The position numbers and the translations under genes are program-made. DNA of 64,000 nt, from contig SPDP01000005.1 in assembly GCA_009360345.1 (NCBI GenBank), positions 248,001 through 312,000 on the forward strand, in the 5' to 3' direction. Positions 1 through 64,000 of the stretch are shown here, piece after piece; the stretch's first letter is position 1; each line of letters starts with the position of its first letter. The DNA comes from Alcaligenaceae bacterium SAGV5 (lineage in GTDB: Bacteria; Pseudomonadota; Gammaproteobacteria; Burkholderiales; Burkholderiaceae_B). The notes beneath the pieces are model-generated. The model was not told the origin of the DNA. It did not search any database and was given only the letters and a program-made list of their open reading frames with translations.

Positions 1-269
1 GCATCGCTTTTCGGTTGATCGGCGAAACCTTCGCGGCTCTGCCAATCGTCCAGCGCATCACGCTATCCGGTTTCTCGCAACGCCATGACCCTTCCACGGG
101 ACAGCTCCGGAACGATTATCTGTACTCGGTCTCGGTGAATAGAGAGGCGTGGTCACATATCGATTTCGCACAGCTCTCCGCGATTGACGTCGTAGAAGCT
201 CTGGGTCGATTCGAATTGCGACGACAGATGAGCAAAACGGGCATTTTCAAACCGATCGAACCGCTTTGA
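1..269 (+). CDS. 3' end of an unknown gene (partial, open to the left edge)
   Basis: The reading frame is open from the first complete codon (base 3) to a stop at 267-269, so the real start lies outside the window. About 88 C-terminal residues are visible. They contain no motif I recognise; the tail is rich in charged residues and ends with a KTGIFKPIEPL segment. Base composition is less G/C-biased at third positions than in the operons further right, so the gene may be accessory. An internal ATG at 15 could serve as a start, but the frame continues upstream without a stop and I see no Shine-Dalgarno sequence in front of it. Function unknown. Confidence 0.55.
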   Translation, partial: IAFRLIGETFAALPIVQRITLSGFSQRHDPSTGQLRNDYLYSVSVNREAWSHIDFAQLSAIDVVEALGRFELRRQMSKTGIFKPIEPL

Positions 270-343
270 TTTACCCCAGCATTCCTTGTGGAATGAAGGC
301 TTTGATATGTGAGAACCACTATGAGTCTTATTGGGAGATAGCA

Positions 344-751
344 ATGAAAGTACAGGGACAATGCCATTGCGGCGCGATCCGCTACGAGGCCGAGGTCCAA
401 CCGGGATCGATGCGGATTTGCCATTGTTCGGACTGCCAGATCATGTCGGGCTCGGCGTTCCGCACGAACATCGCCGCGCCGGCCGAGACGTTCCGGTTGC
501 TGCAAGGCGAGCCACGCCACTATGTGAAGACTGCCGACAGCGGCGCGCAGCGGGTCACGGGTTTTTGCGAGCAGTGCGGCACGCAACTCTACGCGACTGA
601 TCCGGGTACGCCGAAGCGTTATTCGCTACGGGTCGGGACCCTGGCGCAGCGCGACCAGGTGGGTGGTCCGCAGGGGCAGATCTGGACGCGCCGCCGTGTC
701 GGTTGGATGCCGCCGATCGATGGCGTTGGCGAGGTCGAAGGGCAGCCGTAG
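344..751 (+). CDS. GFA-family (Mss4-like) zinc protein
   Basis: This 135-residue protein opens with QCHCGAIRYEAEV, followed by a CHCSDCQ motif and later CEQCGTQLY. That is the Cys pattern of the GFA/CENP-V/Mss4-like fold, in which cysteines bind structural and catalytic zinc; members are related to glutathione-dependent formaldehyde-activating enzyme. Length fits the family. The ATG at 344 is preferred to the upstream in-frame codon at 266 because the family starts just before the first CxC and a GGGAGA Shine-Dalgarno sits at 333-338. It is a single gene facing the end of an unknown gene on the left. Most members have no proven substrate, so no reaction is assigned. Confidence 0.85.
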   Translation: MKVQGQCHCGAIRYEAEVQPGSMRICHCSDCQIMSGSAFRTNIAAPAETFRLLQGEPRHYVKTADSGAQRVTGFCEQCGTQLYATDPGTPKRYSLRVGTLAQRDQVGGPQGQIWTRRRVGWMPPIDGVGEVEGQP

Positions 752-774
752 CCTTGCTGTAAGGCTCGCGCAGC

Positions 775-951
775 CTAAAAGAGGCTGTTGTAGTACTTCG
801 CCCGATCACTGCCTTGCGGCAGCGGATTCCCCGGGCAGTACGTGCCGCTCAAGGCAGCTTGTTCGAGCACCATGCAGGTGAAGAACGGGGTGCCGTGTTG
901 GTGCCAGTAGTCCAGGCCGCGCGCTGGCACGGCGGAGGAACACGACACGGA
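775..951 (-). pseudogene. Possible 3' remnant of an unknown gene
   Basis: Read on the minus strand, this stretch gives a protein-like C-terminus containing DYWHQHGTPFFTCMV and ending in DRAKYYNSLF before a TAG stop. The frame is closed upstream by TGA at 952-954 and has no convincing start. An ATG lies nearby in another frame (950-948 region), so a frameshifted or truncated gene is possible. The amino-acid make-up (aromatic, few Arg/Ala runs) looks more like real protein than the usual high-GC antisense reading. I do not recognise the family. Nothing else is visible in the 294-bp gap between the GFA gene and the LysR gene. Confidence 0.25.
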
Positions 952-1045
952 TCATCTCGACGGGGCGCGATAGGCGCCTGGCCTGGCAAGCCTGCAAGGC
1001 TTCTGCCGCCCGACTCCAGATCCGACCAGGGGTGGGGGGCGGACT

Positions 1046-1945
1046 TCACCTGTGCGGTACTCCTCCCTCCCATTTCCCCACCAACTCCCGCAACAATGCG
1101 GCCACCGATCGTGTCATGCGGCTAGCCGGCCGGGCCCGGGGAACCGCCAGTACCAGCCGGTTGCGCATCGCCGGTGCCTGGATCACCGACGTATGGACCT
1201 GCGCCGGATAGTTCCAGGATCGCACCGCTCCCGCTGGCAGCACTGTATAGGCCACTCCTCGCGCGACGATGGACAGCACCGTTTGCACCGAGTCGATTTC
1301 GGCTACGGCGCGCAGCGTCAGATTGCGCGGCCGGGCCTCGGCCTCCAGCAATTCGCGCAGGGAGTTGGGGCCGCTGGGCAGGATCAGCGGCAGGTGTGCG
1401 ACGTCGGCCAGGCGGATGCGTGGCGGCAGCGGATGGGTGCCGACCACGACCAGCGGTTCGCGCAGCAGTGTTTCGACCTGCAGTTGCGGCGAGGTGGGCG
1501 GGTCGAAGATCAGCGCCAGGTCGAGCCGGCCGCCTATCAGCCATTCGCGCAGGCGGATGCTGAGCGCTTCGGCCACGCTGATCACCGCATCGGGGTAGAG
1601 CGCGCGGAAACCTTCCACCAGATCGGCGCTGAGCGTGTGGGCGACGTGCGGCGGCAGGCCCACGGTGACCCTGCCGCGCGGGCTGAGCTGGCGGTCCCGC
1701 ATGTCGGTGCGGGCGCGTTCGGTCATCTCGAGTATGGCGCGCGCATGGGCCAGCATGGCCAGGCCGGACTCGGTGGGCTCGACGCCGCGGCCGTTGCGCA
1801 CCAGCAGGCGCTGGCCCAGTTCTTCCTCGAGCGCGAGCACGTGGCCGCTGAGCGTGGATTGCGCCAGGTGCAGCGTGGCGGCGGCCTGGCTGAAGCCGCC
1901 GGTTTCCGCCACCGCCACGAAGTACCTCAGCCGATTGATGTCCAC
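1046..1945 (-). CDS. LysR-type transcriptional regulator
   Basis: This 299-residue protein has an N-terminal winged helix-turn-helix (MDINRLRYFVAVAETGGFSQ, then AAATLHLAQSTLSGH) and a periplasmic-binding-like effector domain from about residue 90. The start is the GTG at 1945, preceded by GGAGG at a normal distance. A longer in-frame extension to 2305 runs through the divergent operon and is discarded. The gene is divergent from the amidohydrolase operon that starts at 2061, with a near-palindromic ATATCTGATAT element between them. By the usual LysR arrangement it probably controls that operon and itself; the effector is unknown. Confidence 0.93.
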   Translation of the reverse strand: MDINRLRYFVAVAETGGFSQAAATLHLAQSTLSGHVLALEEELGQRLLVRNGRGVEPTESGLAMLAHARAILEMTERARTDMRDRQLSPRGRVTVGLPPHVAHTLSADLVEGFRALYPDAVISVAEALSIRLREWLIGGRLDLALIFDPPTSPQLQVETLLREPLVVVGTHPLPPRIRLADVAHLPLILPSGPNSLRELLEAEARPRNLTLRAVAEIDSVQTVLSIVARGVAYTVLPAGAVRSWNYPAQVHTSVIQAPAMRNRLVLAVPRARPASRMTRSVAALLRELVGKWEGGVPHR

Positions 1946-1986
1946 GATCCGCCTCCGACGAAGGCCATGATGGTATCGCAGATCAC

Positions 1987-2008
1987 GATATCTGATATCT
2001 GACATATC
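1987..2008. promoter_or_regulatory. Candidate LysR operator between divergent genes
   Basis: The intergenic region holds GATATCTGATATCTGACATATC, a near-palindrome built from repeated GATATC/ATATC half-sites. It lies between the LysR start (1945) and the amidohydrolase start (2061), where a LysR-type binding site is expected. Direct repetition of the half-site suggests two adjacent subunit contacts. Assignment rests on position and symmetry only. Confidence 0.45.
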
Positions 2009-2060
2009 GGAAACGGCCGAAGATAGAATCGATCGACTCATTGACCGTGACATAAGAACC

Positions 2061-2915
2061 ATGGACACCCGCATTCCCGGGGGTGCGACGGAGACCGCAC
2101 CCCTGCCACTGCCTCGCGGCGCGTGCGATGCGCACGTGCACGTCGTCGGTCCCGCCAGCCGTTTTCCCTTCGTTGCCGGGCGCCACGCCGACGATGCGCC
2201 CAAGGAGGCATTGTTTGCGTTGCACCGGCGGCTGGGCATCGACCGTTGCGTCGTGGTGCAGTCGGCTTCGCACGGTTTCGACAATAGCGCCGTCGAGGAT
2301 GCCATCCGCGCGGGCGAGGGGCGTTACCTGGGCGTCGCCGCCGTGCCGCCCGACGTCGCCGATGGTGAGCTGCGAAGACTGGCGGACGCGGGGTTTCGTG
2401 GCGTGCGTTTCAACTTCATGTCGCATCTGGCCAGTCATGCCGATCCGCGTGCGCTGCCCGATTTCTCGAAACGCCTGGCGCCGCTTGGCATGCACCTGCA
2501 ATTGCATTTCGCGCCCGAGCGCATCCATGAGTTGGCGCCGCTGCTGCGGGGCTGCTCGGTGCAGGTCATGATCGACCATATGGGCCGGGTAGACGCGACG
2601 CAGGGGCCGACGCATGCCCACTTCGGCGCGTTATGCGAGTTGCTGCGGGACGAGCGCTTCTGGGTCAAGGTCTCGGGCGTCGACCGCGTCAGCCCGCCCG
2701 GCGGCTACGCCGACGGCGTGGCGCTGGCGCGGGGGCTGATGCGCGATTTTCCCGACCGCTGCGTCTGGGGCACGGACTGGCCCCACACCAATCATTCCCA
2801 CCGGCCCGAGGACGAGGCGCTGGTGGGATTGCTCGCTGGCATCGCACCGACCCGGGCCGCGCTCGAGAAGCTGTTGGTCGGTAATCCCATGAACTTCTAC
2901 AGGTTTGCAGCATGA
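2061..2915 (+). CDS. Amidohydrolase, LigI-like (2-pyrone-4,6-dicarboxylate hydrolase family)
   Basis: This 284-residue TIM-barrel hydrolase has the metal/active-site landmarks of the amidohydrolase_2/LigI group: CDAHVHVVGP near residue 22, MIDHMGR near 176 and the terminal GTDWPHTNH near 246 carrying the catalytic Asp. In LigI this fold hydrolyses a lactone, so a lactone or cyclic ester substrate is plausible; the real substrate is not known. It is the first gene of a six-gene operon and its stop overlaps the next start (ATGA at 2912-2915), which suggests translational coupling. The ATG at 2061 lies 115 bp from the divergent LysR gene. Confidence 0.85.
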   Translation: MDTRIPGGATETAPLPLPRGACDAHVHVVGPASRFPFVAGRHADDAPKEALFALHRRLGIDRCVVVQSASHGFDNSAVEDAIRAGEGRYLGVAAVPPDVADGELRRLADAGFRGVRFNFMSHLASHADPRALPDFSKRLAPLGMHLQLHFAPERIHELAPLLRGCSVQVMIDHMGRVDATQGPTHAHFGALCELLRDERFWVKVSGVDRVSPPGGYADGVALARGLMRDFPDRCVWGTDWPHTNHSHRPEDEALVGLLAGIAPTRAALEKLLVGNPMNFYRFAA

Positions 2916-3739
2916 GCTCCCCCTCCGTTTCCGCAGCATCCCAGGGCCGGCTTGCCGGCAAGGTCGTCTTCGTTTCCGGTGCCGGCTCGGTGGGCCCGGG
3001 TTGGGGCAACGGCCGCGCCATTGCCGTGCGTTTCGCAGAGGAAGGCGCGATCATCTTCGGCACCGACCGCGATCCCGCGCGCATGCAGGAAACCCAGCAG
3101 CGCATCGCCGACGCCGGCGGGCAGATGGTGGGCGTGGCCTGCGATGCGACGCAGTCCGCGTCGGTGGCCGAGGCCGTGGCGCAGTGCGTCGCGCGCTTCG
3201 GTCGTATCGACGTGCTGGTGAACAACGTCGGCGGGTCGGCCAAGGGCGGCCCGGTGGAGATGAGCGAAGAAGTGTGGGACGCGCAGATCGACCACAACCT
3301 CAAGAGCGTGTTCCTGGGCTGCAAGCACGTGCTGCCGCACATGGTGGCGCAGGGTGGCGGCGCCATCGTCAACATTGCGTCGACGTCCGGGCTGCGCTGG
3401 ACCGGATCGGCGCAAATCGCCTATGCCTCGACCAAGGCGGGGGTGATCCAGTTCTCGAAGGTGCTGGCCGTGCAGTACGCCCCGCAGGGTATCCGCGTCA
3501 ACAGCGTGGTGCCGGGCCAGCTGCATACGCCCATGGTCGAGGTGCGCCTGGCCGGCCAGCGCACCGGCGGCGACGTGGACGCGCTGCTCAGGCAGCGCCA
3601 GTCGCGCATTCCCCTGCCGTTCATGGGCGATGGCCGCGATACGGCCTACGCCGCGCTGTACCTTGCCAGCGACGAATCGCGGTTCGTCACCGGCACCGAG
3701 ATCGTGGTGGACGGAGGCATGTCCGCCCGCTGCGATTGA
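2912..3739 (+). CDS. Short-chain dehydrogenase/reductase
   Basis: A 275-residue classical-type SDR with a Rossmann fold. The cofactor loop is a variant glycine motif (SGAGSVGPGWGNGRA, residues about 20-36), followed by NNVGG near 105, a catalytic Ser in NIASTSG and a Tyr/Lys pair in AYASTKAG. The tail GTEIVVDGGMS is typical. It presumably oxidises or reduces a hydroxyl/keto group of the substrate handled by the LigI-like hydrolase just upstream, with which it overlaps by four bases. Substrate and cofactor preference cannot be read from the sequence. Confidence 0.92.
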   Translation: MSSPSVSAASQGRLAGKVVFVSGAGSVGPGWGNGRAIAVRFAEEGAIIFGTDRDPARMQETQQRIADAGGQMVGVACDATQSASVAEAVAQCVARFGRIDVLVNNVGGSAKGGPVEMSEEVWDAQIDHNLKSVFLGCKHVLPHMVAQGGGAIVNIASTSGLRWTGSAQIAYASTKAGVIQFSKVLAVQYAPQGIRVNSVVPGQLHTPMVEVRLAGQRTGGDVDALLRQRQSRIPLPFMGDGRDTAYAALYLASDESRFVTGTEIVVDGGMSARCD

Positions 3740-3780
3740 TCGTTCCAACGACGACGACATCTCCATCAGGAGGAGACACC

Positions 3781-4776
3781 ATGCACAACATCCCTATCAC
3801 GACGCGCTCGGCCTGGGCCGCCGGAATCGCCGCGGCCGCCCTGGCCGTGCCCGCCGCGCGGGCGCAGGACGCCGCCGCGAACTATCCGAACAAGCCCATC
3901 CGGATGATCGTGCCGTTCACCGCCGGCGGCCCCACCGACGCGCTGGCGCGTGCCATCGGCCAGAAACTGGGCGAACGCTGGAAACAGTCCGTGGTGGTCG
4001 AGAACCGCGCGGGCGCGGGCGGCAGCATAGGCGCGGAATTCGTTGCCAAGTCGCGCGCCGACGGCTACGTCCTGATGTTGACCACCGCTGGCGTGGTTAC
4101 CGTCAACCCGAGCCTGAGTCCGGTCAACTTCGACACGATGAAGGACTTCGCGCCGGTGGCGCTGGCTTCGACGATCGCCAGCCTGCTGGTGGTGCCGCCG
4201 TCGCTGAACGTTCATTCGACGAAAGAGCTGATCGCGCTGGCCAAATCCAGGCCGGGCGAACTGAACTACGGCAGCTCCGGCAACGGCAGCGCCAGCCACC
4301 TGGCCATGGCCCTGTTCGACAAGGCCGCCGACATCAAGGTCCAGCACGTGCCCTACAAGGGCGCCGCGCCGGCCGTGACGGACCTGTTGGGGGGCAACGT
4401 GCAGGTGATGCTGATCGGCCTGTCGACGGTGTTGCCCTACGTCAGCAGCGGCAAGCTGGTCGCGCTGGGCGTGTCGAGCCTCAAGCCTTCGCCGCTGGCG
4501 CCGGCGGTGCCGACCATCGCCGAGGCCCTGCCCGGCTTCGAGGCCAGCAACTGGCTCGGTATCTTCGCCCCGGCCGGGACGCCGCCCGCCATCGTGAACA
4601 AGCTCAATGCCGCGATCAACGACATCATGCAGCAGCCCGATACCTGGGGCACGATCTCGAAGGACGGCTTCGAGCCGGTACCGCCCAATACGCCGCAGGA
4701 GTTCGGCAAGTACGTGCAATCCGAGATCACCAAGTGGGCCAGGGTGGTCAAGGAAAGCGGCATGACCTCGAATTGA
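3781..4776 (+). CDS. Bug/TctC-family periplasmic solute-binding protein
   Basis: A 331-residue receptor with a signal peptide (hydrophobic AAGIAAAALAVPAARAQ, cleavage near ARAQ-D). The family blocks follow: YPNKPIRMIVPFTAGG, the ligand-loop Asp in GPTDALAR, VVVENRAGAGGSIG and ADGYV. Bug proteins bind carboxylates or other small anionic solutes in the periplasm. They either feed a tripartite tricarboxylate transporter (TctAB) or act as sensors. No membrane TctA/TctB gene is present in the window. A GGAGGAGA Shine-Dalgarno precedes the ATG. It is the third gene of the LigI/SDR operon, so its ligand is probably the compound these enzymes degrade. Confidence 0.95.
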   Translation: MHNIPITTRSAWAAGIAAAALAVPAARAQDAAANYPNKPIRMIVPFTAGGPTDALARAIGQKLGERWKQSVVVENRAGAGGSIGAEFVAKSRADGYVLMLTTAGVVTVNPSLSPVNFDTMKDFAPVALASTIASLLVVPPSLNVHSTKELIALAKSRPGELNYGSSGNGSASHLAMALFDKAADIKVQHVPYKGAAPAVTDLLGGNVQVMLIGLSTVLPYVSSGKLVALGVSSLKPSPLAPAVPTIAEALPGFEASNWLGIFAPAGTPPAIVNKLNAAINDIMQQPDTWGTISKDGFEPVPPNTPQEFGKYVQSEITKWARVVKESGMTSN

Positions 4777-4796
4777 CTCCATCCAGGAAGCGTTCC

Positions 4797-6185
4797 ATGA
4801 GCGAATCGACAGCTCGATTGATAGACCTGTGCCGCCACCGGCTGACCGCGCGCATCGATGCGCGCGCGCTGGGCGCGGCCACCCAATGCCTGGTCGACAG
4901 CCTGGGAGCCGCCTTCGCCGCCTACGGCGAGGCACCCATCGATGTCCTGCGCGAGCTCGACGTAGCGGGCGCGCCGGGCCCCAGCACTGTCATCGGCCAC
5001 GGCGATCGCGGCCGTCCGGCCGACGTGGCCCTGGTCAATGGCACGATGATCAGCCTGCAATTGTTCGACGACAACCAGGCGCAGATGCGCGGCCATCCGT
5101 CGGGGCCGCTGCTGCCCGCGGTATTGGCCCTGGCCGAACAGCAGGACCTGACGATTCGCGCCGCGCTCGAGGCCTTCGTGATCGGCTACGAGATGGAATG
5201 CCGCTTCGGCACGCTGCTCAACCCGTCGCACTACGAGGTCGGTTGGCACGCGACCGCGACCCAGGGAACGCTTGCCGCGGTGGTGGCGAGCAGCCTGATC
5301 CTGGGCCTGGACGACCAGGCCATGGCGCATGCGCTGGGGATCTCGGCATCGCTGGCCGGTGGGGTGCGGCGCAACTTCGGCACCATGACCATGTCGCTGC
5401 ACAGCGGCCTGGCCGCCAGCAACGGCGTGCGCGCCGCGCAGATGGCCAGCCGCGGGTTCACCGCCGATCCCCGCATATTCGACGGTCCCATGAATTTCGG
5501 CGCCGTGTTCTCGCTGGAGTGGACGGACAAGCTGCTCGAGGACAACCTCGACAAGTGGGGCGATCCGTTCATGATCGTGTCGCCCGGCCCGACCTTCAAG
5601 CTCTACCCTTGCGGCCGCCCGCCGCTGTTCGCGGTCGACTGCGTGGTGGACCTGCAGCGCCTGCACGGGGTGACGGCCGGGCAGATCAAGCGCATCCGCT
5701 GCGAGGCGAGCTATATGTACCCGCGCACGCTGATCCATTCGCGCCCCGGGAACGGCCTGCAAGGCAAGACCTCGCTGGAGTACTGCGTGGCGACCAGTTT
5801 CGTCGACGGCCGGCCCACGCTGGCCTCGTTCACCGACGAAGCGGTACGCCGGCCCGAGGTGCTGCGGCTGCTCGACATGATCGAGGTATGCGTGCCGCCC
5901 CACCTGTCGGAGGACGTGCCGGCCGTGCGCAAGGCGCCGTTCGAGCAGCCCGTCACGGTCGAGGTCGAGACGTTGGACGGACAGGTGTTTCGCGTGACGA
6001 CCCCCATCCACAAAGGATCTCCGGAAAATCCCGCGTCCGACGCCGACCTGAAGCAGAAATTCCTCGATTGCGCGGGTGCCCACCTGGGGGCCGCGCGCTC
6101 GGAGGCCGTACTGGACCACATTGGCCGCGCCGACGGCCGGGTCCGGGATCTGATGCGATCGATGATCGTCGACCTTGCACGGTAG
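4797..6185 (+). CDS. MmgE/PrpD family protein
   Basis: This 462-residue protein has the two-part layout of the MmgE/PrpD family: an all-helical N-terminal domain (about residues 1-260) and a C-terminal alpha/beta domain. Family-typical stretches include GYEMECRF, the GWHATATQGT segment and FKLYPCGRPP. Members include 2-methylcitrate dehydratase and cis-aconitate decarboxylase, so a dehydratase or decarboxylase acting on a di- or tricarboxylate is likely. The start follows the Bug stop by about 20 bp with an AGGAAG ribosome-binding site. Here it belongs to a non-propionate operon, so the name prpD is not used. Confidence 0.88.
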   Translation: MSESTARLIDLCRHRLTARIDARALGAATQCLVDSLGAAFAAYGEAPIDVLRELDVAGAPGPSTVIGHGDRGRPADVALVNGTMISLQLFDDNQAQMRGHPSGPLLPAVLALAEQQDLTIRAALEAFVIGYEMECRFGTLLNPSHYEVGWHATATQGTLAAVVASSLILGLDDQAMAHALGISASLAGGVRRNFGTMTMSLHSGLAASNGVRAAQMASRGFTADPRIFDGPMNFGAVFSLEWTDKLLEDNLDKWGDPFMIVSPGPTFKLYPCGRPPLFAVDCVVDLQRLHGVTAGQIKRIRCEASYMYPRTLIHSRPGNGLQGKTSLEYCVATSFVDGRPTLASFTDEAVRRPEVLRLLDMIEVCVPPHLSEDVPAVRKAPFEQPVTVEVETLDGQVFRVTTPIHKGSPENPASDADLKQKFLDCAGAHLGAARSEAVLDHIGRADGRVRDLMRSMIVDLAR

Positions 6186-6193
6186 CCGCCATC

Positions 6194-7276
6194 ATGCCCT
6201 TGATCGTTGTGGAAGAAGACCGCGTGCTGCGGGTGGCCCAGGTGATCCTGGACCCCTCGACTTCCGCGGAACGCGTAGCCGCCTTCGCGGACTACAACAG
6301 CACCGATCAGCCCGATTTCGCGGGCTGGCTCGATGCGCTGCGCGGCCGTCTGCCGGGGTTGTATCCGGCGGACCTGCGCCTGGTCAACAGCCAGGAGGAA
6401 CTGCGAGCTGCCCTGCCGCAGGCGGACGCGGTGGTCGTGGAGAGCCTGGACATCGGCGAAGCCGAACTTGCGATGGCTCCGCGCCTGGCCATCGTCCACA
6501 AGTTCGGCCGGCTCGGCGACAACATCGACCAGGCCGCGTGCGCCGCCCGGGGCATCCCGGTCATGTCATTGCGCCGCCGCACCAACATCGCGGTGGCCGA
6601 GCACACCATCACCCTGATTCTGGCGCTCGCGCGGCGCCTGCCGCTGATCAACGGGCTGGTTTCGGAAAGCCGGCTCCAGCAGGCGGGCTTTGCTTTCCGC
6701 GCCTACGACCGGCGCCATACCGCGGCGGCCAACTATGGCCGCATTCCGGACTTGCGCACGCTGCACGGCCTGACGCTGGGCCTGTTGGGCCTTGGAGAGA
6801 TCGCTCGCGAGGTGGCGATGCTGGCCCGGGCCTTTGGCATGCGGGTGTGCTATCACAAGCGTATGCCGCTCGATGCCGCCGAAGAGCAGGTCCTGGGGGT
6901 GACGCACTGCGGCTTCTACGAGTTGTTCGAGCAGTCGGATTTCCTGAGCGTGCATGTGCCGAGCTCGGCAAAGACCCGTAGCCTGGTCGACGCGGCGGCC
7001 ATCGGCCGCATGCGCCGGGGGGCGTACCTGGTCAATACCGCGCGGGCCGAGATCGTCGACCATGACGCGTTGGTCGAGGCGCTGCGCGCCGGCCACCTGG
7101 CAGGCGCCGGCTTCGACGTGCAGTACGGTGAACCGAGCGCCGATGACGATCCGCTGTTGCACTTCGATAACGTCATCCTGACGCCGCACATGGCCGGCGC
7201 CTCGCGCATGAACGGACTGATCGATGCCGAGAACCTGCTGTTGAACCTGCACGCGGCGTTGCAGCGCCGCGGATGA
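6194..7276 (+). CDS. D-isomer-specific 2-hydroxyacid dehydrogenase
   Basis: A 360-residue NAD(P)-dependent dehydrogenase. The Rossmann motif GLLGLGEIAREVA lies near residue 195, and the catalytic Arg is in NTARAEIVD, the Glu follows in GEPS and the His is in TPHMAG. The N-terminal substrate-binding half is somewhat divergent. It would interconvert a D-2-hydroxyacid and a 2-oxoacid. It starts 8 bp after the MmgE/PrpD stop and its last bases overlap the first possible ATG of the following hydrolase. It probably carries out an oxidoreduction step of the same pathway; the substrate is unknown. Confidence 0.92.
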   Translation: MPLIVVEEDRVLRVAQVILDPSTSAERVAAFADYNSTDQPDFAGWLDALRGRLPGLYPADLRLVNSQEELRAALPQADAVVVESLDIGEAELAMAPRLAIVHKFGRLGDNIDQAACAARGIPVMSLRRRTNIAVAEHTITLILALARRLPLINGLVSESRLQQAGFAFRAYDRRHTAAANYGRIPDLRTLHGLTLGLLGLGEIAREVAMLARAFGMRVCYHKRMPLDAAEEQVLGVTHCGFYELFEQSDFLSVHVPSSAKTRSLVDAAAIGRMRRGAYLVNTARAEIVDHDALVEALRAGHLAGAGFDVQYGEPSADDDPLLHFDNVILTPHMAGASRMNGLIDAENLLLNLHAALQRRG

Positions 7277-7302
7277 AAACCCCCTCAAAGAGGAGACACA
7301 CG

Positions 7303-8166
7303 ATGCGATCGACGATCATTCAACTTTTCCGTGCCACCGTCCTGGTACTGGGGCTGGCGGGCGCCGGCCTGGCCGTGGCCGCGGATCCCGGCCACTATGC
7401 CGAGCTGCCGGGCGTCAAGCTCTGGTACACCGACTCGGGCGGCGGCGGCACGCCTCTCATTCTGATGCATGCCAACACCGGCACCAGCGAGACCTGGCCA
7501 GAACAGATCGGGGCCTTTGCCGCCGCCGGCTACCGGGTCATCGCCTTCGATCGGCGGGGCTGGGGCAAGAGCATGGCCGAGCCGGCCAGCGGCGAACAGC
7601 CCGGCAGCGTCTCGGGCGACCTCGATGCGCTGATCGGCCACCTGAAGCTCGACAAGGTATTCCTGGTCGGCGTCGCCGGTGGCGGCTTTTCGGCGCTCGA
7701 CTATGCCGCCTGGCGTCCCGGCCGTGTGCGTGCCATGGTGGTCGCCGCCAGCAGCGCGCGCCTCGATGCCGAGCCGGAAATGAAGGCGCTGACCGCGCGC
7801 ATCGACATGCCGGGCCGCCGCAAATTGCCGGTGGTCTATATGGAGGTCAGCCCGGCGTACCGCAGCGCCGACCCGGCGGGCACGGAACTTTGGATGCACC
7901 ATGAGGAACACGCCAGGCAGAAAGGCGCGGCCGATCAGCCGCTGCGAACAGCCAATACCTATGCCAAGCTCGAGTCCATTACCGCGCCCACGCTGGTGGT
8001 GGCGGGAGGTGCCGACCTGATCGCCCCGCCCGGCCTGATGCGCGTCTGGGCTTCGCATGTGAAGGGCTCGGAGTTCAAGGTCATCGGCGATGCCGGGCAC
8101 GCGGTATCGTGGGAGCAGCCGCATGCCTTCAATGCCGCGGTGCTGGATTTCCTGCGCCGTCATTGA
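7303..8166 (+). CDS. Secreted alpha/beta-hydrolase-fold protein with Ala at the nucleophile position
   Basis: A 287-residue alpha/beta-hydrolase fold with an N-terminal signal sequence (VLVLGLAGAGLAVAA, cleavage near residue 24). The oxyanion strand LILMHANTG, the DRRGWGKS loop, a late acidic residue in AGGADLIAPP and the catalytic His in GDAGHAVSWE are present. The nucleophile elbow reads VGVAGGGF, so the expected Ser/Cys/Asp of GxSxG is Ala. The start at 7303 follows AGAGGAGA at a good distance and is preferred to the ATG at 7273 that overlaps the upstream gene. Last gene of the operon, with a terminator about 45 bp beyond the stop. It may be a non-hydrolytic enzyme or binding protein. Confidence 0.88.
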   Translation: MRSTIIQLFRATVLVLGLAGAGLAVAADPGHYAELPGVKLWYTDSGGGGTPLILMHANTGTSETWPEQIGAFAAAGYRVIAFDRRGWGKSMAEPASGEQPGSVSGDLDALIGHLKLDKVFLVGVAGGGFSALDYAAWRPGRVRAMVVAASSARLDAEPEMKALTARIDMPGRRKLPVVYMEVSPAYRSADPAGTELWMHHEEHARQKGAADQPLRTANTYAKLESITAPTLVVAGGADLIAPPGLMRVWASHVKGSEFKVIGDAGHAVSWEQPHAFNAAVLDFLRRH

Positions 8167-8210
8167 AGGGCGGCAGGCACGACTCCGTCCATCAAGGACA
8201 TCCTCGGCAC

Positions 8211-8250
8211 GGCGCACCGCGGCAGCGCGGTCGCCGTGCGCCATTTTTTC
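8211..8250 (+). terminator. Rho-independent terminator after the LigI-like operon
   Basis: A perfect 7-bp stem, GGCGCAC (8211-8217) with GTGCGCC (8236-8242), encloses a GC-rich loop and is followed by ATTTTTT. It lies 45 bp after the alpha/beta-hydrolase stop and before the convergent oxidase gene, exactly where the operon should end. Confidence 0.8.
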
Positions 8251-8392
8251 ACGCCCGGGTAGAAGAGGTGGGCCGCGCCTGCCAACATCGCGGCGCAGCC
8301 ATATGCAGGCCGGCCAGGCAATTGGTGATGGTGTCGCCGGAGGACAGGCAGGACCTGCCCGGAGCGGAAAAGAATGATGTGAACGATTTTCT

Positions 8393-9655
8393 CTATATGC
8401 GCGGATCAGGTTGTGGCAATAGCGATGGCTCGGCATGCGGCCCCAGCATCCCATCCGCGATCCTTCGCGCGGTATTGACCGAGTCGGTCATCCCGAGATG
8501 GCCGTGCCCCACGGCCAGCCAGAGGCCCGGCTCGGCGGCCGGGCCGATGACGGGCAGGGAGTCGGGCATGCAGGGTCGGTGGCCCATCCAGTGCGTTGCC
8601 GTCGCGCCATGCAGGCCGTCGAAGTGCGCACGCACGATGTGTTCGAGCAGGTGCGCCCGGCGCATGTCCGGAGGGCGGTCGAGACCCGCGATCTCCACCG
8701 TGCCGCCGACCCGCAGCCCGTCTTCCATGGGGGCGAGGAATATCTTGCGGTCGGCCAGCACCACCGAGCGCGATACCAATCCGGCACAGCCCGGGAACTG
8801 CGCATGGTAGCCGCGCTGGCTCTCCAGCGGCAGCCGTATGCCGAGTGGATCCAGCAGTCGCGTCGACCACGCGCCGGCCGCCACCACGACCCGGGAAAAG
8901 CGTTCGCCGCCGCGCGCGGAGATCAGCTCCCATCCTTCGGCGCCGCGCGCGAGCCCGCGCACCTCGTCGCGCCGGACCTCGCCGCCGCGCGCGGCGAACG
9001 CCCGCACGATGGCCTGGACGTAGCGCAGTGGATTGAGGATGGTGCCGTCGTCGGGCAGGAATACGCCGACCGTGTAGCGTTTGCCCACATGCGGTTCCAG
9101 TTCCAGGATGCCCGGGCGGTCGAGCAGGGTGAAGGGCAGGCCGTGCGAGGCGCGCAGCCGCCACGCGGCCTGGTCTTGGGCGTGGGCGCGGCGGTCGGGG
9201 TAGAGGTGCAACTGGCCGCGTTGCAGGATGAGTTCAGGGACGCCGACTTCGCGGGCCAGGGCCTGGTGCGCCGTGACGGCGCCGGCGTGCAGGCGCGCCA
9301 GCGTGCGCGACGCTTGCGCGATCTTCGCGGCGCGGGCCGACGCCAGGAACCTGAGCAGCCAGGGTAGTGCGCGCGGCAGGTAGGCAAGGGGCAGGAAGAG
9401 CGGGCTTTCGGGATCGCGCAGCATGCCCGGCAACGAGGCCAGGACGCCGGGCATGGCCAGCGGGGCGACCGAGCTCATGCTGATCGCGCCCAGGTTGCCG
9501 AAGCTGCAGCCGCGGCCCGGTTCGTCGCGGTCGATCAGCACGACGTCGGCGCCACGGCGGCGCAAGGCATGGGCGATACAGGCGCCGACGATGCCGGCGC
9601 CGATCACCGCGATGCGCTCGTCCGGTCCTGGCGATGCGGCGGCCGCTATCCGCAT
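8393..9655 (-). CDS. FAD-dependent oxidoreductase, DadA-like (D-amino-acid dehydrogenase/oxidase family)
   Basis: A 420-residue flavoprotein. The FAD-binding dinucleotide fold starts at IAVIGAGIVGACIAHAL, with the ribose-binding acidic residue at VLIDRDEPG, CSFGNLGAIS next and the C-terminal FAD contact HRPCMPDSLPVIG followed by VGHGHLGMTDS. This order fits DadA-type dehydrogenases that deaminate D-amino acids or oxidise related amines. The start at 9655 overlaps the end of the upstream dipeptidase by 10 bp. Genetic linkage with an M19 dipeptidase, whose family accepts C-terminal D-residues, and with a Bug receptor supports an amino-acid or dipeptide role. Substrate not proven. Confidence 0.88.
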   Translation of the reverse strand: MRIAAAASPGPDERIAVIGAGIVGACIAHALRRRGADVVLIDRDEPGRGCSFGNLGAISMSSVAPLAMPGVLASLPGMLRDPESPLFLPLAYLPRALPWLLRFLASARAAKIAQASRTLARLHAGAVTAHQALAREVGVPELILQRGQLHLYPDRRAHAQDQAAWRLRASHGLPFTLLDRPGILELEPHVGKRYTVGVFLPDDGTILNPLRYVQAIVRAFAARGGEVRRDEVRGLARGAEGWELISARGGERFSRVVVAAGAWSTRLLDPLGIRLPLESQRGYHAQFPGCAGLVSRSVVLADRKIFLAPMEDGLRVGGTVEIAGLDRPPDMRRAHLLEHIVRAHFDGLHGATATHWMGHRPCMPDSLPVIGPAAEPGLWLAVGHGHLGMTDSVNTARRIADGMLGPHAEPSLLPQPDPRI

Positions 9656-10866
9656 ATCTCGCGGAACACGCGCAAGTAGTTCGCGCCGACGATCTTGGCG
9701 ACGGTGGATTCGGCCATGCCCCGGCGCAGCATGGCCGCGGTCAGGTTGGGCCATTTGTCCCAGGTTTCCAGGCCCAGGGTCTGCGCGTTCGGATCGAAAC
9801 GGTCCTGCGGGCGCCAACCCACCCAGTTGAAGCTGCCGCTCTCGGGCCTGATCATCGACGGCGTCCAGGCCAGCGCGTTGTAGTAGGGCTTGCCCCAGTC
9901 GGAGCCGACGCCGACGTGATCCTCGCCCATCACGTCGACCAGGTGCTGGAGGTGATCGACGACGGTATCGAGCGTGGCCCAGCCGCGAGGCTTGCCATGT
10001 TTTTCCGCGCGGCCGTCGCCCTCGGCCGGCAGGATGAAGGCCGGCAGGACCACCACGCCGGCGTAGCCTCCACGGTCGGCAATGCCCTTCAACACATCGT
10101 CGGGCAGGCCGCGCGGATGGCCGCTGAGCGCGCGGGCGGCGGTATGGGTGGCCACGACCGGCGTCCTGGACGCGGCCACGGCGTCGCGCGCGGTGTTCGC
10201 GCTGGCGTGCGAGAGGTCGACCATCATGCGGCGCGCGTTCATCTTCTCGACCAGCGCGGCGCCGAAGCGGCTGAGGCCGCCGTCGTTGGTTTCCAGGCAG
10301 CCGTCGCCGAAGCGTGTACGCAGGTTGTAGGTGAGCTGCATGCTGCGCACGCCCAGCTCGTGCAGGACCTCCACCCGGTCGAGGTCGGCCCCGACGGGTT
10401 CGGCGTTCTGCAGGTTGTACATGACCGCGTGGCGGCCGTCGCGATGCGCGGCTTCGAGCTGCGCGGCTTGGGTGGCGAGGGTCACCTGCCCGCCCAGCGC
10501 GGCCATGAGGGTCTCGGCGCGCCGCGCGCTGGCGATGGTCGCGTCCAGGGCGGTGTCGGGCGGACCGGATGCGTACAGGGTGTAGTTGCATGCCGTGACC
10601 CCCGAGCGCCGCCAGTACGAAAGATAGGTGTCGCGCGTTTGCGGATCGTGCGCGCACTGGGCGATGAGGTGTTCGGCCATGGCCTTCTTGATGGCGGGGC
10701 GCGAGCCGCCTTGCGCCTGCAAGGCCTTGCCGATCTCGAGCATGGCGGGCGTCAGCGCCCATTCGTCGACGAAGCTGGGCGCGAGTGAATCGATGACGAG
10801 ATGCTCGGCGTGGATACGGCGGGCGGTCTCTTCTGCTTGCGCCGCCGTGGGGGTCGGTCTGTTCAT
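9646..10866 (-). CDS. Membrane dipeptidase-like metallohydrolase (M19 family)
   Basis: A 406-residue TIM-barrel metallopeptidase of the renal dipeptidase family. Landmarks are VIDSLAPSFVDEW near the N-terminus (where the usual DGHND motif is replaced), NLQNAEPVG with the bridging Glu, MVDLSHAS and VVATHTAARAL with metal-binding His, and VGVGSDWG near residue 310 with Asp. The first HxD pair of classical M19 enzymes appears to be missing (IDSLAPS), so metal binding may be altered. No signal peptide is visible, unlike mammalian members. Located between the DadA-like gene (10-bp overlap) and the Bug gene, 14 bp downstream of the latter, all on the minus strand. Confidence 0.88.
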   Translation of the reverse strand: MNRPTPTAAQAEETARRIHAEHLVIDSLAPSFVDEWALTPAMLEIGKALQAQGGSRPAIKKAMAEHLIAQCAHDPQTRDTYLSYWRRSGVTACNYTLYASGPPDTALDATIASARRAETLMAALGGQVTLATQAAQLEAAHRDGRHAVMYNLQNAEPVGADLDRVEVLHELGVRSMQLTYNLRTRFGDGCLETNDGGLSRFGAALVEKMNARRMMVDLSHASANTARDAVAASRTPVVATHTAARALSGHPRGLPDDVLKGIADRGGYAGVVVLPAFILPAEGDGRAEKHGKPRGWATLDTVVDHLQHLVDVMGEDHVGVGSDWGKPYYNALAWTPSMIRPESGSFNWVGWRPQDRFDPNAQTLGLETWDKWPNLTAAMLRRGMAESTVAKIVGANYLRVFREICG

Positions 10867-10880
10867 GGTTGCTCCCCGCG

Positions 10881-11882
10881 TCACTGCGGTTGGATGCCGG
10901 CCAGGGAGACCAGCTCTTTGAGCTTCGCGATGTCCTGCTTGATGATGGCCGCGTACTCTTCCGGCGTGCCCCCAAGCGGACGGGCGCCCGCTGCCTGCAT
11001 CTGCCGGATGGTCTCGGGCGATTTCAGGATCGCGTTGATCTCGCGATTGAGCCGGTCCACGATAGGGCGCGGGACGTTGGCCGTGGTGAGCACGCCCTGC
11101 CAGCTCCTGACCGCGTAGCCCGGCAGGCCCGTTTCGTCGCAGGTGGGGGCATCGGGCAGCAGCGCGCTGCGCCGGACGTCGCCCAGGCAGACCACCTTGA
11201 GGCTGCCGTTCCTCAGGTAGGGCAGGTAGGCGGTGACGGCGTCGATGGTGACCTTGACCTCGCCGGAAACGATGTCGCGAATGGCTTCGCCCGTGCCTTT
11301 GTAGGGCACGTGATTGACCGTGATGCCGGCCATGCTGGTGAACAGGACCTGGGCCATGTGGCTGGACGAGCCGATGCCGGTCGAGGCCATGCTGACGCCG
11401 CCCGGGTTCGCCTTCGCGTAGGCGATGAACTCGGCGGCGCCGCGCGCAGGCAGGGATGGATGGGCGATCAACGCATTGAGCGTGGTGGTCACCGTGGTGA
11501 TGGGCTGGAAATCGGCCACGGGGTCGAAGGGCAGCGACTTGTAGAGCGCGGCGTTGATGGCGTGGGCCGCCGAGGTGTACAGGATGGTGTAACCGTCGGC
11601 GGGGGCCTTCGCCACGGCGCTGGCCGCGATGCTGCCACCCGCGCCGGGCCGGTTCTCCACGACGACGGATTGCCCCAGCCGCTCGGACAGGTGCAGGGCG
11701 ATCATGCGCGCCGACAGGTCGGTCGCGCCGCCCGCGGAAAATCCGACCAGCATGCGGATCGGTCGGCTGGGGTAGTCGTCGGCCGCGCCCGCGCCCGGCG
11801 CGAAGACCAGGCCGCCCACCAGGGCGGCGACGATCGACGCCTCCAGAGAGAACTTCAAGCCCCACGCTGTTGCATGTTTCAT
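10881..11882 (-). CDS. Bug/TctC-family periplasmic solute-binding protein
   Basis: A 333-residue receptor with a signal peptide (ASIVAALVGGLVFAPGAGAA) and the family blocks YPSRPIRMLVGFSAGG, ATDLSAR (loop Asp), VVVENRPGAGGSIA, ADGYT and VPYKGTGEAI. The ATG at 11882 has GGGGGAAGG upstream; longer in-frame starts run across the divergent LysR gene and are rejected. It is the promoter-proximal gene of a Bug/dipeptidase/oxidase operon, so the ligand may be a D-amino acid, a dipeptide or a related carboxylate. Confidence 0.95.
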   Translation of the reverse strand: MKHATAWGLKFSLEASIVAALVGGLVFAPGAGAADDYPSRPIRMLVGFSAGGATDLSARMIALHLSERLGQSVVVENRPGAGGSIAASAVAKAPADGYTILYTSAAHAINAALYKSLPFDPVADFQPITTVTTTLNALIAHPSLPARGAAEFIAYAKANPGGVSMASTGIGSSSHMAQVLFTSMAGITVNHVPYKGTGEAIRDIVSGEVKVTIDAVTAYLPYLRNGSLKVVCLGDVRRSALLPDAPTCDETGLPGYAVRSWQGVLTTANVPRPIVDRLNREINAILKSPETIRQMQAAGARPLGGTPEEYAAIIKQDIAKLKELVSLAGIQPQ

Positions 11883-12014
11883 GATCCTTCCCCCGGTTTC
11901 GAGCACTATCATTTCTGTGGATGCGCTAGGGTTCCCAGCATACTGATCCCGAAATCCGCGATCCAATCCTGTTTTTCTCTGACTCCATAAAAATCTCCTA
12001 TACCCCATCCCGCC

Positions 12015-12902
12015 ATGTTCAAAGTGCGTCAGCTCGAAGCTTTTCACGCCGTGATGGTCGCGGGAACCGTGACAGGTGCCGCCGCCCGGCTCGGGCTGTC
12101 GCAGCCCGCCATCAGCACCCTGATCGCGGGGCTGGAGTCCGACCTTGGTTTTGGCCTGTTCGTACGCGAGAAGAGCCGCCTGCAGCCCACCGAAGAGGCC
12201 AAGTATCTCCATGGCGCGGTGGTGGCCGCGCTTCAGGGGCTGGGCAGCATCGAGCAGCTCGCGGCCGACATCCGCGATGCGAAGGCGGGCAGCTTGCGGA
12301 TCGCGGCGCTTCCGATGCTGGCGCTTGAGTTCCTGCCGCGCGTCGCGGCGCATTTCCTGCGGGAGTATCCCGGTGTCAACGTCACGCTGCAGGCACGCAG
12401 CTCGCCTACCGTCGTGACCCTGGTCACCACCCAGCAATTCGACATCGGATTTTCCGAGACGGCATACGACCCAGGCTGGGTCGACGCCGAAAAGCTGCGC
12501 CTGCGCTGTGTCTGCGTCCTGCCCGCGCAGCATCCGCTGGCGCGCAACGAGGTCATTCGCCCGGCCGACCTGAGCGGCCTGCCCATCGTGACCGCGCCGC
12601 GCGACCACATCCGCACGCAGCGCCTGCACGAGCTGTTCGCCGAAAACGGCGCCACCTTGTCCATCAAGGTCGAGACGCCGTTGTTCGCGTCGATGTGCGC
12701 GTTCGTGGCCGAAGGCGTGGGCTATGGCATCGTCGACCCGGTCACGGCCCACGATTTCTCGGGCCGCGGCCTGGTCGCGCGCCGGTTCGAGCCGGCGTTC
12801 TTCAATGATTTCGCGATGCTGTTTCCGGCGGGCAAGCCTCGCTCGCTCGTCACGCAGGCGTTCGTGCGCCTGGTCACCAGGTTCCTGAAAGACTACGACT
12901 AG
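12015..12902 (+). CDS. LysR-type transcriptional regulator
   Basis: A 295-residue LysR protein with the N-terminal helix-turn-helix FKVRQLEAFHAVMVAGTVTG followed by AAARLGLSQPAIS. The effector-binding domain spans about residues 90-295. The overall pattern (VRQLEAFHAVM, SLRIAALPMLA) resembles the opine/amino-acid regulators of the OccR/NocR type, in line with the neighbouring oxidase and dipeptidase. Divergent from the Bug gene at 11882 across 132 bp, where its operator should lie. I could not single out one symmetric site there. Confidence 0.93.
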   Translation: MFKVRQLEAFHAVMVAGTVTGAAARLGLSQPAISTLIAGLESDLGFGLFVREKSRLQPTEEAKYLHGAVVAALQGLGSIEQLAADIRDAKAGSLRIAALPMLALEFLPRVAAHFLREYPGVNVTLQARSSPTVVTLVTTQQFDIGFSETAYDPGWVDAEKLRLRCVCVLPAQHPLARNEVIRPADLSGLPIVTAPRDHIRTQRLHELFAENGATLSIKVETPLFASMCAFVAEGVGYGIVDPVTAHDFSGRGLVARRFEPAFFNDFAMLFPAGKPRSLVTQAFVRLVTRFLKDYD

Positions 12903-12975
12903 CGTCCCGCCGCGGAGAAGCGCCCGGGAAGGCGTCCGGTTTTCCGCGGGGTGGCGTGGTCGGCGCCCGCTGGCG

Positions 12976-13404
12976 TCATGCGGGATGCTTCAATCCGGCC
13001 GCCACGATGCCGGCCATGACGATCTGCTCGTCTTCGTCGCCGCTGCCTCCCGAGGCGCCCGCCGCGCCGATCACGGCGCCTTGCGCGTCGAGGATCAGGA
13101 CCGCGCCCGTCTGCGGTATGAATTTCTGTTGCGCCACGGCGGGGATCGCCGCGAAGAATGCCGGCATGTCTGTCGCGCGCTGGACCAGCGCGCGGCTGTT
13201 GACGCCCATGCCGATCGAGGCGCCGGCCTTGCCGAGCGCGATGTCCAGGCGCAGCGGCGATGCGCCGTCCTCGCGGGCGCTTGCCATGACCTGCGCGGAG
13301 GCGTCGATGACGACGACCCCCATGGGCTTGAATCCGGACTCGCGCGCGGCGGCGAATGCCGCATCGACGATGGTGCGGGCCTGCTGGCTGGTGAGATTGG
13401 GCAT
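12976..13404 (-). CDS. GlcG/HbpS-like (heme-degrading domain family) protein
   Basis: A 142-residue single-domain protein of the GlcG/HbpS family. It shows the family pattern LTSQQARTIVDAAFAAARE, VVVIDASAQVMASARED, GAS near the middle, a QQKFIPQTGAVLI strand and a C-terminal GAAGASGGSGDEDEQ loop. Members bind heme or act as small accessory subunits in catabolic operons, often for glycolate or propanediol. Downstream of the GntR gene on the same strand, 87 bp away, so possibly co-transcribed with it. Function in this cluster is not evident. Confidence 0.82.
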   Translation of the reverse strand: MPNLTSQQARTIVDAAFAAARESGFKPMGVVVIDASAQVMASAREDGASPLRLDIALGKAGASIGMGVNSRALVQRATDMPAFFAAIPAVAQQKFIPQTGAVLILDAQGAVIGAAGASGGSGDEDEQIVMAGIVAAGLKHPA

Positions 13405-13491
13405 GGTGGATCTTCTACGGAAAAAGACGTTGATGGAGAGATGCGCGCGGCGAAATCCCGCGGGGCGGGCCGCGCTGCCGCCCGGGCCGCC

Positions 13492-14199
13492 TCATGTCTG
13501 CAGGCTTCCCTGGAAACGGTAGAGCTTCCCCGGGTAGACCAGCCTGGCGATGCTGCCGACGTTGGAACCGCTGACGGTCCGGCGCACCATGACGAGGCAG
13601 GGATCCTGGGGCTTGATGCCGAGATGCCCGGCCTCGGCCGGACTGGGCAGGTGCGCTTCGATCGAATAGCTCGCTTCGCTCAGGGGCGCCGCGGTCAGCA
13701 AGTGCCTGGCGGGCGTGACCTGGGTGAAGTCGATGGCCGTGTAGTCGGGGGCAACCGCCGGATTCACATAGCGATCTTCGTACTGGATCGGGACCGAGTC
13801 CTCCATATGCACCAGGATGCTATGGAAAACCCGCGACCCCACGTTGACTTCCAGCGTGCGCGAAACCGCGGCGGTGGCTTTTTCCGCGGCCACCGTCACC
13901 ACGCGCACCGAATACTCGTGGCCGCGCTCGATGATTTCCTCCCGGATGTCGCGGATGGAAATGGTCGACGAGATCTTGTCCAGCTCGGCGACGTAGCTGC
14001 CCGAGCCTTGGACCCGGATGACCAGGCCTTCGCCCATCAACTCGCGCAACGCCCGGTTGACGGTCATCCGGCTCAGGCCGAACTTCGCGCCCAGTTCCGC
14101 TTCGCTCGGCACCGGGTCGCCGGGCCGCCATTGCCCGCTGCTGATGCGGCCCTTGATGAAATCCTTCACCTGAAGGTAGGCCGGGGTGTTTGTCTTCAT
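13492..14199 (-). CDS. GntR-family regulator, HutC subfamily (UTRA domain)
   Basis: A 235-residue repressor-type protein. Residues about 1-72 form the GntR winged helix (YLQVKDFIKGRISSGQWRPG, then PSEAELGAKFGLSRMTVNRA). The UTRA effector domain follows and ends with the typical VRRTVSGSN and YPGKLYRFQG segments. The ATG at 14199 is taken because it begins the conserved DNA-binding domain. It is divergent from the flavin reductase/Bug/desaturase genes, and two TGTATATACA-type sites of HutC-operator form lie between them. It probably represses that operon, and possibly itself, until an inducer binds the UTRA domain. Confidence 0.93.
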   Translation of the reverse strand: MKTNTPAYLQVKDFIKGRISSGQWRPGDPVPSEAELGAKFGLSRMTVNRALRELMGEGLVIRVQGSGSYVAELDKISSTISIRDIREEIIERGHEYSVRVVTVAAEKATAAVSRTLEVNVGSRVFHSILVHMEDSVPIQYEDRYVNPAVAPDYTAIDFTQVTPARHLLTAAPLSEASYSIEAHLPSPAEAGHLGIKPQDPCLVMVRRTVSGSNVGSIARLVYPGKLYRFQGSLQT

Positions 14200-14275
14200 T
14201 CTGCTCGAGCTCCGATTCGACCGAAGCGATAGAAAAAAACCAGATAAGCAAATGCGCATTATTCCATTGACACGA

Positions 14276-14289
14276 GTTGTCTATACAAC
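14276..14289. promoter_or_regulatory. HutC-type operator, site 1
   Basis: GTTGTCTATACAAC is an inverted repeat (GTTGT/ACAAC) matching the TGTATATACA core pattern known for HutC-subfamily GntR repressors. It lies between the divergent GntR gene (13492-14199) and the flavin reductase gene (14362). Confidence 0.75.
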
Positions 14290-14309
14290 TATTCTCGAAA
14301 TGCGCAGAT

Positions 14310-14321
14310 ATGTATATACAA
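14310..14321. promoter_or_regulatory. HutC-type operator, site 2
   Basis: ATGTATATACAA contains a perfect TGTATATACA palindrome (14311-14320). Its centre is about 33 bp from that of site 1, roughly three helical turns, so two dimers could bind on the same DNA face and cooperate. It is about 40 bp upstream of the flavin reductase start. Confidence 0.8.
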
Positions 14322-14361
14322 CTTGAAGTTCCTGTCATGACCCAGGCATCAGGAAGGAACC

Positions 14362-15039
14362 ATGTTCTACGAAAGCGAACTCAACAACCACGGGCTGCCG
14401 TACAACCCTTTGAAGGCTTGCGTGGTGCCCCGTCCCATCGGCTGGATCACCACCCTGGCCGATGACGGCCGGGTGAACCTGGCGCCGTTCTCGCAGTTCA
14501 ACATCGTCGGCTTCGACCCGGGTTTCGTCATGTTCTCGGCCAACCGGCACCCGCCGGACTGGCGCCGGAAGGATTCGAGCGACAACGCGGAACGCCGCGG
14601 AGAGTTCGTCTACAACATGGCCACCTGGGACCTGCGCCGGCAGGTGACGCGCAGTTCCCAGATCTACGATCCGGCCATCAGCGAACTGGACGCGGTGGGA
14701 TTGACGGCGGCTCCCAGCCGGCTGATCAAGACGCCCCGGGTCGCGGAAAGTCCGGTCGCGTTCGAATGCCGGTACTACACCACGCTGTGCCTGCCCGGCG
14801 ACAGTATCGCAAACACCCACTACCTGGTGGTGGGCAAGGTGATCGGCGTGCACATCGACGACTCGGTGATCATGGCGGACGGCAAGGTCGACGTCGCGGG
14901 CATCAAGCCCTTGGCCCGGCTCGGCTATGCCGACTATACCTACGTCGACAAGGTATTGCCGATCGAGCTGGAAGACGATTGGGAGGGGCAGGAGGCCGCG
15001 GCGGGGCACAACCGCTACGGCCTGTATGGCGGCCGTTGA
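14362..15039 (+). CDS. Flavin reductase-like FMN-binding protein
   Basis: A 225-residue split-barrel flavoprotein of the flavin_reduct family. PRPIGWITTLADDGRVNLAPFS near residues 24-45 and an FNIVGFDPGFVMFS strand are the usual FMN-binding region, and ARLGYADYTYVD lies near the C-terminus. Such proteins reduce FMN/FAD for a partner monooxygenase or act on their own. No monooxygenase is adjacent, but a membrane desaturase is encoded two genes downstream. The start has AGGAAGGA immediately upstream. Expression is probably controlled by the divergent HutC-type regulator through the two operators. Confidence 0.9.
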   Translation: MFYESELNNHGLPYNPLKACVVPRPIGWITTLADDGRVNLAPFSQFNIVGFDPGFVMFSANRHPPDWRRKDSSDNAERRGEFVYNMATWDLRRQVTRSSQIYDPAISELDAVGLTAAPSRLIKTPRVAESPVAFECRYYTTLCLPGDSIANTHYLVVGKVIGVHIDDSVIMADGKVDVAGIKPLARLGYADYTYVDKVLPIELEDDWEGQEAAAGHNRYGLYGGR

Positions 15040-15091
15040 CGGCGGCCGGTCCCTCGTTTCTGTTTCGCTGGCCTTTTCACTGGAGTCATTC

Positions 15092-16060
15092 ATGAAGTCT
15101 CTTCTGTTGCGCCTCCATGGTTTCCTGGCGATCCTGCTGTACGCAGGCACGGTCGCGGCCCAGGGCTATCCGAGCAAGACCATCCGCATGATCGTGCCAT
15201 ACCCGCCGGGCGGCACCATCGACCGGATCGCCCGCGACGTAGGCACGGAATTGCAGAAACGGCTCAAGCAGCCGGTGGTGGTCGAGAATCGCAGCGGCGC
15301 GGCCGGCAACATCGGTTTCGAATACATGGCGCGCCAGCCCGCCGACGGCTATACGCTGCTGTTCGCGCCGGCATCGAACCTGACGATCCAGACCAGTCTC
15401 TTCAAGACCTTGCCCTACGACCTGGAGAAGGACTTCGTGCCGGTTTCCCTGGTGGCGCTGACCCCGCAGATGCTGCTGGTACACCCCAGCCTTCCGGTCA
15501 ACACCGTGCAGGAACTCGTTGATTATTCGAAATCCCATCCGGGCAAGGTCAACTATGGCGTCACGATCGGTGCCTACTCCCACCTGGCCGGCGAACTGCT
15601 CATGGCGAAGACCGGCGCGGATTTCACCGCGGTTCCCTATCAGGGGCCGGCGCCGGCGATGACGGATCTGCTGGGCGGCCAGATGCAGTTCATCTTCTAT
15701 GAGGTAAGCACCGGCCTGCAGTATGTGCAGTCCGGCAAGCTCAAGGCGCTGGCCGTGGCACACAAGACGCGCGCGCCGCTGCTGCCGAATGTCCCCACGA
15801 TGGCCGAGGCCGGATTCCCCGCGTTCGAAGTGTCTTCCTGGTATGCCCTGATGGGTCGTTCGGGTACGCCGCGGGCCATCGTCGACCAGTTGTCCGCCGA
15901 GGTCCGGGCCATCGTGCAGGAGCCCGGGTTCAAGAAGCGCTACGAAGAGCAGGGAGCGTTCGTCGTGGGGAGCACGCCCGCCGAGCTGGCGGCCTTCATC
16001 AAGGCCGACGCGGTGAAGTGGACCGCCGTCGTCAAGCAGGTCGGCATCGAGCCGAACTGA
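15092..16060 (+). CDS. Bug/TctC-family periplasmic solute-binding protein
   Basis: A 322-residue receptor with signal peptide LHGFLAILLYAGTVAAQ and blocks YPSKTIRMIVPYPPGG, TIDRIAR (loop Asp), VVVENRSGAAGNIG and ADGYT. The ATG at 15092 starts 52 bp after the flavin reductase stop with TGGAG upstream. It shares the HutC-regulated operon with the flavin reductase and a fatty-acid desaturase, an unusual association for this family. No transporter membrane subunits are nearby. Confidence 0.95.
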   Translation: MKSLLLRLHGFLAILLYAGTVAAQGYPSKTIRMIVPYPPGGTIDRIARDVGTELQKRLKQPVVVENRSGAAGNIGFEYMARQPADGYTLLFAPASNLTIQTSLFKTLPYDLEKDFVPVSLVALTPQMLLVHPSLPVNTVQELVDYSKSHPGKVNYGVTIGAYSHLAGELLMAKTGADFTAVPYQGPAPAMTDLLGGQMQFIFYEVSTGLQYVQSGKLKALAVAHKTRAPLLPNVPTMAEAGFPAFEVSSWYALMGRSGTPRAIVDQLSAEVRAIVQEPGFKKRYEEQGAFVVGSTPAELAAFIKADAVKWTAVVKQVGIEPN

Positions 16061-16098
16061 GGGCGTCACGGCCCTCCGGTATTCGAGGACATCCGACC

Positions 16099-16992
16099 AT
16101 GCGACGTATCTGGGACCGCTGCGAGATACCGACGTTGCTCCTGGGGCTGGCGCTCTACGCCTCCTGGCTGGCCCTGACGTGGTGGCATGCGTCCATTCCG
16201 GCCGTGCTGCTCTTTCTTGCCGGCGGGTATGTGACCCAATGGCACTTCTCGCTGCAGCACGAGAGCATCCACGGCATGCGTTCGTGGCCCGCCTGGCTGC
16301 GTACCGCCTTCGTCTGGCCGCCGCTCGGGCTGTGGATGCCCTATCCGATATACAGGCGCAGCCACAGCACGCACCACATCAATTTCTACATGACGCATCC
16401 GCAGCGCGACACGGAGAGCTTCTATCACATGCGGCAGGACTGGCCACCGGCCGGCAAGGCCCGGCGGCGACTCGTGATGCTGAACCAGACGTTGGCGTTC
16501 CGGCTCGTGTTCGGCCCGTTCCTGAGGCTGTGGAAGCTGGCGAGCAAGGAGGCGGCGCGCGTGCGCGGCGGCGACCCTTCGCACCTGCCGCATTGGGGCA
16601 TGCACGCGCTCAGCCTGGCGGCCGTTCTCGGATGGGTGCTGGCGGTGTGCGACATGCCGCTTTGGAAATACCTGGTGTGCTTTGCCTGGCCGGGGATGTC
16701 GCTGGGCATGCTGCGCACGTTCACGGAGCATCGCTGGGGCGACAAGCCCATGGAAAGAGTGGCCATCGTCGAGTCGAACATGCTGATGGGCATCCTCTTC
16801 CTCTACAACAACCTGCATCTGGTGCATCACCGCCAGCCCACCTTGCCGTGGTACCGCATTCCGGCCCGGTGGCGCGACCACCGCGCCGAGATGCTGGCGG
16901 TCAACGGCAATTTCTACTACCGCGGCTATCTCGACATCGCCAGGCGCTTCATGTTCAGGCCGGTGTTCGATCCCGCGCACCCTCGTTGGTGA
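16099..16992 (+). CDS. Membrane fatty-acid desaturase-type di-iron protein
   Basis: A 297-residue integral membrane protein with the histidine boxes of the desaturase/hydroxylase superfamily: HESIH (residues 54-58), HSTHH (89-93) and HLVHH near residue 250, plus an additional EHRW near 217. Hydrophobic segments lie near residues 10-45 and 185-210. The boxes bind two irons for O2-dependent desaturation or hydroxylation of a lipid or small hydrophobic compound. It lies 38 bp after a Bug gene, with a flavin reductase upstream that might supply electrons. The true substrate could be a small molecule rather than a fatty acid. Confidence 0.88.
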   Translation: MRRIWDRCEIPTLLLGLALYASWLALTWWHASIPAVLLFLAGGYVTQWHFSLQHESIHGMRSWPAWLRTAFVWPPLGLWMPYPIYRRSHSTHHINFYMTHPQRDTESFYHMRQDWPPAGKARRRLVMLNQTLAFRLVFGPFLRLWKLASKEAARVRGGDPSHLPHWGMHALSLAAVLGWVLAVCDMPLWKYLVCFAWPGMSLGMLRTFTEHRWGDKPMERVAIVESNMLMGILFLYNNLHLVHHRQPTLPWYRIPARWRDHRAEMLAVNGNFYYRGYLDIARRFMFRPVFDPAHPRW

Positions 16993-17006
16993 GGCTGCCG
17001 AGGCGA

Positions 17007-17888
17007 TCAATCGACGCCGGGGTTGTGCGCCGGATGCGAGACGCCCAGCGCGGTATAGAAGCTGGCGGGCGGCGTCGCCGGTTCGACGGTGTAGTTGATC
17101 ATCTTGGTGTCGATCCGGCCTTCCTTGATCAGGAATGAGTCGATGCCGTCGAGCACCTGGTTGTGCTTCTCGTTTCCATCCAGGTAGGCCCAGCGCTCGG
17201 TCACCCAGCCGCTTTCCTTGCCGGTGTCGCGCATGATCGTATCGACGATGGTGTATTGCGTCGTCGCCAGGAGTTCGTTGAGGATGCGCGCCGATTCGGC
17301 GATTCCGTCGTGGCCGTGCAGGATGCGTTCGGCGCTGCCGATCAGCGACAGTTTCAGTTTCTCGGAGTAGTTCCGCTCGATATCCAGGGGCACGTTGCCG
17401 ACATAGCGCAAGAGAATATGCTCCCAATAGACTTCATTGGTGGTGCGTTCCCTGATCGGCTTGAAATTGCCCGAGATGACCCGTTCCAAGGTATCGTAGG
17501 ATGGCTTGCTGGCCTCGTCGGTCACATTGGCGCGGATCTTGTCGAACTCGCCGCGCAGCCATGCCTCGCCTTCGGGAGTGGCCGGATCGGTTGACAGCTT
17601 CGTCTTGTCCGCCACGGCCGTTCCGGCCGGCGTGTCGGGGCGGAATGCGACGACGAATTTCTTGGCGTACTCGCCGGACAGCACGCCGGTGTGCAGGCCG
17701 GCGGCAAGGAAGGACGAGCGCGCATGCCTGGCGCGCGCGTGCGCGGATGCGCCATCGGCGGGAGCGGCCCGTCGATCGCCGGGGGCGGAACCGGGAGGAG
17801 CATCGTCCCGCCTGGCGGCATGCAGCGCATGATCGGCGGTGGCCAGGGTGGTCAGTCCTGTCGAAAGACCTAGTGAAAGATTGGGCAT
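17007..17888 (-). CDS. NTF2/SnoaL-like hypothetical protein
   Basis: A 293-residue protein. Residues about 1-75 are low-complexity and Ala/Arg/His-rich with a possible weak signal or linker. The central part (LRGEFDKIRANVTDEASKPS onward) is helical. The C-terminal half contains EHILLRYVGNVPLDIERNY and ends with VLDGIDSFLIKEGRIDTKMI, which matches the NTF2/SnoaL pattern. In this fold a cone-shaped barrel binds a small molecule. It is convergent with the desaturase gene, 14 bp from its stop. No catalytic assignment is possible. The low-complexity N-terminus makes the exact start uncertain. Confidence 0.6.
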   Translation of the reverse strand: MPNLSLGLSTGLTTLATADHALHAARRDDAPPGSAPGDRRAAPADGASAHARARHARSSFLAAGLHTGVLSGEYAKKFVVAFRPDTPAGTAVADKTKLSTDPATPEGEAWLRGEFDKIRANVTDEASKPSYDTLERVISGNFKPIRERTTNEVYWEHILLRYVGNVPLDIERNYSEKLKLSLIGSAERILHGHDGIAESARILNELLATTQYTIVDTIMRDTGKESGWVTERWAYLDGNEKHNQVLDGIDSFLIKEGRIDTKMINYTVEPATPPASFYTALGVSHPAHNPGVD

Positions 17889-17906
17889 GATCTGCTCTCA
17901 AGAGAA

Positions 17907-17928
17907 GGAGGCGCAACGCGGCGCCTCC
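17907..17928 (-). promoter_or_regulatory. Hairpin in the leader between divergent genes
   Basis: GGAGGCGC (17907-17914) and GCGCCTCC (17921-17928) form a perfect 8-bp stem with a 6-nt loop. It lies about 20 bp upstream of the NTF2-like gene on the minus strand and could shape that mRNA leader. No T-run follows on the plus strand, so it is not a typical terminator. Confidence 0.35.
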
Positions 17929-18005
17929 GGGATGGGTCCGGCTGACTTATCTCGTGAGTACAGTGGGTTGGGAAAACGGTTCCTGGTTCCGATGCGATAT
18001 AAACA

Positions 18006-18017
18006 CATGTCTACATG
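18006..18017. promoter_or_regulatory. Palindrome upstream of LysR gene
   Basis: CATGTCTACATG is a 12-bp inverted repeat with CATGT/ACATG arms. It sits just upstream of the LysR start at 18040, so autoregulation is a reasonable guess. Evidence is symmetry and position only. Confidence 0.4.
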
Positions 18018-18039
18018 ACTATTGGACCGGGGAGGCGCG

Positions 18040-18984
18040 ATGGATCGGTTGTGGGCGATGCAGGTGTTCGTGCGTGTGACGGAGTGCGGCAGCTTCTCGC
18101 GGGCCGCGGCGTCGCTGAACCTGGCCAATGCCACGGTGACCGCGTGCGTGCGCAACCTGGAGCGGCATCTCGGGGCGACGCTGATCAACCGGAATACCCG
18201 CTTCTTGTGCCTGACGGACGCCGGCGAGCAGTTCCTGCTGGAGAGCAAGCAGATCCTGCAGGCTGTCGAGCGCGCCGAGGTCAACATCCAGGCGGCGGTG
18301 GGGGAGCTGCGCGGCACGTTGCGCATGGAGGTGCCGATCGCGATCGGGCAGACCCTGATCTGCCCGGCCTTGAGCCTCTTCGCCGCCCGCTATCCCGGCC
18401 TGTCGGTGTCGGTCACGCTGACCAACAGCACGCACAACATGATCGAAAGCGCGATCGACGTCGCGATACGGATGAGACGTGTGGAGGAGGCGGACCTGGT
18501 CGCCCGGCCGATCTATGAAGGCCACTATGTGGTGTGCGGCCGGCCCGATCTGGTGGACCGCCTGCCGGAGCATCCCGCGCAGCTCGACCCCCGCCTGTGC
18601 CTCGGCCTGGTCCAGGAAGGCGGCCGGGGGCCGCTGGAATGGCAGTTGCGGCGCGATGGCGAGGAGCACGTGGCCGTCCGTCCCGACGGGCCGCTGCATT
18701 TCAACAGCAGCAGCGCGTTGATCGGCGCGGCCCTCCGGGGTAGCGGCCTGGTCCATGTGCTCGACGCCTACATCGGCGCTCACGTCGCCAGCGGCGAGCT
18801 GGCCATGGCATATCCCGACTGGACGACCACGACCAAGCCGTTCTATGCCGTTACACCCAAGACTCGTGTCATGTCCCCGAAGATCCGCGCGCTGATCGAC
18901 TTCCTGCTGGAAACGCTCGACCCGCACCGCCGGCCCCAGGCGTGGCAGACGATCCGGGTGGGGGCGGCGGCGGGGGGGCGTTGA
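18040..18984 (+). CDS. LysR-type transcriptional regulator
   Basis: A 314-residue LysR protein. The N-terminal domain reads MDRLWAMQVFVRVTECGSFS followed by RAAASLNLANATVTACV; the effector domain contains IDVAIRMRRVEEADLVARPI, the pattern of the CrgA/DhcR-like LysR branch. GGGAGG precedes the ATG at 18040, which is chosen over the in-frame start at 18022. It ends 9 bp before the convergent racemase gene. Its target is not fixed by position: the NTF2-like gene is divergent, the racemase trio is convergent. Confidence 0.92.
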   Translation: MDRLWAMQVFVRVTECGSFSRAAASLNLANATVTACVRNLERHLGATLINRNTRFLCLTDAGEQFLLESKQILQAVERAEVNIQAAVGELRGTLRMEVPIAIGQTLICPALSLFAARYPGLSVSVTLTNSTHNMIESAIDVAIRMRRVEEADLVARPIYEGHYVVCGRPDLVDRLPEHPAQLDPRLCLGLVQEGGRGPLEWQLRRDGEEHVAVRPDGPLHFNSSSALIGAALRGSGLVHVLDAYIGAHVASGELAMAYPDWTTTTKPFYAVTPKTRVMSPKIRALIDFLLETLDPHRRPQAWQTIRVGAAAGGR

Positions 18985-18993
18985 CGGGGGCGG

Positions 18994-19791
18994 CTACGGG
19001 AAGCCGCGATAGAACGCGCAGATCTCGTCGATGCGTTCGGGGGCGGGCGGTTCCCGGAAGATGCCGCGGCGACTGGCGGTGATGCCTTGCCGTTGCAGGC
19101 TGACCAGCAGTTCGGCGTGCCTGACCCAGCAGCTCAGCGAATCCAGCACGGGAGCGCCATCGACACTGGTGACGCCGTTCTCGAGCAGCAGCACGCACAG
19201 CGGGGCTTCGCCGGGAATGATCACGTCGGCGCCCTTTTCGAGCTCGCGCCGGGCCGCGGCCTGGAAGCGTTCGATCAGGGGCGTCGGGTCGCCGTAGGCA
19301 CGCAGCACGTCATGGAAACGGAAGCCGACGTCCGACACGCTGCACAGCCGTTCCTGCAATCCGTAGCGGCGGACGTTGTCGGCGACCAGTTCGCCCAGTT
19401 CGCGGATGAATACCAGGACCGAGAACTTCGCGCCGAGCTGGCACGCCGTCAGCATGGCCGATTCGCCGTAGCCGACCACCGGCAGCGAAAGCAGCGACCG
19501 CAGTTCGCGCAGCGCCGTGTCCGGCAGCGTGCTGACGGCGAATGCGTCATAGCCCTCGCGTTGGGCGGCCAGCCCCGCATGGATGAGCTGCACAGCATGC
19601 AGGGCTTGCAGGCCATAGTGGCGGATATCCGTGCCGGGATACTCGGATCGGTAGGTGCCGGGCCGCATGCCATGCAGCACGATGTCGGTTCCGGGAGAGG
19701 CGACCCGCGCGAAGTGGGTCGCCAGCGCGTCGTTGTACGGACCGAGATCTTCCAGGACGGTGAGGCTCTGGTGCCAGATGCGCAGGCTCAT
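18994..19791 (-). CDS. Asp/Glu/hydantoin racemase-fold protein lacking the cysteine pair
   Basis: A 265-residue protein with the two-domain Asp/Glu racemase layout, including HYGLQALHAVQLIHAGLAAQ, AVSTLPDTALRELRSLLSLP and VVGYGESA. In this superfamily two Cys residues act as acid and base. Here the first position reads AVSTLPD (Ser/Thr) and the second, in VIIPGEAPLCVL, reads Glu with a displaced Cys. Canonical racemisation is therefore doubtful; decarboxylation or isomerisation of a malonate-like acid is possible, as arylmalonate decarboxylase keeps only one Cys. The start overlaps the upstream isochorismatase-like stop (ATGA at 19788-19791). Confidence 0.8.
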   Translation of the reverse strand: MSLRIWHQSLTVLEDLGPYNDALATHFARVASPGTDIVLHGMRPGTYRSEYPGTDIRHYGLQALHAVQLIHAGLAAQREGYDAFAVSTLPDTALRELRSLLSLPVVGYGESAMLTACQLGAKFSVLVFIRELGELVADNVRRYGLQERLCSVSDVGFRFHDVLRAYGDPTPLIERFQAAARRELEKGADVIIPGEAPLCVLLLENGVTSVDGAPVLDSLSCWVRHAELLVSLQRQGITASRRGIFREPPAPERIDEICAFYRGFP

Positions 19792-20375
19792 GGGGTTCCT
19801 CCGAAATCGACGGCATCGGATTGTTCGACCCGGCAGAAGCGTCCGATGCTCGCGATCGAGTTGCGGTGCTCTTCCGCGGAATGCGCGGCGCAGCAGTCCT
19901 CCAGCACCACGACATCGAAGTCCCGGTCGTGCGCGTCGCGAACGGTGGCCTGGACCACCGCCTGTGTCGTTACGCCCGAGCAGACGATGCGGCCGATGCC
20001 CAGGGTGCGGAGCTGGAGCATCAGCGGGGTGGCGTAGAACGGACTGACGCGGTGCTTGACGATCTGGATGTCGCCGGTCTGCTGAGGCAATTCGGGGTGG
20101 ATGTCGCATCCCCAGCTCCCCAGCTTGAAAAGGCCGGCCTTGGGCGCACCCGAGAAGACCGGCGAGCCCGGCGGGCATTCGCGGTAGTCGGGCGAGAATC
20201 CGACCCGGACGAAGCCGACGAACGCGCCCGCCCGGCGCGCGCGTTCGATGGCCGACACCGTCCGCGGGATGATGCCGCGCGCGCGGACTTGTTCGCCCAG
20301 GGGCGACGCGCCGTTGGGACCTTCGCCGTGGACGAGGTCGTTCTGCATGTCAAGCACGAGATAGATGGACTTCAT
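19788..20375 (-). CDS. Isochorismatase/cysteine-hydrolase-fold protein without the catalytic Cys
   Basis: A 195-residue Rossmann-like hydrolase of the isochorismatase family, with YLVLDMQNDLVHGE (catalytic Asp) at the N-terminus and the Lys in IVKHRVSPFYATPL near residue 110. The third catalytic element, normally TxxxCV, reads SGVTTQAVVQATVRDA, with Val at the Cys position. EntB/PhzD-type isochorismatases also lack this Cys and use Asp/Lys to split a vinyl ether. Amidase activity (N-carbamoylsarcosine or nicotinamidase type) is unlikely. It is translationally coupled to the racemase-fold gene and follows the SDR gene by 34 bp. Confidence 0.85.
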   Translation of the reverse strand: MKSIYLVLDMQNDLVHGEGPNGASPLGEQVRARGIIPRTVSAIERARRAGAFVGFVRVGFSPDYRECPPGSPVFSGAPKAGLFKLGSWGCDIHPELPQQTGDIQIVKHRVSPFYATPLMLQLRTLGIGRIVCSGVTTQAVVQATVRDAHDRDFDVVVLEDCCAAHSAEEHRNSIASIGRFCRVEQSDAVDFGGTP

Positions 20376-20409
20376 GGACAGGGAGCCTTGGGAAGGAAAA
20401 AATCTGGCG

Positions 20410-21165
20410 TCAGTCGCACCACATGGCGCCGTTGACGTCGAGAATCTCGCCGCTGACGAAGCCGGCCTCGTCAGCCGCCAGGAACAGCACCGCGCGCGAG
20501 ACATCGGCCACCGTGCCCATCCGGCCGGCGGGAATCGCCGCGCGCAGCGCCGCGGGAAACGAGGCCGTCATCCCGGTGGCGATGGGGCCGGGGGCGACGG
20601 CGTTGACGGTGATGCCACTGGCCGCCAGCTCCCTGGCCAGGAAGGCGGTCATCACGTGTACGCCGGCCTTGGATACGCCATAGGCCACGTTGCCGGCCAG
20701 TTGCTGCTCGGCGGGGTCGAGCCAGGGGCGGGCGTTGCCGCCGTTCTTGCCGACCACGGAGCCGAGGTTGACGATGCGGCCGTAGTGGCGGCGGCGCATC
20801 GGGCCGATCACCGCCTGGCAAGCAAGGAAGCTGCCCTTGAGGTTGACGTCGAGGACGCGGTTCCATTCGGCCTCGTCCAGTTCGGCGGCCGTCCCGAAGG
20901 ACACCACGCCGGCGGCATTGACCAGGATGTCCAGCCGGCCGCGCTCCTGTTCGATGCGATGCACCAGCGCCGTCACGGCCCCGCGATCGGTGACGTCCAA
21001 GGGTTCGACGGCGTCGCCGCCGGGGCGTGCCGGCGATCCGCTCCGGTCGGCGGCGATCACCTGGGCGCCGCGTTCTCGCAGCGCGGCGGTGATCGCCTGG
21101 CCGATCGCGCCCGCTCCTCCCGTTACCAGGGCGACACGGCCGGCGAAATCATGCATGGCGATCAT
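20410..21165 (-). CDS. Short-chain dehydrogenase/reductase
   Basis: A 251-residue classical SDR with TGGAGAIGQAI cofactor loop, NAAG at residue about 88, the catalytic Ser in VNLGSVVG and the Tyr/Lys pair in VAYGVSKAGVH. The end, VSGEILDVNGAMWCD, is typical of FabG-like enzymes. First gene of a minus-strand SDR/isochorismatase-like/racemase-like trio. A second ATG lies three codons downstream (21156). Substrate unknown; no transporter receptor is in the trio, but a divergent Bug gene starts 357 bp away at 21523. Confidence 0.92.
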   Translation of the reverse strand: MIAMHDFAGRVALVTGGAGAIGQAITAALRERGAQVIAADRSGSPARPGGDAVEPLDVTDRGAVTALVHRIEQERGRLDILVNAAGVVSFGTAAELDEAEWNRVLDVNLKGSFLACQAVIGPMRRRHYGRIVNLGSVVGKNGGNARPWLDPAEQQLAGNVAYGVSKAGVHVMTAFLARELAASGITVNAVAPGPIATGMTASFPAALRAAIPAGRMGTVADVSRAVLFLAADEAGFVSGEILDVNGAMWCD

Positions 21166-21522
21166 CCCGCGTCCATGAAGCGTGCATGGGGGTTCCTGTT
21201 TCGTTCAAGTGGGACGAGATTGCGCCAGGCGGCCCCTGGCTGGCGAGACGCCGGCGCCGAAAGACCTATTAGATTTTCGTGAAAAGCCGAGCGGGCTTGC
21301 GCCGGACGGCGTTGTGGCTGGCCAGGCGGGCAGTCCTGCGGCGCCGCAGCCGGGATTTCGCCTTTGTTGAACAGCCTGTTCGGAATGATCGAACGCGGGG
21401 TGGGCGCGGTTCGATAGACTTTCCCGTACGCGTGCATGTCATGCAAGACGGTGCGGCGCATATTCCGACAAGAACAGAGCATCGTCCGCGTGGCGAAACG
21501 CGGCGATGCGTGGAGACGATCC

Positions 21523-22515
21523 GTGAAGAAAGTGTGGTCGAGCAATCGACGCCTGGCCGGCCTGGCGCTGGCCGGCGTAGTCGCGAGCGGCTGGGCAAGC
21601 CTTGCGTTGGCGCAGGACTATCCCGCGCGCCCCATCCGCCTGGTGGTACCGTTCGCCGCCGGGGGCGGGACGGACGTGCTGGCCCGTCTGCTGGCCAGGC
21701 CCATGGGGCAGAGCCTGGGACAGTCGGTCGTGGTGGAGAACGTGACGGGCGCCGGCGGCACCATCGGGGCGATGCAGGTGGCGCGCGCGGCGGCCGATGG
21801 CTATACGCTCATCATCGGAACGCCAGGAAGCATCCAGATCAATCCCGCGATGCAGCCCGACCTGGCCTATGATCCCTCCAGGGATTTCGCGCCGGTCTCG
21901 CGTTTCTCCGACAGTCCGGTCGTGTTGATCGTCAACAAGGACACGCCCTACCAATCGGCCCAGGACCTGGTCCAGGCCGCGCGTGCCAAGCCGGGCAGCA
22001 TCAATTTCGGCAGTGCGGGGGTCGGTTCGCTGTCGCATTTCAGCGCCGAGATGTTCCAGTACCTCGCCAAGGTGAAGATGACGCACGTGCCTTATCGTGG
22101 AACCGCGCCTGCCATGACCGACCTGCGGTCGGGGGTCCTGCAGGTCGATTTCGAGAACCTGCCCGCCGCGCTCGGCCTGATCAAGGACAAGCAGGTGCGG
22201 GCACTGGGCATGGGGTCGTCCGGGCGTTCCTCTTTCTTGCCCGAACTGCCCACGCTGGCCGAGCAAGGCGTTGCCGAGTACGAGTCGACCTCGTGGACGG
22301 GCCTGTTCGCCCCGGCGGGCACGCCGCCGACGGTCATCGCGCGGCTCGAGCGCGCCGCCATCGCGGCTGCGCGCGACCCGGCGGTGCAGGCTTCGCTGAA
22401 GGAGCTTGGCGCCGAACCGGTGGGGAGCACCGCCGGCGAATTCCGCGATTTCCTGGTCAAGCGCAAGCCGCTGGTGGAACAGATCGTCAAGGCCTCGGAC
22501 ATGAAGGCCAAGTGA
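21523..22515 (+). CDS. Bug/TctC-family periplasmic solute-binding protein
   Basis: A 330-residue receptor. The start is taken as GTG 21523 with GGAGA nine bases upstream, giving a normal signal peptide (LAGLALAGVVASGWASLALAQ). The in-frame ATG at 21436 would add 29 Arg-rich residues before it. Family blocks are YPARPIRLVVPFAAGG, GTDVLAR (loop Asp), VVVENVTGAGGTIG and ADGYT. Divergent from the SDR trio and followed 45 bp later by a CMD-like gene, so it may serve either pathway. Confidence 0.94.
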   Translation: MKKVWSSNRRLAGLALAGVVASGWASLALAQDYPARPIRLVVPFAAGGGTDVLARLLARPMGQSLGQSVVVENVTGAGGTIGAMQVARAAADGYTLIIGTPGSIQINPAMQPDLAYDPSRDFAPVSRFSDSPVVLIVNKDTPYQSAQDLVQAARAKPGSINFGSAGVGSLSHFSAEMFQYLAKVKMTHVPYRGTAPAMTDLRSGVLQVDFENLPAALGLIKDKQVRALGMGSSGRSSFLPELPTLAEQGVAEYESTSWTGLFAPAGTPPTVIARLERAAIAAARDPAVQASLKELGAEPVGSTAGEFRDFLVKRKPLVEQIVKASDMKAK

Positions 22516-22560
22516 AGCGCCGCGAACCGGCGAATGCCGCAACAGGAGGATGAAAAAACG

Positions 22561-23313
22561 ATGACAGGCTCAGGACGAGGCAGCGGACCCGATCAACTGG
22601 GCGACGGGTTGGCGACCGTCGACGAATTGCTCGCCCGGCTGGATGAATTCCGCGCGAGACGCGGTTATGTGAATCCCCAGCAAGGGCCGATGGCGGCGGC
22701 GCTGCCGCAGGTCTTTGACGGCTATCGCGTGTTCTACAAGGCGCTGGTGCTGGACGAGAAGCACCTCGGGCCGCTGGAGAAGGAGTTCGTCTGGCTGGTG
22801 TTGCTGTGCGTTGCGGGCGAACTCGGCACGCACCACCTTAACCTGTTCTTCCAGCACGGTGGCACCGATGCCCAGGCCAACGCGGCGTTCCGGCTGTCGG
22901 CCTGGGTGGCCGGCGTGCGCGCCTTCGTGTTCGTCGAGGAGAACTGGCAAGGCTATTTCCCTCGTGTCGAGGCGGGCCGCTCCTACCGTGAGGGCGTCGA
23001 TGCCTTGATCGCCGGGATGGCCGATGTGCCGGCGGACTGGGCGCATCTTGCCCTGCTGTCGGCCCACGCTGGCAACAAATCCAAATGGGGCGTCGGGGCA
23101 GAACTCGAGGCGGGCTACGAACTCGGCATATCGGAAGCGCGAATGGCCGAGGCCATGAGCGTGGCGCTATGGCCCTGTGGCGCGAATTGTTTTCACGATG
23201 CGGCGGGTGTCTGGCTGGATCTGGTGCGCGCGGGCCGGGTGCCGGCGTCGCCGCAGTTCAAGGCGTGGGCGGCGCTGCCGAGCCAGGATGGGTTCGAGCT
23301 GGGGCGGGGATAG
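22561..23313 (+). CDS. Carboxymuconolactone-decarboxylase-like (AhpD-fold) protein
   Basis: A 250-residue all-helical protein with two AhpD/CMD-like repeats, LGPLEKEFVWLVLLCVAGEL and ELGISEARMAEAMSVALWPC. The first repeat has GTHHLNLF where AhpD-type CxxC redox cysteines would sit, so a peroxidase role is unlikely. CMD-type members decarboxylate or isomerise lactones. The ATG at 22561 is preceded by AGGAGGA with normal spacing and is preferred to 22534. Pairs with the upstream Bug gene in a two-gene operon. Confidence 0.75.
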   Translation: MTGSGRGSGPDQLGDGLATVDELLARLDEFRARRGYVNPQQGPMAAALPQVFDGYRVFYKALVLDEKHLGPLEKEFVWLVLLCVAGELGTHHLNLFFQHGGTDAQANAAFRLSAWVAGVRAFVFVEENWQGYFPRVEAGRSYREGVDALIAGMADVPADWAHLALLSAHAGNKSKWGVGAELEAGYELGISEARMAEAMSVALWPCGANCFHDAAGVWLDLVRAGRVPASPQFKAWAALPSQDGFELGRG

Positions 23314-23324
23314 CGACGGGCCGG

Positions 23325-23341
23325 GGCTTCGGGACGAAGCC
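23325..23341 (+). terminator. Hairpin after the CMD-like gene
   Basis: GGCTTCG and CGAAGCC form a perfect 7-bp stem around a 3-base loop about 12 bp after the stop codon. No T-run follows, so it may act as a Rho-dependent or mRNA-stabilising hairpin rather than a true intrinsic terminator. Confidence 0.35.
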
Positions 23342-23394
23342 TCCGGTGCCATGCGCCAGATCGGCCGCATCTCCCGCGCAGGGTGGAGCATGCT

Positions 23395-23413
23395 GATAAG
23401 AACGATTCTCATC
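23395..23413. promoter_or_regulatory. Fur-box-like sequence upstream of the acyl-CoA operon
   Basis: GATAAGAACGATTCTCATC matches 12 of 19 positions of the classical Fur box GATAATGATAATCATTATC and keeps the GATAA and ATC ends. It lies about 145 bp upstream of the Bug gene at 23558. A weak match; iron control of this operon would be unexpected. Confidence 0.3.
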
Positions 23414-23440
23414 GTATGTGCCGACCCGGTCGTGGCAATA

Positions 23441-23457
23441 AAGACTTGTCAGGTCTT
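23441..23457. promoter_or_regulatory. Inverted repeat, candidate operator of the acyl-CoA operon
   Basis: AAGAC and GTCTT flank TTGTCAG, giving a 17-bp inverted repeat about 100 bp upstream of the first gene of the 23.5-35.7 kb operon. Position suits a repressor or activator site; the LysR regulator embedded in the operon (33448) is one possible ligand. Confidence 0.35.
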
Positions 23458-23557
23458 AATCATGCGAATTTAAGTGTTAGACGAGCATGGATCGTCCTCC
23501 TACCATAGCCTCACAACAAGGCCATGGCTGGCGTAGCCAGTCGCACAGGAGACGATC

Positions 23558-24544
23558 ATGTTCTTTTCCCAACGCCCACGCGCCGGCTTGCTCCCTCGCA
23601 TGCTGGCCCTTGCATTCGCGATAGCGGCTGGCGGCACGGCGGTGGCCGATGATTTTCCTTCCCGCTCCATCAGGTTCGTCGTTCCGTTCGTGCCCGGCAG
23701 TATCACCGACATTGCCGCCCGCTATTACGCCAAGCGGCTGGGTGAGGAGACGGGCCAGTCGGTCGTCGTGGAGAACAAGGCGGGCGGCAACGGTCTCATC
23801 GGTGTCAGCGCCGTGCTGAACGCGCCGCACGATGGCTACACGATGCTGGTGGGAACGACCTCCATCCTGGCAACCAACGTCGCGCTGTACCGGGCTCTTC
23901 CCTACGATCCGCTCAAGGATCTGGCGGCATTGGGCATGATGGCCTCGGTGCCGAGCGTCATCGCCGTACCCGTGGGGTCCGAGCGCTCCAGCATCGAAGC
24001 GCTGGTGAAGGCCGGCCGCGCCAAACCCGATTCGTTGAACTACGCCGCTGGTGCGACGAGCTATCAGTTGATGGGTGAGTTGCTCCAGGAAAAGGCGTCC
24101 TTCACCGCTCGCGCGATTCCTTATAAAGGCGTGGGCGCGGCGCTCAATGCGCTGATCGGCAAGGAAGTCGATTTTTCGATCGTCGACGCGACGAGCGCGC
24201 TGGGGTCGGTGCAGGGCGGAACGATTCAGGCTCTGGCCGTAGCCTCCCGGGAACGGCTCCCGCTGCTTCCCAGCGTGCCTACTACGGCCGAGGCCGGCCT
24301 TCCCGACTTCGTGGCCTCCACCTGGGTCGCGGCTGTTGCGCCGGCCCAGGTTCCCGCAGCCCGGCTCGCCAGGCTTGAACAATTGTTCGCCAAGATCGCC
24401 AACGATCCCGCCACCCGCAAGTTCTTCACCGAGCGCGGCGCGGAAGTCACGGGCGGCGGAGCCGCCGCGCTCCGCACCCGCCAGAAGGAAGAGATCGAGC
24501 TGTGGTCGCGCATCGTCAAGAGCGCAAAGATCGAACAGCTTTAA
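23558..24544 (+). CDS. Bug/TctC-family periplasmic solute-binding protein
   Basis: A 328-residue receptor with signal peptide (MLALAFAIAAGGTAVADD) and blocks FPSRSIRFVVPFVPGS, ITDIAAR (loop Asp), VVVENKAGGNGLIG and HDGYT. AGGAGA lies at a normal distance before the ATG. It is the first gene of a 12-gene co-directional cluster for acyl-CoA metabolism and is followed directly by a second, quite different Bug gene. Two receptors in series suggest two ligands or one high-capacity uptake or sensing function. Confidence 0.95.
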   Translation: MFFSQRPRAGLLPRMLALAFAIAAGGTAVADDFPSRSIRFVVPFVPGSITDIAARYYAKRLGEETGQSVVVENKAGGNGLIGVSAVLNAPHDGYTMLVGTTSILATNVALYRALPYDPLKDLAALGMMASVPSVIAVPVGSERSSIEALVKAGRAKPDSLNYAAGATSYQLMGELLQEKASFTARAIPYKGVGAALNALIGKEVDFSIVDATSALGSVQGGTIQALAVASRERLPLLPSVPTTAEAGLPDFVASTWVAAVAPAQVPAARLARLEQLFAKIANDPATRKFFTERGAEVTGGGAAALRTRQKEEIELWSRIVKSAKIEQL

Positions 24545-24573
24545 GCACCAACGACTGATTGGTAGGACTTCCG

Positions 24574-25530
24574 ATGCCCATCGCCCGATTCGCACGCGGG
24601 GCCGTCCTGGCCCTGTTCGTCGCCGCTCCTGCCGCGAAAGCGGCTGACTGCCCCGTCATCACGCTGGTCGCGCCGTTTCCCGCCGGTTCGACCACCGATA
24701 CGATTGCACGCGCGCTTGCCAGGGACATGGGCAGGCAGCTCGCCACGGCCATCGTCATTGAGAACAAGCCCGGCGCCGAAGGCCAGATCGCGGCGCTTGA
24801 CGTGCTCAAGGCCAAGCCCGATGGCTGCCGGCTGCTGTTCGCCACGTCGGGCAACCTGTCCATCGCCCCGCACATCCGCCGCCAGCCGCCCTATGAAGTC
24901 CATCGGGACTTCACCACCATCGCCGACGTCGGGCGCTACACCTATCTGCTGTACACGAGCGCGAGTTTTCCGGTGCGCAGCTACGCGGAGTTCGTCGCCC
25001 AGGTCAAGCACAAGCCGGGTCAATACAACTACGGAACGGGCTCCAACACCAACCTGATGGCCTTCGCGCATCTCAGCCAGAAATCGGGGGTGGAGATGGT
25101 CCGCGTGCCGTTCAAGGGAGAGCCGCCCGCCATCCAGGAAATCATCGCGGGACGCGTGCAGGCCATCGTCGCGACGACCATGGGGATTCCCTACGTGGAA
25201 AGCGGCAGATTGCGCGCCCTCGCGGTCATGGGATCGCGGCGCGCGGAACTGCTGCCCGACACGCCTACGCTGGCCGAACTGGGGGTTCCCCCCTTGGACA
25301 TCGTGCCATGGGCCGGATTGTTCGGCCCCGCCGGCATGCGGCCCGCCATGACCGATCGCTTGCACGCGGTCGCCAACAAGGCGCTGGCCGCCAAGGAAGT
25401 CGCGCAGGCGGCGCGCGCCGCGGGCTTCGAACTGAACGCATCCTCCAGGCAGGAATTCGAACGGCTCATTGCCGAGCAGGACGCCGTCTATCGGCAGAAG
25501 ATCCAGGAACTCGGCCTGTTGGAAGACTAG
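24574..25530 (+). CDS. Bug/TctC-family periplasmic solute-binding protein (divergent)
   Basis: A 318-residue receptor with signal peptide (GAVLALFVAAPAAKAADC). The family blocks are recognisable but shifted from consensus: CPVITLVAPFPAGS, TTDTIAR (loop Asp), IVIENKPGAEGQIA and KPDGCR in place of ADGYT. The ATG at 24574 follows GGTAGGA. Only 29 bp separate it from the upstream Bug gene. Low identity to its neighbour shows it is not a recent tandem duplicate. Confidence 0.93.
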   Translation: MPIARFARGAVLALFVAAPAAKAADCPVITLVAPFPAGSTTDTIARALARDMGRQLATAIVIENKPGAEGQIAALDVLKAKPDGCRLLFATSGNLSIAPHIRRQPPYEVHRDFTTIADVGRYTYLLYTSASFPVRSYAEFVAQVKHKPGQYNYGTGSNTNLMAFAHLSQKSGVEMVRVPFKGEPPAIQEIIAGRVQAIVATTMGIPYVESGRLRALAVMGSRRAELLPDTPTLAELGVPPLDIVPWAGLFGPAGMRPAMTDRLHAVANKALAAKEVAQAARAAGFELNASSRQEFERLIAEQDAVYRQKIQELGLLED

Positions 25531-25559
25531 CCTCAGCCTCACCAAGGAACGAATAGGAT

Positions 25560-26459
25560 ATGTTTGCACCGGGCATTTTCAAGGGACATCGGATTCTCGT
25601 CACCGGCGGCGGATCCGGCCTAGGCAAGGAGATCGGCGGCCGGCTCCTGGAGCTGGGAGCCACCCTGTACATCTGCGGCCGGCGCGAGAGCGTGCTGCGG
25701 GATGCCGCCGATGAACTGCAACAGCGCCACGGAGGGCAGGTCGTTCCGCTGGCCGTGGACATACGCGATGCCAAGGCCGTCGACGCGATGGTGGCGCGGA
25801 TCTGGGAAGACGGTCCGCTGACCGGCCTGGTCAACAATGCCGCCGGGAATTTCATCAGCCGCACCGAAGACCTGTCTGCGAACGGTTTCGATGCCATCGC
25901 CGACATCGTGCTGCACGGTACCTTCTACGTGACGCAATCGGTCGGCAAGCGCTGGATCGAGCAAAAGAGAAAGGGGTCGGTGCTTTCCATCGTCACGACC
26001 TGGGTGCGTACCGGATCGCCCTTCGTCGTGCCGTCGGCCATGTCCAAGGCCGGGGTGGACGCCATGACCAAGTCGCTGGCCACCGAGTGGGGGCGCCATG
26101 GCATTCGCTTCAACGCGATTGCGCCGGGGATCTTTCCGACCGAGGGCGCGACAGCCCGCTTGCGCCCGGGGAGCGACCCGCACGCCCGCGAGATCGCGGA
26201 CAACCCCACGGGGCGGCTCGGCCAGATGCACGAGCTGGCGAACCTTGCGGCTTTCCTGATGGCCGATGGCTGCGAATGGTTGAGCGGCGAGACCATCGCC
26301 ATCGACGGCGCCTACAACTTGGCGCAGGGGGCCTACTTCACCCACTACATGGCGTGGGGAGACGAACAATGGCGCGAGTCGCGCGAGCGGATCAAGGCGC
26401 AGACCGAGGCGGACCGCAGTCAGCGATCAGTGGATGTGAAGACGGGAGGCCAGGCATGA
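25560..26459 (+). CDS. SDR of the 2,4-dienoyl-CoA reductase type
   Basis: A 299-residue SDR. The cofactor loop TGGGSGLGKEI and NNAAGNFISRTEDLS match the dienoyl-CoA reductase (DECR) subgroup, as does VVPSAMSKAGVDAMTKSLATE, where Ser replaces the usual SDR Tyr before the conserved Lys. In DECR enzymes this replacement is normal and a different Tyr acts. The tail FNAIAPGIFPTEGATARL also fits. It would use NADPH to reduce a 2,4-dienoyl-CoA or related enoyl-CoA. Stop overlaps the next ATG (ATGA at 26456-26459). Confidence 0.88.
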   Translation: MFAPGIFKGHRILVTGGGSGLGKEIGGRLLELGATLYICGRRESVLRDAADELQQRHGGQVVPLAVDIRDAKAVDAMVARIWEDGPLTGLVNNAAGNFISRTEDLSANGFDAIADIVLHGTFYVTQSVGKRWIEQKRKGSVLSIVTTWVRTGSPFVVPSAMSKAGVDAMTKSLATEWGRHGIRFNAIAPGIFPTEGATARLRPGSDPHAREIADNPTGRLGQMHELANLAAFLMADGCEWLSGETIAIDGAYNLAQGAYFTHYMAWGDEQWRESRERIKAQTEADRSQRSVDVKTGGQA

Positions 26460-26908
26460 GCGGGACCGATGCGGGCGGCTGCGTCTATGACGGCCAGAAT
26501 CGTCTGGCCGAGGAGTCGCCATACGGACGCTACCTGGCGTTTCTCGAGCAAGGAAAACTGGCATTCCAGCGCGACCTCGAGAGTGGACGCGCCGTCTTCT
26601 ATCCCCGGGTGGCGGTTCCCGGTACGGGCGGCTGCGGCCTGGCATGGGAAGCCTCGGCGGGGATGGGTACCGTCCATGCCGTGACCACGGTCCATTACCG
26701 CGGGGACGCGGCGCTGAACGTCTCGCTCATTGACATGGATGAAGGGTTCCGGCTGATGAGCCGGATCGAAGGCATCCCGGCTTCGGAGGTCAGGATCGGC
26801 ATGCGCGTGCGGATGCGTGTCCATCGTCCGGATGAAGGCCAGCCTTATCCGGTATTCGACGTCGACCGGCCGGTTTCGCCGTCGTCCCGCGAGGAGCGCC
26901 AGCCATGA
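26456..26908 (+). CDS. DUF35/OB-fold acyl-CoA-associated protein
   Basis: A 150-residue protein with the layout of DUF35 proteins: an N-terminal helix (SPYGRYLAFLEQGKLAFQRD), a rubredoxin-like segment and a C-terminal OB fold (GMGTVHAVTTVHYRGD, GMRVRMRVHRP). The zinc-binding CxxC pairs normally present are absent; FQRDLESGRAVFYPRV keeps only the frame. DUF35 proteins form obligate complexes with thiolase-like partners. The thiolase-like gene starts inside its stop codon (ATGA at 26905), so a heteromeric complex is likely, as with the Ltp2/ChsH2 retro-aldolases of steroid side-chain breakdown. Confidence 0.85.
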   Translation: MSGTDAGGCVYDGQNRLAEESPYGRYLAFLEQGKLAFQRDLESGRAVFYPRVAVPGTGGCGLAWEASAGMGTVHAVTTVHYRGDAALNVSLIDMDEGFRLMSRIEGIPASEVRIGMRVRMRVHRPDEGQPYPVFDVDRPVSPSSREERQP

Positions 26909-28059
26909 ATGCTTCGATGCGCGGGCGTGTCGCGGTGGCGGGCGTGGCGGAGTCGGACCTGGGGCAGATGGCGGCAGGCACGACGCCGCTGGATCTGATG
27001 GCCCAGGCCACGATGCGGGCCCTGGCGGACGCGGGTTTGTCGCTGCGGGACGTGGACGGCCTGTTCGTCGCCAGCGCGCAGGTCCGGTTCGGGCCGATGA
27101 TGCTGGCGGAATACTTGGGCATTTCGCCGCGCTGCTTCGACGGCACGCAGATCGGCGGCTCGTCGTTCATGTCCCATGTGGCCCATGCGGTGCAGGCCAT
27201 CGAGGCCGGCGCCTGCGAGGTCGCCTTGATCGCCTATGGAAGCACCCAGCGGTCGGTGTCGCGGACCACGGCATCTCGTCCCGACCCGAACCCCTACGAG
27301 GATCCGTTCAGGCCGCTGCTTCCGGTCAGCGCCTATGCCCTGGCCGCCTCGCGCCACATGCATGAATACGGGACGACGCGCCGGCATCTCGCGGAAGTGG
27401 CCGTGGCGGCCAGGCAATGGGCGCTCCTGAACCCCAAGGCCTGGGAGAAAGAGCCGCTCGCCGTCGAGCAGGTGCTGTCGTCGCGCATGGTCTCTGAACC
27501 GCTGACGGTGCGCGACTGCTGCCTGGTCCTGGATGGCGGCGGCGCGATGGTGCTGACCTCGGCGGGCCGCGCCCGTTCATTGCGCAAACCCCCGGTCTAT
27601 GTGCTCGGGGTGGGCGAAGCGCTGGGGCACGGCACGATTTCGAACATGCCCGAGCTGACCACGACCTGCGCCGTCCAATCGGGGCAGGCGGCTTTCGCCA
27701 TGGCGGGGTTCGGGCCTGCCGACGTGGACGTTCTAGGTCTCTACGACGCCTTCACGATCACGCCCATCTTGTTCTTGGAGGACCTGGGCTTCTGCGCGAA
27801 GGGGGATGGCGGCGCATTCGTCGCCGATGGCGCGATCGCGCCGGGCGGGCGCCTGCCCGTCAACACCAATGGCGGCGGCTTGTCGTACTGCCACCCCGGC
27901 ATGTACGGCTTGCTCGCCATGATAGAGATCGTGCGGCAGATACGCGGGGAGTGCGGCGAGCGCCAGGTTGCTTCCTGCGACGTCGGCCTGGCGCATGGCA
28001 ACGGCGCCGTGCTGTCGAGCCAGTGCACGGCGCTTTTCGGCAGCGCGGGCACGCTTTGA
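26905..28059 (+). CDS. Thiolase-like protein (SCP2-thiolase/Ltp2 aldolase type)
   Basis: A 384-residue thiolase-fold protein. The position of the acyl-accepting Cys reads QIGGSSFMSH (Ser), and the second Cys of thiolases is replaced in GLAHGNGAVLSS. DVLGLYDAFTITPILFLEDL and NTNGGGLSYCHPG are present, the latter with a conserved-looking His and Tyr. Loss of the Cys with retention of the fold is the hallmark of Ltp2-type aldolases, which cleave a beta-hydroxyacyl-CoA together with a DUF35 partner. The DUF35 gene is directly upstream and translationally coupled. A retro-aldol step is therefore more likely than thiolysis. Confidence 0.87.
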   Translation: MNASMRGRVAVAGVAESDLGQMAAGTTPLDLMAQATMRALADAGLSLRDVDGLFVASAQVRFGPMMLAEYLGISPRCFDGTQIGGSSFMSHVAHAVQAIEAGACEVALIAYGSTQRSVSRTTASRPDPNPYEDPFRPLLPVSAYALAASRHMHEYGTTRRHLAEVAVAARQWALLNPKAWEKEPLAVEQVLSSRMVSEPLTVRDCCLVLDGGGAMVLTSAGRARSLRKPPVYVLGVGEALGHGTISNMPELTTTCAVQSGQAAFAMAGFGPADVDVLGLYDAFTITPILFLEDLGFCAKGDGGAFVADGAIAPGGRLPVNTNGGGLSYCHPGMYGLLAMIEIVRQIRGECGERQVASCDVGLAHGNGAVLSSQCTALFGSAGTL

Positions 28060-28097
28060 CGCCGCCTGCCACATCATCTGAAGACTGAGGAAAGACA

Positions 28098-29009
28098 ATG
28101 GGCATGCTGGATGGAAAAGTCGCGCTCGTGACGGGCGCGGGACGGGGTATCGGCCGCGACATTGCATTGGCCATGGCCGCGCACGGCGCGAAAGTGGTGG
28201 TCAACGATCTCGGCACGGCGCTGGACGGCAGCGGGACCGACTCCGGCCCGGCCGCCGAAGTCGTCCGCGAGATAGGCGCGGCCGGAGGAGTGGCCATTGC
28301 CAATACCGACTCGGTGTCGGATTGGGATTCGGCGCAGAACATGGTGGATACCGCGATCCGCCACTTCGGGCAACTCGACGTGGTGGTCAACAATGCCGGC
28401 ATCGTTCGCGACCGCATCTTCCACAAGATGTCGGTGGAAGAATGGAAAGCCGTCGTCGATGTGCATCTGAACGGCTCGTTCTACGTCAGCCGCGCGGCGG
28501 CACCGCACTTCAAGGCCCGCAACGGCGGCCGCTACGTATTCATGACTTCGGCCTCGGCGTTGGTGGGTAATTTCGGACAGGCCAATTACGCGGCGGCCAA
28601 GCTGGGCGCCGTGGCGCTGGCGAAATCGGTGGCCCTGGATATGGCGCGCTACGGCGTCACCGCCAACGCGGTGTGTCCTTTCGCCTGGAGCCGGCTCATC
28701 GGCTCCATTCCCGCCGACACGCCGCAGGAGCAGGCCCGGGTCGAAAAGATCAAGACCATGGAGACCGCCAAGATCGCTCCCATGATCGTCTACCTCGGCT
28801 CGGAAGCCGCCAGCGACGTGACCGGACAGATATTCGCCGTGCGCGCCAATGAGCTCTTCCTGATCAGCCAGAACCGTCCGCTTCGCTCGGTGCAACGCAG
28901 CGAAGGATGGACGCCCGAGGCGATCGCGGAGCATGCCATACCCGCCATGCGTTCCAGTTTCTATGCGCTGGACCGTTCCGCAGACGTATTCAGCTGGGAT
29001 CCGATTTGA
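28098..29009 (+). CDS. SDR, beta-hydroxyacyl-CoA dehydrogenase type (MFE-2-like)
   Basis: A 303-residue SDR with TGAGRGIGRDIALAMAAHGA cofactor motif, NDLGTALDGSGTDSGPA (an insertion typical of the dehydrogenase domain of peroxisomal multifunctional enzyme 2), NNAGIVRDRIFHKMS and the catalytic pair in ANYAAAKLG. The C-terminal 60 residues continue as in that group. It would oxidise a 3-hydroxyacyl-CoA to the 3-oxo form with NAD. GAGGAAAG lies upstream of the ATG. It fits a step before or in parallel with the aldolase-like pair. Confidence 0.9.
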   Translation: MGMLDGKVALVTGAGRGIGRDIALAMAAHGAKVVVNDLGTALDGSGTDSGPAAEVVREIGAAGGVAIANTDSVSDWDSAQNMVDTAIRHFGQLDVVVNNAGIVRDRIFHKMSVEEWKAVVDVHLNGSFYVSRAAAPHFKARNGGRYVFMTSASALVGNFGQANYAAAKLGAVALAKSVALDMARYGVTANAVCPFAWSRLIGSIPADTPQEQARVEKIKTMETAKIAPMIVYLGSEAASDVTGQIFAVRANELFLISQNRPLRSVQRSEGWTPEAIAEHAIPAMRSSFYALDRSADVFSWDPI

Positions 29010-29039
29010 GGCCCACGGACAAAGGATAGAGAGACAAGC

Positions 29040-30422
29040 ATGAGCACGACTCCCATCGATTCGCGGATCTTCGGCGATATGTTCGGCACGGCCGACATGC
29101 GTGGGGTTTTCTGCGACGACGCCCTGGTCGGCCGCTATGTGGAGGTCGAGGCGGCATTGGCCCGGGCGCAAGCCCGCGTCGGCATCATCCCCGCCCAGGC
29201 AGCCGCCGACATCACCCGCGCCGCGAGCGCCTTCACCGCCGACTTCGACCGACTGGCGCGCGAGACGCTGATCGTCGGCTATCCCATCCTCCCCCTCGTC
29301 AGGCAATTGTCCGAAGCGGCGGGAGACGCGGGACGCTACGTGCACTGGGGCGCCACGACACAGGACATCATGGATACCGCGCTGGTTCTGCAGCTTCGGC
29401 AAGCGTTGCGGCTGACAGAGGAACAGATCGGCACTCTTCGGGCCGTGCTCGCGCGCATGGCTGGCGAGCATCGCGAGACCCTGCTGGCGGGCCGCACGCA
29501 TTTGCAGCACGCGCTGCCCATTACGTTCGGCTACAAGGCGGCGGTGTGGCTGTCGATGTTCGACCGCCATATGGCCAGGCTGCAAGAGCTCAAGCCCAGG
29601 TTGCTGGTGGGATCGTTCTCGGGGGCGGCCGGCACGCTCGCGTCGCTGGGAGACCATGGCCTGCAAGTGCAGCGCGCCCTGTGCGAGGAACTGGGTCTCG
29701 GCATTCCCGCGATCACCTGGCACGTGGCGCGCGACAACCTGGCCGAGGCGGTCGGCTTGCTGGCCCTGCTGACGGGGTCGCTCGCCAAGATCGCGACCGA
29801 CGTATCGTTCATGATGGCCAACGAGTTCGGCGAAGTGGCCGAGCCGTTCGTGCCTGGCCGGGGCGCATCCAGCACGATGCCGCAGAAACGCAACCCCATT
29901 TCGTGCGAGGTGATCATCGCGAACGCCAAGGCGGTACGCCAGAACGCCGCCCTGATGTTCGATGCGGCCGTGCACGACTTCGAGCGTTCGACCGGTCCCT
30001 GGCAGGCGGAATGGCTGGCCATTCCGCAAAGCTTCGTGCTGGCCGCGGGCGCCTGTGCGAACGCGATTTTCATGCTCGAAGGCCTGACCGTCGACAAGCA
30101 GCGCATGCGCCGGAACCTGGATCTCACCGGCGGGCTGATTGTGGCGGAAGCCGTCATGATGGCCGCCGCCGAAGCGCTGGGCCGGCAGGCTGCCCATGAG
30201 CGTGTCTACGAGGCCTGCAAACAGGCGGCGGAAAGCGCGCGGCCGCTTTGGGAAATCCTGGCCGGGCAGGCAGATATGCGCGACGTGCTGGGGGGCGAAG
30301 AGGGAATCAAGCGGCTGTGCAGCCCGGAGTCCTACCTGGGCAGTACGCTCGCCATGGTCGACGGTCTGTTGGCGGCTGGCGGCCGCCGTCCCGCAAACAC
30401 TTCGGAAGGCCGGTCCGCATGA
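29040..30422 (+). CDS. Class II fumarase/aspartase-superfamily lyase (PurB/PcaB-like)
   Basis: A 460-residue helical lyase. The superfamily signature GASSTMPQKRNPISCE (residues about 276-291) carries the catalytic Ser loop; HWGATTQDIMDTA and GRTHLQHALPITFGYKAAVW are the other two conserved regions. This order matches the adenylosuccinate lyase/3-carboxy-cis,cis-muconate cycloisomerase branch. It catalyses beta-elimination (fumarate release) or lactonisation of a carboxylated substrate. Setting in a CoA-pathway operon argues against a housekeeping PurB. The stop overlaps the ligase start (ATGA at 30419-30422). Confidence 0.88.
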   Translation: MSTTPIDSRIFGDMFGTADMRGVFCDDALVGRYVEVEAALARAQARVGIIPAQAAADITRAASAFTADFDRLARETLIVGYPILPLVRQLSEAAGDAGRYVHWGATTQDIMDTALVLQLRQALRLTEEQIGTLRAVLARMAGEHRETLLAGRTHLQHALPITFGYKAAVWLSMFDRHMARLQELKPRLLVGSFSGAAGTLASLGDHGLQVQRALCEELGLGIPAITWHVARDNLAEAVGLLALLTGSLAKIATDVSFMMANEFGEVAEPFVPGRGASSTMPQKRNPISCEVIIANAKAVRQNAALMFDAAVHDFERSTGPWQAEWLAIPQSFVLAAGACANAIFMLEGLTVDKQRMRRNLDLTGGLIVAEAVMMAAAEALGRQAAHERVYEACKQAAESARPLWEILAGQADMRDVLGGEEGIKRLCSPESYLGSTLAMVDGLLAAGGRRPANTSEGRSA

Positions 30423-31975
30423 AGCACTCGTGGGTTATGCCCGATCCGAATCTCCAGCATTGGCTCGCCAAACATGCGCAAAGAAGTCCCGATGCCCTGT
30501 CGATGGTCTATTGGAGGAGGGGAGAGGAGACAGAGCGCTGGACATATGGACACATGCACCGGATGGCGCAAGGCCTGGCTGCCTGGATGTTCGAGGCGGG
30601 GGTGCGACCAGGCGACCGCGTGGCGCTGCTGGATTTCAACGACGTGCGCTTCCTGGTAACGATGTTCGCCGCCGCCAGCATGGGAGCGGTCTTCGTTCCG
30701 CTGAACTTCCGGCTGAGCGCGCCCGAGGTGGTGGCGATGGTACGGGATTGCGGTGCCGCGCTGCTGATCCATGGCGCGGAGTTTGCGCCCATCCAGGCGG
30801 AGGTGGCGCGGCAGACCAACTGCGGTCTTTTTCTGCGTTCGGACAGGAACGGCGGCGACGAGTTTGCCCAGGCCTGTGCCGCCGCGCCGGACGCCCGCGC
30901 GAGCCATCGTCCGGCTGGGTGGGACGAGACAGCCTGGCTGCTCTACACCTCGGGCAGCACGGGCCGCCCCAAGGGCGTCATGCTCAGCCATGGCAACATC
31001 TTCTGGAACACCCTCAACACCATCCTTATCCAGGGGGGGCTGCCCACCGATAAAGTGCTCGTTTCGGCGCCACTGTTCCACGCGGCCCCGGTCTCGACGG
31101 TGATGGAGAGTTTCTTGCGCGGTGCGACGATCCACCTGGAGAAGTCGTTCGATCCCGGCAGCATCATCGGGCGCATCGCCTCGGAGCGCATCTCCATCAT
31201 TGCCGGCGTACCGGCCATGTACCAGTTCCTTGCGGAACAGGACGACTTCCACCGCGCCGACCTGTCCAGCCTGCGCGGCATCATCGTAGGGGGCGCTCCC
31301 GTTTCCGACGCACTGATCAAGCGCTACCACGACCGGGGCATCGCCGTGATCCAGCGCTATGGCTTGACCGAGGCCGCGCCGCTGGTGACCGCCCTGGCCC
31401 CGGGCGCACCCGCTGCAAAGGCGATGACGGCCGGCCAGGCGCCCATGTTCGGCGATGTCCGCATCGCGGCCGCCGGCATCGACGGGATCGGAGAGATCCA
31501 GATGCGGGGCCCCAACGTCATGCTCGGCTATTGGGACCAACCCGCTGAATCGGCGGCCGCGTTCGAAGACGGATGGCTTCGCACGGGCGACCTGGGGCGG
31601 CTGGACGGCGACGGTTTCCTGACCGTGGCCGGACGCATCAAGGAAATGATCGTCAGCGGCGGCGAGAACATCTACGCCGCCGAAGTGGAGGCCAGACTGG
31701 CCGAGAACCCGGACGTGCTGGAATCCGCCGTCATCGGAATTACGCATCCGAAGTGGGGCGAGACCGTCTGCGCCGTCATCAGCCCCGTTCCCGGATGTGG
31801 CCTGGACGAACGTCGAATCATGGCCCATCTGCAAGGCAGGCTCGCCCGCTACAAGCAGCCGACGAAGATCGTCATCGTGGACGACCTGCCCAAGAACGGG
31901 GCGGGCAAGATCGACAAGCTTACGCTGAAACGGCGATATGGCGACGACAGCGATCGCCGCGTGGAGAATGCATGA
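30419..31975 (+). CDS. AMP-forming acyl-CoA ligase
   Basis: A 518-residue adenylating enzyme with the P-loop LLYTSGSTGRPKGVMLSH, YGLTEAAP, GWLRTGDLGRLDGDGFLTVAGR and the C-terminal catalytic Lys in NGAGKIDK. The hinge (RIKEMIVSGGENIYAAEVE) is intact. It activates a carboxylic acid with ATP and CoA through an acyl-adenylate. Substrate specificity is not readable; medium-chain or aromatic acids are common for this type. It overlaps its neighbours on both sides by four bases, so the block 29040-33420 is probably translated as a coupled unit. Confidence 0.95.
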   Translation: MKHSWVMPDPNLQHWLAKHAQRSPDALSMVYWRRGEETERWTYGHMHRMAQGLAAWMFEAGVRPGDRVALLDFNDVRFLVTMFAAASMGAVFVPLNFRLSAPEVVAMVRDCGAALLIHGAEFAPIQAEVARQTNCGLFLRSDRNGGDEFAQACAAAPDARASHRPAGWDETAWLLYTSGSTGRPKGVMLSHGNIFWNTLNTILIQGGLPTDKVLVSAPLFHAAPVSTVMESFLRGATIHLEKSFDPGSIIGRIASERISIIAGVPAMYQFLAEQDDFHRADLSSLRGIIVGGAPVSDALIKRYHDRGIAVIQRYGLTEAAPLVTALAPGAPAAKAMTAGQAPMFGDVRIAAAGIDGIGEIQMRGPNVMLGYWDQPAESAAAFEDGWLRTGDLGRLDGDGFLTVAGRIKEMIVSGGENIYAAEVEARLAENPDVLESAVIGITHPKWGETVCAVISPVPGCGLDERRIMAHLQGRLARYKQPTKIVIVDDLPKNGAGKIDKLTLKRRYGDDSDRRVENA

Positions 31976-33420
31976 TGTCCGGATCAAGCCTGTGGGCCGC
32001 ACGGATTCCGGCCGGCGCGCGCCCCGATGCCGACCCGGTCGCCGATGCGCAACTGGACGCCTGCCTGGCGGTCCTGGGGTTGAAGCGAACGGATGCTGGC
32101 GGCGAGGTGTCGATCACCGGGGCCGACCCTGCTATCGACAGCCCCCATCGGCTGGCGGGCGCCATGGCGGTCGCCGCGGCGGCGCAGGGAACCGCGCTGG
32201 CCAGTCTCGCCAGGGAACAGGGGCATGCCGGCCAGGACGTGTCCGTGGAGATCGGGCGGGCGGCGCATGCGCTGCATCCTTCGCGATACCTCAAGCAGAA
32301 CGGTTATCCGATAGGTTTCGATTTCACCTTCAACGAGCCCGGCAATGGCTATTTCCGGACGCGGGACGGCCGGTGGGTGTATCTGGTTTTCACCCGCCCG
32401 CAGTTGCGCAACGAGTTGCTGACGCTGTTGGGCGCCCCGAACAACCGGGAGGCGGTGGCGCAGGCGGTCGCCGCCTGGTCTGGGCAAGAGCTCGAGGATG
32501 CGTGCATCGCGGCCAACCTGCCGGTGTCGCTGGTCCGTTCGCCGGAAGAATGGCGCCTCCACCCGCACGCCCAGGCCCTGTCCAGACTTCCCGTGATCCA
32601 TACCGAACGGGCGGCGCGGGGCGCTCCCCGGTTGTGGCGCCAGACCGGTCCTCGGCCACTGGCCGGGCTGCGGGTACTGGACCTGAGCCATATTCTTGCC
32701 GGCCCGGGGCTGACCCGGACGCTGGCGGAGCAAGGCGCCGACGTCCTGCGCATTTCCGCCCCGACCCAGACGGATCCGCTGAACTTCATGCTGGATACCG
32801 GCTTCGGCAAACGCAGCGCCTTCCTCGACCTCGATACGCCCGGGGACCTGGCCACCGTCCGTGAACTGATTGCCGGCGCGGACGTCGTCGTTCAATCGTA
32901 CAGCCCCGGCAGTCTTGCGCGGCGGGGCCTGTCGTTCGAGCACATGATCGCCGGCCATCCCGGTCTGGTCTACGTCGAATTGAGCGCCTATGGCGATGCC
33001 GGCGGGCCATGGGCGCACCGTGTGGGATTCGACCACAACGCGCAGTCGACGACGGGTATCAGTTGGGTGGAGGGCGGGCCGGATTCTCCTCGCCTGCCGC
33101 CCACCACCCTGGTGGCGGACTACACCACGGCCTACCTGGGCGCCGCGGGCGTGCTGGCCGCGCTGCGGCGCCGCGCGGCCGACGGGGGCAGTTATCGCGT
33201 CAGCCTGGCGCTGGCCCGGACGTGCATGTGGGTCCAGGACATGGGCCTGGTGGGGGCCGGCGCACCGGCGGCGCCGCTGGAGCCGGACGTGCTGCAGATG
33301 GACAGCCCCTTCGGGAAGCTCGATTATCTTGCTCCGATCACCCGGTTCTCGAGCACTCCGGCCTTCTGGAGCGATCCTCCTCTGCTGCTGGGAGCAAGCC
33401 TGCCGCGGTGGTCGTCCTAG
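31972..33420 (+). CDS. Family III (CaiB/BaiF) CoA-transferase with extra N-terminal half-domain
   Basis: A 482-residue protein. From about residue 220 it has a CaiB-type N-terminal module: PLAGLRVLDLSHILAGPGLTR, ADVVVQSYSPGSLARRG and FDHNAQSTTGIS with the putative catalytic Asp. Residues about 1-210 instead resemble the C-terminal part of another CaiB unit (NGYFRTRDGRWVYLVFTRPQ, then LPVSLVRSPEEW). The protein therefore looks like two half-units joined in swapped order. It would move CoA between carboxylic acids. ATG 31972 overlaps the ligase stop; a second ATG follows at 31975. Confidence 0.87.
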   Translation: MMSGSSLWAARIPAGARPDADPVADAQLDACLAVLGLKRTDAGGEVSITGADPAIDSPHRLAGAMAVAAAAQGTALASLAREQGHAGQDVSVEIGRAAHALHPSRYLKQNGYPIGFDFTFNEPGNGYFRTRDGRWVYLVFTRPQLRNELLTLLGAPNNREAVAQAVAAWSGQELEDACIAANLPVSLVRSPEEWRLHPHAQALSRLPVIHTERAARGAPRLWRQTGPRPLAGLRVLDLSHILAGPGLTRTLAEQGADVLRISAPTQTDPLNFMLDTGFGKRSAFLDLDTPGDLATVRELIAGADVVVQSYSPGSLARRGLSFEHMIAGHPGLVYVELSAYGDAGGPWAHRVGFDHNAQSTTGISWVEGGPDSPRLPPTTLVADYTTAYLGAAGVLAALRRRAADGGSYRVSLALARTCMWVQDMGLVGAGAPAAPLEPDVLQMDSPFGKLDYLAPITRFSSTPAFWSDPPLLLGASLPRWSS

Positions 33421-33447
33421 CAAATGTTCACGGGAGCCGCGCCGGCC

Positions 33448-34350
33448 ATGGATTTGAGACAACTCCGTTATTTTCTTGCCGTTGCCGAAGAACTCCACTT
33501 CGGCCGCGCGGCCGAGCGCGTACACATCGCCCAATCGCCGCTGTCGCGGCAAATCCGGCTTTTGGAGGAATCCCTGGGCGTCGTGCTGTTCGTCCGGACC
33601 AAACGGCATGTGGAACTGACGGACGCCGGCCGCGCCTTTCTTCCCGAGGCCCGGGACATCCTGAGAGCGGCCGAGCGCGCGCGCGACACGGCCATACGCG
33701 CCGACGCGGGGCAGGTGGGCAGGCTCAGCCTGGGCTTCACCAACTCGGCCATTTACTCCGAGCTGCCGCGGCTGCTTGCCGACTATCGCAGCCAGTACCC
33801 CCAGGTCCAGTTGGAACTGCACGACAGCATGCTGACGCCCCAGCAAGTGGAGGCCATTCTCCAGGGAAAACTGGATCTGGGCATCGTGCGGCCGCCCGTC
33901 GCCTCGCCCGATATCGAGCTGCTGCCTTTCGCCAGGGAACACCTGGTCGTGGCGCTCCCGGCAGGCCACCCGCTGGCCCGGCGCGAAAGGATAGATATCG
34001 CCCTGTTGGCCGGCGAACCGTTGATCACGTTCGGCCGCGCCCTGGACTCCTCGCTCTCGCACCGCATCACCCGCCTCTGCAATGACGCGGGCTTCCATCC
34101 CCGTGTCGCCCAGGAAGTGGGCGACATACCCAGCATGATCATGCTCGTATCGAGCGGGATGGGGGTGGCGCTCGTGCCCTCTTCGTCGAAGAACATCAAG
34201 ATGAAACAAGTCACATTCCGGCCGTTGGCCGGGCCGGCGGGCCCGCTTACCTTGACGCTGGCGCTTGCATGGAATGGCAGCGTCGAGTCCCGGCTGCGGG
34301 AGCGCTTCATCGCGCTCGCCAGGAAACGGCTGTCCCGCCAACTGGACTGA
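33448..34350 (+). CDS. LysR-type transcriptional regulator inside the acyl-CoA operon
   Basis: A 300-residue LysR protein with MDLRQLRYFLAVAEELHFGR and AAERVHIAQSPLSRQIRLLE, typical of the BenM/CatM-like LysR branch, which senses aromatic-derived carboxylates. The ATG at 33448 begins the conserved domain. It lies 27 bp after the CoA-transferase stop and 10 bp before the next enzyme, in the same direction. It is thus embedded in the operon rather than divergent from it, which gives feedback from operon transcription to regulator level. Likely controls the 23.5-35.7 kb genes. Confidence 0.92.
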   Translation: MDLRQLRYFLAVAEELHFGRAAERVHIAQSPLSRQIRLLEESLGVVLFVRTKRHVELTDAGRAFLPEARDILRAAERARDTAIRADAGQVGRLSLGFTNSAIYSELPRLLADYRSQYPQVQLELHDSMLTPQQVEAILQGKLDLGIVRPPVASPDIELLPFAREHLVVALPAGHPLARRERIDIALLAGEPLITFGRALDSSLSHRITRLCNDAGFHPRVAQEVGDIPSMIMLVSSGMGVALVPSSSKNIKMKQVTFRPLAGPAGPLTLTLALAWNGSVESRLRERFIALARKRLSRQLD

Positions 34351-34360
34351 GAGGCCTGAG

Positions 34361-35194
34361 ATGAGCCAGTCATTCGTTCACTATCGCGTCGATGGGCACG
34401 TTGCGTCCATCACCCTGGCGCGGCCGGAAAAGCGCAATGCCATGAACCGGGCCATGCGCGACGAACTCTGGCGATCGTTCGATCGCGCCGGGAGCGACGA
34501 GTGTGTCCGGGCGGTTCTGGTGCGCGCCGAGGGCGGTCACTTCTGCGCTGGGGGCGATATCGCGGACATGCGTCCCGGCGAGCTGGATGCCGAGGCGGGC
34601 CGCGACCGCATTCTTTCCGCCACGGCCGGCGCGCGCCGCCTGCTGGAACTCCCCAAGCCGGTTGTCATGGCGGTGGACGGATGCGCTTATGGCGCGGGCT
34701 GCAGCCTGGTGCTGGCGGCCGACCTCGTGATCGCCACGGACCGGGTCCGGCTTGCCATGTCGTTCCTGCGCATCGGCCTGGTGCCCGACCTGTGCTCGTT
34801 GTTCACGCTGCCGCGCATCGTGGGATGGGCGCGCGCCAAGGCGCTGCTGTATTCGAACCGCGAAATCGGTGCGGAAGAAGCATTGCAGCTGGGCATTGCC
34901 AGCGAAGTCGTTTCGCCCGACGCGCTTGACCATCGCACCGGAATGATCGCACGGGCGCTGACCCGGCTGCCGCGCAGTGCGTTCGCCATGACCAAAGCGG
35001 CCCTGGCCAGATCCCTGTCCGCCGATCTCGACTCGATGTGCGATACGGAGACATCGGCGCAGGCCATCGCCTACTCCACGAGCTATCACGCGGACGCAGC
35101 CGGAAGGCTGTTGGCGCGGGAGCCGCTGCCTTACCAATGGCCCCTTTTTTCATTGCCAGGAGACAAGGATGCGGACAATCCGGACACTCGATGA
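34361..35194 (+). CDS. Enoyl-CoA hydratase/isomerase family protein
   Basis: A 277-residue crotonase-fold protein with ITLARPEKRNAMNRAM, the oxyanion-hole segment GGHFCAGGDIADM and AVDGCAYGAGCSLVLAADL, and IGLVPDLCSLFTLPRIVG. In the classical hydratase two Glu residues act near positions 144 and 164. Here the second segment reads GLVPDLC, with Asp, so isomerase, hydrolase or another crotonase activity is possible. Its stop is 26 bp inside the following MaoC gene, indicating translational coupling. Confidence 0.92.
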   Translation: MSQSFVHYRVDGHVASITLARPEKRNAMNRAMRDELWRSFDRAGSDECVRAVLVRAEGGHFCAGGDIADMRPGELDAEAGRDRILSATAGARRLLELPKPVVMAVDGCAYGAGCSLVLAADLVIATDRVRLAMSFLRIGLVPDLCSLFTLPRIVGWARAKALLYSNREIGAEEALQLGIASEVVSPDALDHRTGMIARALTRLPRSAFAMTKAALARSLSADLDSMCDTETSAQAIAYSTSYHADAAGRLLAREPLPYQWPLFSLPGDKDADNPDTR

Positions 35195-35657
35195 ACTGCA
35201 TGAACAGATAGGAAAGGAGGTTGCCATCAGTCCGTGGGTGCGCGTGGACCAGCAGCGCATAGACCTGTTCGCCCAAGCCACGGGCGACCAGCAATGGATA
35301 CATGTGGATCAGGAGCGGGCAAGCCAGGAATCGGCGTTCGGGACGACCATTGCGCATGGCTATCTGACGCTTTCGCTCTTGCCGGATCTGATGAGCCAGG
35401 CGGTGACCCTTCCTCCTTCGGAGATGAGCATCAACTATGGGCTCAACAAGGTCCGCTTTCCCACGCCTGTACTTCAAGGCAGCATGTTGCGGGCCCGTAT
35501 CAAGCTCAAGGATATGCGCTGGCTGCCGGCCATGGCGGGTCAGCCTGACGTCAGGGTCGTCGAACTGATCTGGGAGTCCAGTATCGAGTGCGACGGTATG
35601 TCCAAGCCCGCGTGCGTCGCCGAAACCATCAGCCGGCGCTACGACAGAATCCGGTAG
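35169..35657 (+). CDS. MaoC-family hot-dog dehydratase
   Basis: A 162-residue hot-dog-fold protein. FAQATGDQQWIHVDQERAS near residues 35-55 contains the Asp/His hydratase dyad of (R)-specific enoyl-CoA hydratases, followed by TTIAHGYLTLSLLPDL and NYGLNKVRFPTPV. It would hydrate an enoyl-CoA to the (R)-3-hydroxyacyl-CoA. The start ATG at 35169 lies inside the enoyl-CoA hydratase gene. It is the last gene of the operon. No clear intrinsic terminator follows. Confidence 0.93.
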   Translation: MRTIRTLDELHEQIGKEVAISPWVRVDQQRIDLFAQATGDQQWIHVDQERASQESAFGTTIAHGYLTLSLLPDLMSQAVTLPPSEMSINYGLNKVRFPTPVLQGSMLRARIKLKDMRWLPAMAGQPDVRVVELIWESSIECDGMSKPACVAETISRRYDRIR

Positions 35658-35741
35658 CACCGGGCTGGGAGCCGTCTCGCAGGGCGGCGGCCCACGCGCC
35701 GGCGTAGCCTGCCCCTGCAGCTAGCGGGGGTAGTCGCTGTA

Positions 35742-35795
35742 CAGGTTGTGGCAATAAGGATCGTGTTCACTGCGCGGTATTGACCGAGGTCATAG
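35742..35795 (-). pseudogene. Short remnant matching the 3' end of the DadA-like gene
   Basis: Two blocks here are identical and in the same order as the 3' end of the oxidase gene at 8393: CAGGTTGTGGCAATA (35742-35756, same as 8407-8421) and GCGCGGTATTGACCGAG (35772-35788, same as 8467-8483), with similarity running on to the GTCAT that follows. The spacing is 15 bp here and 45 bp there, so the copy has an internal deletion. It directly abuts the stop codon of the enolase-family gene. Probably the decayed tail of a second DadA-like gene. Confidence 0.5.
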
Positions 35796-36896
35796 CTCTG
35801 GCTCGATGCCTATGCCTGGTGCGTTCCCGAGAGAGACCCTACCCGCGCCAACCGTTGCCAACCGTCCGCAGAATCTTGTGCGGAGAGGGTTGTCGTTGGC
35901 ATCCACTTCAAGCCAGCCTGATCCTCCCGTCGCGGCGAGCAGATGCGCCGAATGCAGCAGACCTATGCCGCCGCCCAGGTAGTGTGGAAAATACTGCAAG
36001 CCGTGTTTCTGGATGCGTCGGACGAGGGGCTGGATATCGGAGATTCCGCCCCATTTTGCGATGTCTGGTTGTACGATGCGTACCGCACCAGAATCGAGGA
36101 GCGAGGAGAAAGCCTGTTGGCTGCTGACGTTTTCTCCGGCTGCCAGCGGCGTGTTCGTGTGGGTGGCCAGTTCCCGCCATTCTTGCCACGGACGGTCGGC
36201 CCGCAACGGCTCTTCGAGCCAGCCCAGTTCAAATTCCGCGAGTGCCTGGACGCGTTGACATGCGGTCGGCAGATCCCAGGCCTGGTTGGCATCTGCCATG
36301 AGCATGGCGGGTGTGCCCACGGCGTCCCTGATCCTTCGCAGGTTTTCCAGATCCCTCGTCGGTTCGAAGCCGATCTTGAGTTTGAATGCGCGAAAACCTT
36401 CTTCCCATTTTCGGGCGACGAGTTGTTCCGGTGCGTGAGGATTCAAACCGCTTGCATACACGCCGATCGTGTCTCGAGTCCCTCCGAGAAAGCGCCACAA
36501 GGGCTCCCCGGCGCGTCTTGCGCACAGGTCCCACATCGCCAGATCCAGTCCCGCGATGGCCTGGGCCAGGGGGCCGGGCTCGCCGGACTGGATGGCCAGG
36601 ACCGCGGTCTCCGCGCTGAGGTGCTCATGGACTGCGCAGGGCGAATCGAAGGCGCGCCCTTCGAGCAAGGGCCAGAGGACGGTCTCTATCAGCCGGCCGC
36701 GGTGTTCTGCTCCGCAGCCCGGGTAGTTGCACCACGCTTCCCCCCAGCCGTAAGCCCCGTCGGTATCCTCGATGCGGATGAATACCGCGGGCCGGTCATG
36801 CATGACGCCAAAAGAGGTCCGGACAGGGGTCGAGATCGGGTGACGCAGCACGTGTACCTGAATGCGCGCAATGTGCAGAGGATGTGAGATGTCCAT
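35790..36896 (-). CDS. Enolase-superfamily (mandelate racemase/muconate-lactonizing) enzyme
   Basis: A 368-residue enzyme with the capping domain (residues about 1-125) and a TIM-barrel bearing FKLKIGF (KxK base), MADANQAW, WLEEPL and AAGENVSS (the three metal ligands), QPDIAKWGG, and FPHYLGGGIG with the His. This combination matches the mandelate racemase group with Lys on one side and His on the other, so proton abstraction from a carboxylate leads to racemisation or dehydration, often of sugar acids. Last gene of a sulfatase/Bug/enolase operon on the minus strand. Confidence 0.92.
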   Translation of the reverse strand: MDISHPLHIARIQVHVLRHPISTPVRTSFGVMHDRPAVFIRIEDTDGAYGWGEAWCNYPGCGAEHRGRLIETVLWPLLEGRAFDSPCAVHEHLSAETAVLAIQSGEPGPLAQAIAGLDLAMWDLCARRAGEPLWRFLGGTRDTIGVYASGLNPHAPEQLVARKWEEGFRAFKLKIGFEPTRDLENLRRIRDAVGTPAMLMADANQAWDLPTACQRVQALAEFELGWLEEPLRADRPWQEWRELATHTNTPLAAGENVSSQQAFSSLLDSGAVRIVQPDIAKWGGISDIQPLVRRIQKHGLQYFPHYLGGGIGLLHSAHLLAATGGSGWLEVDANDNPLRTRFCGRLATVGAGRVSLGNAPGIGIEPEL

Positions 36897-36935
36897 GTGG
36901 GGCGGGTTCTGGTCGGGTTGATCGAGACGCGCCGA

Positions 36936-37922
36936 TCAGGCGCCGGCCGGCTTGATGCCGAGTCGATTGATTGCCGCGAGCCAGGCCGCACTGTCCTTTT
37001 TCTGCCGCTGTTCAAGCGTAGCGGCATCGCTGCCGACCGCGTCGATTGCGTTCTCCGCCAACTTCTCGCGCACCGCTTGCTGTTGGAGGGCCGCGGCGGC
37101 GTGTCGTTGCAGCGCTTCCAGTACTGGCGCCGCCGTACCGCGTGGTGCATAGAGCGCGAACCATTGCGTGATGTCGATGCCTGGAATGCCGGCCTCGGCC
37201 AGGGTCGGTACGTCGGGCAGACTGGTCGAGCGTTCGGCCGAGGTGACGGCCAGAACGCGGATCCGGCCGCTGCGTGCATGGGCGGCGATTGCACCGGCGC
37301 CCAGGCAAGCCACGGGAATCTGGCCTGCGATCAGGTCGGCGATTGCCTGGCCGCCACCCTTGTAGGGGATCGAGGTCATGCTGATGTTCGCAGCACTACA
37401 GAACATCTCGGCTGCGACATGGTGGGTGGAGCCGACGCCCGACACTCCGTATGACAGCTTGCCCGGTTCGGCCTTGGCGCGCGAGATCAGGTCGGCAACG
37501 CTGCGTATGCCGGTGTCCGGATGGACAGCAAGCACGACGGGTTGGGCCACCAGAAGGGAGACGGGTACGAAATCCCGCTCCATCGTGAATGACGGGGGCT
37601 CTTGCACCAGCGGAACATAGGTGGCGGAGTCGCCCGCGACGACGAAGGTGTAGCCGTCCGGTTTGGAGCGGGCAACCGCGACCATGGCGATGGTGCCGTT
37701 GCCGCCGGCTCGGTTTTCCACGATGAAAGACTGATGGACGGCAGCGCCCACGCGCTCGAAGACAATGCGGGCAGTGATGTCCGCCGTGCCGCCGGGCGGG
37801 TTGGGCACGACGATTCGTACGGGCCGATCCGGCCACTGGGCGCCTCGGGATGGGAGCGGCAGCGCCAGTGTGCCCGCGCCTTGCAGTAGCCCGAACTGAA
37901 TGATGCGTCTACGGGTCCACAT
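36936..37922 (-). CDS. Bug/TctC-family solute-binding protein with twin-arginine-like signal
   Basis: A 328-residue receptor. The N-terminus MWTRRRIIQFGLLQGAGTLA carries consecutive arginines before the hydrophobic segment and looks like a Tat signal rather than the usual Sec signal of this family. Blocks WPDRPVRIVVPNPPGG, TADITAR (loop Asp), FIVENRAGGNGTIA and PDGYT follow. AGGAGA precedes the ATG. It lies between the sulfatase and the enolase-superfamily gene with about 40-bp gaps, so the ligand could be a sugar acid or a sulfate ester product. Confidence 0.93.
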   Translation of the reverse strand: MWTRRRIIQFGLLQGAGTLALPLPSRGAQWPDRPVRIVVPNPPGGTADITARIVFERVGAAVHQSFIVENRAGGNGTIAMVAVARSKPDGYTFVVAGDSATYVPLVQEPPSFTMERDFVPVSLLVAQPVVLAVHPDTGIRSVADLISRAKAEPGKLSYGVSGVGSTHHVAAEMFCSAANISMTSIPYKGGGQAIADLIAGQIPVACLGAGAIAAHARSGRIRVLAVTSAERSTSLPDVPTLAEAGIPGIDITQWFALYAPRGTAAPVLEALQRHAAAALQQQAVREKLAENAIDAVGSDAATLEQRQKKDSAAWLAAINRLGIKPAGA

Positions 37923-37962
37923 GTTCTGTCTCCTCTGTCATTCAATTGTTGCCCGGCGGCGG

Positions 37963-39498
37963 TCAGGCCATGCCGATGATGGGCAGTTGTGGATGCTCCT
38001 GGTTGCGGGAAGGCGCCGCGGCCAGCAGTCGCTCGAGTTCTTGCTGAAGCGCCGCGGCTTCCGGCCGGCCAAACAGGTTGTCCATCTCATCAGGGTCTGC
38101 TTGCAAGTCATAGAGTTCGCCGGCGCCAGACAGCTCTTCGAGGGTGAGCTTGGCGTGACGGGTGCGGACCGTATGGAGATGCAGCGGGACGCCACATCGC
38201 GACGCATCGACGTGCCACTCGCAGTAGGCCGCATCGCGCGGCGCGTTCCGACCCTGGCAAAGCGCGCTCAGGCTGGTTCCGTGCATGTCGTCCGATGTTC
38301 CCGCGCCGCTCCATTCCAGGAAGGTCGGCGCCAGATCCAGCGTGGATACCGGTTCGGTGACCGTGGCGCCGGAGGCGACACCGGGTCCGCGAATGATCAG
38401 GGGAACCCGGAGCAGATCCTCATAGGGCGTGGGCCCTTTCAGGTACAGGCCATGGTTGCCCATCATGTCGCCGTGGTCACTGGCATAGATCACATAAGTG
38501 TTCTCGTCCAGGCCCTGGTTCGACAATGCTTCCAGGATGCGCCCCACGGAGTGGTCGACCAGGGAGATCATGCCGTAGTAGTTGGCCGTCATCTCCGCCA
38601 GTTGCGCATCGCTCTGCGGCTCCACCCGGGAGCCCTTTTCGCGGAAGCCCCGCAGGACAGGATCTTTCAGGTCGGGAGTACCTTCGAGCGATGCGCGGTG
38701 CCACCAGGGACGGCGATCGAGATCCATGGTGCGCTGACGGGGAAGTGGAAGTTCGCCCGGCCGGTGCAGCCGGCTCCAGGGAAGCGGGCAATCGAACGGG
38801 TGATGCGGATCGGGAAAGGATGCCCAGATGCAAAAGGGGCGGTCTTTCTCCCGCGCCGCCAGCCAGTCTATGGTCCTGTCGGCGATCCAGGTCGACGAAT
38901 GCCAGGCGACAGGTAGCGCCGATTCCCATGTCTGAGCGGCGCCGCAGCCTGGGTCGACGGATTGCGCCCATAGCCGCAATGCCTCTTCGTCGTGACCTCG
39001 TTCGACAAACCATCGCTCCCAGTGGCCGACCAGGGGGTAGGTAGCCGGGCGATCTTTGTGGAAATGGCCGACTGCGGCGAGGTTGACGTGTTGAAAGCCC
39101 ATGTATGGCCCAGTCCATCCCTGCTCGTACAGATCACCGTTGAACCGGTCTTCCGGCGTGCCGGTTGCCGCAAACGTAGCCTTGGTCGAGAAGTGGGCTT
39201 TACCGAAGAAGGCTGTGCTGTATCCCCGTTGTCCAAGCCGGGCGGAGAAACCGTTTCCGCCCGTGGCGGGGGGCAGATCGATGCCGTTGTCGCGGACACC
39301 ATGCACGAGGGGCAGCAACCCTGTCAGCATTGACGCGCGCGCGGGCTGGCAGACGTAACTGGGAGTGATGCAGGTACTGAAGTGGGTGCCGTCGGCAGCG
39401 AGACGGTCCAGGTGCGGTGTGCTGATTTCGGGCTTGAGGAAGCCCATGGCATCAGCTCGGTGCTGGTCTGCGGTGATGAACAGGATATTGGAAGCCAT
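37963..39498 (-). CDS. Type I sulfatase (Cys-type, formylglycine-dependent)
   Basis: A 511-residue alkaline-phosphatase-fold hydrolase. NILFITADQHRADAMG supplies N-terminal metal-binding Asp residues, and CQPARASMLTG near residue 55 is the C-x-P-x-R sulfatase signature whose Cys is converted to formylglycine. YASDHGDMMGNHGLYLKG adds further metal ligands. No signal peptide is visible, so it is probably cytoplasmic and acts on an imported sulfate ester; choline-sulfatase-like enzymes have this size. The ATG at 39498 begins the conserved domain; an extension to 39684 is discarded. Confidence 0.92.
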   Translation of the reverse strand: MASNILFITADQHRADAMGFLKPEISTPHLDRLAADGTHFSTCITPSYVCQPARASMLTGLLPLVHGVRDNGIDLPPATGGNGFSARLGQRGYSTAFFGKAHFSTKATFAATGTPEDRFNGDLYEQGWTGPYMGFQHVNLAAVGHFHKDRPATYPLVGHWERWFVERGHDEEALRLWAQSVDPGCGAAQTWESALPVAWHSSTWIADRTIDWLAAREKDRPFCIWASFPDPHHPFDCPLPWSRLHRPGELPLPRQRTMDLDRRPWWHRASLEGTPDLKDPVLRGFREKGSRVEPQSDAQLAEMTANYYGMISLVDHSVGRILEALSNQGLDENTYVIYASDHGDMMGNHGLYLKGPTPYEDLLRVPLIIRGPGVASGATVTEPVSTLDLAPTFLEWSGAGTSDDMHGTSLSALCQGRNAPRDAAYCEWHVDASRCGVPLHLHTVRTRHAKLTLEELSGAGELYDLQADPDEMDNLFGRPEAAALQQELERLLAAAPSRNQEHPQLPIIGMA

Positions 39499-39592
39499 CG
39501 TAGAGCATCGCGGATTGGGATGGAAGCAATCTACTTCGGCCCGGCGAACACCATAAGATGGCAATAATGCTTCACCTGAAATCGTTTTCGGA

Positions 39593-40588
39593 TCACCCGG
39601 TCTTGGCAGCGAGGGCTGTCGACAGGACCAATTCGAGCAGCGCGCGGATAGCCGGCAGCCGTTGGGCTTCGGTGCGGCAGACAAAGGCCAGAGGAGGCGC
39701 TTCGATGGAGAAATCCGTGCGCACCGCTTTGAGTTGCCGGGGGCCGGGCAGCGAACGCAGCATGGATGACGGACAGATAGTCAGAAGGCGAGCGTTCATC
39801 GCCATGGCGACACAGTACTGGAGGCCGTCGACGACAAGCGCCGGAGCCGGGGCCGGGACGCCCGAGCGCATGCAGGCATTTCGAAACATGAGATAGGTCT
39901 GGCTGTCGCTGGCAGGCAGGACCCATGGGTGGGCAAGCAGCGTCTCGGCCGGGACGGGGGTGCGCGACTTCAGCGCGGGATGTCCTACGCTGGCCACCAC
40001 GTTCCAGGGATCGGCGGGAAGCTGCCATACCCGGCATGTGTCGTGTATGGCGCCGGCCAGGTTCTGAGACGGAAAGCGAGCAATGGCACAGTCGAGGTCC
40101 CCCGTCGCGACGTTTTCCAGGAGTTCCGGCGCCGCGGATACCTGTACGCGCAACTGCCATTGAGAGGCGAAGCGCAGCATATCGGTCAGCCAGGGAATAC
40201 CGTGCAAGATCATTGCGTGATGCACGATGCCGACACGCAAAGTAGGTGTAGTGCCTTCGGCTACTTCGTCCAGGCCTATCCGCAGCGTTTCGAGAGCGAC
40301 GTCGGATCTGGCCGCCAGAGCAAGGGCCGCGGGGGTGGGGCTGACCCCGGTCCTGGACCGGATGAAAAGGTCTTGACCGACCGCATGCTCGAGCTCCCGC
40401 AGCAGAGCGCCGACTGCGGGCTGAGCGATGCCGAGGCGGCGTGCCGCCTCGCGTAGCGATCCGTGCTCCACCAGCAGGGCCAGCAGCATGAAGTGCCTGA
40501 CACGGAGTTTCGACGAACGGATCGACAGTGCCGTCTGGGCCCGGGAACGGGTGTTCGAATGGGCCTGTGTGCTACCACCGGGTTTCAT
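39593..40588 (-). CDS. LysR-type transcriptional regulator
   Basis: A 331-residue LysR protein with a 25-residue polar leader before the helix-turn-helix (LRVRHFMLLALLVEHGSLRE, then AARRLGIAQPAVGALLREL). The effector domain has the IHDTCRVWQLPADPWNVVAS pattern of the GbpR/PcaQ-like branch. The ATG at 40588 is the nearest upstream start of this frame with a plausible distance. It precedes the sulfatase/Bug/enolase operon on the same strand by 94 bp and probably controls it. Confidence 0.9.
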   Translation of the reverse strand: MKPGGSTQAHSNTRSRAQTALSIRSSKLRVRHFMLLALLVEHGSLREAARRLGIAQPAVGALLRELEHAVGQDLFIRSRTGVSPTPAALALAARSDVALETLRIGLDEVAEGTTPTLRVGIVHHAMILHGIPWLTDMLRFASQWQLRVQVSAAPELLENVATGDLDCAIARFPSQNLAGAIHDTCRVWQLPADPWNVVASVGHPALKSRTPVPAETLLAHPWVLPASDSQTYLMFRNACMRSGVPAPAPALVVDGLQYCVAMAMNARLLTICPSSMLRSLPGPRQLKAVRTDFSIEAPPLAFVCRTEAQRLPAIRALLELVLSTALAAKTG

Positions 40589-40682
40589 GGACTTGTTCCT
40601 GGTTCGGAGGCGCCGGACGACGACTACACGCTCGGAATAGGAACGTCCGGGCAACTGGCCAATACCGCTGATACCCCGGAGT

Positions 40683-41012
40683 TTACTTGCCCCGGCTGGC
40701 CTTGCTGACATACTGCGCCAGCGCCTCGATATCCGCATCGCTCATCGTGGCCTTGAACGACGGCATGCTGCCGATGCCATCGCGCAGCGCGCGGGCGACG
40801 CGGGGGGCGTCGGGTTTCAGTTCGTCAAGCACGGGGCCGATGGCGCCTTCGGCTCCGGCGTCCTTGAGCGTGTGGCACACGGCGCAGGCCGGGGTGGCGG
40901 TGGTGAACAGTTTCTTGCCACGCGCCATTTGCGCGGCGTCGTCGGCGGCATGCGCCGCCGTGGCGGCCAGGGCCGAGAGGGCCAGCGTACAGAAGGTGAG
41001 GACGTTCTTCAT
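40683..41012 (-). CDS. sorB: Periplasmic c-type cytochrome (sulfite dehydrogenase subunit, SorB-like)
   Basis: A 109-residue monoheme cytochrome c with a Sec signal (LTFCTLALSALAATAAHAA), the heme-attachment motif CAVCH at residues 43-47 and a C-terminal MPSF Met ligand. It follows the molybdopterin sulfite-oxidase-like gene on the same strand (64-bp gap) and is probably its electron acceptor in the periplasm, as in the SorAB sulfite dehydrogenase. The gene symbol rests on this pairing. Confidence 0.8.
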   Translation of the reverse strand: MKNVLTFCTLALSALAATAAHAADDAAQMARGKKLFTTATPACAVCHTLKDAGAEGAIGPVLDELKPDAPRVARALRDGIGSMPSFKATMSDADIEALAQYVSKASRGK

Positions 41013-41076
41013 TTCGAGAGTGATGGCTTGATGGGAAACATGCCCGGGGAGTGCTCTCCCCGGGGCGTACCGTCGC

Positions 41077-42228
41077 TTAGGCGACGGTGATGGTGACGGC
41101 GTGGTCGGCCCAACTGGTGTTGTTGTAGCCGCTCTGGTTTTCACCGCGCGTCTCGGGCTGGACGTTGCCCCGGTCGTCGGTGGCGCGGCTGGCCAGCACG
41201 TGCTTGCCCTTGGGCAGGGTGGCCTGGAGCACGAACTGGCGCCAGGCGTATTTGCCCATGTCGGGGCCCACCAGGCGCGCCGCGCGCCAGGTCTTGCCGC
41301 CGTCCAGCGAAACTTCCACGCCCTTGATGCCGTTCAGGCCGCCGAAGGCCACGCCGTGGATCTGCACGGTGCCGGCCGTTTGGGCGCCGTCCTCGGGGAC
41401 GGGGCTGTTGATCCAGGACTTGACGCTCATCTCCTGCACCGACGGCTGGCTGGGGTCGCCCTTGCCGCCGGGGGGCGTCATGCGGTAGCCGTGCGACATG
41501 ATGCGCGCGTCGCTTTCCTTGGGGGTGAAGGCCAGCTGCTTGATGTACTTGATGTTGTTGACGCCGGTGTAGCCGGGCACGATCAGGCGCAGCGGGCCGC
41601 CGTGGGCCAGGGGGATGGGCTCGCCGTTCAGTTCCCAGGCCAGGATGGCATCCTGCATGGCGGCGACGGGCACGGAGCGTTCGACGATCACGGTCTTGGG
41701 ATCGATGCCGGCCGGCAGCACCTCGCCGCCGGTGCCGGTCATGTAGGGTACGCCATCGGTCAGGCCGCCCAGGGCCTGGACGACGTCGCGCACGGGCACG
41801 CCGCTCCAGGTCACGCAGCCGGCGGCGCCGACGGTCCACGGGGTGCCGCTGGGCTTGCTGGGGAAGAAGCCGCGGCCGTTGCCCGAGCATTGCAGCACCA
41901 TGGTCACGGTTTCCAGGCCCATGGTCTTGAGTTCGCGCAGGCTGATGGTTCGGGGCTGCTTGACGCCCGAGACCTGCAATTGCCAGGCGTCGCGGTCGGC
42001 GACGATGGTGTCGGCGGGCGTGGGCAGGTTGTTGCGCACGTAGAGCTGGTTGGTGGGCGTGACCACGCTGGTGCCGAAGGCGCTGCGCTTGGTTTCGATC
42101 GTGGTGCTGCTGTGGACGACGACGGCGTCGGCGTTTTTCCAGCCGGCGTAGCCGGGCAGGGGCTTGGCCGCGGGCGCGGCGGCGGCTTGTGCCAGCGCCT
42201 GGCCGTGCAGGCCCGCCAGTCCGGACAT
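41077..42228 (-). CDS. sorA: Molybdopterin sulfite-oxidase-family enzyme (SorA-like) lacking its Tat signal
   Basis: A 383-residue molybdenum enzyme. MVLQCSGNGRGFFPS contains the Mo-binding Cys; PIPLAHGGPLRLIVPGYTG and SVKSWINSPVPEDGA fit the sulfite oxidase fold, and a C-terminal dimerisation domain ends in HAVTITVA. SorA enzymes need a twin-arginine signal for export with the cofactor bound. The N-terminus here is MSGLAGLHGQALAQAAAAPA, which looks like only the last part of such a signal. Five codons upstream in the same frame is the stop of the CDF transporter gene, so no RR motif can be encoded. Confidence 0.87.
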   Translation of the reverse strand: MSGLAGLHGQALAQAAAAPAAKPLPGYAGWKNADAVVVHSSTTIETKRSAFGTSVVTPTNQLYVRNNLPTPADTIVADRDAWQLQVSGVKQPRTISLRELKTMGLETVTMVLQCSGNGRGFFPSKPSGTPWTVGAAGCVTWSGVPVRDVVQALGGLTDGVPYMTGTGGEVLPAGIDPKTVIVERSVPVAAMQDAILAWELNGEPIPLAHGGPLRLIVPGYTGVNNIKYIKQLAFTPKESDARIMSHGYRMTPPGGKGDPSQPSVQEMSVKSWINSPVPEDGAQTAGTVQIHGVAFGGLNGIKGVEVSLDGGKTWRAARLVGPDMGKYAWRQFVLQATLPKGKHVLASRATDDRGNVQPETRGENQSGYNNTSWADHAVTITVA

Positions 42229-42240
42229 GGTGCGATGGGC

Positions 42241-43131
42241 TCAGCTGATGCGGACCTCGGGCGAGGCGACCGCTTGTTGTTCGGGTTCGATGTGGATGAC
42301 GATGGAGCTGCCTTCGATGTAGCCATGGATGGCGGCTTCCAGCCGGTCGCAGATCGCGTGGGCGGCGCCCACGGGCATCGTGCCGGGCACGACGAGATTG
42401 AATTCGATGAAGACCCGGGGCCCCGAGCGGCGCGAGCGCAGGGTATTGGCCTGCAGCGCCCCGGCGGCGTGGTCGCGGATGATGCGCCGCACGCCGTCGA
42501 CGATTTCCCGGGGCAGGGCCTCGTCCATCAGGCCGCCCACCGAGTCGCGCATCAATTGCCATCCGGACCACAGAATATGCAGCGCGACCAGGCCGGCGAT
42601 GATGGAGTCCAGGCGGGTCCATCCGGTCAGCGCGACCAGCGCCACGCCGATCACGACACCGATCGACGAGATCACGTCGGTCCACAGGTGGTGGCCGTCG
42701 GCGACCAGGGCCGGCGAATGCCAGCGGCGGCCGTAGCGCATCAGCAGGGTGCCCCAGACGCCGTTGATCAGGGTGGCGGCCAGGCTGATCACCATGCCAA
42801 GGACCGGTGTATCGAGCGGGCGCGGGTTCATGAAGCCCTGGTAGGCTTCGCGCAGGATGGTCAGCGCGGCGAACACGATCAGCGTGCTTTCCAGGACCGC
42901 GGACAGGTACTCGGCCTTGTTGTGGCCGTAGGGATGGTTGGCGTCGGCCGGCATGGCGCTGACCGACAGCGCCACCACGGTGATGACGGCGGTGGCCACG
43001 TTGATGATGCTTTCCAGCGCATCGGAGTAAAGCGCGATGCTGCCGGTAAGCCGGTAGGCGAGGTACTTCAGGCCGAGGACGACGATCCCGACGACGATGG
43101 TGACCAGGCCGAGTCTCGAGGCGCGCGTCAT
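42241..43131 (-). CDS. Cation diffusion facilitator (CDF) metal transporter
   Basis: A 296-residue membrane protein with about six hydrophobic segments, ALYSDALESIINV in the second helix, NHPYGHNKAEYLSAVLES in the cytoplasmic loop and ADGHHLWTDVISS carrying the HxxxD site. The C-terminal cytoplasmic domain (IFIEFNLVVPGTMPV region) ends in HIEPE, as in FieF/YiiP. It exports divalent metal by proton antiport; the exact metal cannot be told. Its stop is only 12 bp from the sorA-like start and in the same frame. Confidence 0.92.
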   Translation of the reverse strand: MTRASRLGLVTIVVGIVVLGLKYLAYRLTGSIALYSDALESIINVATAVITVVALSVSAMPADANHPYGHNKAEYLSAVLESTLIVFAALTILREAYQGFMNPRPLDTPVLGMVISLAATLINGVWGTLLMRYGRRWHSPALVADGHHLWTDVISSIGVVIGVALVALTGWTRLDSIIAGLVALHILWSGWQLMRDSVGGLMDEALPREIVDGVRRIIRDHAAGALQANTLRSRRSGPRVFIEFNLVVPGTMPVGAAHAICDRLEAAIHGYIEGSSIVIHIEPEQQAVASPEVRIS

Positions 43132-43246
43132 GGGGAGGCCGTTTTCCCGCGGCGCGGGGCGGACAGGACGAGAAGGGGCATGGGCTCGGGCAGGCGTGCG
43201 GATCCTGGCATTCTAGCCGGGTCCGCGCGGTTTGCGTGCCTGGGGC

Positions 43247-43951
43247 TCAGCGGCCTCCCAGGCCGGGCAGGAGGCCCCGCAGATCGGGGATCTGGAACGA
43301 GCCGCCGGGTATTTCGAAGCGCGCGGGCGGAGGCGGGCGGTCGTCCAGGGCTTCCACCTTGAAGCGGTCGCCGAAACGCAGCAGGCCGAGCCGGTCCGCC
43401 TGGAGGCGCCGTGCCAGGTCGTCCGCGCCGGGGGGCAGCAGGGTGCCCGACAGCGAGGCCAGGCCGCGGCCCAGCTTCAGCGCCGCGGCGGTCAGCTCGC
43501 TGGCCGCGGGGGCCGACGTCAGGACCAGCTCCTCGGAGCGCCGCTGCCGGCGGCCATCCTCGTAGGTCAGCATGTAGACGGTGCCGCCCAGTCCGGCCAC
43601 GGTTTCGCTGCGGGTGGTCGGTTGCAGGGACACGATGGCGCTGACCTGTTCGAGCGCGGCCGTCGGGCTGGGCATCAGGCCGCCCGCCATGCGCATCAGG
43701 TCCGCCGCCTCCATGACCACCTGCTGGCCGTTGACGCGGCTGACGGCATAGATCTTGTCGCCGCGGGCGAGGAGGTAGTTGTTCGGACTCTGGGGCGAAG
43801 CGGCCCGCAGGTTGCTGCCGGCGTATTCGACCGAGGCGGAGAAGGGTTGCCCCCGGTCGTCCAGTCCGGCCAGCCGGGCGGTGCCGGCGGCGTGGGCGAG
43901 CAGGGGGAGGGACAGGGACAACAGCGCCGTGGCGGCAATACGTAACATCAT
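43247..43951 (-). CDS. Secreted hypothetical protein
   Basis: A 234-residue protein with a Sec signal (AATALLSLSLPLLAHAAGT). The mature part has strands such as NNYLLARGDKIYAVSRV and TVYMLTYEDGRRQR, a helix AASELTAAALKLGRGLASL and a Pro-rich tail ending LPGLGGR. It looks like a periplasmic beta-rich protein of the kind grouped under DUF4412-type domains, though I am not sure of that. Single gene between the CDF gene and the carbonic anhydrase gene. Confidence 0.7.
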   Translation of the reverse strand: MMLRIAATALLSLSLPLLAHAAGTARLAGLDDRGQPFSASVEYAGSNLRAASPQSPNNYLLARGDKIYAVSRVNGQQVVMEAADLMRMAGGLMPSPTAALEQVSAIVSLQPTTRSETVAGLGGTVYMLTYEDGRRQRRSEELVLTSAPAASELTAAALKLGRGLASLSGTLLPPGADDLARRLQADRLGLLRFGDRFKVEALDDRPPPPARFEIPGGSFQIPDLRGLLPGLGGR

Positions 43952-44045
43952 GGTCCAGGCTCCGTGCGCAGCGGCCGTGCGCGGTGCAAACCGCTTGGAC
44001 CGCCGGCGCCCGATGACGTTGCGTAAGAATTGTTGCCCGGCGTGC

Positions 44046-44696
44046 TCAGTCCAGCGGGAGCGGGTTTTCCGTGACGGGACGGAACTCGCCGGTGGCCGGG
44101 TCGCGCACCATCAGCACGCCCGTGGCGACGCCGAAGTACGCCCCGTGCAACTGCAACTGGCCCCGTTCCACCAGGATGCGTACGCAAGGGAAGGTCATCA
44201 GGTTGTTCAGGCTGTGTTCGACCGTGGCCAGTTCGAGCTGGCGGATGTACATGCCGGGGTTTTCGCCGGGCGGGACGGTACGTTCGACCACCGGAGCGAT
44301 CTGTTGCATCCACTTGCCGATGAAGTCCCCGGGCGACAGCGGGTCGGCGCTGTTGGCGAAGGCCGAGACGCCGCCGCACAGGGCGTGCCCCAGCACGACG
44401 ATGTGCTTGACGCGCAGCGACTGCACCGCGAACTCCAGCGCCGCGCTGGTGCCGTGGTAGTGCTGGGTGATGCCTTCGTAGGGGGGGACGAGGTTGGCGA
44501 CGTTGCGGACCACGAAGAGCTCGCCGGCGCCGGCGTCGAAGATGACTTCCGGGGCCACGCGGGAATCGCAACAGCCTATGACCATGATTTCGGGCTTCTG
44601 GCCCTTTTCGGCAAGCGTCTCGTAGCGGGTGCGCTCGTCGTTGAAACGGCCGCCCAGGAAAGAGCGGTAGCCGTCTGTGAGTCGTGCTGGGAACAT
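44046..44696 (-). CDS. Beta-class carbonic anhydrase
   Basis: A 216-residue enzyme with VIGCCDSRVAPE (zinc Cys at about 42, Asp/Arg dyad) and VVLGHALCGGVSAF (zinc His and Cys). The AVQSLRVKHIVVLGHAL segment and C-terminal VATGVLMVRDPATGEF are typical of the Can/CynT branch. It interconverts CO2 and bicarbonate in the cytoplasm. Stand-alone gene; alpha-proteobacterial and Bordetella-type genomes often carry it as the housekeeping copy. Confidence 0.93.
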   Translation of the reverse strand: MFPARLTDGYRSFLGGRFNDERTRYETLAEKGQKPEIMVIGCCDSRVAPEVIFDAGAGELFVVRNVANLVPPYEGITQHYHGTSAALEFAVQSLRVKHIVVLGHALCGGVSAFANSADPLSPGDFIGKWMQQIAPVVERTVPPGENPGMYIRQLELATVEHSLNNLMTFPCVRILVERGQLQLHGAYFGVATGVLMVRDPATGEFRPVTENPLPLD

Positions 44697-44788
44697 GCTT
44701 CACCTGTTGCTGGCCCGCCCTGGACGGGCGGGGGACATCATGATAACAGCCGGCGCTTTCCCGGCATGCTGGGGGATGCCCGAGGCGG

Positions 44789-45238
44789 TCAGCGCGCCGC
44801 GCCCTGGGCCGCGCGCAGGCTGACCACGGCCTGGGACAGCAGGTGCAGGGGGTCTTCGGAGGCCACGACGGGAAGATCGTTCAGCGTGAGCACGAGAACG
44901 CCCGCGGGCAGCTCGATCAGCTTCAGGGCGCCGGGCGGGATGGCCAGTCCCGCCTTGGGCGCGATGATCTTGAGCGTGGTCAGCAGCGCCGAGATTTCTT
45001 CGTGTTCGTAGATGGGGTGCCAGTGCGACAGCCGGTCCATCACTTCCAGGTACAGGGATTCCCCGGGGCTTTGCAGGGCCTGCTCGACGCCGAAGATCTG
45101 GGCGCTCCAGAGCCCTCGTTCGTCGGTTTCGATGGTGATGGCCCGGGCCGGGATGTCCGGGCGCAGCGGATGCACGGCCGCCCTGAGGTGGGCTTGCGCC
45201 GTGTGCCGGGTCTCGCGCGTCGTGGGGGGAATGCGCAT
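44789..45238 (-). CDS. Small hypothetical protein
   Basis: A 149-residue acidic protein with no signal or membrane segment. It contains ITIETDERGLWSAQIFGVEQ, a YEHEEISALLTTLKI helix and a C-terminal LPVVASEDPLHLLSQAVVSL. Strand-helix alternation and even codon use suggest a real folded cytoplasmic protein, but I do not recognise the family. Single gene between the carbonic anhydrase and the lipoprotein gene. Confidence 0.65.
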   Translation of the reverse strand: MRIPPTTRETRHTAQAHLRAAVHPLRPDIPARAITIETDERGLWSAQIFGVEQALQSPGESLYLEVMDRLSHWHPIYEHEEISALLTTLKIIAPKAGLAIPPGALKLIELPAGVLVLTLNDLPVVASEDPLHLLSQAVVSLRAAQGAAR

Positions 45239-45459
45239 GGCGGAGTCCGTTCCGATTTGGCGCCAGCTTAGCCGGATGCCCGGCCGCCAGGGGTTACAGC
45301 TCCGTTGCGGTTCTTTCCGGGTTTAACAGCCTGGCCGCCCCGGCGCGGCGGTGTCGCGCGCAACGCAAAGCGGTGCGCGGCGTTGTGGAGTTCGCGGCTG
45401 CCCTTCGATATGCTTGCCGGAAGCCAGACAACGAAAAATTTACAAGGATTGCGGAATCC

Positions 45460-45855
45460 ATGAGATCGGTGCTCGCGGGACTCGCGACCGCTGTGACGAT
45501 GGGGTGCGCCATGAACGGTTCCGACCGGGCGGGCGCAACGACTTCGGGGCAGGAGGAATGCGTGACCAGCCGTGACGTGAAGGAAGTCGTCGTCCGGCTG
45601 CGGGATATGGGGTGGAGTGCCCAGCGCACGATCGATTCCGTGCTTTCCAATTCGCACATCGACGACGTGGAGACCCGGGCCTGGTTCGTCGGGCTGGTCT
45701 CGGGAATCTACGGCAGCCGGACTTCGCTGGCCGAGGTCGCCGCCGACTACGCGGCATGCATGAAGTCCCTGGCGCCCGAGGCGGTGCCCGTGCAGTCCGC
45801 CGCCGCCGGCGCGTCGCCGCCGGCCCGCGGACCGGGGGGCGACGCGCCGGGGTAG
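45460..45855 (+). CDS. Small predicted lipoprotein
   Basis: A 131-residue protein. From the ATG at 45460 the N-terminus is MRSVLAGLATAVTMGCAMNG, a signal with a TMGC lipobox, so it is probably a lipoprotein. The mature part has DVKEVVVRLRDMGWSAQRTI and a central helix pair with two further Cys (ECVTS and YAACMKS), which could form a disulfide, and a Pro/Ala-rich tail. The longer frame to 45373 would hide the signal. Convergent with the Bug gene at 45864. Confidence 0.7.
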   Translation: MRSVLAGLATAVTMGCAMNGSDRAGATTSGQEECVTSRDVKEVVVRLRDMGWSAQRTIDSVLSNSHIDDVETRAWFVGLVSGIYGSRTSLAEVAADYAACMKSLAPEAVPVQSAAAGASPPARGPGGDAPG

Positions 45856-45863
45856 CGGCCGGC

Positions 45864-46850
45864 CTATTCGGGCTGGACGCCCGCGGCCTGGGCCACGCTG
45901 CGCCAGCGCGCGACCTCGCTGTTGACGAAGGCGGCGAACTGTTCCCGGGACATGGGCTTGGCGACTTCGCTGCCGGTCTGCTCGATGCGCGCGACGTAGT
46001 CGGGATCGGCGGCGGCCTTGGCGATCTCGGCATTCAGGCGGGATGCGATGTCGGCCGGCATGCCCGCGGGGCCGAACAGCCCGGTCCAGGTCGTGACGTC
46101 CAGGCCCTTCAGCCCGCTTTCCTTGAAGGTAGGCACGTCGGGCAGCGAGGCCGAGCGCTTGTCGCTGCTGATGGCCAGCGCGCGCAGCTTGCCCGCGCGG
46201 ACCGACGACAAGGTGTTGGGGATGGTTTCCAGCATGAGCTGGACCTGTCCGCCCAACAGGTCAGGCATGGCGGCGCCGCCGCCCTTGTAGGGAACGTGGG
46301 TGATCTCCACCTTGGCCTCCGACTTGAACAGCTCGCCGCCCAGGTGGGAAATGGCACCTATGCCCGCCGAGGCATACGAGAGCTTGTCCGGATGGGCGCG
46401 GGCGTAGTCGATCAGGCCGCGCAGGTTCTTGACCGGCAGCGCAGGGTTGACGACCAGGACCAGGGGGCCGTCCTGCAGGCGGCCAATGGCGGTGAAGCTC
46501 TTGGCGACGTCGAAGGGCAGGGTTTTCTTGAGCACCGGGTTGATGGCATGGGTGCCGATGGTGCCGAACAGCAGCGTATAGCCGTCCGGCTGGGCGCGCG
46601 CCACGTAATCGGAGGCGATGATGCCGCCGGCGCCGGGCTTGTTTTCAATGATGACCGGCTGCCCCAGGCTGGCCGCCAGCGAGGCGCCGAAGGCCCGGGC
46701 GAGGATGTCGGAGGAACCGCCGGCGGCGAAAGGCACGACCATGGTGACGGGGCGGGCCGGATAGCCCTGGGCGTGGGCCGCGCCCGACAGTCCGAGGGAT
46801 GCGAGGGTCGCGGCAACACAGGCTCGCAGCGCGTATTTTCTCAATACCAT
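45864..46850 (-). CDS. Bug/TctC-family periplasmic solute-binding protein
   Basis: A 328-residue receptor with signal peptide (AATLASLGLSGAAHAQ) and blocks YPARPVTMVVPFAAGG, SSDILAR (loop Asp), VIIENKPGAGGIIA, PDGYT and VPYKGGGAAM. The ATG at 46850 begins the signal; in-frame sequence to 47015 is discarded. It is divergent from a LysR gene across 361 bp and stands alone on its strand. The divergent LysR and TauD-type genes are the best functional clue: possibly a sulfonate or an oxygenated carboxylate. Confidence 0.94.
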   Translation of the reverse strand: MVLRKYALRACVAATLASLGLSGAAHAQGYPARPVTMVVPFAAGGSSDILARAFGASLAASLGQPVIIENKPGAGGIIASDYVARAQPDGYTLLFGTIGTHAINPVLKKTLPFDVAKSFTAIGRLQDGPLVLVVNPALPVKNLRGLIDYARAHPDKLSYASAGIGAISHLGGELFKSEAKVEITHVPYKGGGAAMPDLLGGQVQLMLETIPNTLSSVRAGKLRALAISSDKRSASLPDVPTFKESGLKGLDVTTWTGLFGPAGMPADIASRLNAEIAKAAADPDYVARIEQTGSEVAKPMSREQFAAFVNSEVARWRSVAQAAGVQPE

Positions 46851-46980
46851 GGTGAATACTCTCTGGACGAAGAAAGGGAAGAAACTACCCGCCGGATCAT
46901 GGGCGGATAAATGCCGATCATTCCGGCCCCGGAGGGCGGGAATATTATTGATGTCTCTTCCGTTGATAATTTGATTATTC

Positions 46981-47013
46981 ATTCGCGCGGACCGATTCCG
47001 ATTCGCGCGGACC
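46981..47013. repeat. Direct repeat of a 13-mer
   Basis: ATTCGCGCGGACC occurs twice with a 20-bp period, separated by GATTCCG. Two-turn spacing in a promoter region suggests paired protein contacts, but it could be a chance duplication. Confidence 0.5.
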
Positions 47014-47177
47014 ATGATCCGAATACGGAAACCGATCTCGATATAAGGTGCTTAAACCAGATATCGTGTTTCGTGTATGGTTCAATGGTTAATGGATGAC
47101 ACACTATAAGCACGTGTCGAACACTGTCAAGACCTTCTTGCCAAATCGCCGCCTTGGCTGGAAGATAGCAACAAGCT

Positions 47178-47192
47178 ATGCGAATATTGCAT
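47178..47192. promoter_or_regulatory. LysR-type box upstream of the LysR gene
   Basis: ATGCGAATATTGCAT has ATGC/GCAT arms and the T-N11-A layout of LysR sites. It lies 19 bp before the LysR start at 47212. A near-identical site (13 of 15 bases) stands in front of the neighbouring dioxygenase gene. Confidence 0.7.
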
Positions 47193-47211
47193 TTCTGTTA
47201 GATCGAAAACC

Positions 47212-48126
47212 ATGGATTTCAAACAACTCGAATACTTCGTCCGCGTGGCCGAGCATGGCAGCTTCAGCCGGGCAGCGGCGGCGCTCGGCCTCGGCCAGCC
47301 TTTCCTGAGCCGACAGATCCGCCAGCTCGAGGTGGATTTGCGCAAGGCCCTGTTCCATCGCCATGGGCGCGGCATCGTCCTGACCGATGCGGGCGAGCAG
47401 TTCCTGTTGTTCGCCCGCAGCGTGCTGCAGCAGCTCGACGCCGCCACCCAGGTGCTGTCGCGATCGGAAACCGAAATCACCGGCAGGGTGGTGATCGGCA
47501 TGCCGCCGTCGCTGGGCAGGGTGCTGACCGTGCCGCTGGTGCGCGCCTTCAGCGAGCGCTTCCCGCTGGCCCGGCTCACCATCGTCGAGGCGCTGAGCAT
47601 GACGCTGTACGAACGCCTGATTTCCGACAAGCTGGACGCCGCGCTGATGTACGACCCGGCCGTCTCGACCCTGACCGAGATCGAGCCCCTGGTGCGCGAG
47701 CCCCTGTGCCTGATCCTGCGCAAGACGGAAGCGGGGCAGGAGAGCCGGCCGCTGGCCTTTTCCCACCTGGCCGAGCACCGGCTGATCTTCCCGTCCGAGC
47801 CGCATCCGCTGCGCATGCTGGTCGAGGCCGAGGCCGCGCGGCAGGGCATCGTGCTGGACATCGCCTTCGAGATCGACGGCGTCGAGGCCATCGTGGCGCT
47901 GGTCGATAAAGGGTTCGGCGCGGCGGTGGTGCCGTACAACCTGGTGCGGGCGGGCATGCCGGGCACCGACCTGTGCATCTGTCCCTTGATCGAGCCCGTG
48001 GTGGGCGGCGTGATCGGGCTGGTCACGCACAGCCGCCGGCCGCCCACGCTGTTGACCGCCAAGACCGTGGACCTGTTGCGGCAAACGGCGGCGGAAACCC
48101 TGGTTGGCAGTGAGTCCGCCCCCTGA
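47212..48126 (+). CDS. LysR-type transcriptional regulator
   Basis: A 304-residue LysR protein starting MDFKQLEYFVRVAEHGSFSR followed by AAAALGLGQPFLSRQIRQLE. The effector domain includes TIVEALSMTLYERLISDKLD and VDKGFGAAVVPYN, the pattern of the Nac/CynR-like LysR branch. It is divergent from a Bug gene and followed by a TauD-type dioxygenase gene. The shared ATGCGAAnAnTGCAT box in front of itself and the dioxygenase indicates that it regulates both. Confidence 0.93.
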   Translation: MDFKQLEYFVRVAEHGSFSRAAAALGLGQPFLSRQIRQLEVDLRKALFHRHGRGIVLTDAGEQFLLFARSVLQQLDAATQVLSRSETEITGRVVIGMPPSLGRVLTVPLVRAFSERFPLARLTIVEALSMTLYERLISDKLDAALMYDPAVSTLTEIEPLVREPLCLILRKTEAGQESRPLAFSHLAEHRLIFPSEPHPLRMLVEAEAARQGIVLDIAFEIDGVEAIVALVDKGFGAAVVPYNLVRAGMPGTDLCICPLIEPVVGGVIGLVTHSRRPPTLLTAKTVDLLRQTAAETLVGSESAP

Positions 48127-48129
48127 GTA

Positions 48130-48144
48130 ATGCGAAAAATGCAT
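48130..48144. promoter_or_regulatory. LysR-type box upstream of the dioxygenase gene
   Basis: ATGCGAAAAATGCAT, with the same arms and T-N11-A spacing as the site at 47178, lies immediately after the LysR stop codon and 117 bp before the dioxygenase start at 48261. It is the likely activation site for that gene. Confidence 0.7.
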
Positions 48145-48260
48145 AACAACTAGTCGACGCCAGGGCTAGCTGGATCCCGCTCCGCGGGGGATGATTCCGT
48201 CCATGCCCACCCGGTCGCCGGGGTCGCGGTAGTTTGTTTTTGCGGAATCAGGAAAACGCC

Positions 48261-49073
48261 ATGAAATATGAATCCATAACGGTAAAACCCATATCCCCGC
48301 ATATAGGCGCGGAAATCGGGAATATCGATCTGACCCGTCCGTTGACCGACCAGGAGGTCAAGGAACTGCGCGCCGCGTTCATCGAATACCAGGTTATTTT
48401 CTTCCGCGACCAGAAAATAAGTTTCGAAGACCAGATCCGCGCGGCGGAATACTTCGGATCGCTAGGCAAGCACGTCGGCGTCAACACCATCAGCAAGACC
48501 ACCGATAACCCGCTGGTGCGCAAGTTCCACTACGACGAGACCTCCAAGCAGATCTCGGGCGAGAACTTCCACAGCGACCAGTCCTGTGCCGCGATTCCGC
48601 CGCTGGGCAGCATGCTGTACAACCACACCGTGCCCCCGCACGGCGGCGGCGACACCATGTTCGCCAGCATGTACGCGGCCTACGACGCGCTGTCGCCCCG
48701 GATGAAGGTCTATCTGGAAGGCCTGACCGCCACCCACGACGGCACGCGCGTCTTCGGTCCCGGCACGCCGATCTCGTCGCACCCGGTCATCGTGCGCCAC
48801 CCGGAGAGCGGCAAGAAACTGATCTACGTCAATACCGATTTCACGTCGCACATCAACGAGCTGCCCAGGCTGGAAGGCGAGCGCGTGCTGAAATTCCTGG
48901 TCGATCACTGCAACAAGCCCGAATGGACCTGCCGCTTCCGCTGGGAGCCGCATTCGATCGCGTTCTGGGACAACCGCTGCTCGCATCACAAGGCCATCTG
49001 GGACTACTGGCCCAACGTGCGCTCGGGTTTCCGCGTCCAGGTCGAGGGCAGGGAAGCGCCGGTGGCGGGCTGA
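48261..49073 (+). CDS. TauD/TfdA-family Fe(II)/2-oxoglutarate dioxygenase
   Basis: A 270-residue dioxygenase with the facial triad in ENFHSDQSC (HxD) and CSHHKAIWDYW (distal His), the oxoglutarate-binding Arg in SGFRVQVEG and the N-terminal IGAEIGNIDLTRPLTDQEV typical of TauD/TfdA. It hydroxylates a small carboxylate or sulfonate, splitting 2-oxoglutarate to succinate and CO2. The ATG at 48261 follows AGGAAAAC. A strong terminator lies 32 bp after the stop, so it is transcribed alone, probably under the LysR gene upstream. Confidence 0.93.
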   Translation: MKYESITVKPISPHIGAEIGNIDLTRPLTDQEVKELRAAFIEYQVIFFRDQKISFEDQIRAAEYFGSLGKHVGVNTISKTTDNPLVRKFHYDETSKQISGENFHSDQSCAAIPPLGSMLYNHTVPPHGGGDTMFASMYAAYDALSPRMKVYLEGLTATHDGTRVFGPGTPISSHPVIVRHPESGKKLIYVNTDFTSHINELPRLEGERVLKFLVDHCNKPEWTCRFRWEPHSIAFWDNRCSHHKAIWDYWPNVRSGFRVQVEGREAPVAG

Positions 49074-49104
49074 TTCTTCTTTTTGTTGTCGTTGTCGTTT
49101 GTTG

Positions 49105-49133
49105 GGCGGCCTGCATCGCGGGCCGCCTTTTTT
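49105..49133 (+). terminator. Rho-independent terminator of the dioxygenase gene
   Basis: GGCGGCC (49105-49111) pairs with GGCCGCC (49121-49127) around a 9-base loop and is followed by TTTTTT. Confidence 0.9.
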
Positions 49134-49152
49134 CATCGCCGGGCCGTCCCAA

Positions 49153-49219
49153 GATGAAAAAGCGCCCCCTTGGGGGGCAGCGCCGCCGCGAAGCGGCAAG
49201 CGTGGGGGCATTTTTCATT
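49153..49219. repeat. REP-like double-hairpin element
   Basis: The element is bounded by TGAAAAA and TTTTTCA arms and contains two further hairpins: CCCCC-TT-GGGGG and GCCG...CGGC. From memory, near-identical elements are scattered in intergenic regions of Bordetella and Achromobacter genomes; this is not verified here. With its terminal A/T runs it can serve as a bidirectional terminator between the dioxygenase gene and the convergent AadA-like gene, whose stop (49215) lies within it. Confidence 0.6.
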
Positions 49220-50027
49220 CGGGATCGCGCAAGGCCGATTCCGCCAGGATGCTTGCTATTTCCGCCCGGGCGTAGCCGATGAAGGCGGCGACCCGTTCGC
49301 TGTCGACAGGGCCCTCCTGTTCCCCTTCCAGGTAGGCGGCCCGCGCGGCCGCCAGGGTGGGGCGGTGCGGCTCGGGCAAGCGTTCCAGCGTCCACGTAGC
49401 CGCGACGTCCTTGGGCGCGATCTGGCCGGTGGCGGCGCTGTACCAGATGCGCGCCAGGGCGAGGAGGATGTTGCGCTCGTCGCCCTCCCAGTCCTCTTCG
49501 GTGTTCCACTGCGCCAGGGTATCGGCCAGTGCGGCGCGGAAGTCGCGCGGCGGCACCGCGTCGAGCAGGGACGCCGCCGGCGGGCCGGACAGGGCGACGC
49601 CGTGCTGCCGGGCCTTGGTCAACAGGATCGCGAGATCGTGGTCCGGGATCGGAGGTTCCACGACGCCGGCCAGCAGGTCCTGGCGCAGCCATTCGCCGAA
49701 CTGCAGTTCGCGCGTGGCCGGATGGCGCCAGGGCACCACGTCCTCCAGCGCGACGACGGTCACTTCCAGCGCTCGCCATGGCCCGCCGCTGTCCACTGGC
49801 ACCGAGACCGCCAGCAGGTCCCGCATCAGGTCGCGCCGCAGCGGCTCGGGCAGCCGGGCGCGCACGGTGACCAGCAGGTCGATGTCGCTATACCGCTTCA
49901 AGCCGCCATCCAGCGCCGAACCGTACAGGTGGATCGCCACCAGCGTATCGGCCAGGTGCCGTTCGATCACGGCCCGGGCGCGGTCCAGCTGGCCGGCGAT
50001 GTCCATGGGGAATAGCGGGCTTTCCAT
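49215..50027 (-). CDS. AadA-like aminoglycoside nucleotidyltransferase (ANT(3'')-type)
   Basis: A 270-residue protein with the nucleotidyltransferase motif LYGSALDGGLKRYSDIDLLV (residues about 31-50) and the AadA C-terminal helical domain, including EGDERNILLALARIWYSAAT followed by GQIAPKDVAATWTLERLP. AadA enzymes adenylylate streptomycin and spectinomycin. No attC site or integron integrase is visible and codon use matches the chromosome, so this is likely an intrinsic homologue. An alternative start is ATG 50006. Activity on antibiotics is inferred from the family only. Confidence 0.88.
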   Translation of the reverse strand: MESPLFPMDIAGQLDRARAVIERHLADTLVAIHLYGSALDGGLKRYSDIDLLVTVRARLPEPLRRDLMRDLLAVSVPVDSGGPWRALEVTVVALEDVVPWRHPATRELQFGEWLRQDLLAGVVEPPIPDHDLAILLTKARQHGVALSGPPAASLLDAVPPRDFRAALADTLAQWNTEEDWEGDERNILLALARIWYSAATGQIAPKDVAATWTLERLPEPHRPTLAAARAAYLEGEQEGPVDSERVAAFIGYARAEIASILAESALRDPE

Positions 50028-50120
50028 GCGTCTTTTGGCCGAGGGGGTTGATGGTGCCGGAACCTCGCCAGTCTGACACGGATTAGGGTTTTTCCCGCTG
50101 CCGGCATGTCGTTTCCGCCG

Positions 50121-50149
50121 TTGACAGCCGCCGTCCGTATCGTCACTAT
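50121..50149 (+). promoter_or_regulatory. Sigma-70-like promoter of the Gfo/Idh/MocA operon
   Basis: A perfect -35 TTGACA (50121-50126) is followed after 17 bp by CACTAT (50144-50149), a weak -10. The inverted repeat at 50148 overlaps the -10/start region, which suits a repressor. Confidence 0.5.
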
Positions 50150-50165
50150 TCACTAAATGGTGAAT
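50148..50165. promoter_or_regulatory. Inverted repeat, candidate operator over the promoter
   Basis: ATTCAC (50148-50153) and GTGAAT (50160-50165) flank TAAATG. This 18-bp inverted repeat overlaps the -10 region of the putative promoter and lies 36 bp upstream of the first gene, so binding would block transcription. The cognate regulator is not adjacent. Confidence 0.55.
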
Positions 50166-50201
50166 TAAGTGCAGACCGCACGCTCGACGACGGAGACACG
50201 C

Positions 50202-51365
50202 ATGGCAACACAACGACTCGGCCTGATCATGCACGGGGTGACCGGCCGCATGGGCATGAACCAGCACCTGATCCGGTCCATCGTGGCCATCCGCAAGCAG
50301 GGCGGCGTCACGCTGTCCAATGGCGAAAAGGTCATGCCCGACCCCATCCTGGTCGGCCGCAACGCCGAGAAGATGGAAGCCCTGGCCAAGGCCCACGACA
50401 TTCCGCGCTGGGGCACCGACCTGGACCAGGCCCTGGCCAACCCGGACGACTCGGTGTTCTTCGACGCCGGTACGACGCAGATGCGCCCCACGCTGCTGGC
50501 CAAGGCCATCCGCGCCGGCAAGCACGTGTATTGCGAGAAGCCCATCGCCACCAACCTGAACGAGGCCGTTGAGATCTGCCGGCTGGCCGAAGGCTCGGGC
50601 CTCAAGCACGGCGCCGTGCAGGACAAGCTGTTCCTGCCGGGCCTGCGCAAGCTGGACATGCTGAACAAGGCGGGCTTCTTCGGCAAGATCCTCTCGGTGC
50701 GCATCGAGTTCGGCTACTGGGTGTTCGAGGGCGACCTGCAGCCCATCCAGCGGCCGTCCTGGAACTACCGCACCGAAGACGGCGGCGGCATCATCCTGGA
50801 CATGGTCTGCCACTGGCGCTACGTGCTGGACAACCTGTTCGGCGAAGTGCAGGCCGTCTCCTGCCTGGGCAAGACCCACATCCCCACGCGCTGGGACGAA
50901 GCCGGCAAGCCCTACCCGGCCACTGCCGACGACGCTTGCTACGCGACCTTCGAACTGGCCGACGGCGTCGTGGCGCAGGTCAACAGCTCGTGGACCACCC
51001 GCGTGCGCCGCGACGACCTGGTCACCTTCCACGTGGACGGCACGCACGGCTCGGCCGTGGCGGGGCTGACCGACTGCCGCACGCAGTCGCGCGTCAACAC
51101 GCCCAAGCCGATCTGGAACCCGGATGTGAAACAGACCATGCCGTTCTTCGAACAATGGCAGGAAGTGCCCGACACCCAGGCCTACGACAACGGCTTCAAG
51201 ATCCAGTGGGAACACTTCATCCGCCACGTGGTGGAGGACGCGCCGTACCGCTGGACGCTGCCCGAGGGCGCCAAGGGCGTGCAACTGGTCGAGGCCGCGC
51301 TGCAAAGCTGGAAAGAGCGGCGCTGGGTGGACGTGCCCCGGCTGGACGTCGGAGCCCGGCGATGA
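50202..51365 (+). CDS. Gfo/Idh/MocA-family oxidoreductase
   Basis: A 387-residue NAD(P)-dependent enzyme. The N-terminal Rossmann part includes MHGVTGRMGMNQHLIRSIVA and the EKP segment VYCEKPIATNL that carries the conserved Lys. The C-terminal alpha/beta domain has GGIILDMVCHWRYVLD with the catalytic Asp/His pair typical of the family. It oxidises a sugar, inositol or sugar-acid hydroxyl. CGGAGAC lies before the ATG. The first gene of the operon; its stop overlaps the next start (ATGA at 51362-51365). Confidence 0.92.
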   Translation: MATQRLGLIMHGVTGRMGMNQHLIRSIVAIRKQGGVTLSNGEKVMPDPILVGRNAEKMEALAKAHDIPRWGTDLDQALANPDDSVFFDAGTTQMRPTLLAKAIRAGKHVYCEKPIATNLNEAVEICRLAEGSGLKHGAVQDKLFLPGLRKLDMLNKAGFFGKILSVRIEFGYWVFEGDLQPIQRPSWNYRTEDGGGIILDMVCHWRYVLDNLFGEVQAVSCLGKTHIPTRWDEAGKPYPATADDACYATFELADGVVAQVNSSWTTRVRRDDLVTFHVDGTHGSAVAGLTDCRTQSRVNTPKPIWNPDVKQTMPFFEQWQEVPDTQAYDNGFKIQWEHFIRHVVEDAPYRWTLPEGAKGVQLVEAALQSWKERRWVDVPRLDVGARR

Positions 51366-52552
51366 GCCTGTCGATCAACCTGCCGGCGGCCGGCGGCCTG
51401 CGGCGGTACGCGCTGCGCGACCGCGCGCCGTTCCAGGCGCCGCCCGCCGGCGCGCGCTTCGACCGCATCGCCTATTCGGCGGCGCACGTGGTGGCCGATC
51501 CGCTGGCGGCCATCGACCCGTGGCTGCAATGCGCCGTGGACTGGGACGCCACCATCGCCTACCGCCAGCGCCTGTGGGCGCTGGGCCTGGGCGTGGCCGA
51601 GGCCATGGACACCGCGCAGCGCGGCATGGGGCTGGACTGGCCCACGTCTCTTGAGTTGATCCGCCGTTCGCTGGACGCCGCCCGCGACGTACCGGGCGCG
51701 CGCGTGGCCTCGGGCTGCGGCACCGATCACCTGGCGCCCGAGGACGCCCGGAACACCGACGACGTGATCCGCGCCTACGAAGAACAGATGGCCGCCATCG
51801 AAGGCCTGGGCGGCCGGCTCATCGTCATGGCCAGCCGCGCGCTGGCCCGCGTGGCCCGCGGCCCCGCCGACTACGAACGCGTCTACGACCGCATCCTGGG
51901 CCAGGCCCAAGAGCCCGTCATCCTGCACTGGCTGGGCGACATGTTCGACCCGGCATTGCAAGGCTACTGGGGCAGCGACGACGTGGATGCCGCCATGCGG
52001 ACCGCGCTGGACGTGATCGCCGCACACCCCGACAAGGTCGACGGCATCAAGATCTCGCTGCTCGACAAGGACAAGGAAATCGCCATGCGCCGCCGCCTGC
52101 CCGCGGGCGTGCGCATGTACACCGGCGACGACTTCAACTACGCCGAACTGATCGCCGGCGACGGCCAGGGCGAACTGCCCAACCACCGCCAGAGCGACGC
52201 GCTGCTGGGCATCTTCGACGCCATCGCGCCGGCCGCCAGCGCGGCGCTGGCGGAACTGGCGGCGGGCAACGTCGACGCCTTCAACCGGATCCTGGCGCCC
52301 ACCGTGCCGCTGTCGCGCCACATCTTCAGCGCGCCCACGCGCTTCTACAAGACCGGCGTCGTGTTCATGGCCTGGCTCAACGGCCACCAGGACCACTTCG
52401 CGATGGTGGGCGGGCAGCAGAGCGCGCGGTCGTTGCAGCACTTCGCCGAGCTGTTCCGGCTGGCGGATGGGGCGGGGCTGCTGGATCAGCCTGAGTTGGC
52501 TGTGGGGCGGATGAATACCTTGCTGGCTATGCATGGCGTGGATGGACGATAG
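51362..52552 (+). CDS. DUF993 family protein (dihydrodipicolinate-synthase-like)
   Basis: A 396-residue protein of the DUF993 family, a TIM-barrel group related to DapA-type aldolases. It shows YRQRLWALGLGVAEAMDTAQ, VILHWLGDMFDPAL, GIKISLLDKDKEIAMRRRLP (Lys at the Schiff-base-like position) and VRMYTGDDFNYAELI. An aldolase or dehydratase acting on a keto-sugar acid is a reasonable guess, and members are typically linked to Gfo/Idh and TIM-barrel isomerase genes, as here. No reaction is proven for the family to my knowledge. Confidence 0.85.
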   Translation: MSLSINLPAAGGLRRYALRDRAPFQAPPAGARFDRIAYSAAHVVADPLAAIDPWLQCAVDWDATIAYRQRLWALGLGVAEAMDTAQRGMGLDWPTSLELIRRSLDAARDVPGARVASGCGTDHLAPEDARNTDDVIRAYEEQMAAIEGLGGRLIVMASRALARVARGPADYERVYDRILGQAQEPVILHWLGDMFDPALQGYWGSDDVDAAMRTALDVIAAHPDKVDGIKISLLDKDKEIAMRRRLPAGVRMYTGDDFNYAELIAGDGQGELPNHRQSDALLGIFDAIAPAASAALAELAAGNVDAFNRILAPTVPLSRHIFSAPTRFYKTGVVFMAWLNGHQDHFAMVGGQQSARSLQHFAELFRLADGAGLLDQPELAVGRMNTLLAMHGVDGR

Positions 52553-52585
52553 GACTGCTGGATTGGTCCAGATAAAGGAAGACGC

Positions 52586-53605
52586 GTGAGAAAAATCGAT
52601 AGCTATTCCCACCTGTTCCCGCCCGCGTACTTCGAGCGCATGAAGGCGCTTGCCAAGGACCAGGGCGCGATCAAGCGCTGGTTGACGGTGCCCGTCCTGT
52701 ACGACCTGGACGCCCGCCTGAAGATGATGGACGAGTTTCCGGGATACCAGCAGATCCTGACGCTGTCGTCGCCGCCCATCGAGTTCGTGGCGGGGCCGGA
52801 AGACTCGCCGGAACTGGCCCGGCTGGCCAACGACGGCATGGCCGAGATCGTCGCGCAGCATCCCGACAAATTCCCGGCCTTCGTCGCGTCGCTGCCCATG
52901 AACAACGTCGAGGCCGCGCTGCGGGAAATGGATCGCGCCATCGGCGAACTGGGCGCGCGGGGTATCCAGATCTTCACCAACGTCAACGGCCGGCCGCTGG
53001 ACGATCCCGAGTTCTGGCCCATTTTCGAGAAGGCGGTGAACGAGTACCAGGTCCCGATCTGGATGCACCCGGCCCGCGGCGCGAACTTCCCCGACTACCT
53101 GACCGAGAAGAAATCCAAGTTCGAGATCTGGTGGACCTTCGGCTGGCCCTACGAAACCAGCGCGGCCATGACCCGCATGGTGTTCTCCGGCTTCTTCGAC
53201 AAGCTGCCGGAGATGAAACTGATCACCCATCACATGGGCGCCATGATCCCGTTTTTCGACGGCAGGGTGGGGCCGGGCCAGGACCAGTTCGGCAGCCGCA
53301 CCTCGGACGAAGACTACGAAGGCCTGCTTGCGCGCATGCCCAAGCGGCCCATCGACTACTTCCGCATGTTCTATGCCGACACCGCGCTGGCCGGATCCAA
53401 GGCCGGCGTGGCCTGCGGCCTGGAATTCTTCGGCGCCGAAAAAGTCCTGTTCGCCACCGATTGCCCGTTCGATCCGGAAGGCGGACCGGCCTTCATCCGC
53501 AGCATTCCCGACGCCATCGACGCGCTGGACTTGAGCGAGGCCGACCGCGAAGGCATCTACTTCGGCAACGCCTTGAAGCTGTTGAAAATGGGCTGCGACT
53601 GCTGA
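52586..53605 (+). CDS. Amidohydrolase-superfamily decarboxylase/hydrolase (ACMSD-like)
   Basis: A 339-residue TIM-barrel metal enzyme. It begins KIDSYSHLFPP, where the usual HxH metal pair is reduced to a single His (SYSH), and has WMHPARG, LITHHMGAMIPFFDGR and LFATDCPFDPEGG with the catalytic Asp. This order matches the 2-amino-3-carboxymuconate-semialdehyde/gamma-resorcylate decarboxylase branch. A non-oxidative decarboxylation is possible, but the altered HxH suggests another reaction. The start is GTG with AAAGGAAG upstream, which gives lower translation than its neighbours. Confidence 0.87.
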   Translation: MRKIDSYSHLFPPAYFERMKALAKDQGAIKRWLTVPVLYDLDARLKMMDEFPGYQQILTLSSPPIEFVAGPEDSPELARLANDGMAEIVAQHPDKFPAFVASLPMNNVEAALREMDRAIGELGARGIQIFTNVNGRPLDDPEFWPIFEKAVNEYQVPIWMHPARGANFPDYLTEKKSKFEIWWTFGWPYETSAAMTRMVFSGFFDKLPEMKLITHHMGAMIPFFDGRVGPGQDQFGSRTSDEDYEGLLARMPKRPIDYFRMFYADTALAGSKAGVACGLEFFGAEKVLFATDCPFDPEGGPAFIRSIPDAIDALDLSEADREGIYFGNALKLLKMGCDC

Positions 53606-53663
53606 GCCGCCGCCCGCAACGGCGATGCCGGAAACATAGCCGGCACGCACCGAGGAGACATGC

Positions 53664-54632
53664 ATGAAATCCTGGATAGGCAAGATCGTGCTGGGCGCAG
53701 GCGTGCTGGCCGCTACCGCGGCGGCCCAGGCGCAAGGATATCCATCGCGGCCCGTGCGCATCATCGTTCCCTACGCCCCCGGCGGCACCGTGGACCTGGT
53801 CGCCCGTGTGGTGGCCAGCAGATTGTCGGAACAGACGGGCCAGTCCTTCGTCGTCGAGAACCGCGCCGGGGCCAGCGGCGCCATCGGCAGCGAAGCCGTG
53901 GCGCGCGCGCCGGCCGACGGCTACACCTTGCTGGTGCAGTCGCCCACCCTGATCGCCAACGCGCTGATGTCCGACACCGTGCCCTACGACACGGCCAAAG
54001 ACTTCACGCCCATCTCGCTGCTGGGCTCCGTGCCCATGCTGCTGGCGGCCCACCCCAGCGTGCCGGCCGCCAACCTCAAGGAATTCATCGACCAGGCGCG
54101 CGCCAACCCCGGCAAATTCACCTTCGGCACCTCCGCCGTCGGATCGCCCATGCACGTGGCGGAAGAAGCCATCAAGCACGACGCCAAGCTCGACATCCTG
54201 GTCGTGCCGTACAAAGGCACCGCGCCGGCGCTGAACGACCTGCTGGGCGGACAAGTCAGCGCCATCATCGACGCCATTCCCTCCACCTACCCGCACGTGG
54301 CCAGCGGCAAACTCAAGGCACTGGCCGTCACCACCAGCGCGCGCCTGCCCTCCATGCCCAACGTGCCCACCGTCGCGGAATCCGGGATACCCGGGTTCGA
54401 CATGGTTACGTGGTACGGACTGTGGGGGCCGGCCAAGCTGCCGGATGCCGTGCTCAAAGTCCTGTCCAAAGAATTGGCCACGGCCATGAAAGCCCCCCTG
54501 GTGACCGAGCGCCTGGGCAACCAGGGCTTCATCGCCGACGGCGGCAGCCCCGCCTCGTTCGCCGCCTTCATCGACAAAGAGCGGGCCATGTACACGCGGG
54601 TGATCAAGGCCGCGAACATCCAGATCAAATGA
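53664..54632 (+). CDS. Bug/TctC-family periplasmic solute-binding protein
   Basis: A 322-residue receptor with signal peptide (IVLGAGVLAATAAAQAQ) and blocks YPSRPVRIIVPYAPGG, TVDLVAR (loop Asp), VVENRAGASGAIG, ADGYT and VPYKGTAPAL. GAGGAG precedes the ATG. It belongs to the Gfo/DUF993/amidohydrolase/isomerase operon, so its ligand is probably the sugar acid or aromatic acid degraded there. Confidence 0.95.
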   Translation: MKSWIGKIVLGAGVLAATAAAQAQGYPSRPVRIIVPYAPGGTVDLVARVVASRLSEQTGQSFVVENRAGASGAIGSEAVARAPADGYTLLVQSPTLIANALMSDTVPYDTAKDFTPISLLGSVPMLLAAHPSVPAANLKEFIDQARANPGKFTFGTSAVGSPMHVAEEAIKHDAKLDILVVPYKGTAPALNDLLGGQVSAIIDAIPSTYPHVASGKLKALAVTTSARLPSMPNVPTVAESGIPGFDMVTWYGLWGPAKLPDAVLKVLSKELATAMKAPLVTERLGNQGFIADGGSPASFAAFIDKERAMYTRVIKAANIQIK

Positions 54633-54653
54633 TTCTTCCACGGTAGCCGACCC

Positions 54654-55529
54654 ATGCGCGATTTTTCCCAAGACCATCAATGGATGTCCATCAACACCGC
54701 CACCGTGCGCAAGTCGCGCGGACAGGAAGTGCCGCTGCTGGAGATTCTCGACGCCTGCGCGCGGCTGGGTGTGCGGGCCATTTCCCCGTGGCGCGACCAG
54801 GTCGCGGCGGCGGGGCTGGAACAGGTGTCGCGCGTCGTGCGCAGCCATGGGCTGGCATTGTCTGGCTATTGCCGTGGCGGTATGTTCACCGCGTCGGATG
54901 ACGCCGGCTTGCTGCGGGCGCGGGATGACAACCGGCGAGCCTTGGACGAGGCATGCGAACTCAACGCCGCTTGCCTGGTACTGGTCGTAGGCGGACTGCC
55001 CGGAGGCTTGCAGGGCAAGGCCGAGTACCACGACATTGGTCGGGCGCGGGGGCAGGTGACCGAAGGCATCGCGCAATTGCTGGAGTATGCGCGCGAACGC
55101 AAGATGCCCATCGCTATTGAGCCGCTACATCCGATGTATGCGGCGGATCGGGCGTGTATCAATACGCTGGAACAGGCGCTGGATGTGTGCGATCTGCTGG
55201 ATTCTGCGCGTAGCGGGGATATCGGCGTGGCGGTGGATCTGTACCACGTTTGGTGGGATCCGAAGTTGCAGGCGCAGATCGAGCGGGCGGGGCAGAAAAG
55301 GCTATTGGCTTTTCACGTTTGCGACTGGCTTACGCCTACCACCGACCTGCTGAACGATCGGGGCATGATGGGGGATGGGGTAATCGAGATTCCCAAGGCG
55401 CGCGGCTGGGTCGAGGCGCAGGGGTTTTCGGGGTTTAGTGAAGTGGAGATATTTTCGTATCGGTGGTGGGAGCTTGATACCGATGCGATTTTGCGGACCT
55501 GCATCGAGCGGCACCGGTCGGTGGTGTAG
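54654..55529 (+). CDS. Sugar phosphate isomerase/epimerase-fold protein (AP endonuclease family 2)
   Basis: A 291-residue TIM barrel. IAIEPLHPMYAADRACINTL carries the metal-binding Glu; VAVDLYHVWWDP and HVCDWLTPT carry the Asp/His ligands and FSGFSEVEIF the final Glu, all typical of IolE/Hyi-type isomerases. The enzyme would isomerise, epimerise or dehydrate a sugar acid or inositol derivative. The final third is unusually G/T-rich compared with its neighbours. Last gene of the operon; the AT-richer island begins just after it. Confidence 0.9.
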   Translation: MRDFSQDHQWMSINTATVRKSRGQEVPLLEILDACARLGVRAISPWRDQVAAAGLEQVSRVVRSHGLALSGYCRGGMFTASDDAGLLRARDDNRRALDEACELNAACLVLVVGGLPGGLQGKAEYHDIGRARGQVTEGIAQLLEYARERKMPIAIEPLHPMYAADRACINTLEQALDVCDLLDSARSGDIGVAVDLYHVWWDPKLQAQIERAGQKRLLAFHVCDWLTPTTDLLNDRGMMGDGVIEIPKARGWVEAQGFSGFSEVEIFSYRWWELDTDAILRTCIERHRSVV

Positions 55530-55600
55530 AGGCGAGGGGAGGGCGGCGTCGGGGCTCTGATATGCTTGAGCGCGTCACGTGCTCAAGTTTCCGGAGTGCC

Positions 55601-56245
55601 GTGTTGCCCAAATCCCCCGCTGACAACGTCATTGCCCTGTACCGGGAACATGCCGCTGCATTCGAGAAAAATAGAAATCAAGCATTTATCGAACGTACTT
55701 GGCTGAACCAGTTTTTGGACCTGCTTCCCGGCTCTCGGCCGGATGTGCTGGATATCGGCTGTGGCAGTGGTGCGCCGATGGCGCGCTACCTTATTCAGAA
55801 CGGATGCGGGGTAACCGGGGTGGATACGTCGCTGCCATTGCTCGCGCGTGCGCGTGAGTCGTTTCCGGAGCAACGCTGGATTGCGGCGGATATGCGGCAG
55901 ATGCCGGTCGTAGGGCCGTTTCACGGTTTGCTGGCCTGGCATAGTTTTTTTCATCTATCTCCTGAAGATCAACGGCCTATGTTCGCCACTTTTCGGCGGC
56001 TGGCGGCGCCGGGTGCGGTTCTGATGTTTACGAGCGGTACTCGTCTGGGCGAGGTCATTTGTCAGTTCGAGGGTAAGCCTCTTTATCACGGCAGCCTGGA
56101 CACGAGTGAATATCAAGAATTGCTGAGTGCCAACGGTCTTGCTGTGGTCCGGCATGTTGAGGGCGACGCGACATGCGGGGGAGCGACGGTATGGTTGGCG
56201 AAGTGGATCGGGGAAGGTTGCTTTCGGGCGAGATTGGATACATGA
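55601..56245 (+). CDS. SAM-dependent methyltransferase
   Basis: A 214-residue class I methyltransferase with motif I VLDIGCGSGAPMARYLI, an acidic motif II in VTGVDTSLPLLARA, WIAADMRQMP and a C-terminal strand GGATVWLAKWI. The GTG at 55601 is preferred because GGAG lies five bases upstream; the ATG at 55562 would add 13 residues without conservation. Base composition is clearly more AT-rich than the operons to the left. It marks the left side of the island; substrate unknown. Confidence 0.85.
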   Translation: MLPKSPADNVIALYREHAAAFEKNRNQAFIERTWLNQFLDLLPGSRPDVLDIGCGSGAPMARYLIQNGCGVTGVDTSLPLLARARESFPEQRWIAADMRQMPVVGPFHGLLAWHSFFHLSPEDQRPMFATFRRLAAPGAVLMFTSGTRLGEVICQFEGKPLYHGSLDTSEYQELLSANGLAVVRHVEGDATCGGATVWLAKWIGEGCFRARLDT

Positions 56246-56437
56246 AAGGGACTGTTCTCGGTCAGAAGCAGACGGTAGCAACAGGCTGCTTCCTCACATT
56301 TCGTTTTGCTGCTTTTAAGTCGGAACACCCGACGTCTGGGGCAGAGGTTCCCACCGTAAGTGCTTGCCCATAAATGGTTAGCCGCTCTACTGCTCATCTG
56401 TTCTGGATAGATAAAAGCTAAAGGAATTTCTTGAAAA

Positions 56438-57412
56438 CTATCGAAGCTCGTCGACCTCGGCTATCAGGGCGTTGCTCCGGGCTTCGGTCGTCTTGAAGGC
56501 ATTGTCCAGGCGCTTGAAGAGCGCCTCCATTTCTTGGAATAGCTTACCTACTGCTTCAGTGGCAGGGAGAATTAACTGGCATTTGGCATGATATTCAGTC
56601 TCATATAGCCCCTTGGAGGCGCGTTGAGTGCAGGTGGTCTTCGCAATAGAAAGGCTTCTCTCCACCCTGTCATGGGCCGCTCTGGCATTCGATTCCGAAT
56701 TTTCTACCTTTACATTAGTTCCAATAAGCCCCTCAACGATTAGTTGGGTCATTGCGACGGAAACTTGCGACCGCGCTGCACCATCGCGGAGCGTCCGGGC
56801 GTGTGTGGCCATCTTCTCCTGTCGGATCGAAACGGCTTCGTAGAGTGCCGGCACCCTCGTCAGGACAGTTACAGTTTCGGTCCCTCTAATTTGAAACTCC
56901 TTGGCCTGTTTCAGCGCTGTGTCTATGTCGACCAACCCAGACTTGGCGAGCCTGTCTGCATTCTGCTGGGCCTTCGCCGCACGTGTGGCATTTGCCGCTT
57001 GCTTTGCGCGGGATGTTAATTCGGAGATGGTCGCCTGCTCATCCCGCTCGCTCGAAGAAGTTAGGTTGCCTTGCAGCCCATCACCGCCGGAGAACCGGAT
57101 GCCTGAGTTCGTCCGGGTCCCGGAAAATGCGATGACACCCCCTTGAATCCAGGGGCGCTCAATGCGACCTATTATTTGGTTCCCTTGTATCGCTCCGGAC
57201 ACCGGGGCATCGAAGTCTGCCTCCGTTCCGTTCTCAGTGACAACAACTTGTCGATACCGGCCAGCGACGCTACCTTCCTTCGTCTCGAGAAGTTGCAAGG
57301 TGATGTAGCCGTTGCCTCTGTAGTACCCCATGTATAGGCCGGACCAACTGGCAGCCGTTGCCGGAGCAACCGCACCAAGCAGCGCGAAGAGGGTGATGTG
57401 GGCGAGTGACAT
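56438..57412 (-). CDS. Island hypothetical protein with signal peptide and coiled coil
   Basis: A 324-residue protein. From the ATG at 57412 it has a signal peptide (HITLFALLGAVAPATAASWS) and a beta-rich part (LYMGYYRGNGYITLQLLETK to about residue 115). Residues about 115-324 form a long helical, probably coiled-coil region rich in Ala, Lys and Glu, with Cys near 270 and 290 (TTCTQRAS and HAKCQLIL). It resembles no family I know. It is probably periplasmic. Codon use is AT-richer than the core genome. The frame continues to 57652, but those residues precede the signal and are not supported. Confidence 0.65.
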   Translation of the reverse strand: MSLAHITLFALLGAVAPATAASWSGLYMGYYRGNGYITLQLLETKEGSVAGRYRQVVVTENGTEADFDAPVSGAIQGNQIIGRIERPWIQGGVIAFSGTRTNSGIRFSGGDGLQGNLTSSSERDEQATISELTSRAKQAANATRAAKAQQNADRLAKSGLVDIDTALKQAKEFQIRGTETVTVLTRVPALYEAVSIRQEKMATHARTLRDGAARSQVSVAMTQLIVEGLIGTNVKVENSESNARAAHDRVERSLSIAKTTCTQRASKGLYETEYHAKCQLILPATEAVGKLFQEMEALFKRLDNAFKTTEARSNALIAEVDELR

Positions 57413-57850
57413 TGAGTAAGCGAACTGATCATAGGGGGATTGTGTCCAATCGTATCCCATTCGAAGGGCGCTGGGCCATATAACGCTGATCAGTGCCTGA
57501 TGGCAGGAGAAGGACAGCGTACCAAGGCTATCAGAATAAATGAAAGAGTGGGCAAGAGATTCTATGGCTTTCGAACGCGCACCAGAGCGAGTAGCACGTA
57601 ACACCTTGAAGTTCGAGATGGATGAAAACGAAGTCGAGGCTTGACCCTTCACCGAGAAGCCGAATAGGAATCAGGGCGACCTAGCTAGACCCTGTCTTGG
57701 ACTGGTGCCATTTCGCTTGCCGTGGCTGTTGTGATGGCAGCGCTGGCGTTGACGGTTTCGCACTTGCCTTGTTGTTGCTTAAAGAGTGATTGGTGCCGGG
57801 GGGCATGGTAGGATTCCGCCGTCAGGCAGACAAAGGTAATGGAGAGAGCG
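57413..57850. other. 438-bp region between divergent island genes
   Basis: It contains the upstream part of the open frame of the signal-peptide protein (to 57652) and the promoters for the two divergent genes. No RNA gene, repeat or other reading frame of interest is seen. Confidence 0.5.
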
Positions 57851-58126
57851 ATGACGAAGGTGGAACAATTCCTGTGGTGCGTTCAGACCGCCTTCTTAAA
57901 CAATCAGTTGCTTGTCGCGCGTGGAATGGAAACCGTGGAGACTGCTGAGTTCGGTGGAATCAGGCACGTCCATTCAGTCACAGCTAGAGCGATCTGGGCT
58001 GCTTCCAAGATACCCAATTCACTCTCTGCGGATCAAGCATCTCGCGAGTTCTGTGATTTTGCTTTCGACAATCTGTGGAAAGAGGGGAAGTCCTGTCCGG
58101 ATTGGCTCGTAGGGATACCGAAATAG
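57851..58126 (+). CDS. Small hypothetical island protein
   Basis: A 91-residue protein starting MTKVEQFLWCVQTAFLNNQL and ending CPDWLVGIPK. GGAGAG lies just upstream of the ATG at 57851; an in-frame ATG at 57839 is an alternative. It is mainly helical with a few aromatic residues and three Cys. AT-rich codon use matches the island. The neighbourhood of a DRT system and an integrase remnant makes it a candidate accessory gene. No function can be assigned. Confidence 0.5.
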   Translation: MTKVEQFLWCVQTAFLNNQLLVARGMETVETAEFGGIRHVHSVTARAIWAASKIPNSLSADQASREFCDFAFDNLWKEGKSCPDWLVGIPK

Positions 58127-58127
58127 A

Positions 58128-58484
58128 ATGGTACGTTGTCTTCATATCCGCGAGGCTGGCGCTAGAGGGTGCGGTGACGCACCGCGTCGCGCTGCATGTG
58201 AAGTCCGAGGGCTGAAGGCGACAGCCGGGGACATTCTCTCTACGTCTGCTGACGCGGCAATATGCCCAGGTGGTACACCGTTGGATCATATAATTAGACT
58301 TGACGATGCCACGTACTGCACGCACATGATTCGTCGTACAAAAGCTTCACCTATCTACTGGCGAACGAAGAGCCTTCAGGCAGTGTAGTTGTTGCGCGGA
58401 CATACGAAGCTGAAAAGCACGATTCGCGATCTCGGCATTGAGGTCGACGATGCCCGCGAAGTGGCAGAGCAGACCGAAGCATGA
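58128..58484 (+). pseudogene. Decayed tyrosine recombinase (integrase) gene, C-terminal part
   Basis: One frame encodes THMIRRTKASPIYWRTKSLQ, then AV, a TAG stop (58386-58388), LLRGHTKLKSTIRDLGIEVD and finally DAREVAEQTEA before TGA at 58482-58484. This is the C-terminal catalytic end of a phage-type integrase; intact homologues read AVQLLLGHTKLESTVRYLGI. The TAG therefore replaces a CAG Gln codon, and the nucleophile Tyr (RYLG) has become Asp (RDLG). Upstream, LLTRQYAQVVHRWI appears in another frame, so at least one frameshift has occurred. Non-functional remnant of the element that probably brought in the island. Confidence 0.8.
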
Positions 58485-58637
58485 TGACTTGAAGGCCGAG
58501 AGCAGTCGCTTGCTTGTCACAAAAGGAGACAGTTGTCCCACGCTTCGGTAGGCAGACCAAATGGCGGCTATCCATCGGTGCACGGCCATTTTTGCGCGGA
58601 GAGCCGGTGACGCCTCCTTTCCTCGCTGAATAGGTCT
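58485..58637. other. Non-coding stretch between integrase remnant and ncRNA candidate
   Basis: No reading frame or repeat is recognised. It probably represents further decayed sequence of the integrated element. Confidence 0.4.
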
Positions 58638-58850
58638 GGAAAAAATCCCGGCTGCCTAGACGGCGATGCCGATGGATGTCGATGGCTTGAAAGACAACAC
58701 TGCGTAGGCAGTGTCAGACGAGATCGAACGAGTGGGGGAGACGGCCCGCTTCTACCGTCTAATTACCCAGCCCCCAATTGATATAGGGGAAGAGAGGGCG
58801 CTTGTGTGTGGGCTGCCAACAGCCATTAAGGGTAAAGCGGAGCGCCGAAC
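58638..58850 (-). ncRNA. Candidate template ncRNA of the DRT3 system
   Basis: Directly downstream of drt3b on the same strand lies about 210 nt without coding frame but with several hairpins. The minus-strand transcript has GGCTG-TTGG-CAGCC (58824-58811), immediately followed by CACACAC (58810-58804), then CCCC...GGGG arms, then ACACTGC-CTAC-GCAGTGT, and ends near a T-run (ATTTTTT at about 58647). Type 3 DRT systems contain an ncRNA, and from memory Drt3a copies an ACACAC template in it; that detail is not verified. The tract beside a hairpin fits such a template. Ends are approximate. Confidence 0.45.
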
Positions 58851-60923
58851 CTAATATACCTCGCGGCTGCGCTTCGCGTCTAGCTCTTTCCCGAGATCGA
58901 ATTTATCGCCCCAGGCGGTAAACCAGTGATCATTGGAGGACTGAACAGATAAGAGGCCCGCTGCATCTAGGCCAAAAATCTTTCCGATCTCGTCCTTGGT
59001 AGTGGTGCTGATGTAAGGGCAGACCACGAGATCGAACAGCATGATCAGCGTTTCGGCGTCATCGGGGCAGTGGGCCTTCATATATTCGAGCTTGGCGATG
59101 ATGTGTGCCTCCACGAAGGCCTTCAACTTTGCATAGCGAACTTTGTCTTTTATGTAAGACAGCAGAATCGTGATCGAAAAGTGGCTCATGAAGCCTGTCG
59201 GCCGAACATAATACTTCGTACCATCTTCCTCCTTGATCAGAAAATGACGGAGAAGAACGGAGACCGGCAACCAATACTCCCGGCCGATCTGCGATAGAGA
59301 AATAAGCAGGTAGAGGCTCTCGATCTCGCGGTAAACGCTCATCGTGTTCTTTTCGAGCTGCTGTATCACGTTGTCGTGAACGTACTTAAATAGTAGGTGT
59401 TTCAGCTCGTAGGGCATACCCTGCGCGTGCAGGAAGTCCACAGAAGTGGCAATCATCCGGCAGAGGCGGATGGTGTGATTGACCTTCGGGCTTGCCGAGT
59501 ACGCAAAAAAGGCAAACTCCATAATCGCGAGCAGGGCATTGGAGAGGCGCTTACGATCGCGATCTGATTTGTCGCTTGCTACATAGGATTTAAATAATTT
59601 TTCGATTCTATTCTCGGTTATGGCGAAGGTGTAATTCAACAGATCACCATAGGTGACGCCTGCCTCCTTGATGGCGGATTTGTACCGGATGATCAGACGG
59701 TTCGCGTTTATGGCACAGACTAGGTTCTGCTTAGGTGGCGTGGAGGGGGCGGCCGATAATTCCTCCTCACACATTGGATTGATCTCGTCAATCAGAAGCG
59801 TCGAGATACGCTCTTTGGCAACCGTAATTTCTGTGATGATCGGTTTTTGATAGTGCTTTATCTTCGCGGTGTTAATGGTTAATTTTTTGGATTTGAGAAT
59901 GTCCTGAAGCATCTCGAATATCTGTAAATGCGTGGATTCTGCATTGTAAAAAACGAAAAAATCATCCACGTATCGGAAAATTTCATAATCCACCTTGTGG
60001 ATGAGATTGTTTCTATTTGACAATTGCTTGATTAGTTCCGCATCGACCGACTGCAAAATGATCTCGGCGAAAATTCGAGAAAACTCCGGCCCAATGACGA
60101 TGCCGTTCGTTTCTTTGTGATTCAGGTTTTGCATAAGGGCATCAAAGCGCCCTCCGAAGGTAACCTTTGATTCGTCTAGACTAAATTTTGTCTGACCCTT
60201 GCCCAACACAGCCCAAGGCAGCGAGTGAGTGTAGATGCTATCGAAGCATTTGCTCACATCGAGCTGCACCATCGCATCGTATTTCTTCTCACTGCGGTGG
60301 TACTTGTGCGATTCAAAGAAGCGATGGATGTTTCGGTATTTTTTGTAGACGAAATAGGAACCGAGCTGCTCGTACTCCCGATCTTCTTCTTCTATCCCAG
60401 AAACGGCGTCTTTGCGCTCTTCATGGAGCTTGTCCTTGAAATAAGCGTAGCGTGACACTGATACTGGGTGACGTATCGAAAACTCGCTGACAGACGTGTG
60501 GTATATGATCAGCGCGCTGTGTGTTGCGTAGAAGCACGCCACGTCAACCTGATTACGGGGATGCACAACGCTTAGCGTGCGTCCGTCAATATTGTGAGCG
60601 ACACGGAAATTGAAAGGGATGGTCGCCATCTGGCATTTGCGTATGGGCACAGAGCGGCGCGTCTTCTGCTTGCCCCATTCAGTCACAACTTCAACTGCGA
60701 TTACGGCAGTGGGGTCGATTCCGAATAGTAGGCGCATCGTTTGGTCGAGATCGGTCGTCTCGCAAATCCAGCGTAATTTGCCCTTTTCGATTTCGATGCT
60801 ATTCTTTCTCAAGAAGCGATAATAGCCACGATTGGAAAATGTCGGAGGTACCTCGAAAGGCAGCATGTCCGTTAGCACGGACCTTTGCTTTCTGTGGGTG
60901 AGCGAGATGCGCCGCCTAGCCAT
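58851..60923 (-). CDS. drt3b: Reverse transcriptase Drt3b (UG8-type), defence-associated
   Basis: A 690-residue protein. The RT core has motif A in VQLDVSKCFDSIYTH (Asp222) and the catalytic FRYVDDFFVFYN (Asp320/Asp321), with GIVIGPEFSRIFAEIIL before it. About 360 C-terminal residues follow, helical and without a group II intron maturase or retron pattern. This size and its position behind a smaller RT match Drt3b of type 3 defence-associated RT systems. In those systems two RTs and an ncRNA block phage growth by making DNA. The start overlaps the drt3a end by 8 bp (translational coupling). AT-richer codon use suggests transfer. Confidence 0.85.
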   Translation of the reverse strand: MARRRISLTHRKQRSVLTDMLPFEVPPTFSNRGYYRFLRKNSIEIEKGKLRWICETTDLDQTMRLLFGIDPTAVIAVEVVTEWGKQKTRRSVPIRKCQMATIPFNFRVAHNIDGRTLSVVHPRNQVDVACFYATHSALIIYHTSVSEFSIRHPVSVSRYAYFKDKLHEERKDAVSGIEEEDREYEQLGSYFVYKKYRNIHRFFESHKYHRSEKKYDAMVQLDVSKCFDSIYTHSLPWAVLGKGQTKFSLDESKVTFGGRFDALMQNLNHKETNGIVIGPEFSRIFAEIILQSVDAELIKQLSNRNNLIHKVDYEIFRYVDDFFVFYNAESTHLQIFEMLQDILKSKKLTINTAKIKHYQKPIITEITVAKERISTLLIDEINPMCEEELSAAPSTPPKQNLVCAINANRLIIRYKSAIKEAGVTYGDLLNYTFAITENRIEKLFKSYVASDKSDRDRKRLSNALLAIMEFAFFAYSASPKVNHTIRLCRMIATSVDFLHAQGMPYELKHLLFKYVHDNVIQQLEKNTMSVYREIESLYLLISLSQIGREYWLPVSVLLRHFLIKEEDGTKYYVRPTGFMSHFSITILLSYIKDKVRYAKLKAFVEAHIIAKLEYMKAHCPDDAETLIMLFDLVVCPYISTTTKDEIGKIFGLDAAGLLSVQSSNDHWFTAWGDKFDLGKELDAKRSREVY

Positions 60924-62265
60924 GTTTCCAAGCCTCCACGATCATCTGCAGCTCTCTGGTGCCGAAGTTATGATATCGGCGTTGCTCAAATCCCGTGGTG
61001 AATTTGAGGTTTTTCAACTGCTTTTGCAGGCTAGGCCGCCTGAGTTCCGCGATTCGGGTCTTGAGCCGGTTATCGAGCAGTTTGAAGCTCGACAAGTCGG
61101 TCACGATCGAATTGTTGAAGTATATGCCGGTGACTGCACATGACTTGCTATTGGAAAGGCGGGTGTTGCCCGTCAGAAATTTTACCCGCCCGACTAGCTT
61201 TCTGAATGCCCCCTTCGAATTGACCGGATTTTCCCGCCAATAGTCCGCGAACGCGGCGTTCATTCGCGCACGATATTTCGCCACCTTCGCTGCACTCGGG
61301 CTGATTTCAAACCGTCCTGGTCTGAGGTGGAAACGATAACCTAGATACTCGAATTTCTTCGGCTGGGCGTCGGTCAGCTTGAATTCCGACGTTTTAACTG
61401 CGTTGTGCGTAAGTCCGTTGTTGCCGAAGATCGCGATGATCACGTCCTTAAACGAGCCAAGGTGTTTGCCCACTGGCGGTCGTGCAAACACGGCTACGAT
61501 ATCATCGACAAATCGGCAGTATAGAACTAAACCGGGGATCGCTCGAATTGCGTGGTCGACCGGTTTCAGATACAGCTCGGCGAGATATGCACTGATGCCA
61601 ACGCCCCGGGGAATGCCTGTCGGAGAGCCGGAGATCACGCCGTATGAGTCCAGCACCTGCTTAACGTATTTCTTAGAGGAGGGGCTCAATAACTGGTCGC
61701 GATCCAGTTTCTCGACCAAACGCTTCCGATCGATGCTCTCATAAAATGACGAGATATCGGTGCGGATCAACTCGAAAGGAAATTTGCTGCCTAGCATGTC
61801 GCGAAGTTGGCAGACCAAGTCATGACGGTTAGCCTGTTTGACGCCGTAGATGTGATGGATGTTACGCTGTAGCTGCTTGATGACGAAGAAGGTCTCAGGT
61901 TCCGCGTCGATGCAGAAAACTGACTTTCCCTTCGGTCCGATCTTTTGGGAAAGGCCGATCTTAAAGCTTGGCTTTAGAACCTTCTGGCTGATGTCATCCA
62001 TCAGGGCATCAATGGCGGATGACTTGGCTGCTTTCAAGGCAATTAGTTCAGTCTTCAACGCGAGCAGCTGTACTTCGAAATCATCAGCCTTCAGTGTGGT
62101 TTCGACTTTCCGTAAATCACGAATTTCCTGCACTTTGTTGCGTACAGCGAGCGTGAATGGCTCAAGCGTCGGGAAATGGCGGGTTGCCAAGTCGACACCT
62201 TTGCGGTTCTCAGCGTCATAGATACGACGAAAATTCTCCGTGGTGAACATCTGGTCAAGCATCAT
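60916..62265 (-). CDS. drt3a: Reverse transcriptase Drt3a (UG3-type), defence-associated
   Basis: A 449-residue RT. Motif A is IRTDISSFYESIDR (Asp170) and the catalytic site YCRFVDDIVAVF (Asp254/Asp255). SPTGIPRGVGISAYLAELYL is the motif before it, and KKFEYLGYRFHL follows the palm. The ATG at 62265 is chosen because the conserved N-terminus (LDQMFTTENFRRIYDAENRK) begins there. The frame stays open to a GTG at 62373, which would add 36 poorly conserved residues and lacks a ribosome-binding site. The small RT in front of a larger one fits the drt3a-drt3b order. Retron or intron RT roles are unlikely: no msr/msd or maturase domain is visible. Confidence 0.85.
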   Translation of the reverse strand: MMLDQMFTTENFRRIYDAENRKGVDLATRHFPTLEPFTLAVRNKVQEIRDLRKVETTLKADDFEVQLLALKTELIALKAAKSSAIDALMDDISQKVLKPSFKIGLSQKIGPKGKSVFCIDAEPETFFVIKQLQRNIHHIYGVKQANRHDLVCQLRDMLGSKFPFELIRTDISSFYESIDRKRLVEKLDRDQLLSPSSKKYVKQVLDSYGVISGSPTGIPRGVGISAYLAELYLKPVDHAIRAIPGLVLYCRFVDDIVAVFARPPVGKHLGSFKDVIIAIFGNNGLTHNAVKTSEFKLTDAQPKKFEYLGYRFHLRPGRFEISPSAAKVAKYRARMNAAFADYWRENPVNSKGAFRKLVGRVKFLTGNTRLSNSKSCAVTGIYFNNSIVTDLSSFKLLDNRLKTRIAELRRPSLQKQLKNLKFTTGFEQRRYHNFGTRELQMIVEAWKHG

Positions 62266-62919
62266 TTGGCGATTATTTCCATTTGATTCAGTTCGATATC
62301 TGGGCTCGATGCCGATGCAAGGTCGAGCTTGGTTGCGCTCTTGGAATGCAACGATCCGCTGATTTATTGACACGACTGGAACATTGACAACTTGACGGGA
62401 ATATTAACTCGGCAATTGCGATTCTGATAGTCAGAGATGGGAATTTTTGAAGTGGCCGGAATACTGCTGTGTGATAGCCACCTTCGGAGCTGCCGCCGTC
62501 CTGCGACTTGATGGCAAGAAAGCAGCCAAGAGTTAAAAGAAAATTAGCACGCGGTAGTAGACAGCGCGCCCGCCGTGCTCCCCCACGGCTCCGCTCCCTC
62601 GACGAGTAGTGAGCCTTGGTCTAGCACATAATCATGTACGGCTGTCGCCGCCGTATGATTCCAGTCAACTCATGAGCAGTGATGGGAAACCAGTTCCCTC
62701 ATTGGCCTTGATGTGTCGAAGCTGACCTTGGCGAATGGCATGAAACGGAAACCGGTTTTCTTTAAAAAGTAGAGAAAAAATCTGGCTAAAAATCTGAAAC
62801 TAACCAGCCGAATTTGCGAGTAACCATATAGATCTGCGCGTTGTTACGGGGTGCATCCTCTGTGACCGGAAAAATTTCCTGTCTACCATAGACTAACGAT
62901 TATCCGAATAGGACTAACC
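62266..62919. other. Long AT-rich region upstream of drt3a
   Basis: This 650-bp stretch separates drt3a from the MgtC-like gene. It contains no convincing gene. Visible are an inverted repeat ACATAATCATGT (62626-62637), a GC-rich patch around 62565-62600 and a very AT-rich stretch at 62755-62820. The drt3 promoter must lie here. The minus strand also has a short CACACA (62468-62473), a weaker template candidate than the one downstream of drt3b. Confidence 0.6.
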
Positions 62920-63423
62920 ATGGACGCCCCCCTATGGACCCAAATCTGGACCACCGCCTCCAACGAATTCTCCGACATCCCCGACATAGCCGAACTAACC
63001 CGCGTCTTCGTCCGCCTACTCGTCGCCATGACCCTAGGCGGCCTCCTAGGCTTGGAGCGTGAACTACGCGGCACCTCCGCCGGCCTGCGCACCCACATGC
63101 TGGTCGCCCTGGGCGCCGCGCTATTCGTTCTCGTCCCCCTGCAAGGCGGCATGGAAGTAGCCGACATGAGCCGAGTCCTGCAAGGCGTGATCGCTGGCAT
63201 AGGCTTCCTCGGCGCCGGCGCCATCCTCAAATCAAATGGCCGAGAGATCCACGGCCTGACCACGGCAGCCAGTATCTGGCTCACGGCGGCCATCGGTGTC
63301 GCGGCGGGCATGGGGCGGGAGATGACGGCCATTGTCAGCACGCTGTTCGCGCTGGTCATCCTGGCGCTGCTGCGCAAGTTCACGCACAACCGCGGCCTGC
63401 CGAAGCATGAGGACCATCAATAG
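62920..63423 (+). CDS. MgtC/SapB-family membrane protein
   Basis: A 167-residue membrane protein with four to five hydrophobic segments. The family pattern [20 protein letters not shown] followed by [17 protein letters not shown] and [13 protein letters not shown] is complete; members take part in Mg2+ homeostasis or in modulating the ATP synthase. It lacks the C-terminal ACT-like domain of virulence MgtC. The first third has an excess of CTA and C-ending codons unusual for the window. It marks the right border of the island. Confidence 0.92.
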
Positions 63424-63426
63424 GAT

Positions 63427-64000
63427 TCAGGCGCGCGTGCCGGTATGCAAAAAACCGATGTCGCTCGGCTTGAAGTTGACGACTTCGCAGGCAATGTCCA
63501 GGCAGGCGCCGACCAGGGGCCGGAGGTCGCGTTCGCGCGAGATCAGGAAGTAGTCCAGCGCGGCCAGCGGCGGGGTGCCGCGCAGTCGCACGAGCAGGCC
63601 GGCCTGGACGAGTTGATCGGCCCACGATTCCGGCAGTACGCCCAGGCCCAGTCCCTGTATCAGCAGTTGGGCGATGACGGCCCAGCTGTTGCAGTGCAGG
63701 CGCCGGGCGACGGTGGCGTCGATGGACTGGAGCGATTGTTCGATGATGAGGGCGGTGCCGCTGGAGGGCGGTAGGGAGATCAGCGCGCAGTCGGGCAATA
63801 GGGCGGGCAGCCGGCCGTCGCCCTGGCGGTGCAGGGCGGGGGAGCAGACCCAGGCGAAGCCGGCGCTGCCGAGGTATTCGGCCTTGATGCGGTTGTCCGA
63901 CGGGCGGTTGGCGATGACGGCGAAGTCCAGGTCGCCTTCGGCTACGCGCCGTGCGAGGTTGCCGAGCGAGCTGCCGGCTTCGACCACGGGGTCCAGTTGC
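63427..64000 (-). CDS. LysR-type regulator, C-terminal part (cut by the right edge)
   Basis: About 191 C-terminal residues of a LysR effector domain are visible: GNLARRVAEGDLDFAVIANR, then LHCNSWAVIAQLLIQGLGLG and VLPESWADQLVQAGLLVRL. The frame remains open to base 64000, so the helix-turn-helix lies outside the window. It ends 3 bp from the convergent MgtC-like gene. Target unknown. Confidence 0.85.
   Translation of the reverse strand, partial: QLDPVVEAGSSLGNLARRVAEGDLDFAVIANRPSDNRIKAEYLGSAGFAWVCSPALHRQGDGRLPALLPDCALISLPPSSGTALIIEQSLQSIDATVARRLHCNSWAVIAQLLIQGLGLGVLPESWADQLVQAGLLVRLRGTPPLAALDYFLISRERDLRPLVGACLDIACEVVNFKPSDIGFLHTGTRA

Follow-up and report, generated by a model that had tools for sequence, protein, structure and literature searches.

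DRT3 is a known anti-phage system and falls into at least two structural classes, a division drawn because the RNA described here is folded differently from that of relatives with solved structures. The 64,000-nucleotide stretch of DNA analysed here (the window), taken from contig SPDP01000005.1 of Alcaligenaceae bacterium SAGV5, very probably carries a complete DRT3 system that, judged from its sequence, belongs to a compact-RNA class. DRT3 itself has been described before, but the compact-RNA class appears to be new; no earlier description of it was found in the accessible literature, which did not include Deng et al. (Science 2026).

The original prediction described two adjoining minus-strand reverse transcriptases of 449 and 690 residues, which overlap by 8 bp, possess intact catalytic residues and represent the UG3/UG8 pair of DRT3. 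Both open reading frames were confirmed (Table 1), and the catalytic motifs are FVDD in Drt3a (D254/D255) and YVDD in Drt3b. The profile search, on which the prediction was made to depend, placed both proteins in the DRT3 families: in NCBIfam, Drt3a scored 399.8 bits against NF041747 (cut-off 200) and Drt3b 714.5 bits against NF041748 (cut-off 350). PADLOC made the same assignment (401.1 bits for Drt3a), with UG17 as the next-best model for Drt3a after the Drt3a models, and homology to solved Drt3a and Drt3b chains was found. A retron was rejected, as the model retron_St85_RT reached only 21.7 and 25.9 bits (cut-off 235) and no Rfam family reached its gathering score in the 64-kb window. The group II intron model gave 49.1 and 60.6 bits (cut-off 300) with no intron RNA at gathering score, and scores for the AbiA family were likewise far under the cut-off. 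A GTG at 62373 is an alternative start of Drt3a, which would result in a protein of 485 aa; however, a start around 62265 is favoured, since the M/L-LDQ start motif is common to relatives.

Table 1. Features of the DRT3 locus and its surroundings (window coordinates; a dot marks a feature without strand).
Feature	Position	Strand	Evidence or remark
Variable insert (defence hotspot) with DRT3 operon	56265-62882	.	Congener comparison; 6.6 kb
Degraded tyrosine recombinase/integrase remnant	58245-58513	-	About 73% DNA identity over 269 bp to an Achromobacter plasmid integrase gene
Putative DRT3 non-coding RNA, compact class	58739-58846	-	P1, P2, template, P3, P4, pseudoknot; ends inferred from structure
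P4 hairpin	58739-58760	-	Loop carries the pseudoknot 3' strand AGCGGG, 58745-58750
P3 hairpin, 3 + 5 pairs	58766-58794	-	
P1 3' strand	58797-58801	-	Pairs with 58842-58846
ACACAC template of Drt3a	58804-58809	-	Directly 3' of P2, 5' of P1 3' strand
P2 hairpin	58811-58824	-	Presumed template boundary element
Pseudoknot 5' strand UCCGCU	58836-58841	-	Pairs with P4 loop, 58745-58750
P1 5' strand	58842-58846	-	Closing stem, pairs with 58797-58801
Drt3b reverse transcriptase, UG8 group, 690 aa	58851-60923	-	NF041748, phmmer to 26cz and 9z6y, residue counts, AF2, fold match
Drt3a reverse transcriptase, UG3 group, 449 aa	60916-62265	-	NF041747, PADLOC, AF2, class comparison

In EcoDRT3b, base selection depends on the gates E22, R71 and R241, and the C-terminal tyrosine Y666 serves in priming (PMC13174585). 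By alignment, these residues correspond to E24, R115, R283 and the C-terminal Y690 of Drt3b in the window, whose YVDD motif (residues 318-321) contains the catalytic residues D320/D321. Among 108 gathered Drt3b homologues (open reading frames of at least 600 aa), the E24 column holds glutamate in 102 and aspartate in 6 proteins, R283 and both catalytic aspartates are conserved in all 108, and R115 and the tyrosine of the Y690 column in 107 each. The counts were first made on 100 of 122 parsed loci, 22 being dropped because they were shorter than 600 aa or lacked an exact SR[IV]FAE motif; eight of these, which were long enough, were put back to give the 108.

The AF2 model of Drt3b (pLDDT 85.7) consists of a reverse transcriptase domain and a C-terminal half of alpha-helical repeats; the pLDDT of residues 688-690 is below 50, so the predicted position of Y690 is unreliable. 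The claim that no known domain resembles the 360 C-terminal residues is not supported: the predicted fold matches DRT6, DRT4, UG15 and AbiK, class 1 UG reverse transcriptases that likewise combine the catalytic domain with an alpha-helical repeat, across nearly the whole chain (match to 9wy8_A: Z 21.9, 3.2 Å over 485 residues), in a library of PDB entries to April 2026 that did not contain the DRT3 structures. Unlike DRT3, AbiK and UG15 are single-gene systems. The same is stated for DRT4 and DRT6 in PMC13213688, and the C-terminus of EcoDRT3b has been described as an alpha-Rep domain (PMC13174585).

Drt3a was modelled with a pLDDT of 92.3, and the class comparison revealed an N-terminal helical stretch (residues 34-77) that is specific to the compact class. 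An open reading frame in the place of Drt3a is found upstream of Drt3b in 92 of 100 loci and carries a [YF]xDD motif in all but one of them (91/92; the exception is L094). Seven of the eight loci that lack it have less than 1 kb of sequence before Drt3b, and the eighth, L045, has 2.1 kb.

The structured non-coding RNA, which had only been supposed earlier and whose absence would have spoken against the prediction, was located immediately downstream of Drt3b, with its ACACAC template 41 nt past the stop codon. ACACAC is present within 450 nt downstream of Drt3b in 106 of the 108 homologues; it was found in all 100 loci with an exact SR[IV]FAE motif, compared to 8.5 in mononucleotide shuffles, and no other template was found within the two main classes (106/106). 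It is also invariant in the alignments A2/A3, whose 38 sequences were hand-chosen from 87 compact loci. The RNA model of 30 pairs including the pseudoknot was tested on 54 homologous sequences, 24 of which had also been used in building it: 92.3% of cells are paired, and covariation is 0.717, compared to 0.232 in shuffled and at most 0.193 in slid controls. RNAalifold recovered P1 to P4 unaided. P2 is presumed to act as template boundary element by analogy with SL5 of DRT10.

The pseudoknot was first spotted by eye in these same loci and is hence not a blind prediction; it was, however, not used in fitting the alignment. Considered alone, it is paired in 87.1% of cells, with a covariation of 0.550 (0.267 shuffled, at most 0.199 slid) and 60 both-side changes compared to 17.3 in shuffles, while one of the five measures, the number of pairs changed on both sides (5), was equalled by 36 of 500 shuffles. 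In 20 of the 54 sequences, the outermost pair does not form. A search of 77 hand-chosen loci with the covariance model of the compact class (R1) missed 4 of 58 compact loci (L035, L109, L111 and L117) and gave no match among 19 long-class loci, whose layouts differ; four of the 54 matches are weak (L033, L115, L119 and L083, E 0.035 to 0.49). The window RNA scores 128 bits, but was among the model's own sequences. Thermodynamic folding of the window RNA alone resulted in a different nested structure that barely exceeds shuffled sequences in stability (z -0.82; 38 of 200 shuffles at least as stable). The model rests on covariation; single-sequence folding does not recover it. The template is unpaired both in the covariation model and in the minimum-energy fold, despite the different overall fold.

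The gathered set contains 106 loci that combine a long Drt3b open reading frame with the template; 85 of these have the compact and 21 the longer Eco-like layout, a ratio that is biased toward the class of the window, as the genome scan kept no more than the best 80 of its 347 relatives. In a tree of 78 Drt3b proteins, 22 of the 100 loci being left out as presumed near-copies, one long, fully supported branch separates the two classes, and the two solved Drt3b sequences that were found both fall into the long class. Class-specific segments are present in both enzymes of the compact class; in Drt3b, they lie within residues 43-94 and are missing from most long-class relatives. The compact class spans Pseudomonadota, Bacteroidota, Verrucomicrobiota and Acidobacteriota. 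Viral scans for relatives of L144 and L145 returned only these two loci themselves. Among complete E. coli genomes, 9 of 5,426 carry a DRT3 with 92-100% DNA identity to a compact-class E. coli plasmid locus, which makes laboratory tests practical.

One close relative is EcoDRT3 (UG3 and UG8; PMC13174585; Drt3b chain 26cz_A), in which Drt3a and Drt3b also adjoin and an ACACAC RNA lies downstream of Drt3b. However, on the EcoDRT3 side the template lies further from the stop codon (128 nt in L127, which scores 1340 bits to 26cz_A over 599 residues), and the window RNA encloses only a short stretch within P1, which is followed by P3, P4 and the pseudoknot as additional elements; the window proteins contain the additional segments described above. 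E. coli Drt3a and Drt3b of 9z6y/9z6z (Drt3b of 650 aa; near-identical locus L134) share the two enzymes, the template and the gates, but belong to the long-RNA class, with the template of L134 located 124 nt past the stop codon and 27% identity between the Drt3b proteins in the best segment. As a DRT3 system, the window locus would form a 6:6:6 complex, produce poly(dTdG)/poly(dCdA), defend against phages and depend on RecBCD. Telomerase RNA and DRT10 (UG17) likewise use, for repeat synthesis, a short template that directly follows a stable hairpin on its 3' side. DRT10, however, lacks Drt3b and is described in PMC12632851 as a reverse transcriptase that is partnered by SLATT and whose templates vary.

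The operon was also proposed to lie on an AT-rich genomic island next to a dead integrase. The insert is AT-rich in relative terms, with a G+C content of 51.6% compared to 65-66% in the flanks, and its nature as an island is borne out by ten congeners: at the same site, three contain other cargo (6.7, 8.9 and 13.6 kb; Hachiman, DISARM-like and SIR2 genes), two have less than 200 bp between the flank matches, and in five the flanks were not found close together. The integrase survives as a short remnant: the best-matching plasmid DNA is annotated as tyrosine recombinase, and a congener's insert at this site contains a segment with 84.7% identity to 58352-58513, but none of the open reading frames tested in it matches Pfam or NCBIfam. 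The window contains no tRNA as integration site. The insert also carries a gene at 56438-57652, for which the DRT3 reading does not account.

Most likely, to judge by homology, the system works as published for DRT3, including protein-templated poly(dCdA) synthesis and its priming (PMC13174585). Drt3a would copy the ACACAC template into poly(dTdG), and Drt3b, primed on Y690, would synthesize poly(dCdA) independently of any nucleic-acid template; here E24 would admit dA and R283 would select dC. The two strands would anneal to repeat dsDNA, which would normally be degraded by the host RecBCD; a phage that blocks RecBCD would cause the repeat DNA to accumulate, thereby stopping cell growth. In the compact RNA, the template would be framed by P2 and the short P1, with the pseudoknot tying the 5' segment to the P4 loop, and this frame may fix the template for Drt3a, replacing the extra stem-loops of longer RNAs. 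The host genome encodes RecC (1205.9 bits). The RecBCD step is, however, not general, as recC was matched in only 6 of 26 hand-chosen compact-class host genomes, with AddA above the cut-off in 12 of the other 20 (completeness is given for one of the 26).

It is quite improbable that the locus, though DRT3 by descent, is now defective or silent and persists as a decaying passenger next to a dead integrase, having lost its defence function. The integrase remnant adjoins the operon and promoter-like sites are at chance level (6 seen, 5.1 expected in a promoter scan); however, both open reading frames are of full length and retain the key residues, all six pseudoknot pairs and all five P1 pairs are intact, and Drt3b is 92% identical to the copy in Burkholderia sp. 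WAC0059. P3 and P4 could also be a mere transcription terminator and the pseudoknot incidental, leaving P1, P2 and the template as the functional RNA. At least four T within 9 nt after P4, as in an intrinsic terminator, are found in 31 of 54 aligned homologues, but the T-run is absent from the window copy and covariation between the P4 loop and the segment after P1 exceeds that in the shuffled and slid controls, and we regard this explanation as unlikely. Terminator-like sites in general number 12 (7.5 expected), and P4 is not among them.

A further alternative is that Drt3b of the compact class makes a product other than poly(dCdA), owing to its class-specific segments near the active-site gates. 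These fall between E24 and R115 in sequence and are missing from most long-class relatives, yet E24, R115 and R283 are conserved, and with the RNA template still ACACAC, a complementary dCdA strand is to be expected. A different product is thus very improbable.

Returning to a functional DRT3 system, we tentatively suggest that DRT3 comprises two deeply separate machines. The compact one would possess a telomerase-like minimal core of boundary hairpin, template and pseudoknot, with the helical hairpin of Drt3a replacing lost RNA stem-loops; its particle and trigger, with AddAB in place of RecBCD in many hosts, would differ from the solved EcoDRT3, while its product would still be poly(GT/AC). 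In DRT3, a recent example, an RNA template and a protein 'template' direct DNA synthesis at the same time, and the solved Drt3b sequences found cover only one side of the tree. With about 110 nt, the RNA of the compact class is a smaller object for reconstitution, and its covarying pseudoknot permits direct mutational tests. Hosts that encode AddA and in which RecC was not detected suggest that the RecBCD-guard model needs to be generalised, or that RecBCD is not the sole trigger.

The two adjacent minus-strand reverse transcriptase (RT) genes, which overlap by 8 bp, lie where the original prediction had placed them, and the profile search agrees with their assignment to the UG3/UG8 pair of DRT3. 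Drt3a scored 399.8 bits against NCBIfam NF041747 (cut-off 200) and Drt3b 714.5 bits against NF041748 (cut-off 350), and the PADLOC assignments of both RTs are concordant with these; group II, retron, AbiA and Drt2/4/5 identities were rejected, as their NCBIfam scores were far under the cut-offs. The best PDB sequence matches are the solved DRT3 proteins 26cz_A (EcoDRT3b; 1.4e-68) and 9z6y_H (4.3e-60) for Drt3b and 9z6y_A (4.5e-22) for Drt3a. AlphaFold2 produced good models of Drt3b (pLDDT 85.7) and Drt3a (pLDDT 92.3). In structure comparisons, the predicted fold of Drt3b resembles that of DRT6 (Z 21.9, 3.2 Å over 485 residues) and also those of DRT4, UG15 and AbiK, so the C-terminal half, described in the original prediction as unlike known domains, has the known class-1 helical-repeat arrangement rather than being a new domain. 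The folds closest to the Drt3a model are those of G2L4, DRT9 and group II RTs.

In the DRT3 system described previously, Drt3a uses an ACACAC template to produce poly(dTdG), and poly(dCdA) is made by Drt3b, whose residues E22 and R241 act as base gates (PMC13174585). R71 of EcoDRT3b stacks on the base, Y666 serves as the primer, and an E22D variant has partial activity (PMC13174585). The equivalents of E22, R71, R241 and Y666 in the alignment are E24, R115, R283 and Y690; the first three were placed by hand count on the PDB-match alignment, allowing for a SUMO offset of 108 residues, as deduced from the two lengths (775 and 667), and Y690 was placed from the C-terminal alignment. Among 108 gathered Drt3b homologues whose ORF spans 600 aa or more, both catalytic Asp residues and the arginine of the R283 column are kept in 108, the E24 column contains E in 102 and D in 6, and the Y690 column contains Y in 107; in the homologue of locus L144, this tyrosine is not C-terminal. 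The R115 column is R in 107 of the 108, the sole exception being an N in L040 from a Phaeobacter inhibens plasmid, which has a very long branch in the Drt3b tree. Of the 108 homologues, all except L144 and L145 (106 in total) have ACACAC within 450 nt downstream of the Drt3b stop. In loci with the exact SR[IV]FAE motif, ACACAC was found in 100/100 (mononucleotide-shuffled expectation 8.5) and GTGTGT in 4/100. The stop-to-template distances of these 100 loci range from 24 to 261 nt and are split by a gap into a compact set of 83 loci (<100 nt, counted from the first base of the stop codon), to which the window belongs, and a long, EcoDRT3-like set of 17 loci (≥101 nt).

Coordinates of the features discussed in the text (window positions, unless a locus handle is given)
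Feature	Position	Strand	Description
Hotspot flanks	54654-56245 and 62920-63423		genes for a sugar isomerase-like protein and a methyltransferase at one end, an mgtC-like gene at the opposite end
Insert	56265-62882		variable region holding the DRT3 operon
404-aa ORF	56438-57652	-	possible signal-like stretch, by eye
95-aa ORF	57839-58126	+	
Compact ncRNA	58739-58846	-	P1-P4 and pseudoknot; predicted ends
ACACAC template	58809-58804	-	begins 41 nt past the Drt3b stop
Drt3b	58851-60923	-	690 aa ORF
Drt3a	60916-62265	-	449 aa ORF
L034	2159-5700		E. coli plasmid CP083496.1, compact class
L144	2429-6010		third group
L145	2449-5815		third group
L180/L181	2051-5504		third group
L182	1856-5363		third group
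L183	1960-5504		third group

The structured RNA expected at the locus is supported by covariation in homologues and consists of the closing stem P1, the presumed boundary hairpin P2, the hairpins P3 and P4 and a pseudoknot. When this structure is written on an alignment of 38 compact-class sequences of our choice, 95.6% of the cells are paired and 22 of 30 pairs change on both sides. RNAalifold predicts P1-P4 unaided; the pseudoknot, which joins the segment after P1 with the P4 loop, was spotted first by eye. Energy folding of the single window RNA gives another structure than the P1-P4 model. R1, a model of the nested stems alone without the pseudoknot, was searched against 77 chosen loci (58 compact, 19 long) and gave 54 matches at E up to 1, all of them compact and adjoining the Drt3b end, of which 24 belong to the model's own alignment and 4 are weaker than E 0.01. 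It missed 4 of the 58 compact loci and matched none of the 19 long ones. The nested stems, but not the pseudoknot, had guided the fit of the 54-sequence alignment. In it, the six pseudoknot pairs show 87.1% pairing and a covariation of 0.550, compared to 0.267 for shuffled and at most 0.199 for slid controls; one of five measures was equalled by 36 of 500 shuffles, and the outermost pair is unpaired in 20 of the 54 sequences. A T-rich tail follows P4 in 31 of the 54, and P4 may also be a transcription terminator in some hosts.

Energy folds of 21 long-class RNAs, inspected by eye, mostly contain a closing stem with several inner hairpins and, adjoining its 3' strand, an unpaired template, so that closing stem, boundary hairpin and template appear to be common to both classes; L037, L126 and L135 fit this layout poorly. 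In contrast to the long class, the compact RNA has a single internal hairpin, and P3, P4 and the pseudoknot are added outside the closing stem. On a Drt3b tree of 78 sequences (61 compact, 17 long; quick method, LG+G4), in which L039 and L040 form long branches, the RNA type switches once, on a branch with an SH-aLRT of 100 and a length of 1.02. The locus matching 26cz (L127, 1340 bits) and that matching 9z6y (L134, 1429 bits) are both long-class, and thus neither solved Drt3b sequence found is compact. Residues 34-77 of Drt3a (76 compact and 15 long sequences) and 36 of the 52 residues 43-94 of Drt3b (83 and 17 sequences) are kept in most compact and missing from most long relatives. The Drt3a segment falls within two long helices of the AlphaFold2 model (32-53 and 60-97). 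We infer that these class-specific segments stand in for RNA stem-loops.

Compact DRT3 is also found in E. coli: among complete genomes of this species, 9 out of 5,426 carry an L034-type system with 92-100% identity, in each case on the chromosome, and drt3b is annotated as two pieces on plasmid CP083496.1. A third, divergent DRT3-like group was observed on phage/provirus contigs, on Lactobacillaceae plasmids, where the two RT genes are divergent, and in Erysipelothrix phage SE-1. The E and R gates were seen in four of its five distinct loci and were not found in L182 with the patterns used. The C-termini vary: the chain terminates with Y in L182 and with YYE in L180, and L144, L145 and L183 have neither ending. 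The gap between the RT genes contains TGTGT in 5/5 and GTGTGT in 3/5 loci; TGTGT was present in all five gaps in 0 of 2000 resamples, and some shared 5-mer in 49% of them. If the RNA is encoded on the same strand as Drt3b, the two RTs would exchange their strand roles; on the opposite strand, the gap motif reads ACACA.

The proposed genomic island was corroborated by comparison with 10 other genomes of the genus: the same site holds other defence cargo or almost none, and is thus a defence hotspot. The insert has a G+C content of 51.6%, the flanks of 65-66%. Both flanks lie close together in five of the 10 congeners and are missing or apart in the other five. Congener inserts of 6.7, 8.9 and 13.6 kb carry SIR2 and PADLOC PDC-S25, Hachiman HamA/HamB and PDC-M11A, and DrmA, DrmB, a DrmC-like protein and GmrSD, respectively. 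In two congeners, 58 and 172 bp separate the flank matches; the methyltransferase gene is shortened in the former and has no match in the latter. The adjacent dead integrase is present as a remnant, its extent being just ~270 bp, and part of it recurs in the Hachiman insert of a congener. The 404-aa ORF of the insert matches neither Pfam (E up to 0.1) nor PADLOC (E up to 0.01); its NCBIfam match, with 10.4 bits against a cut-off of 300, is at chance level. The 95-aa ORF, without significant Pfam, NCBIfam or PADLOC match, may be a real small gene.

DRT3 becomes toxic upon loss of RecBCD or in the presence of lambda Gam (PMC13174585). The host of the window possesses recC (1205.9 bits), and the published RecBCD guard can apply there. 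In 26 chosen compact-class host genomes, of which completeness is known for that of the window alone, RecC is over the cut-off in six and AddA in 12 others; the remaining eight have AddA-model matches below the cut-off only. Since weak AddA-model matches also arise in 12 out of the 14 control genomes (one of them over the cut-off), only matches over the cut-off were counted. On this evidence, the guard does not apply in every compact-class host.

The RNA model of PMC13174585 started from EcoDRT3's own subgroup, and the word "pseudoknot" is absent from the main text of that paper; no title or abstract in the open-access literature searched describes a compact DRT3 class. The window locus is a member of DRT3, and what is new, relative to this literature, is its RNA class and the protein correlates of this class.
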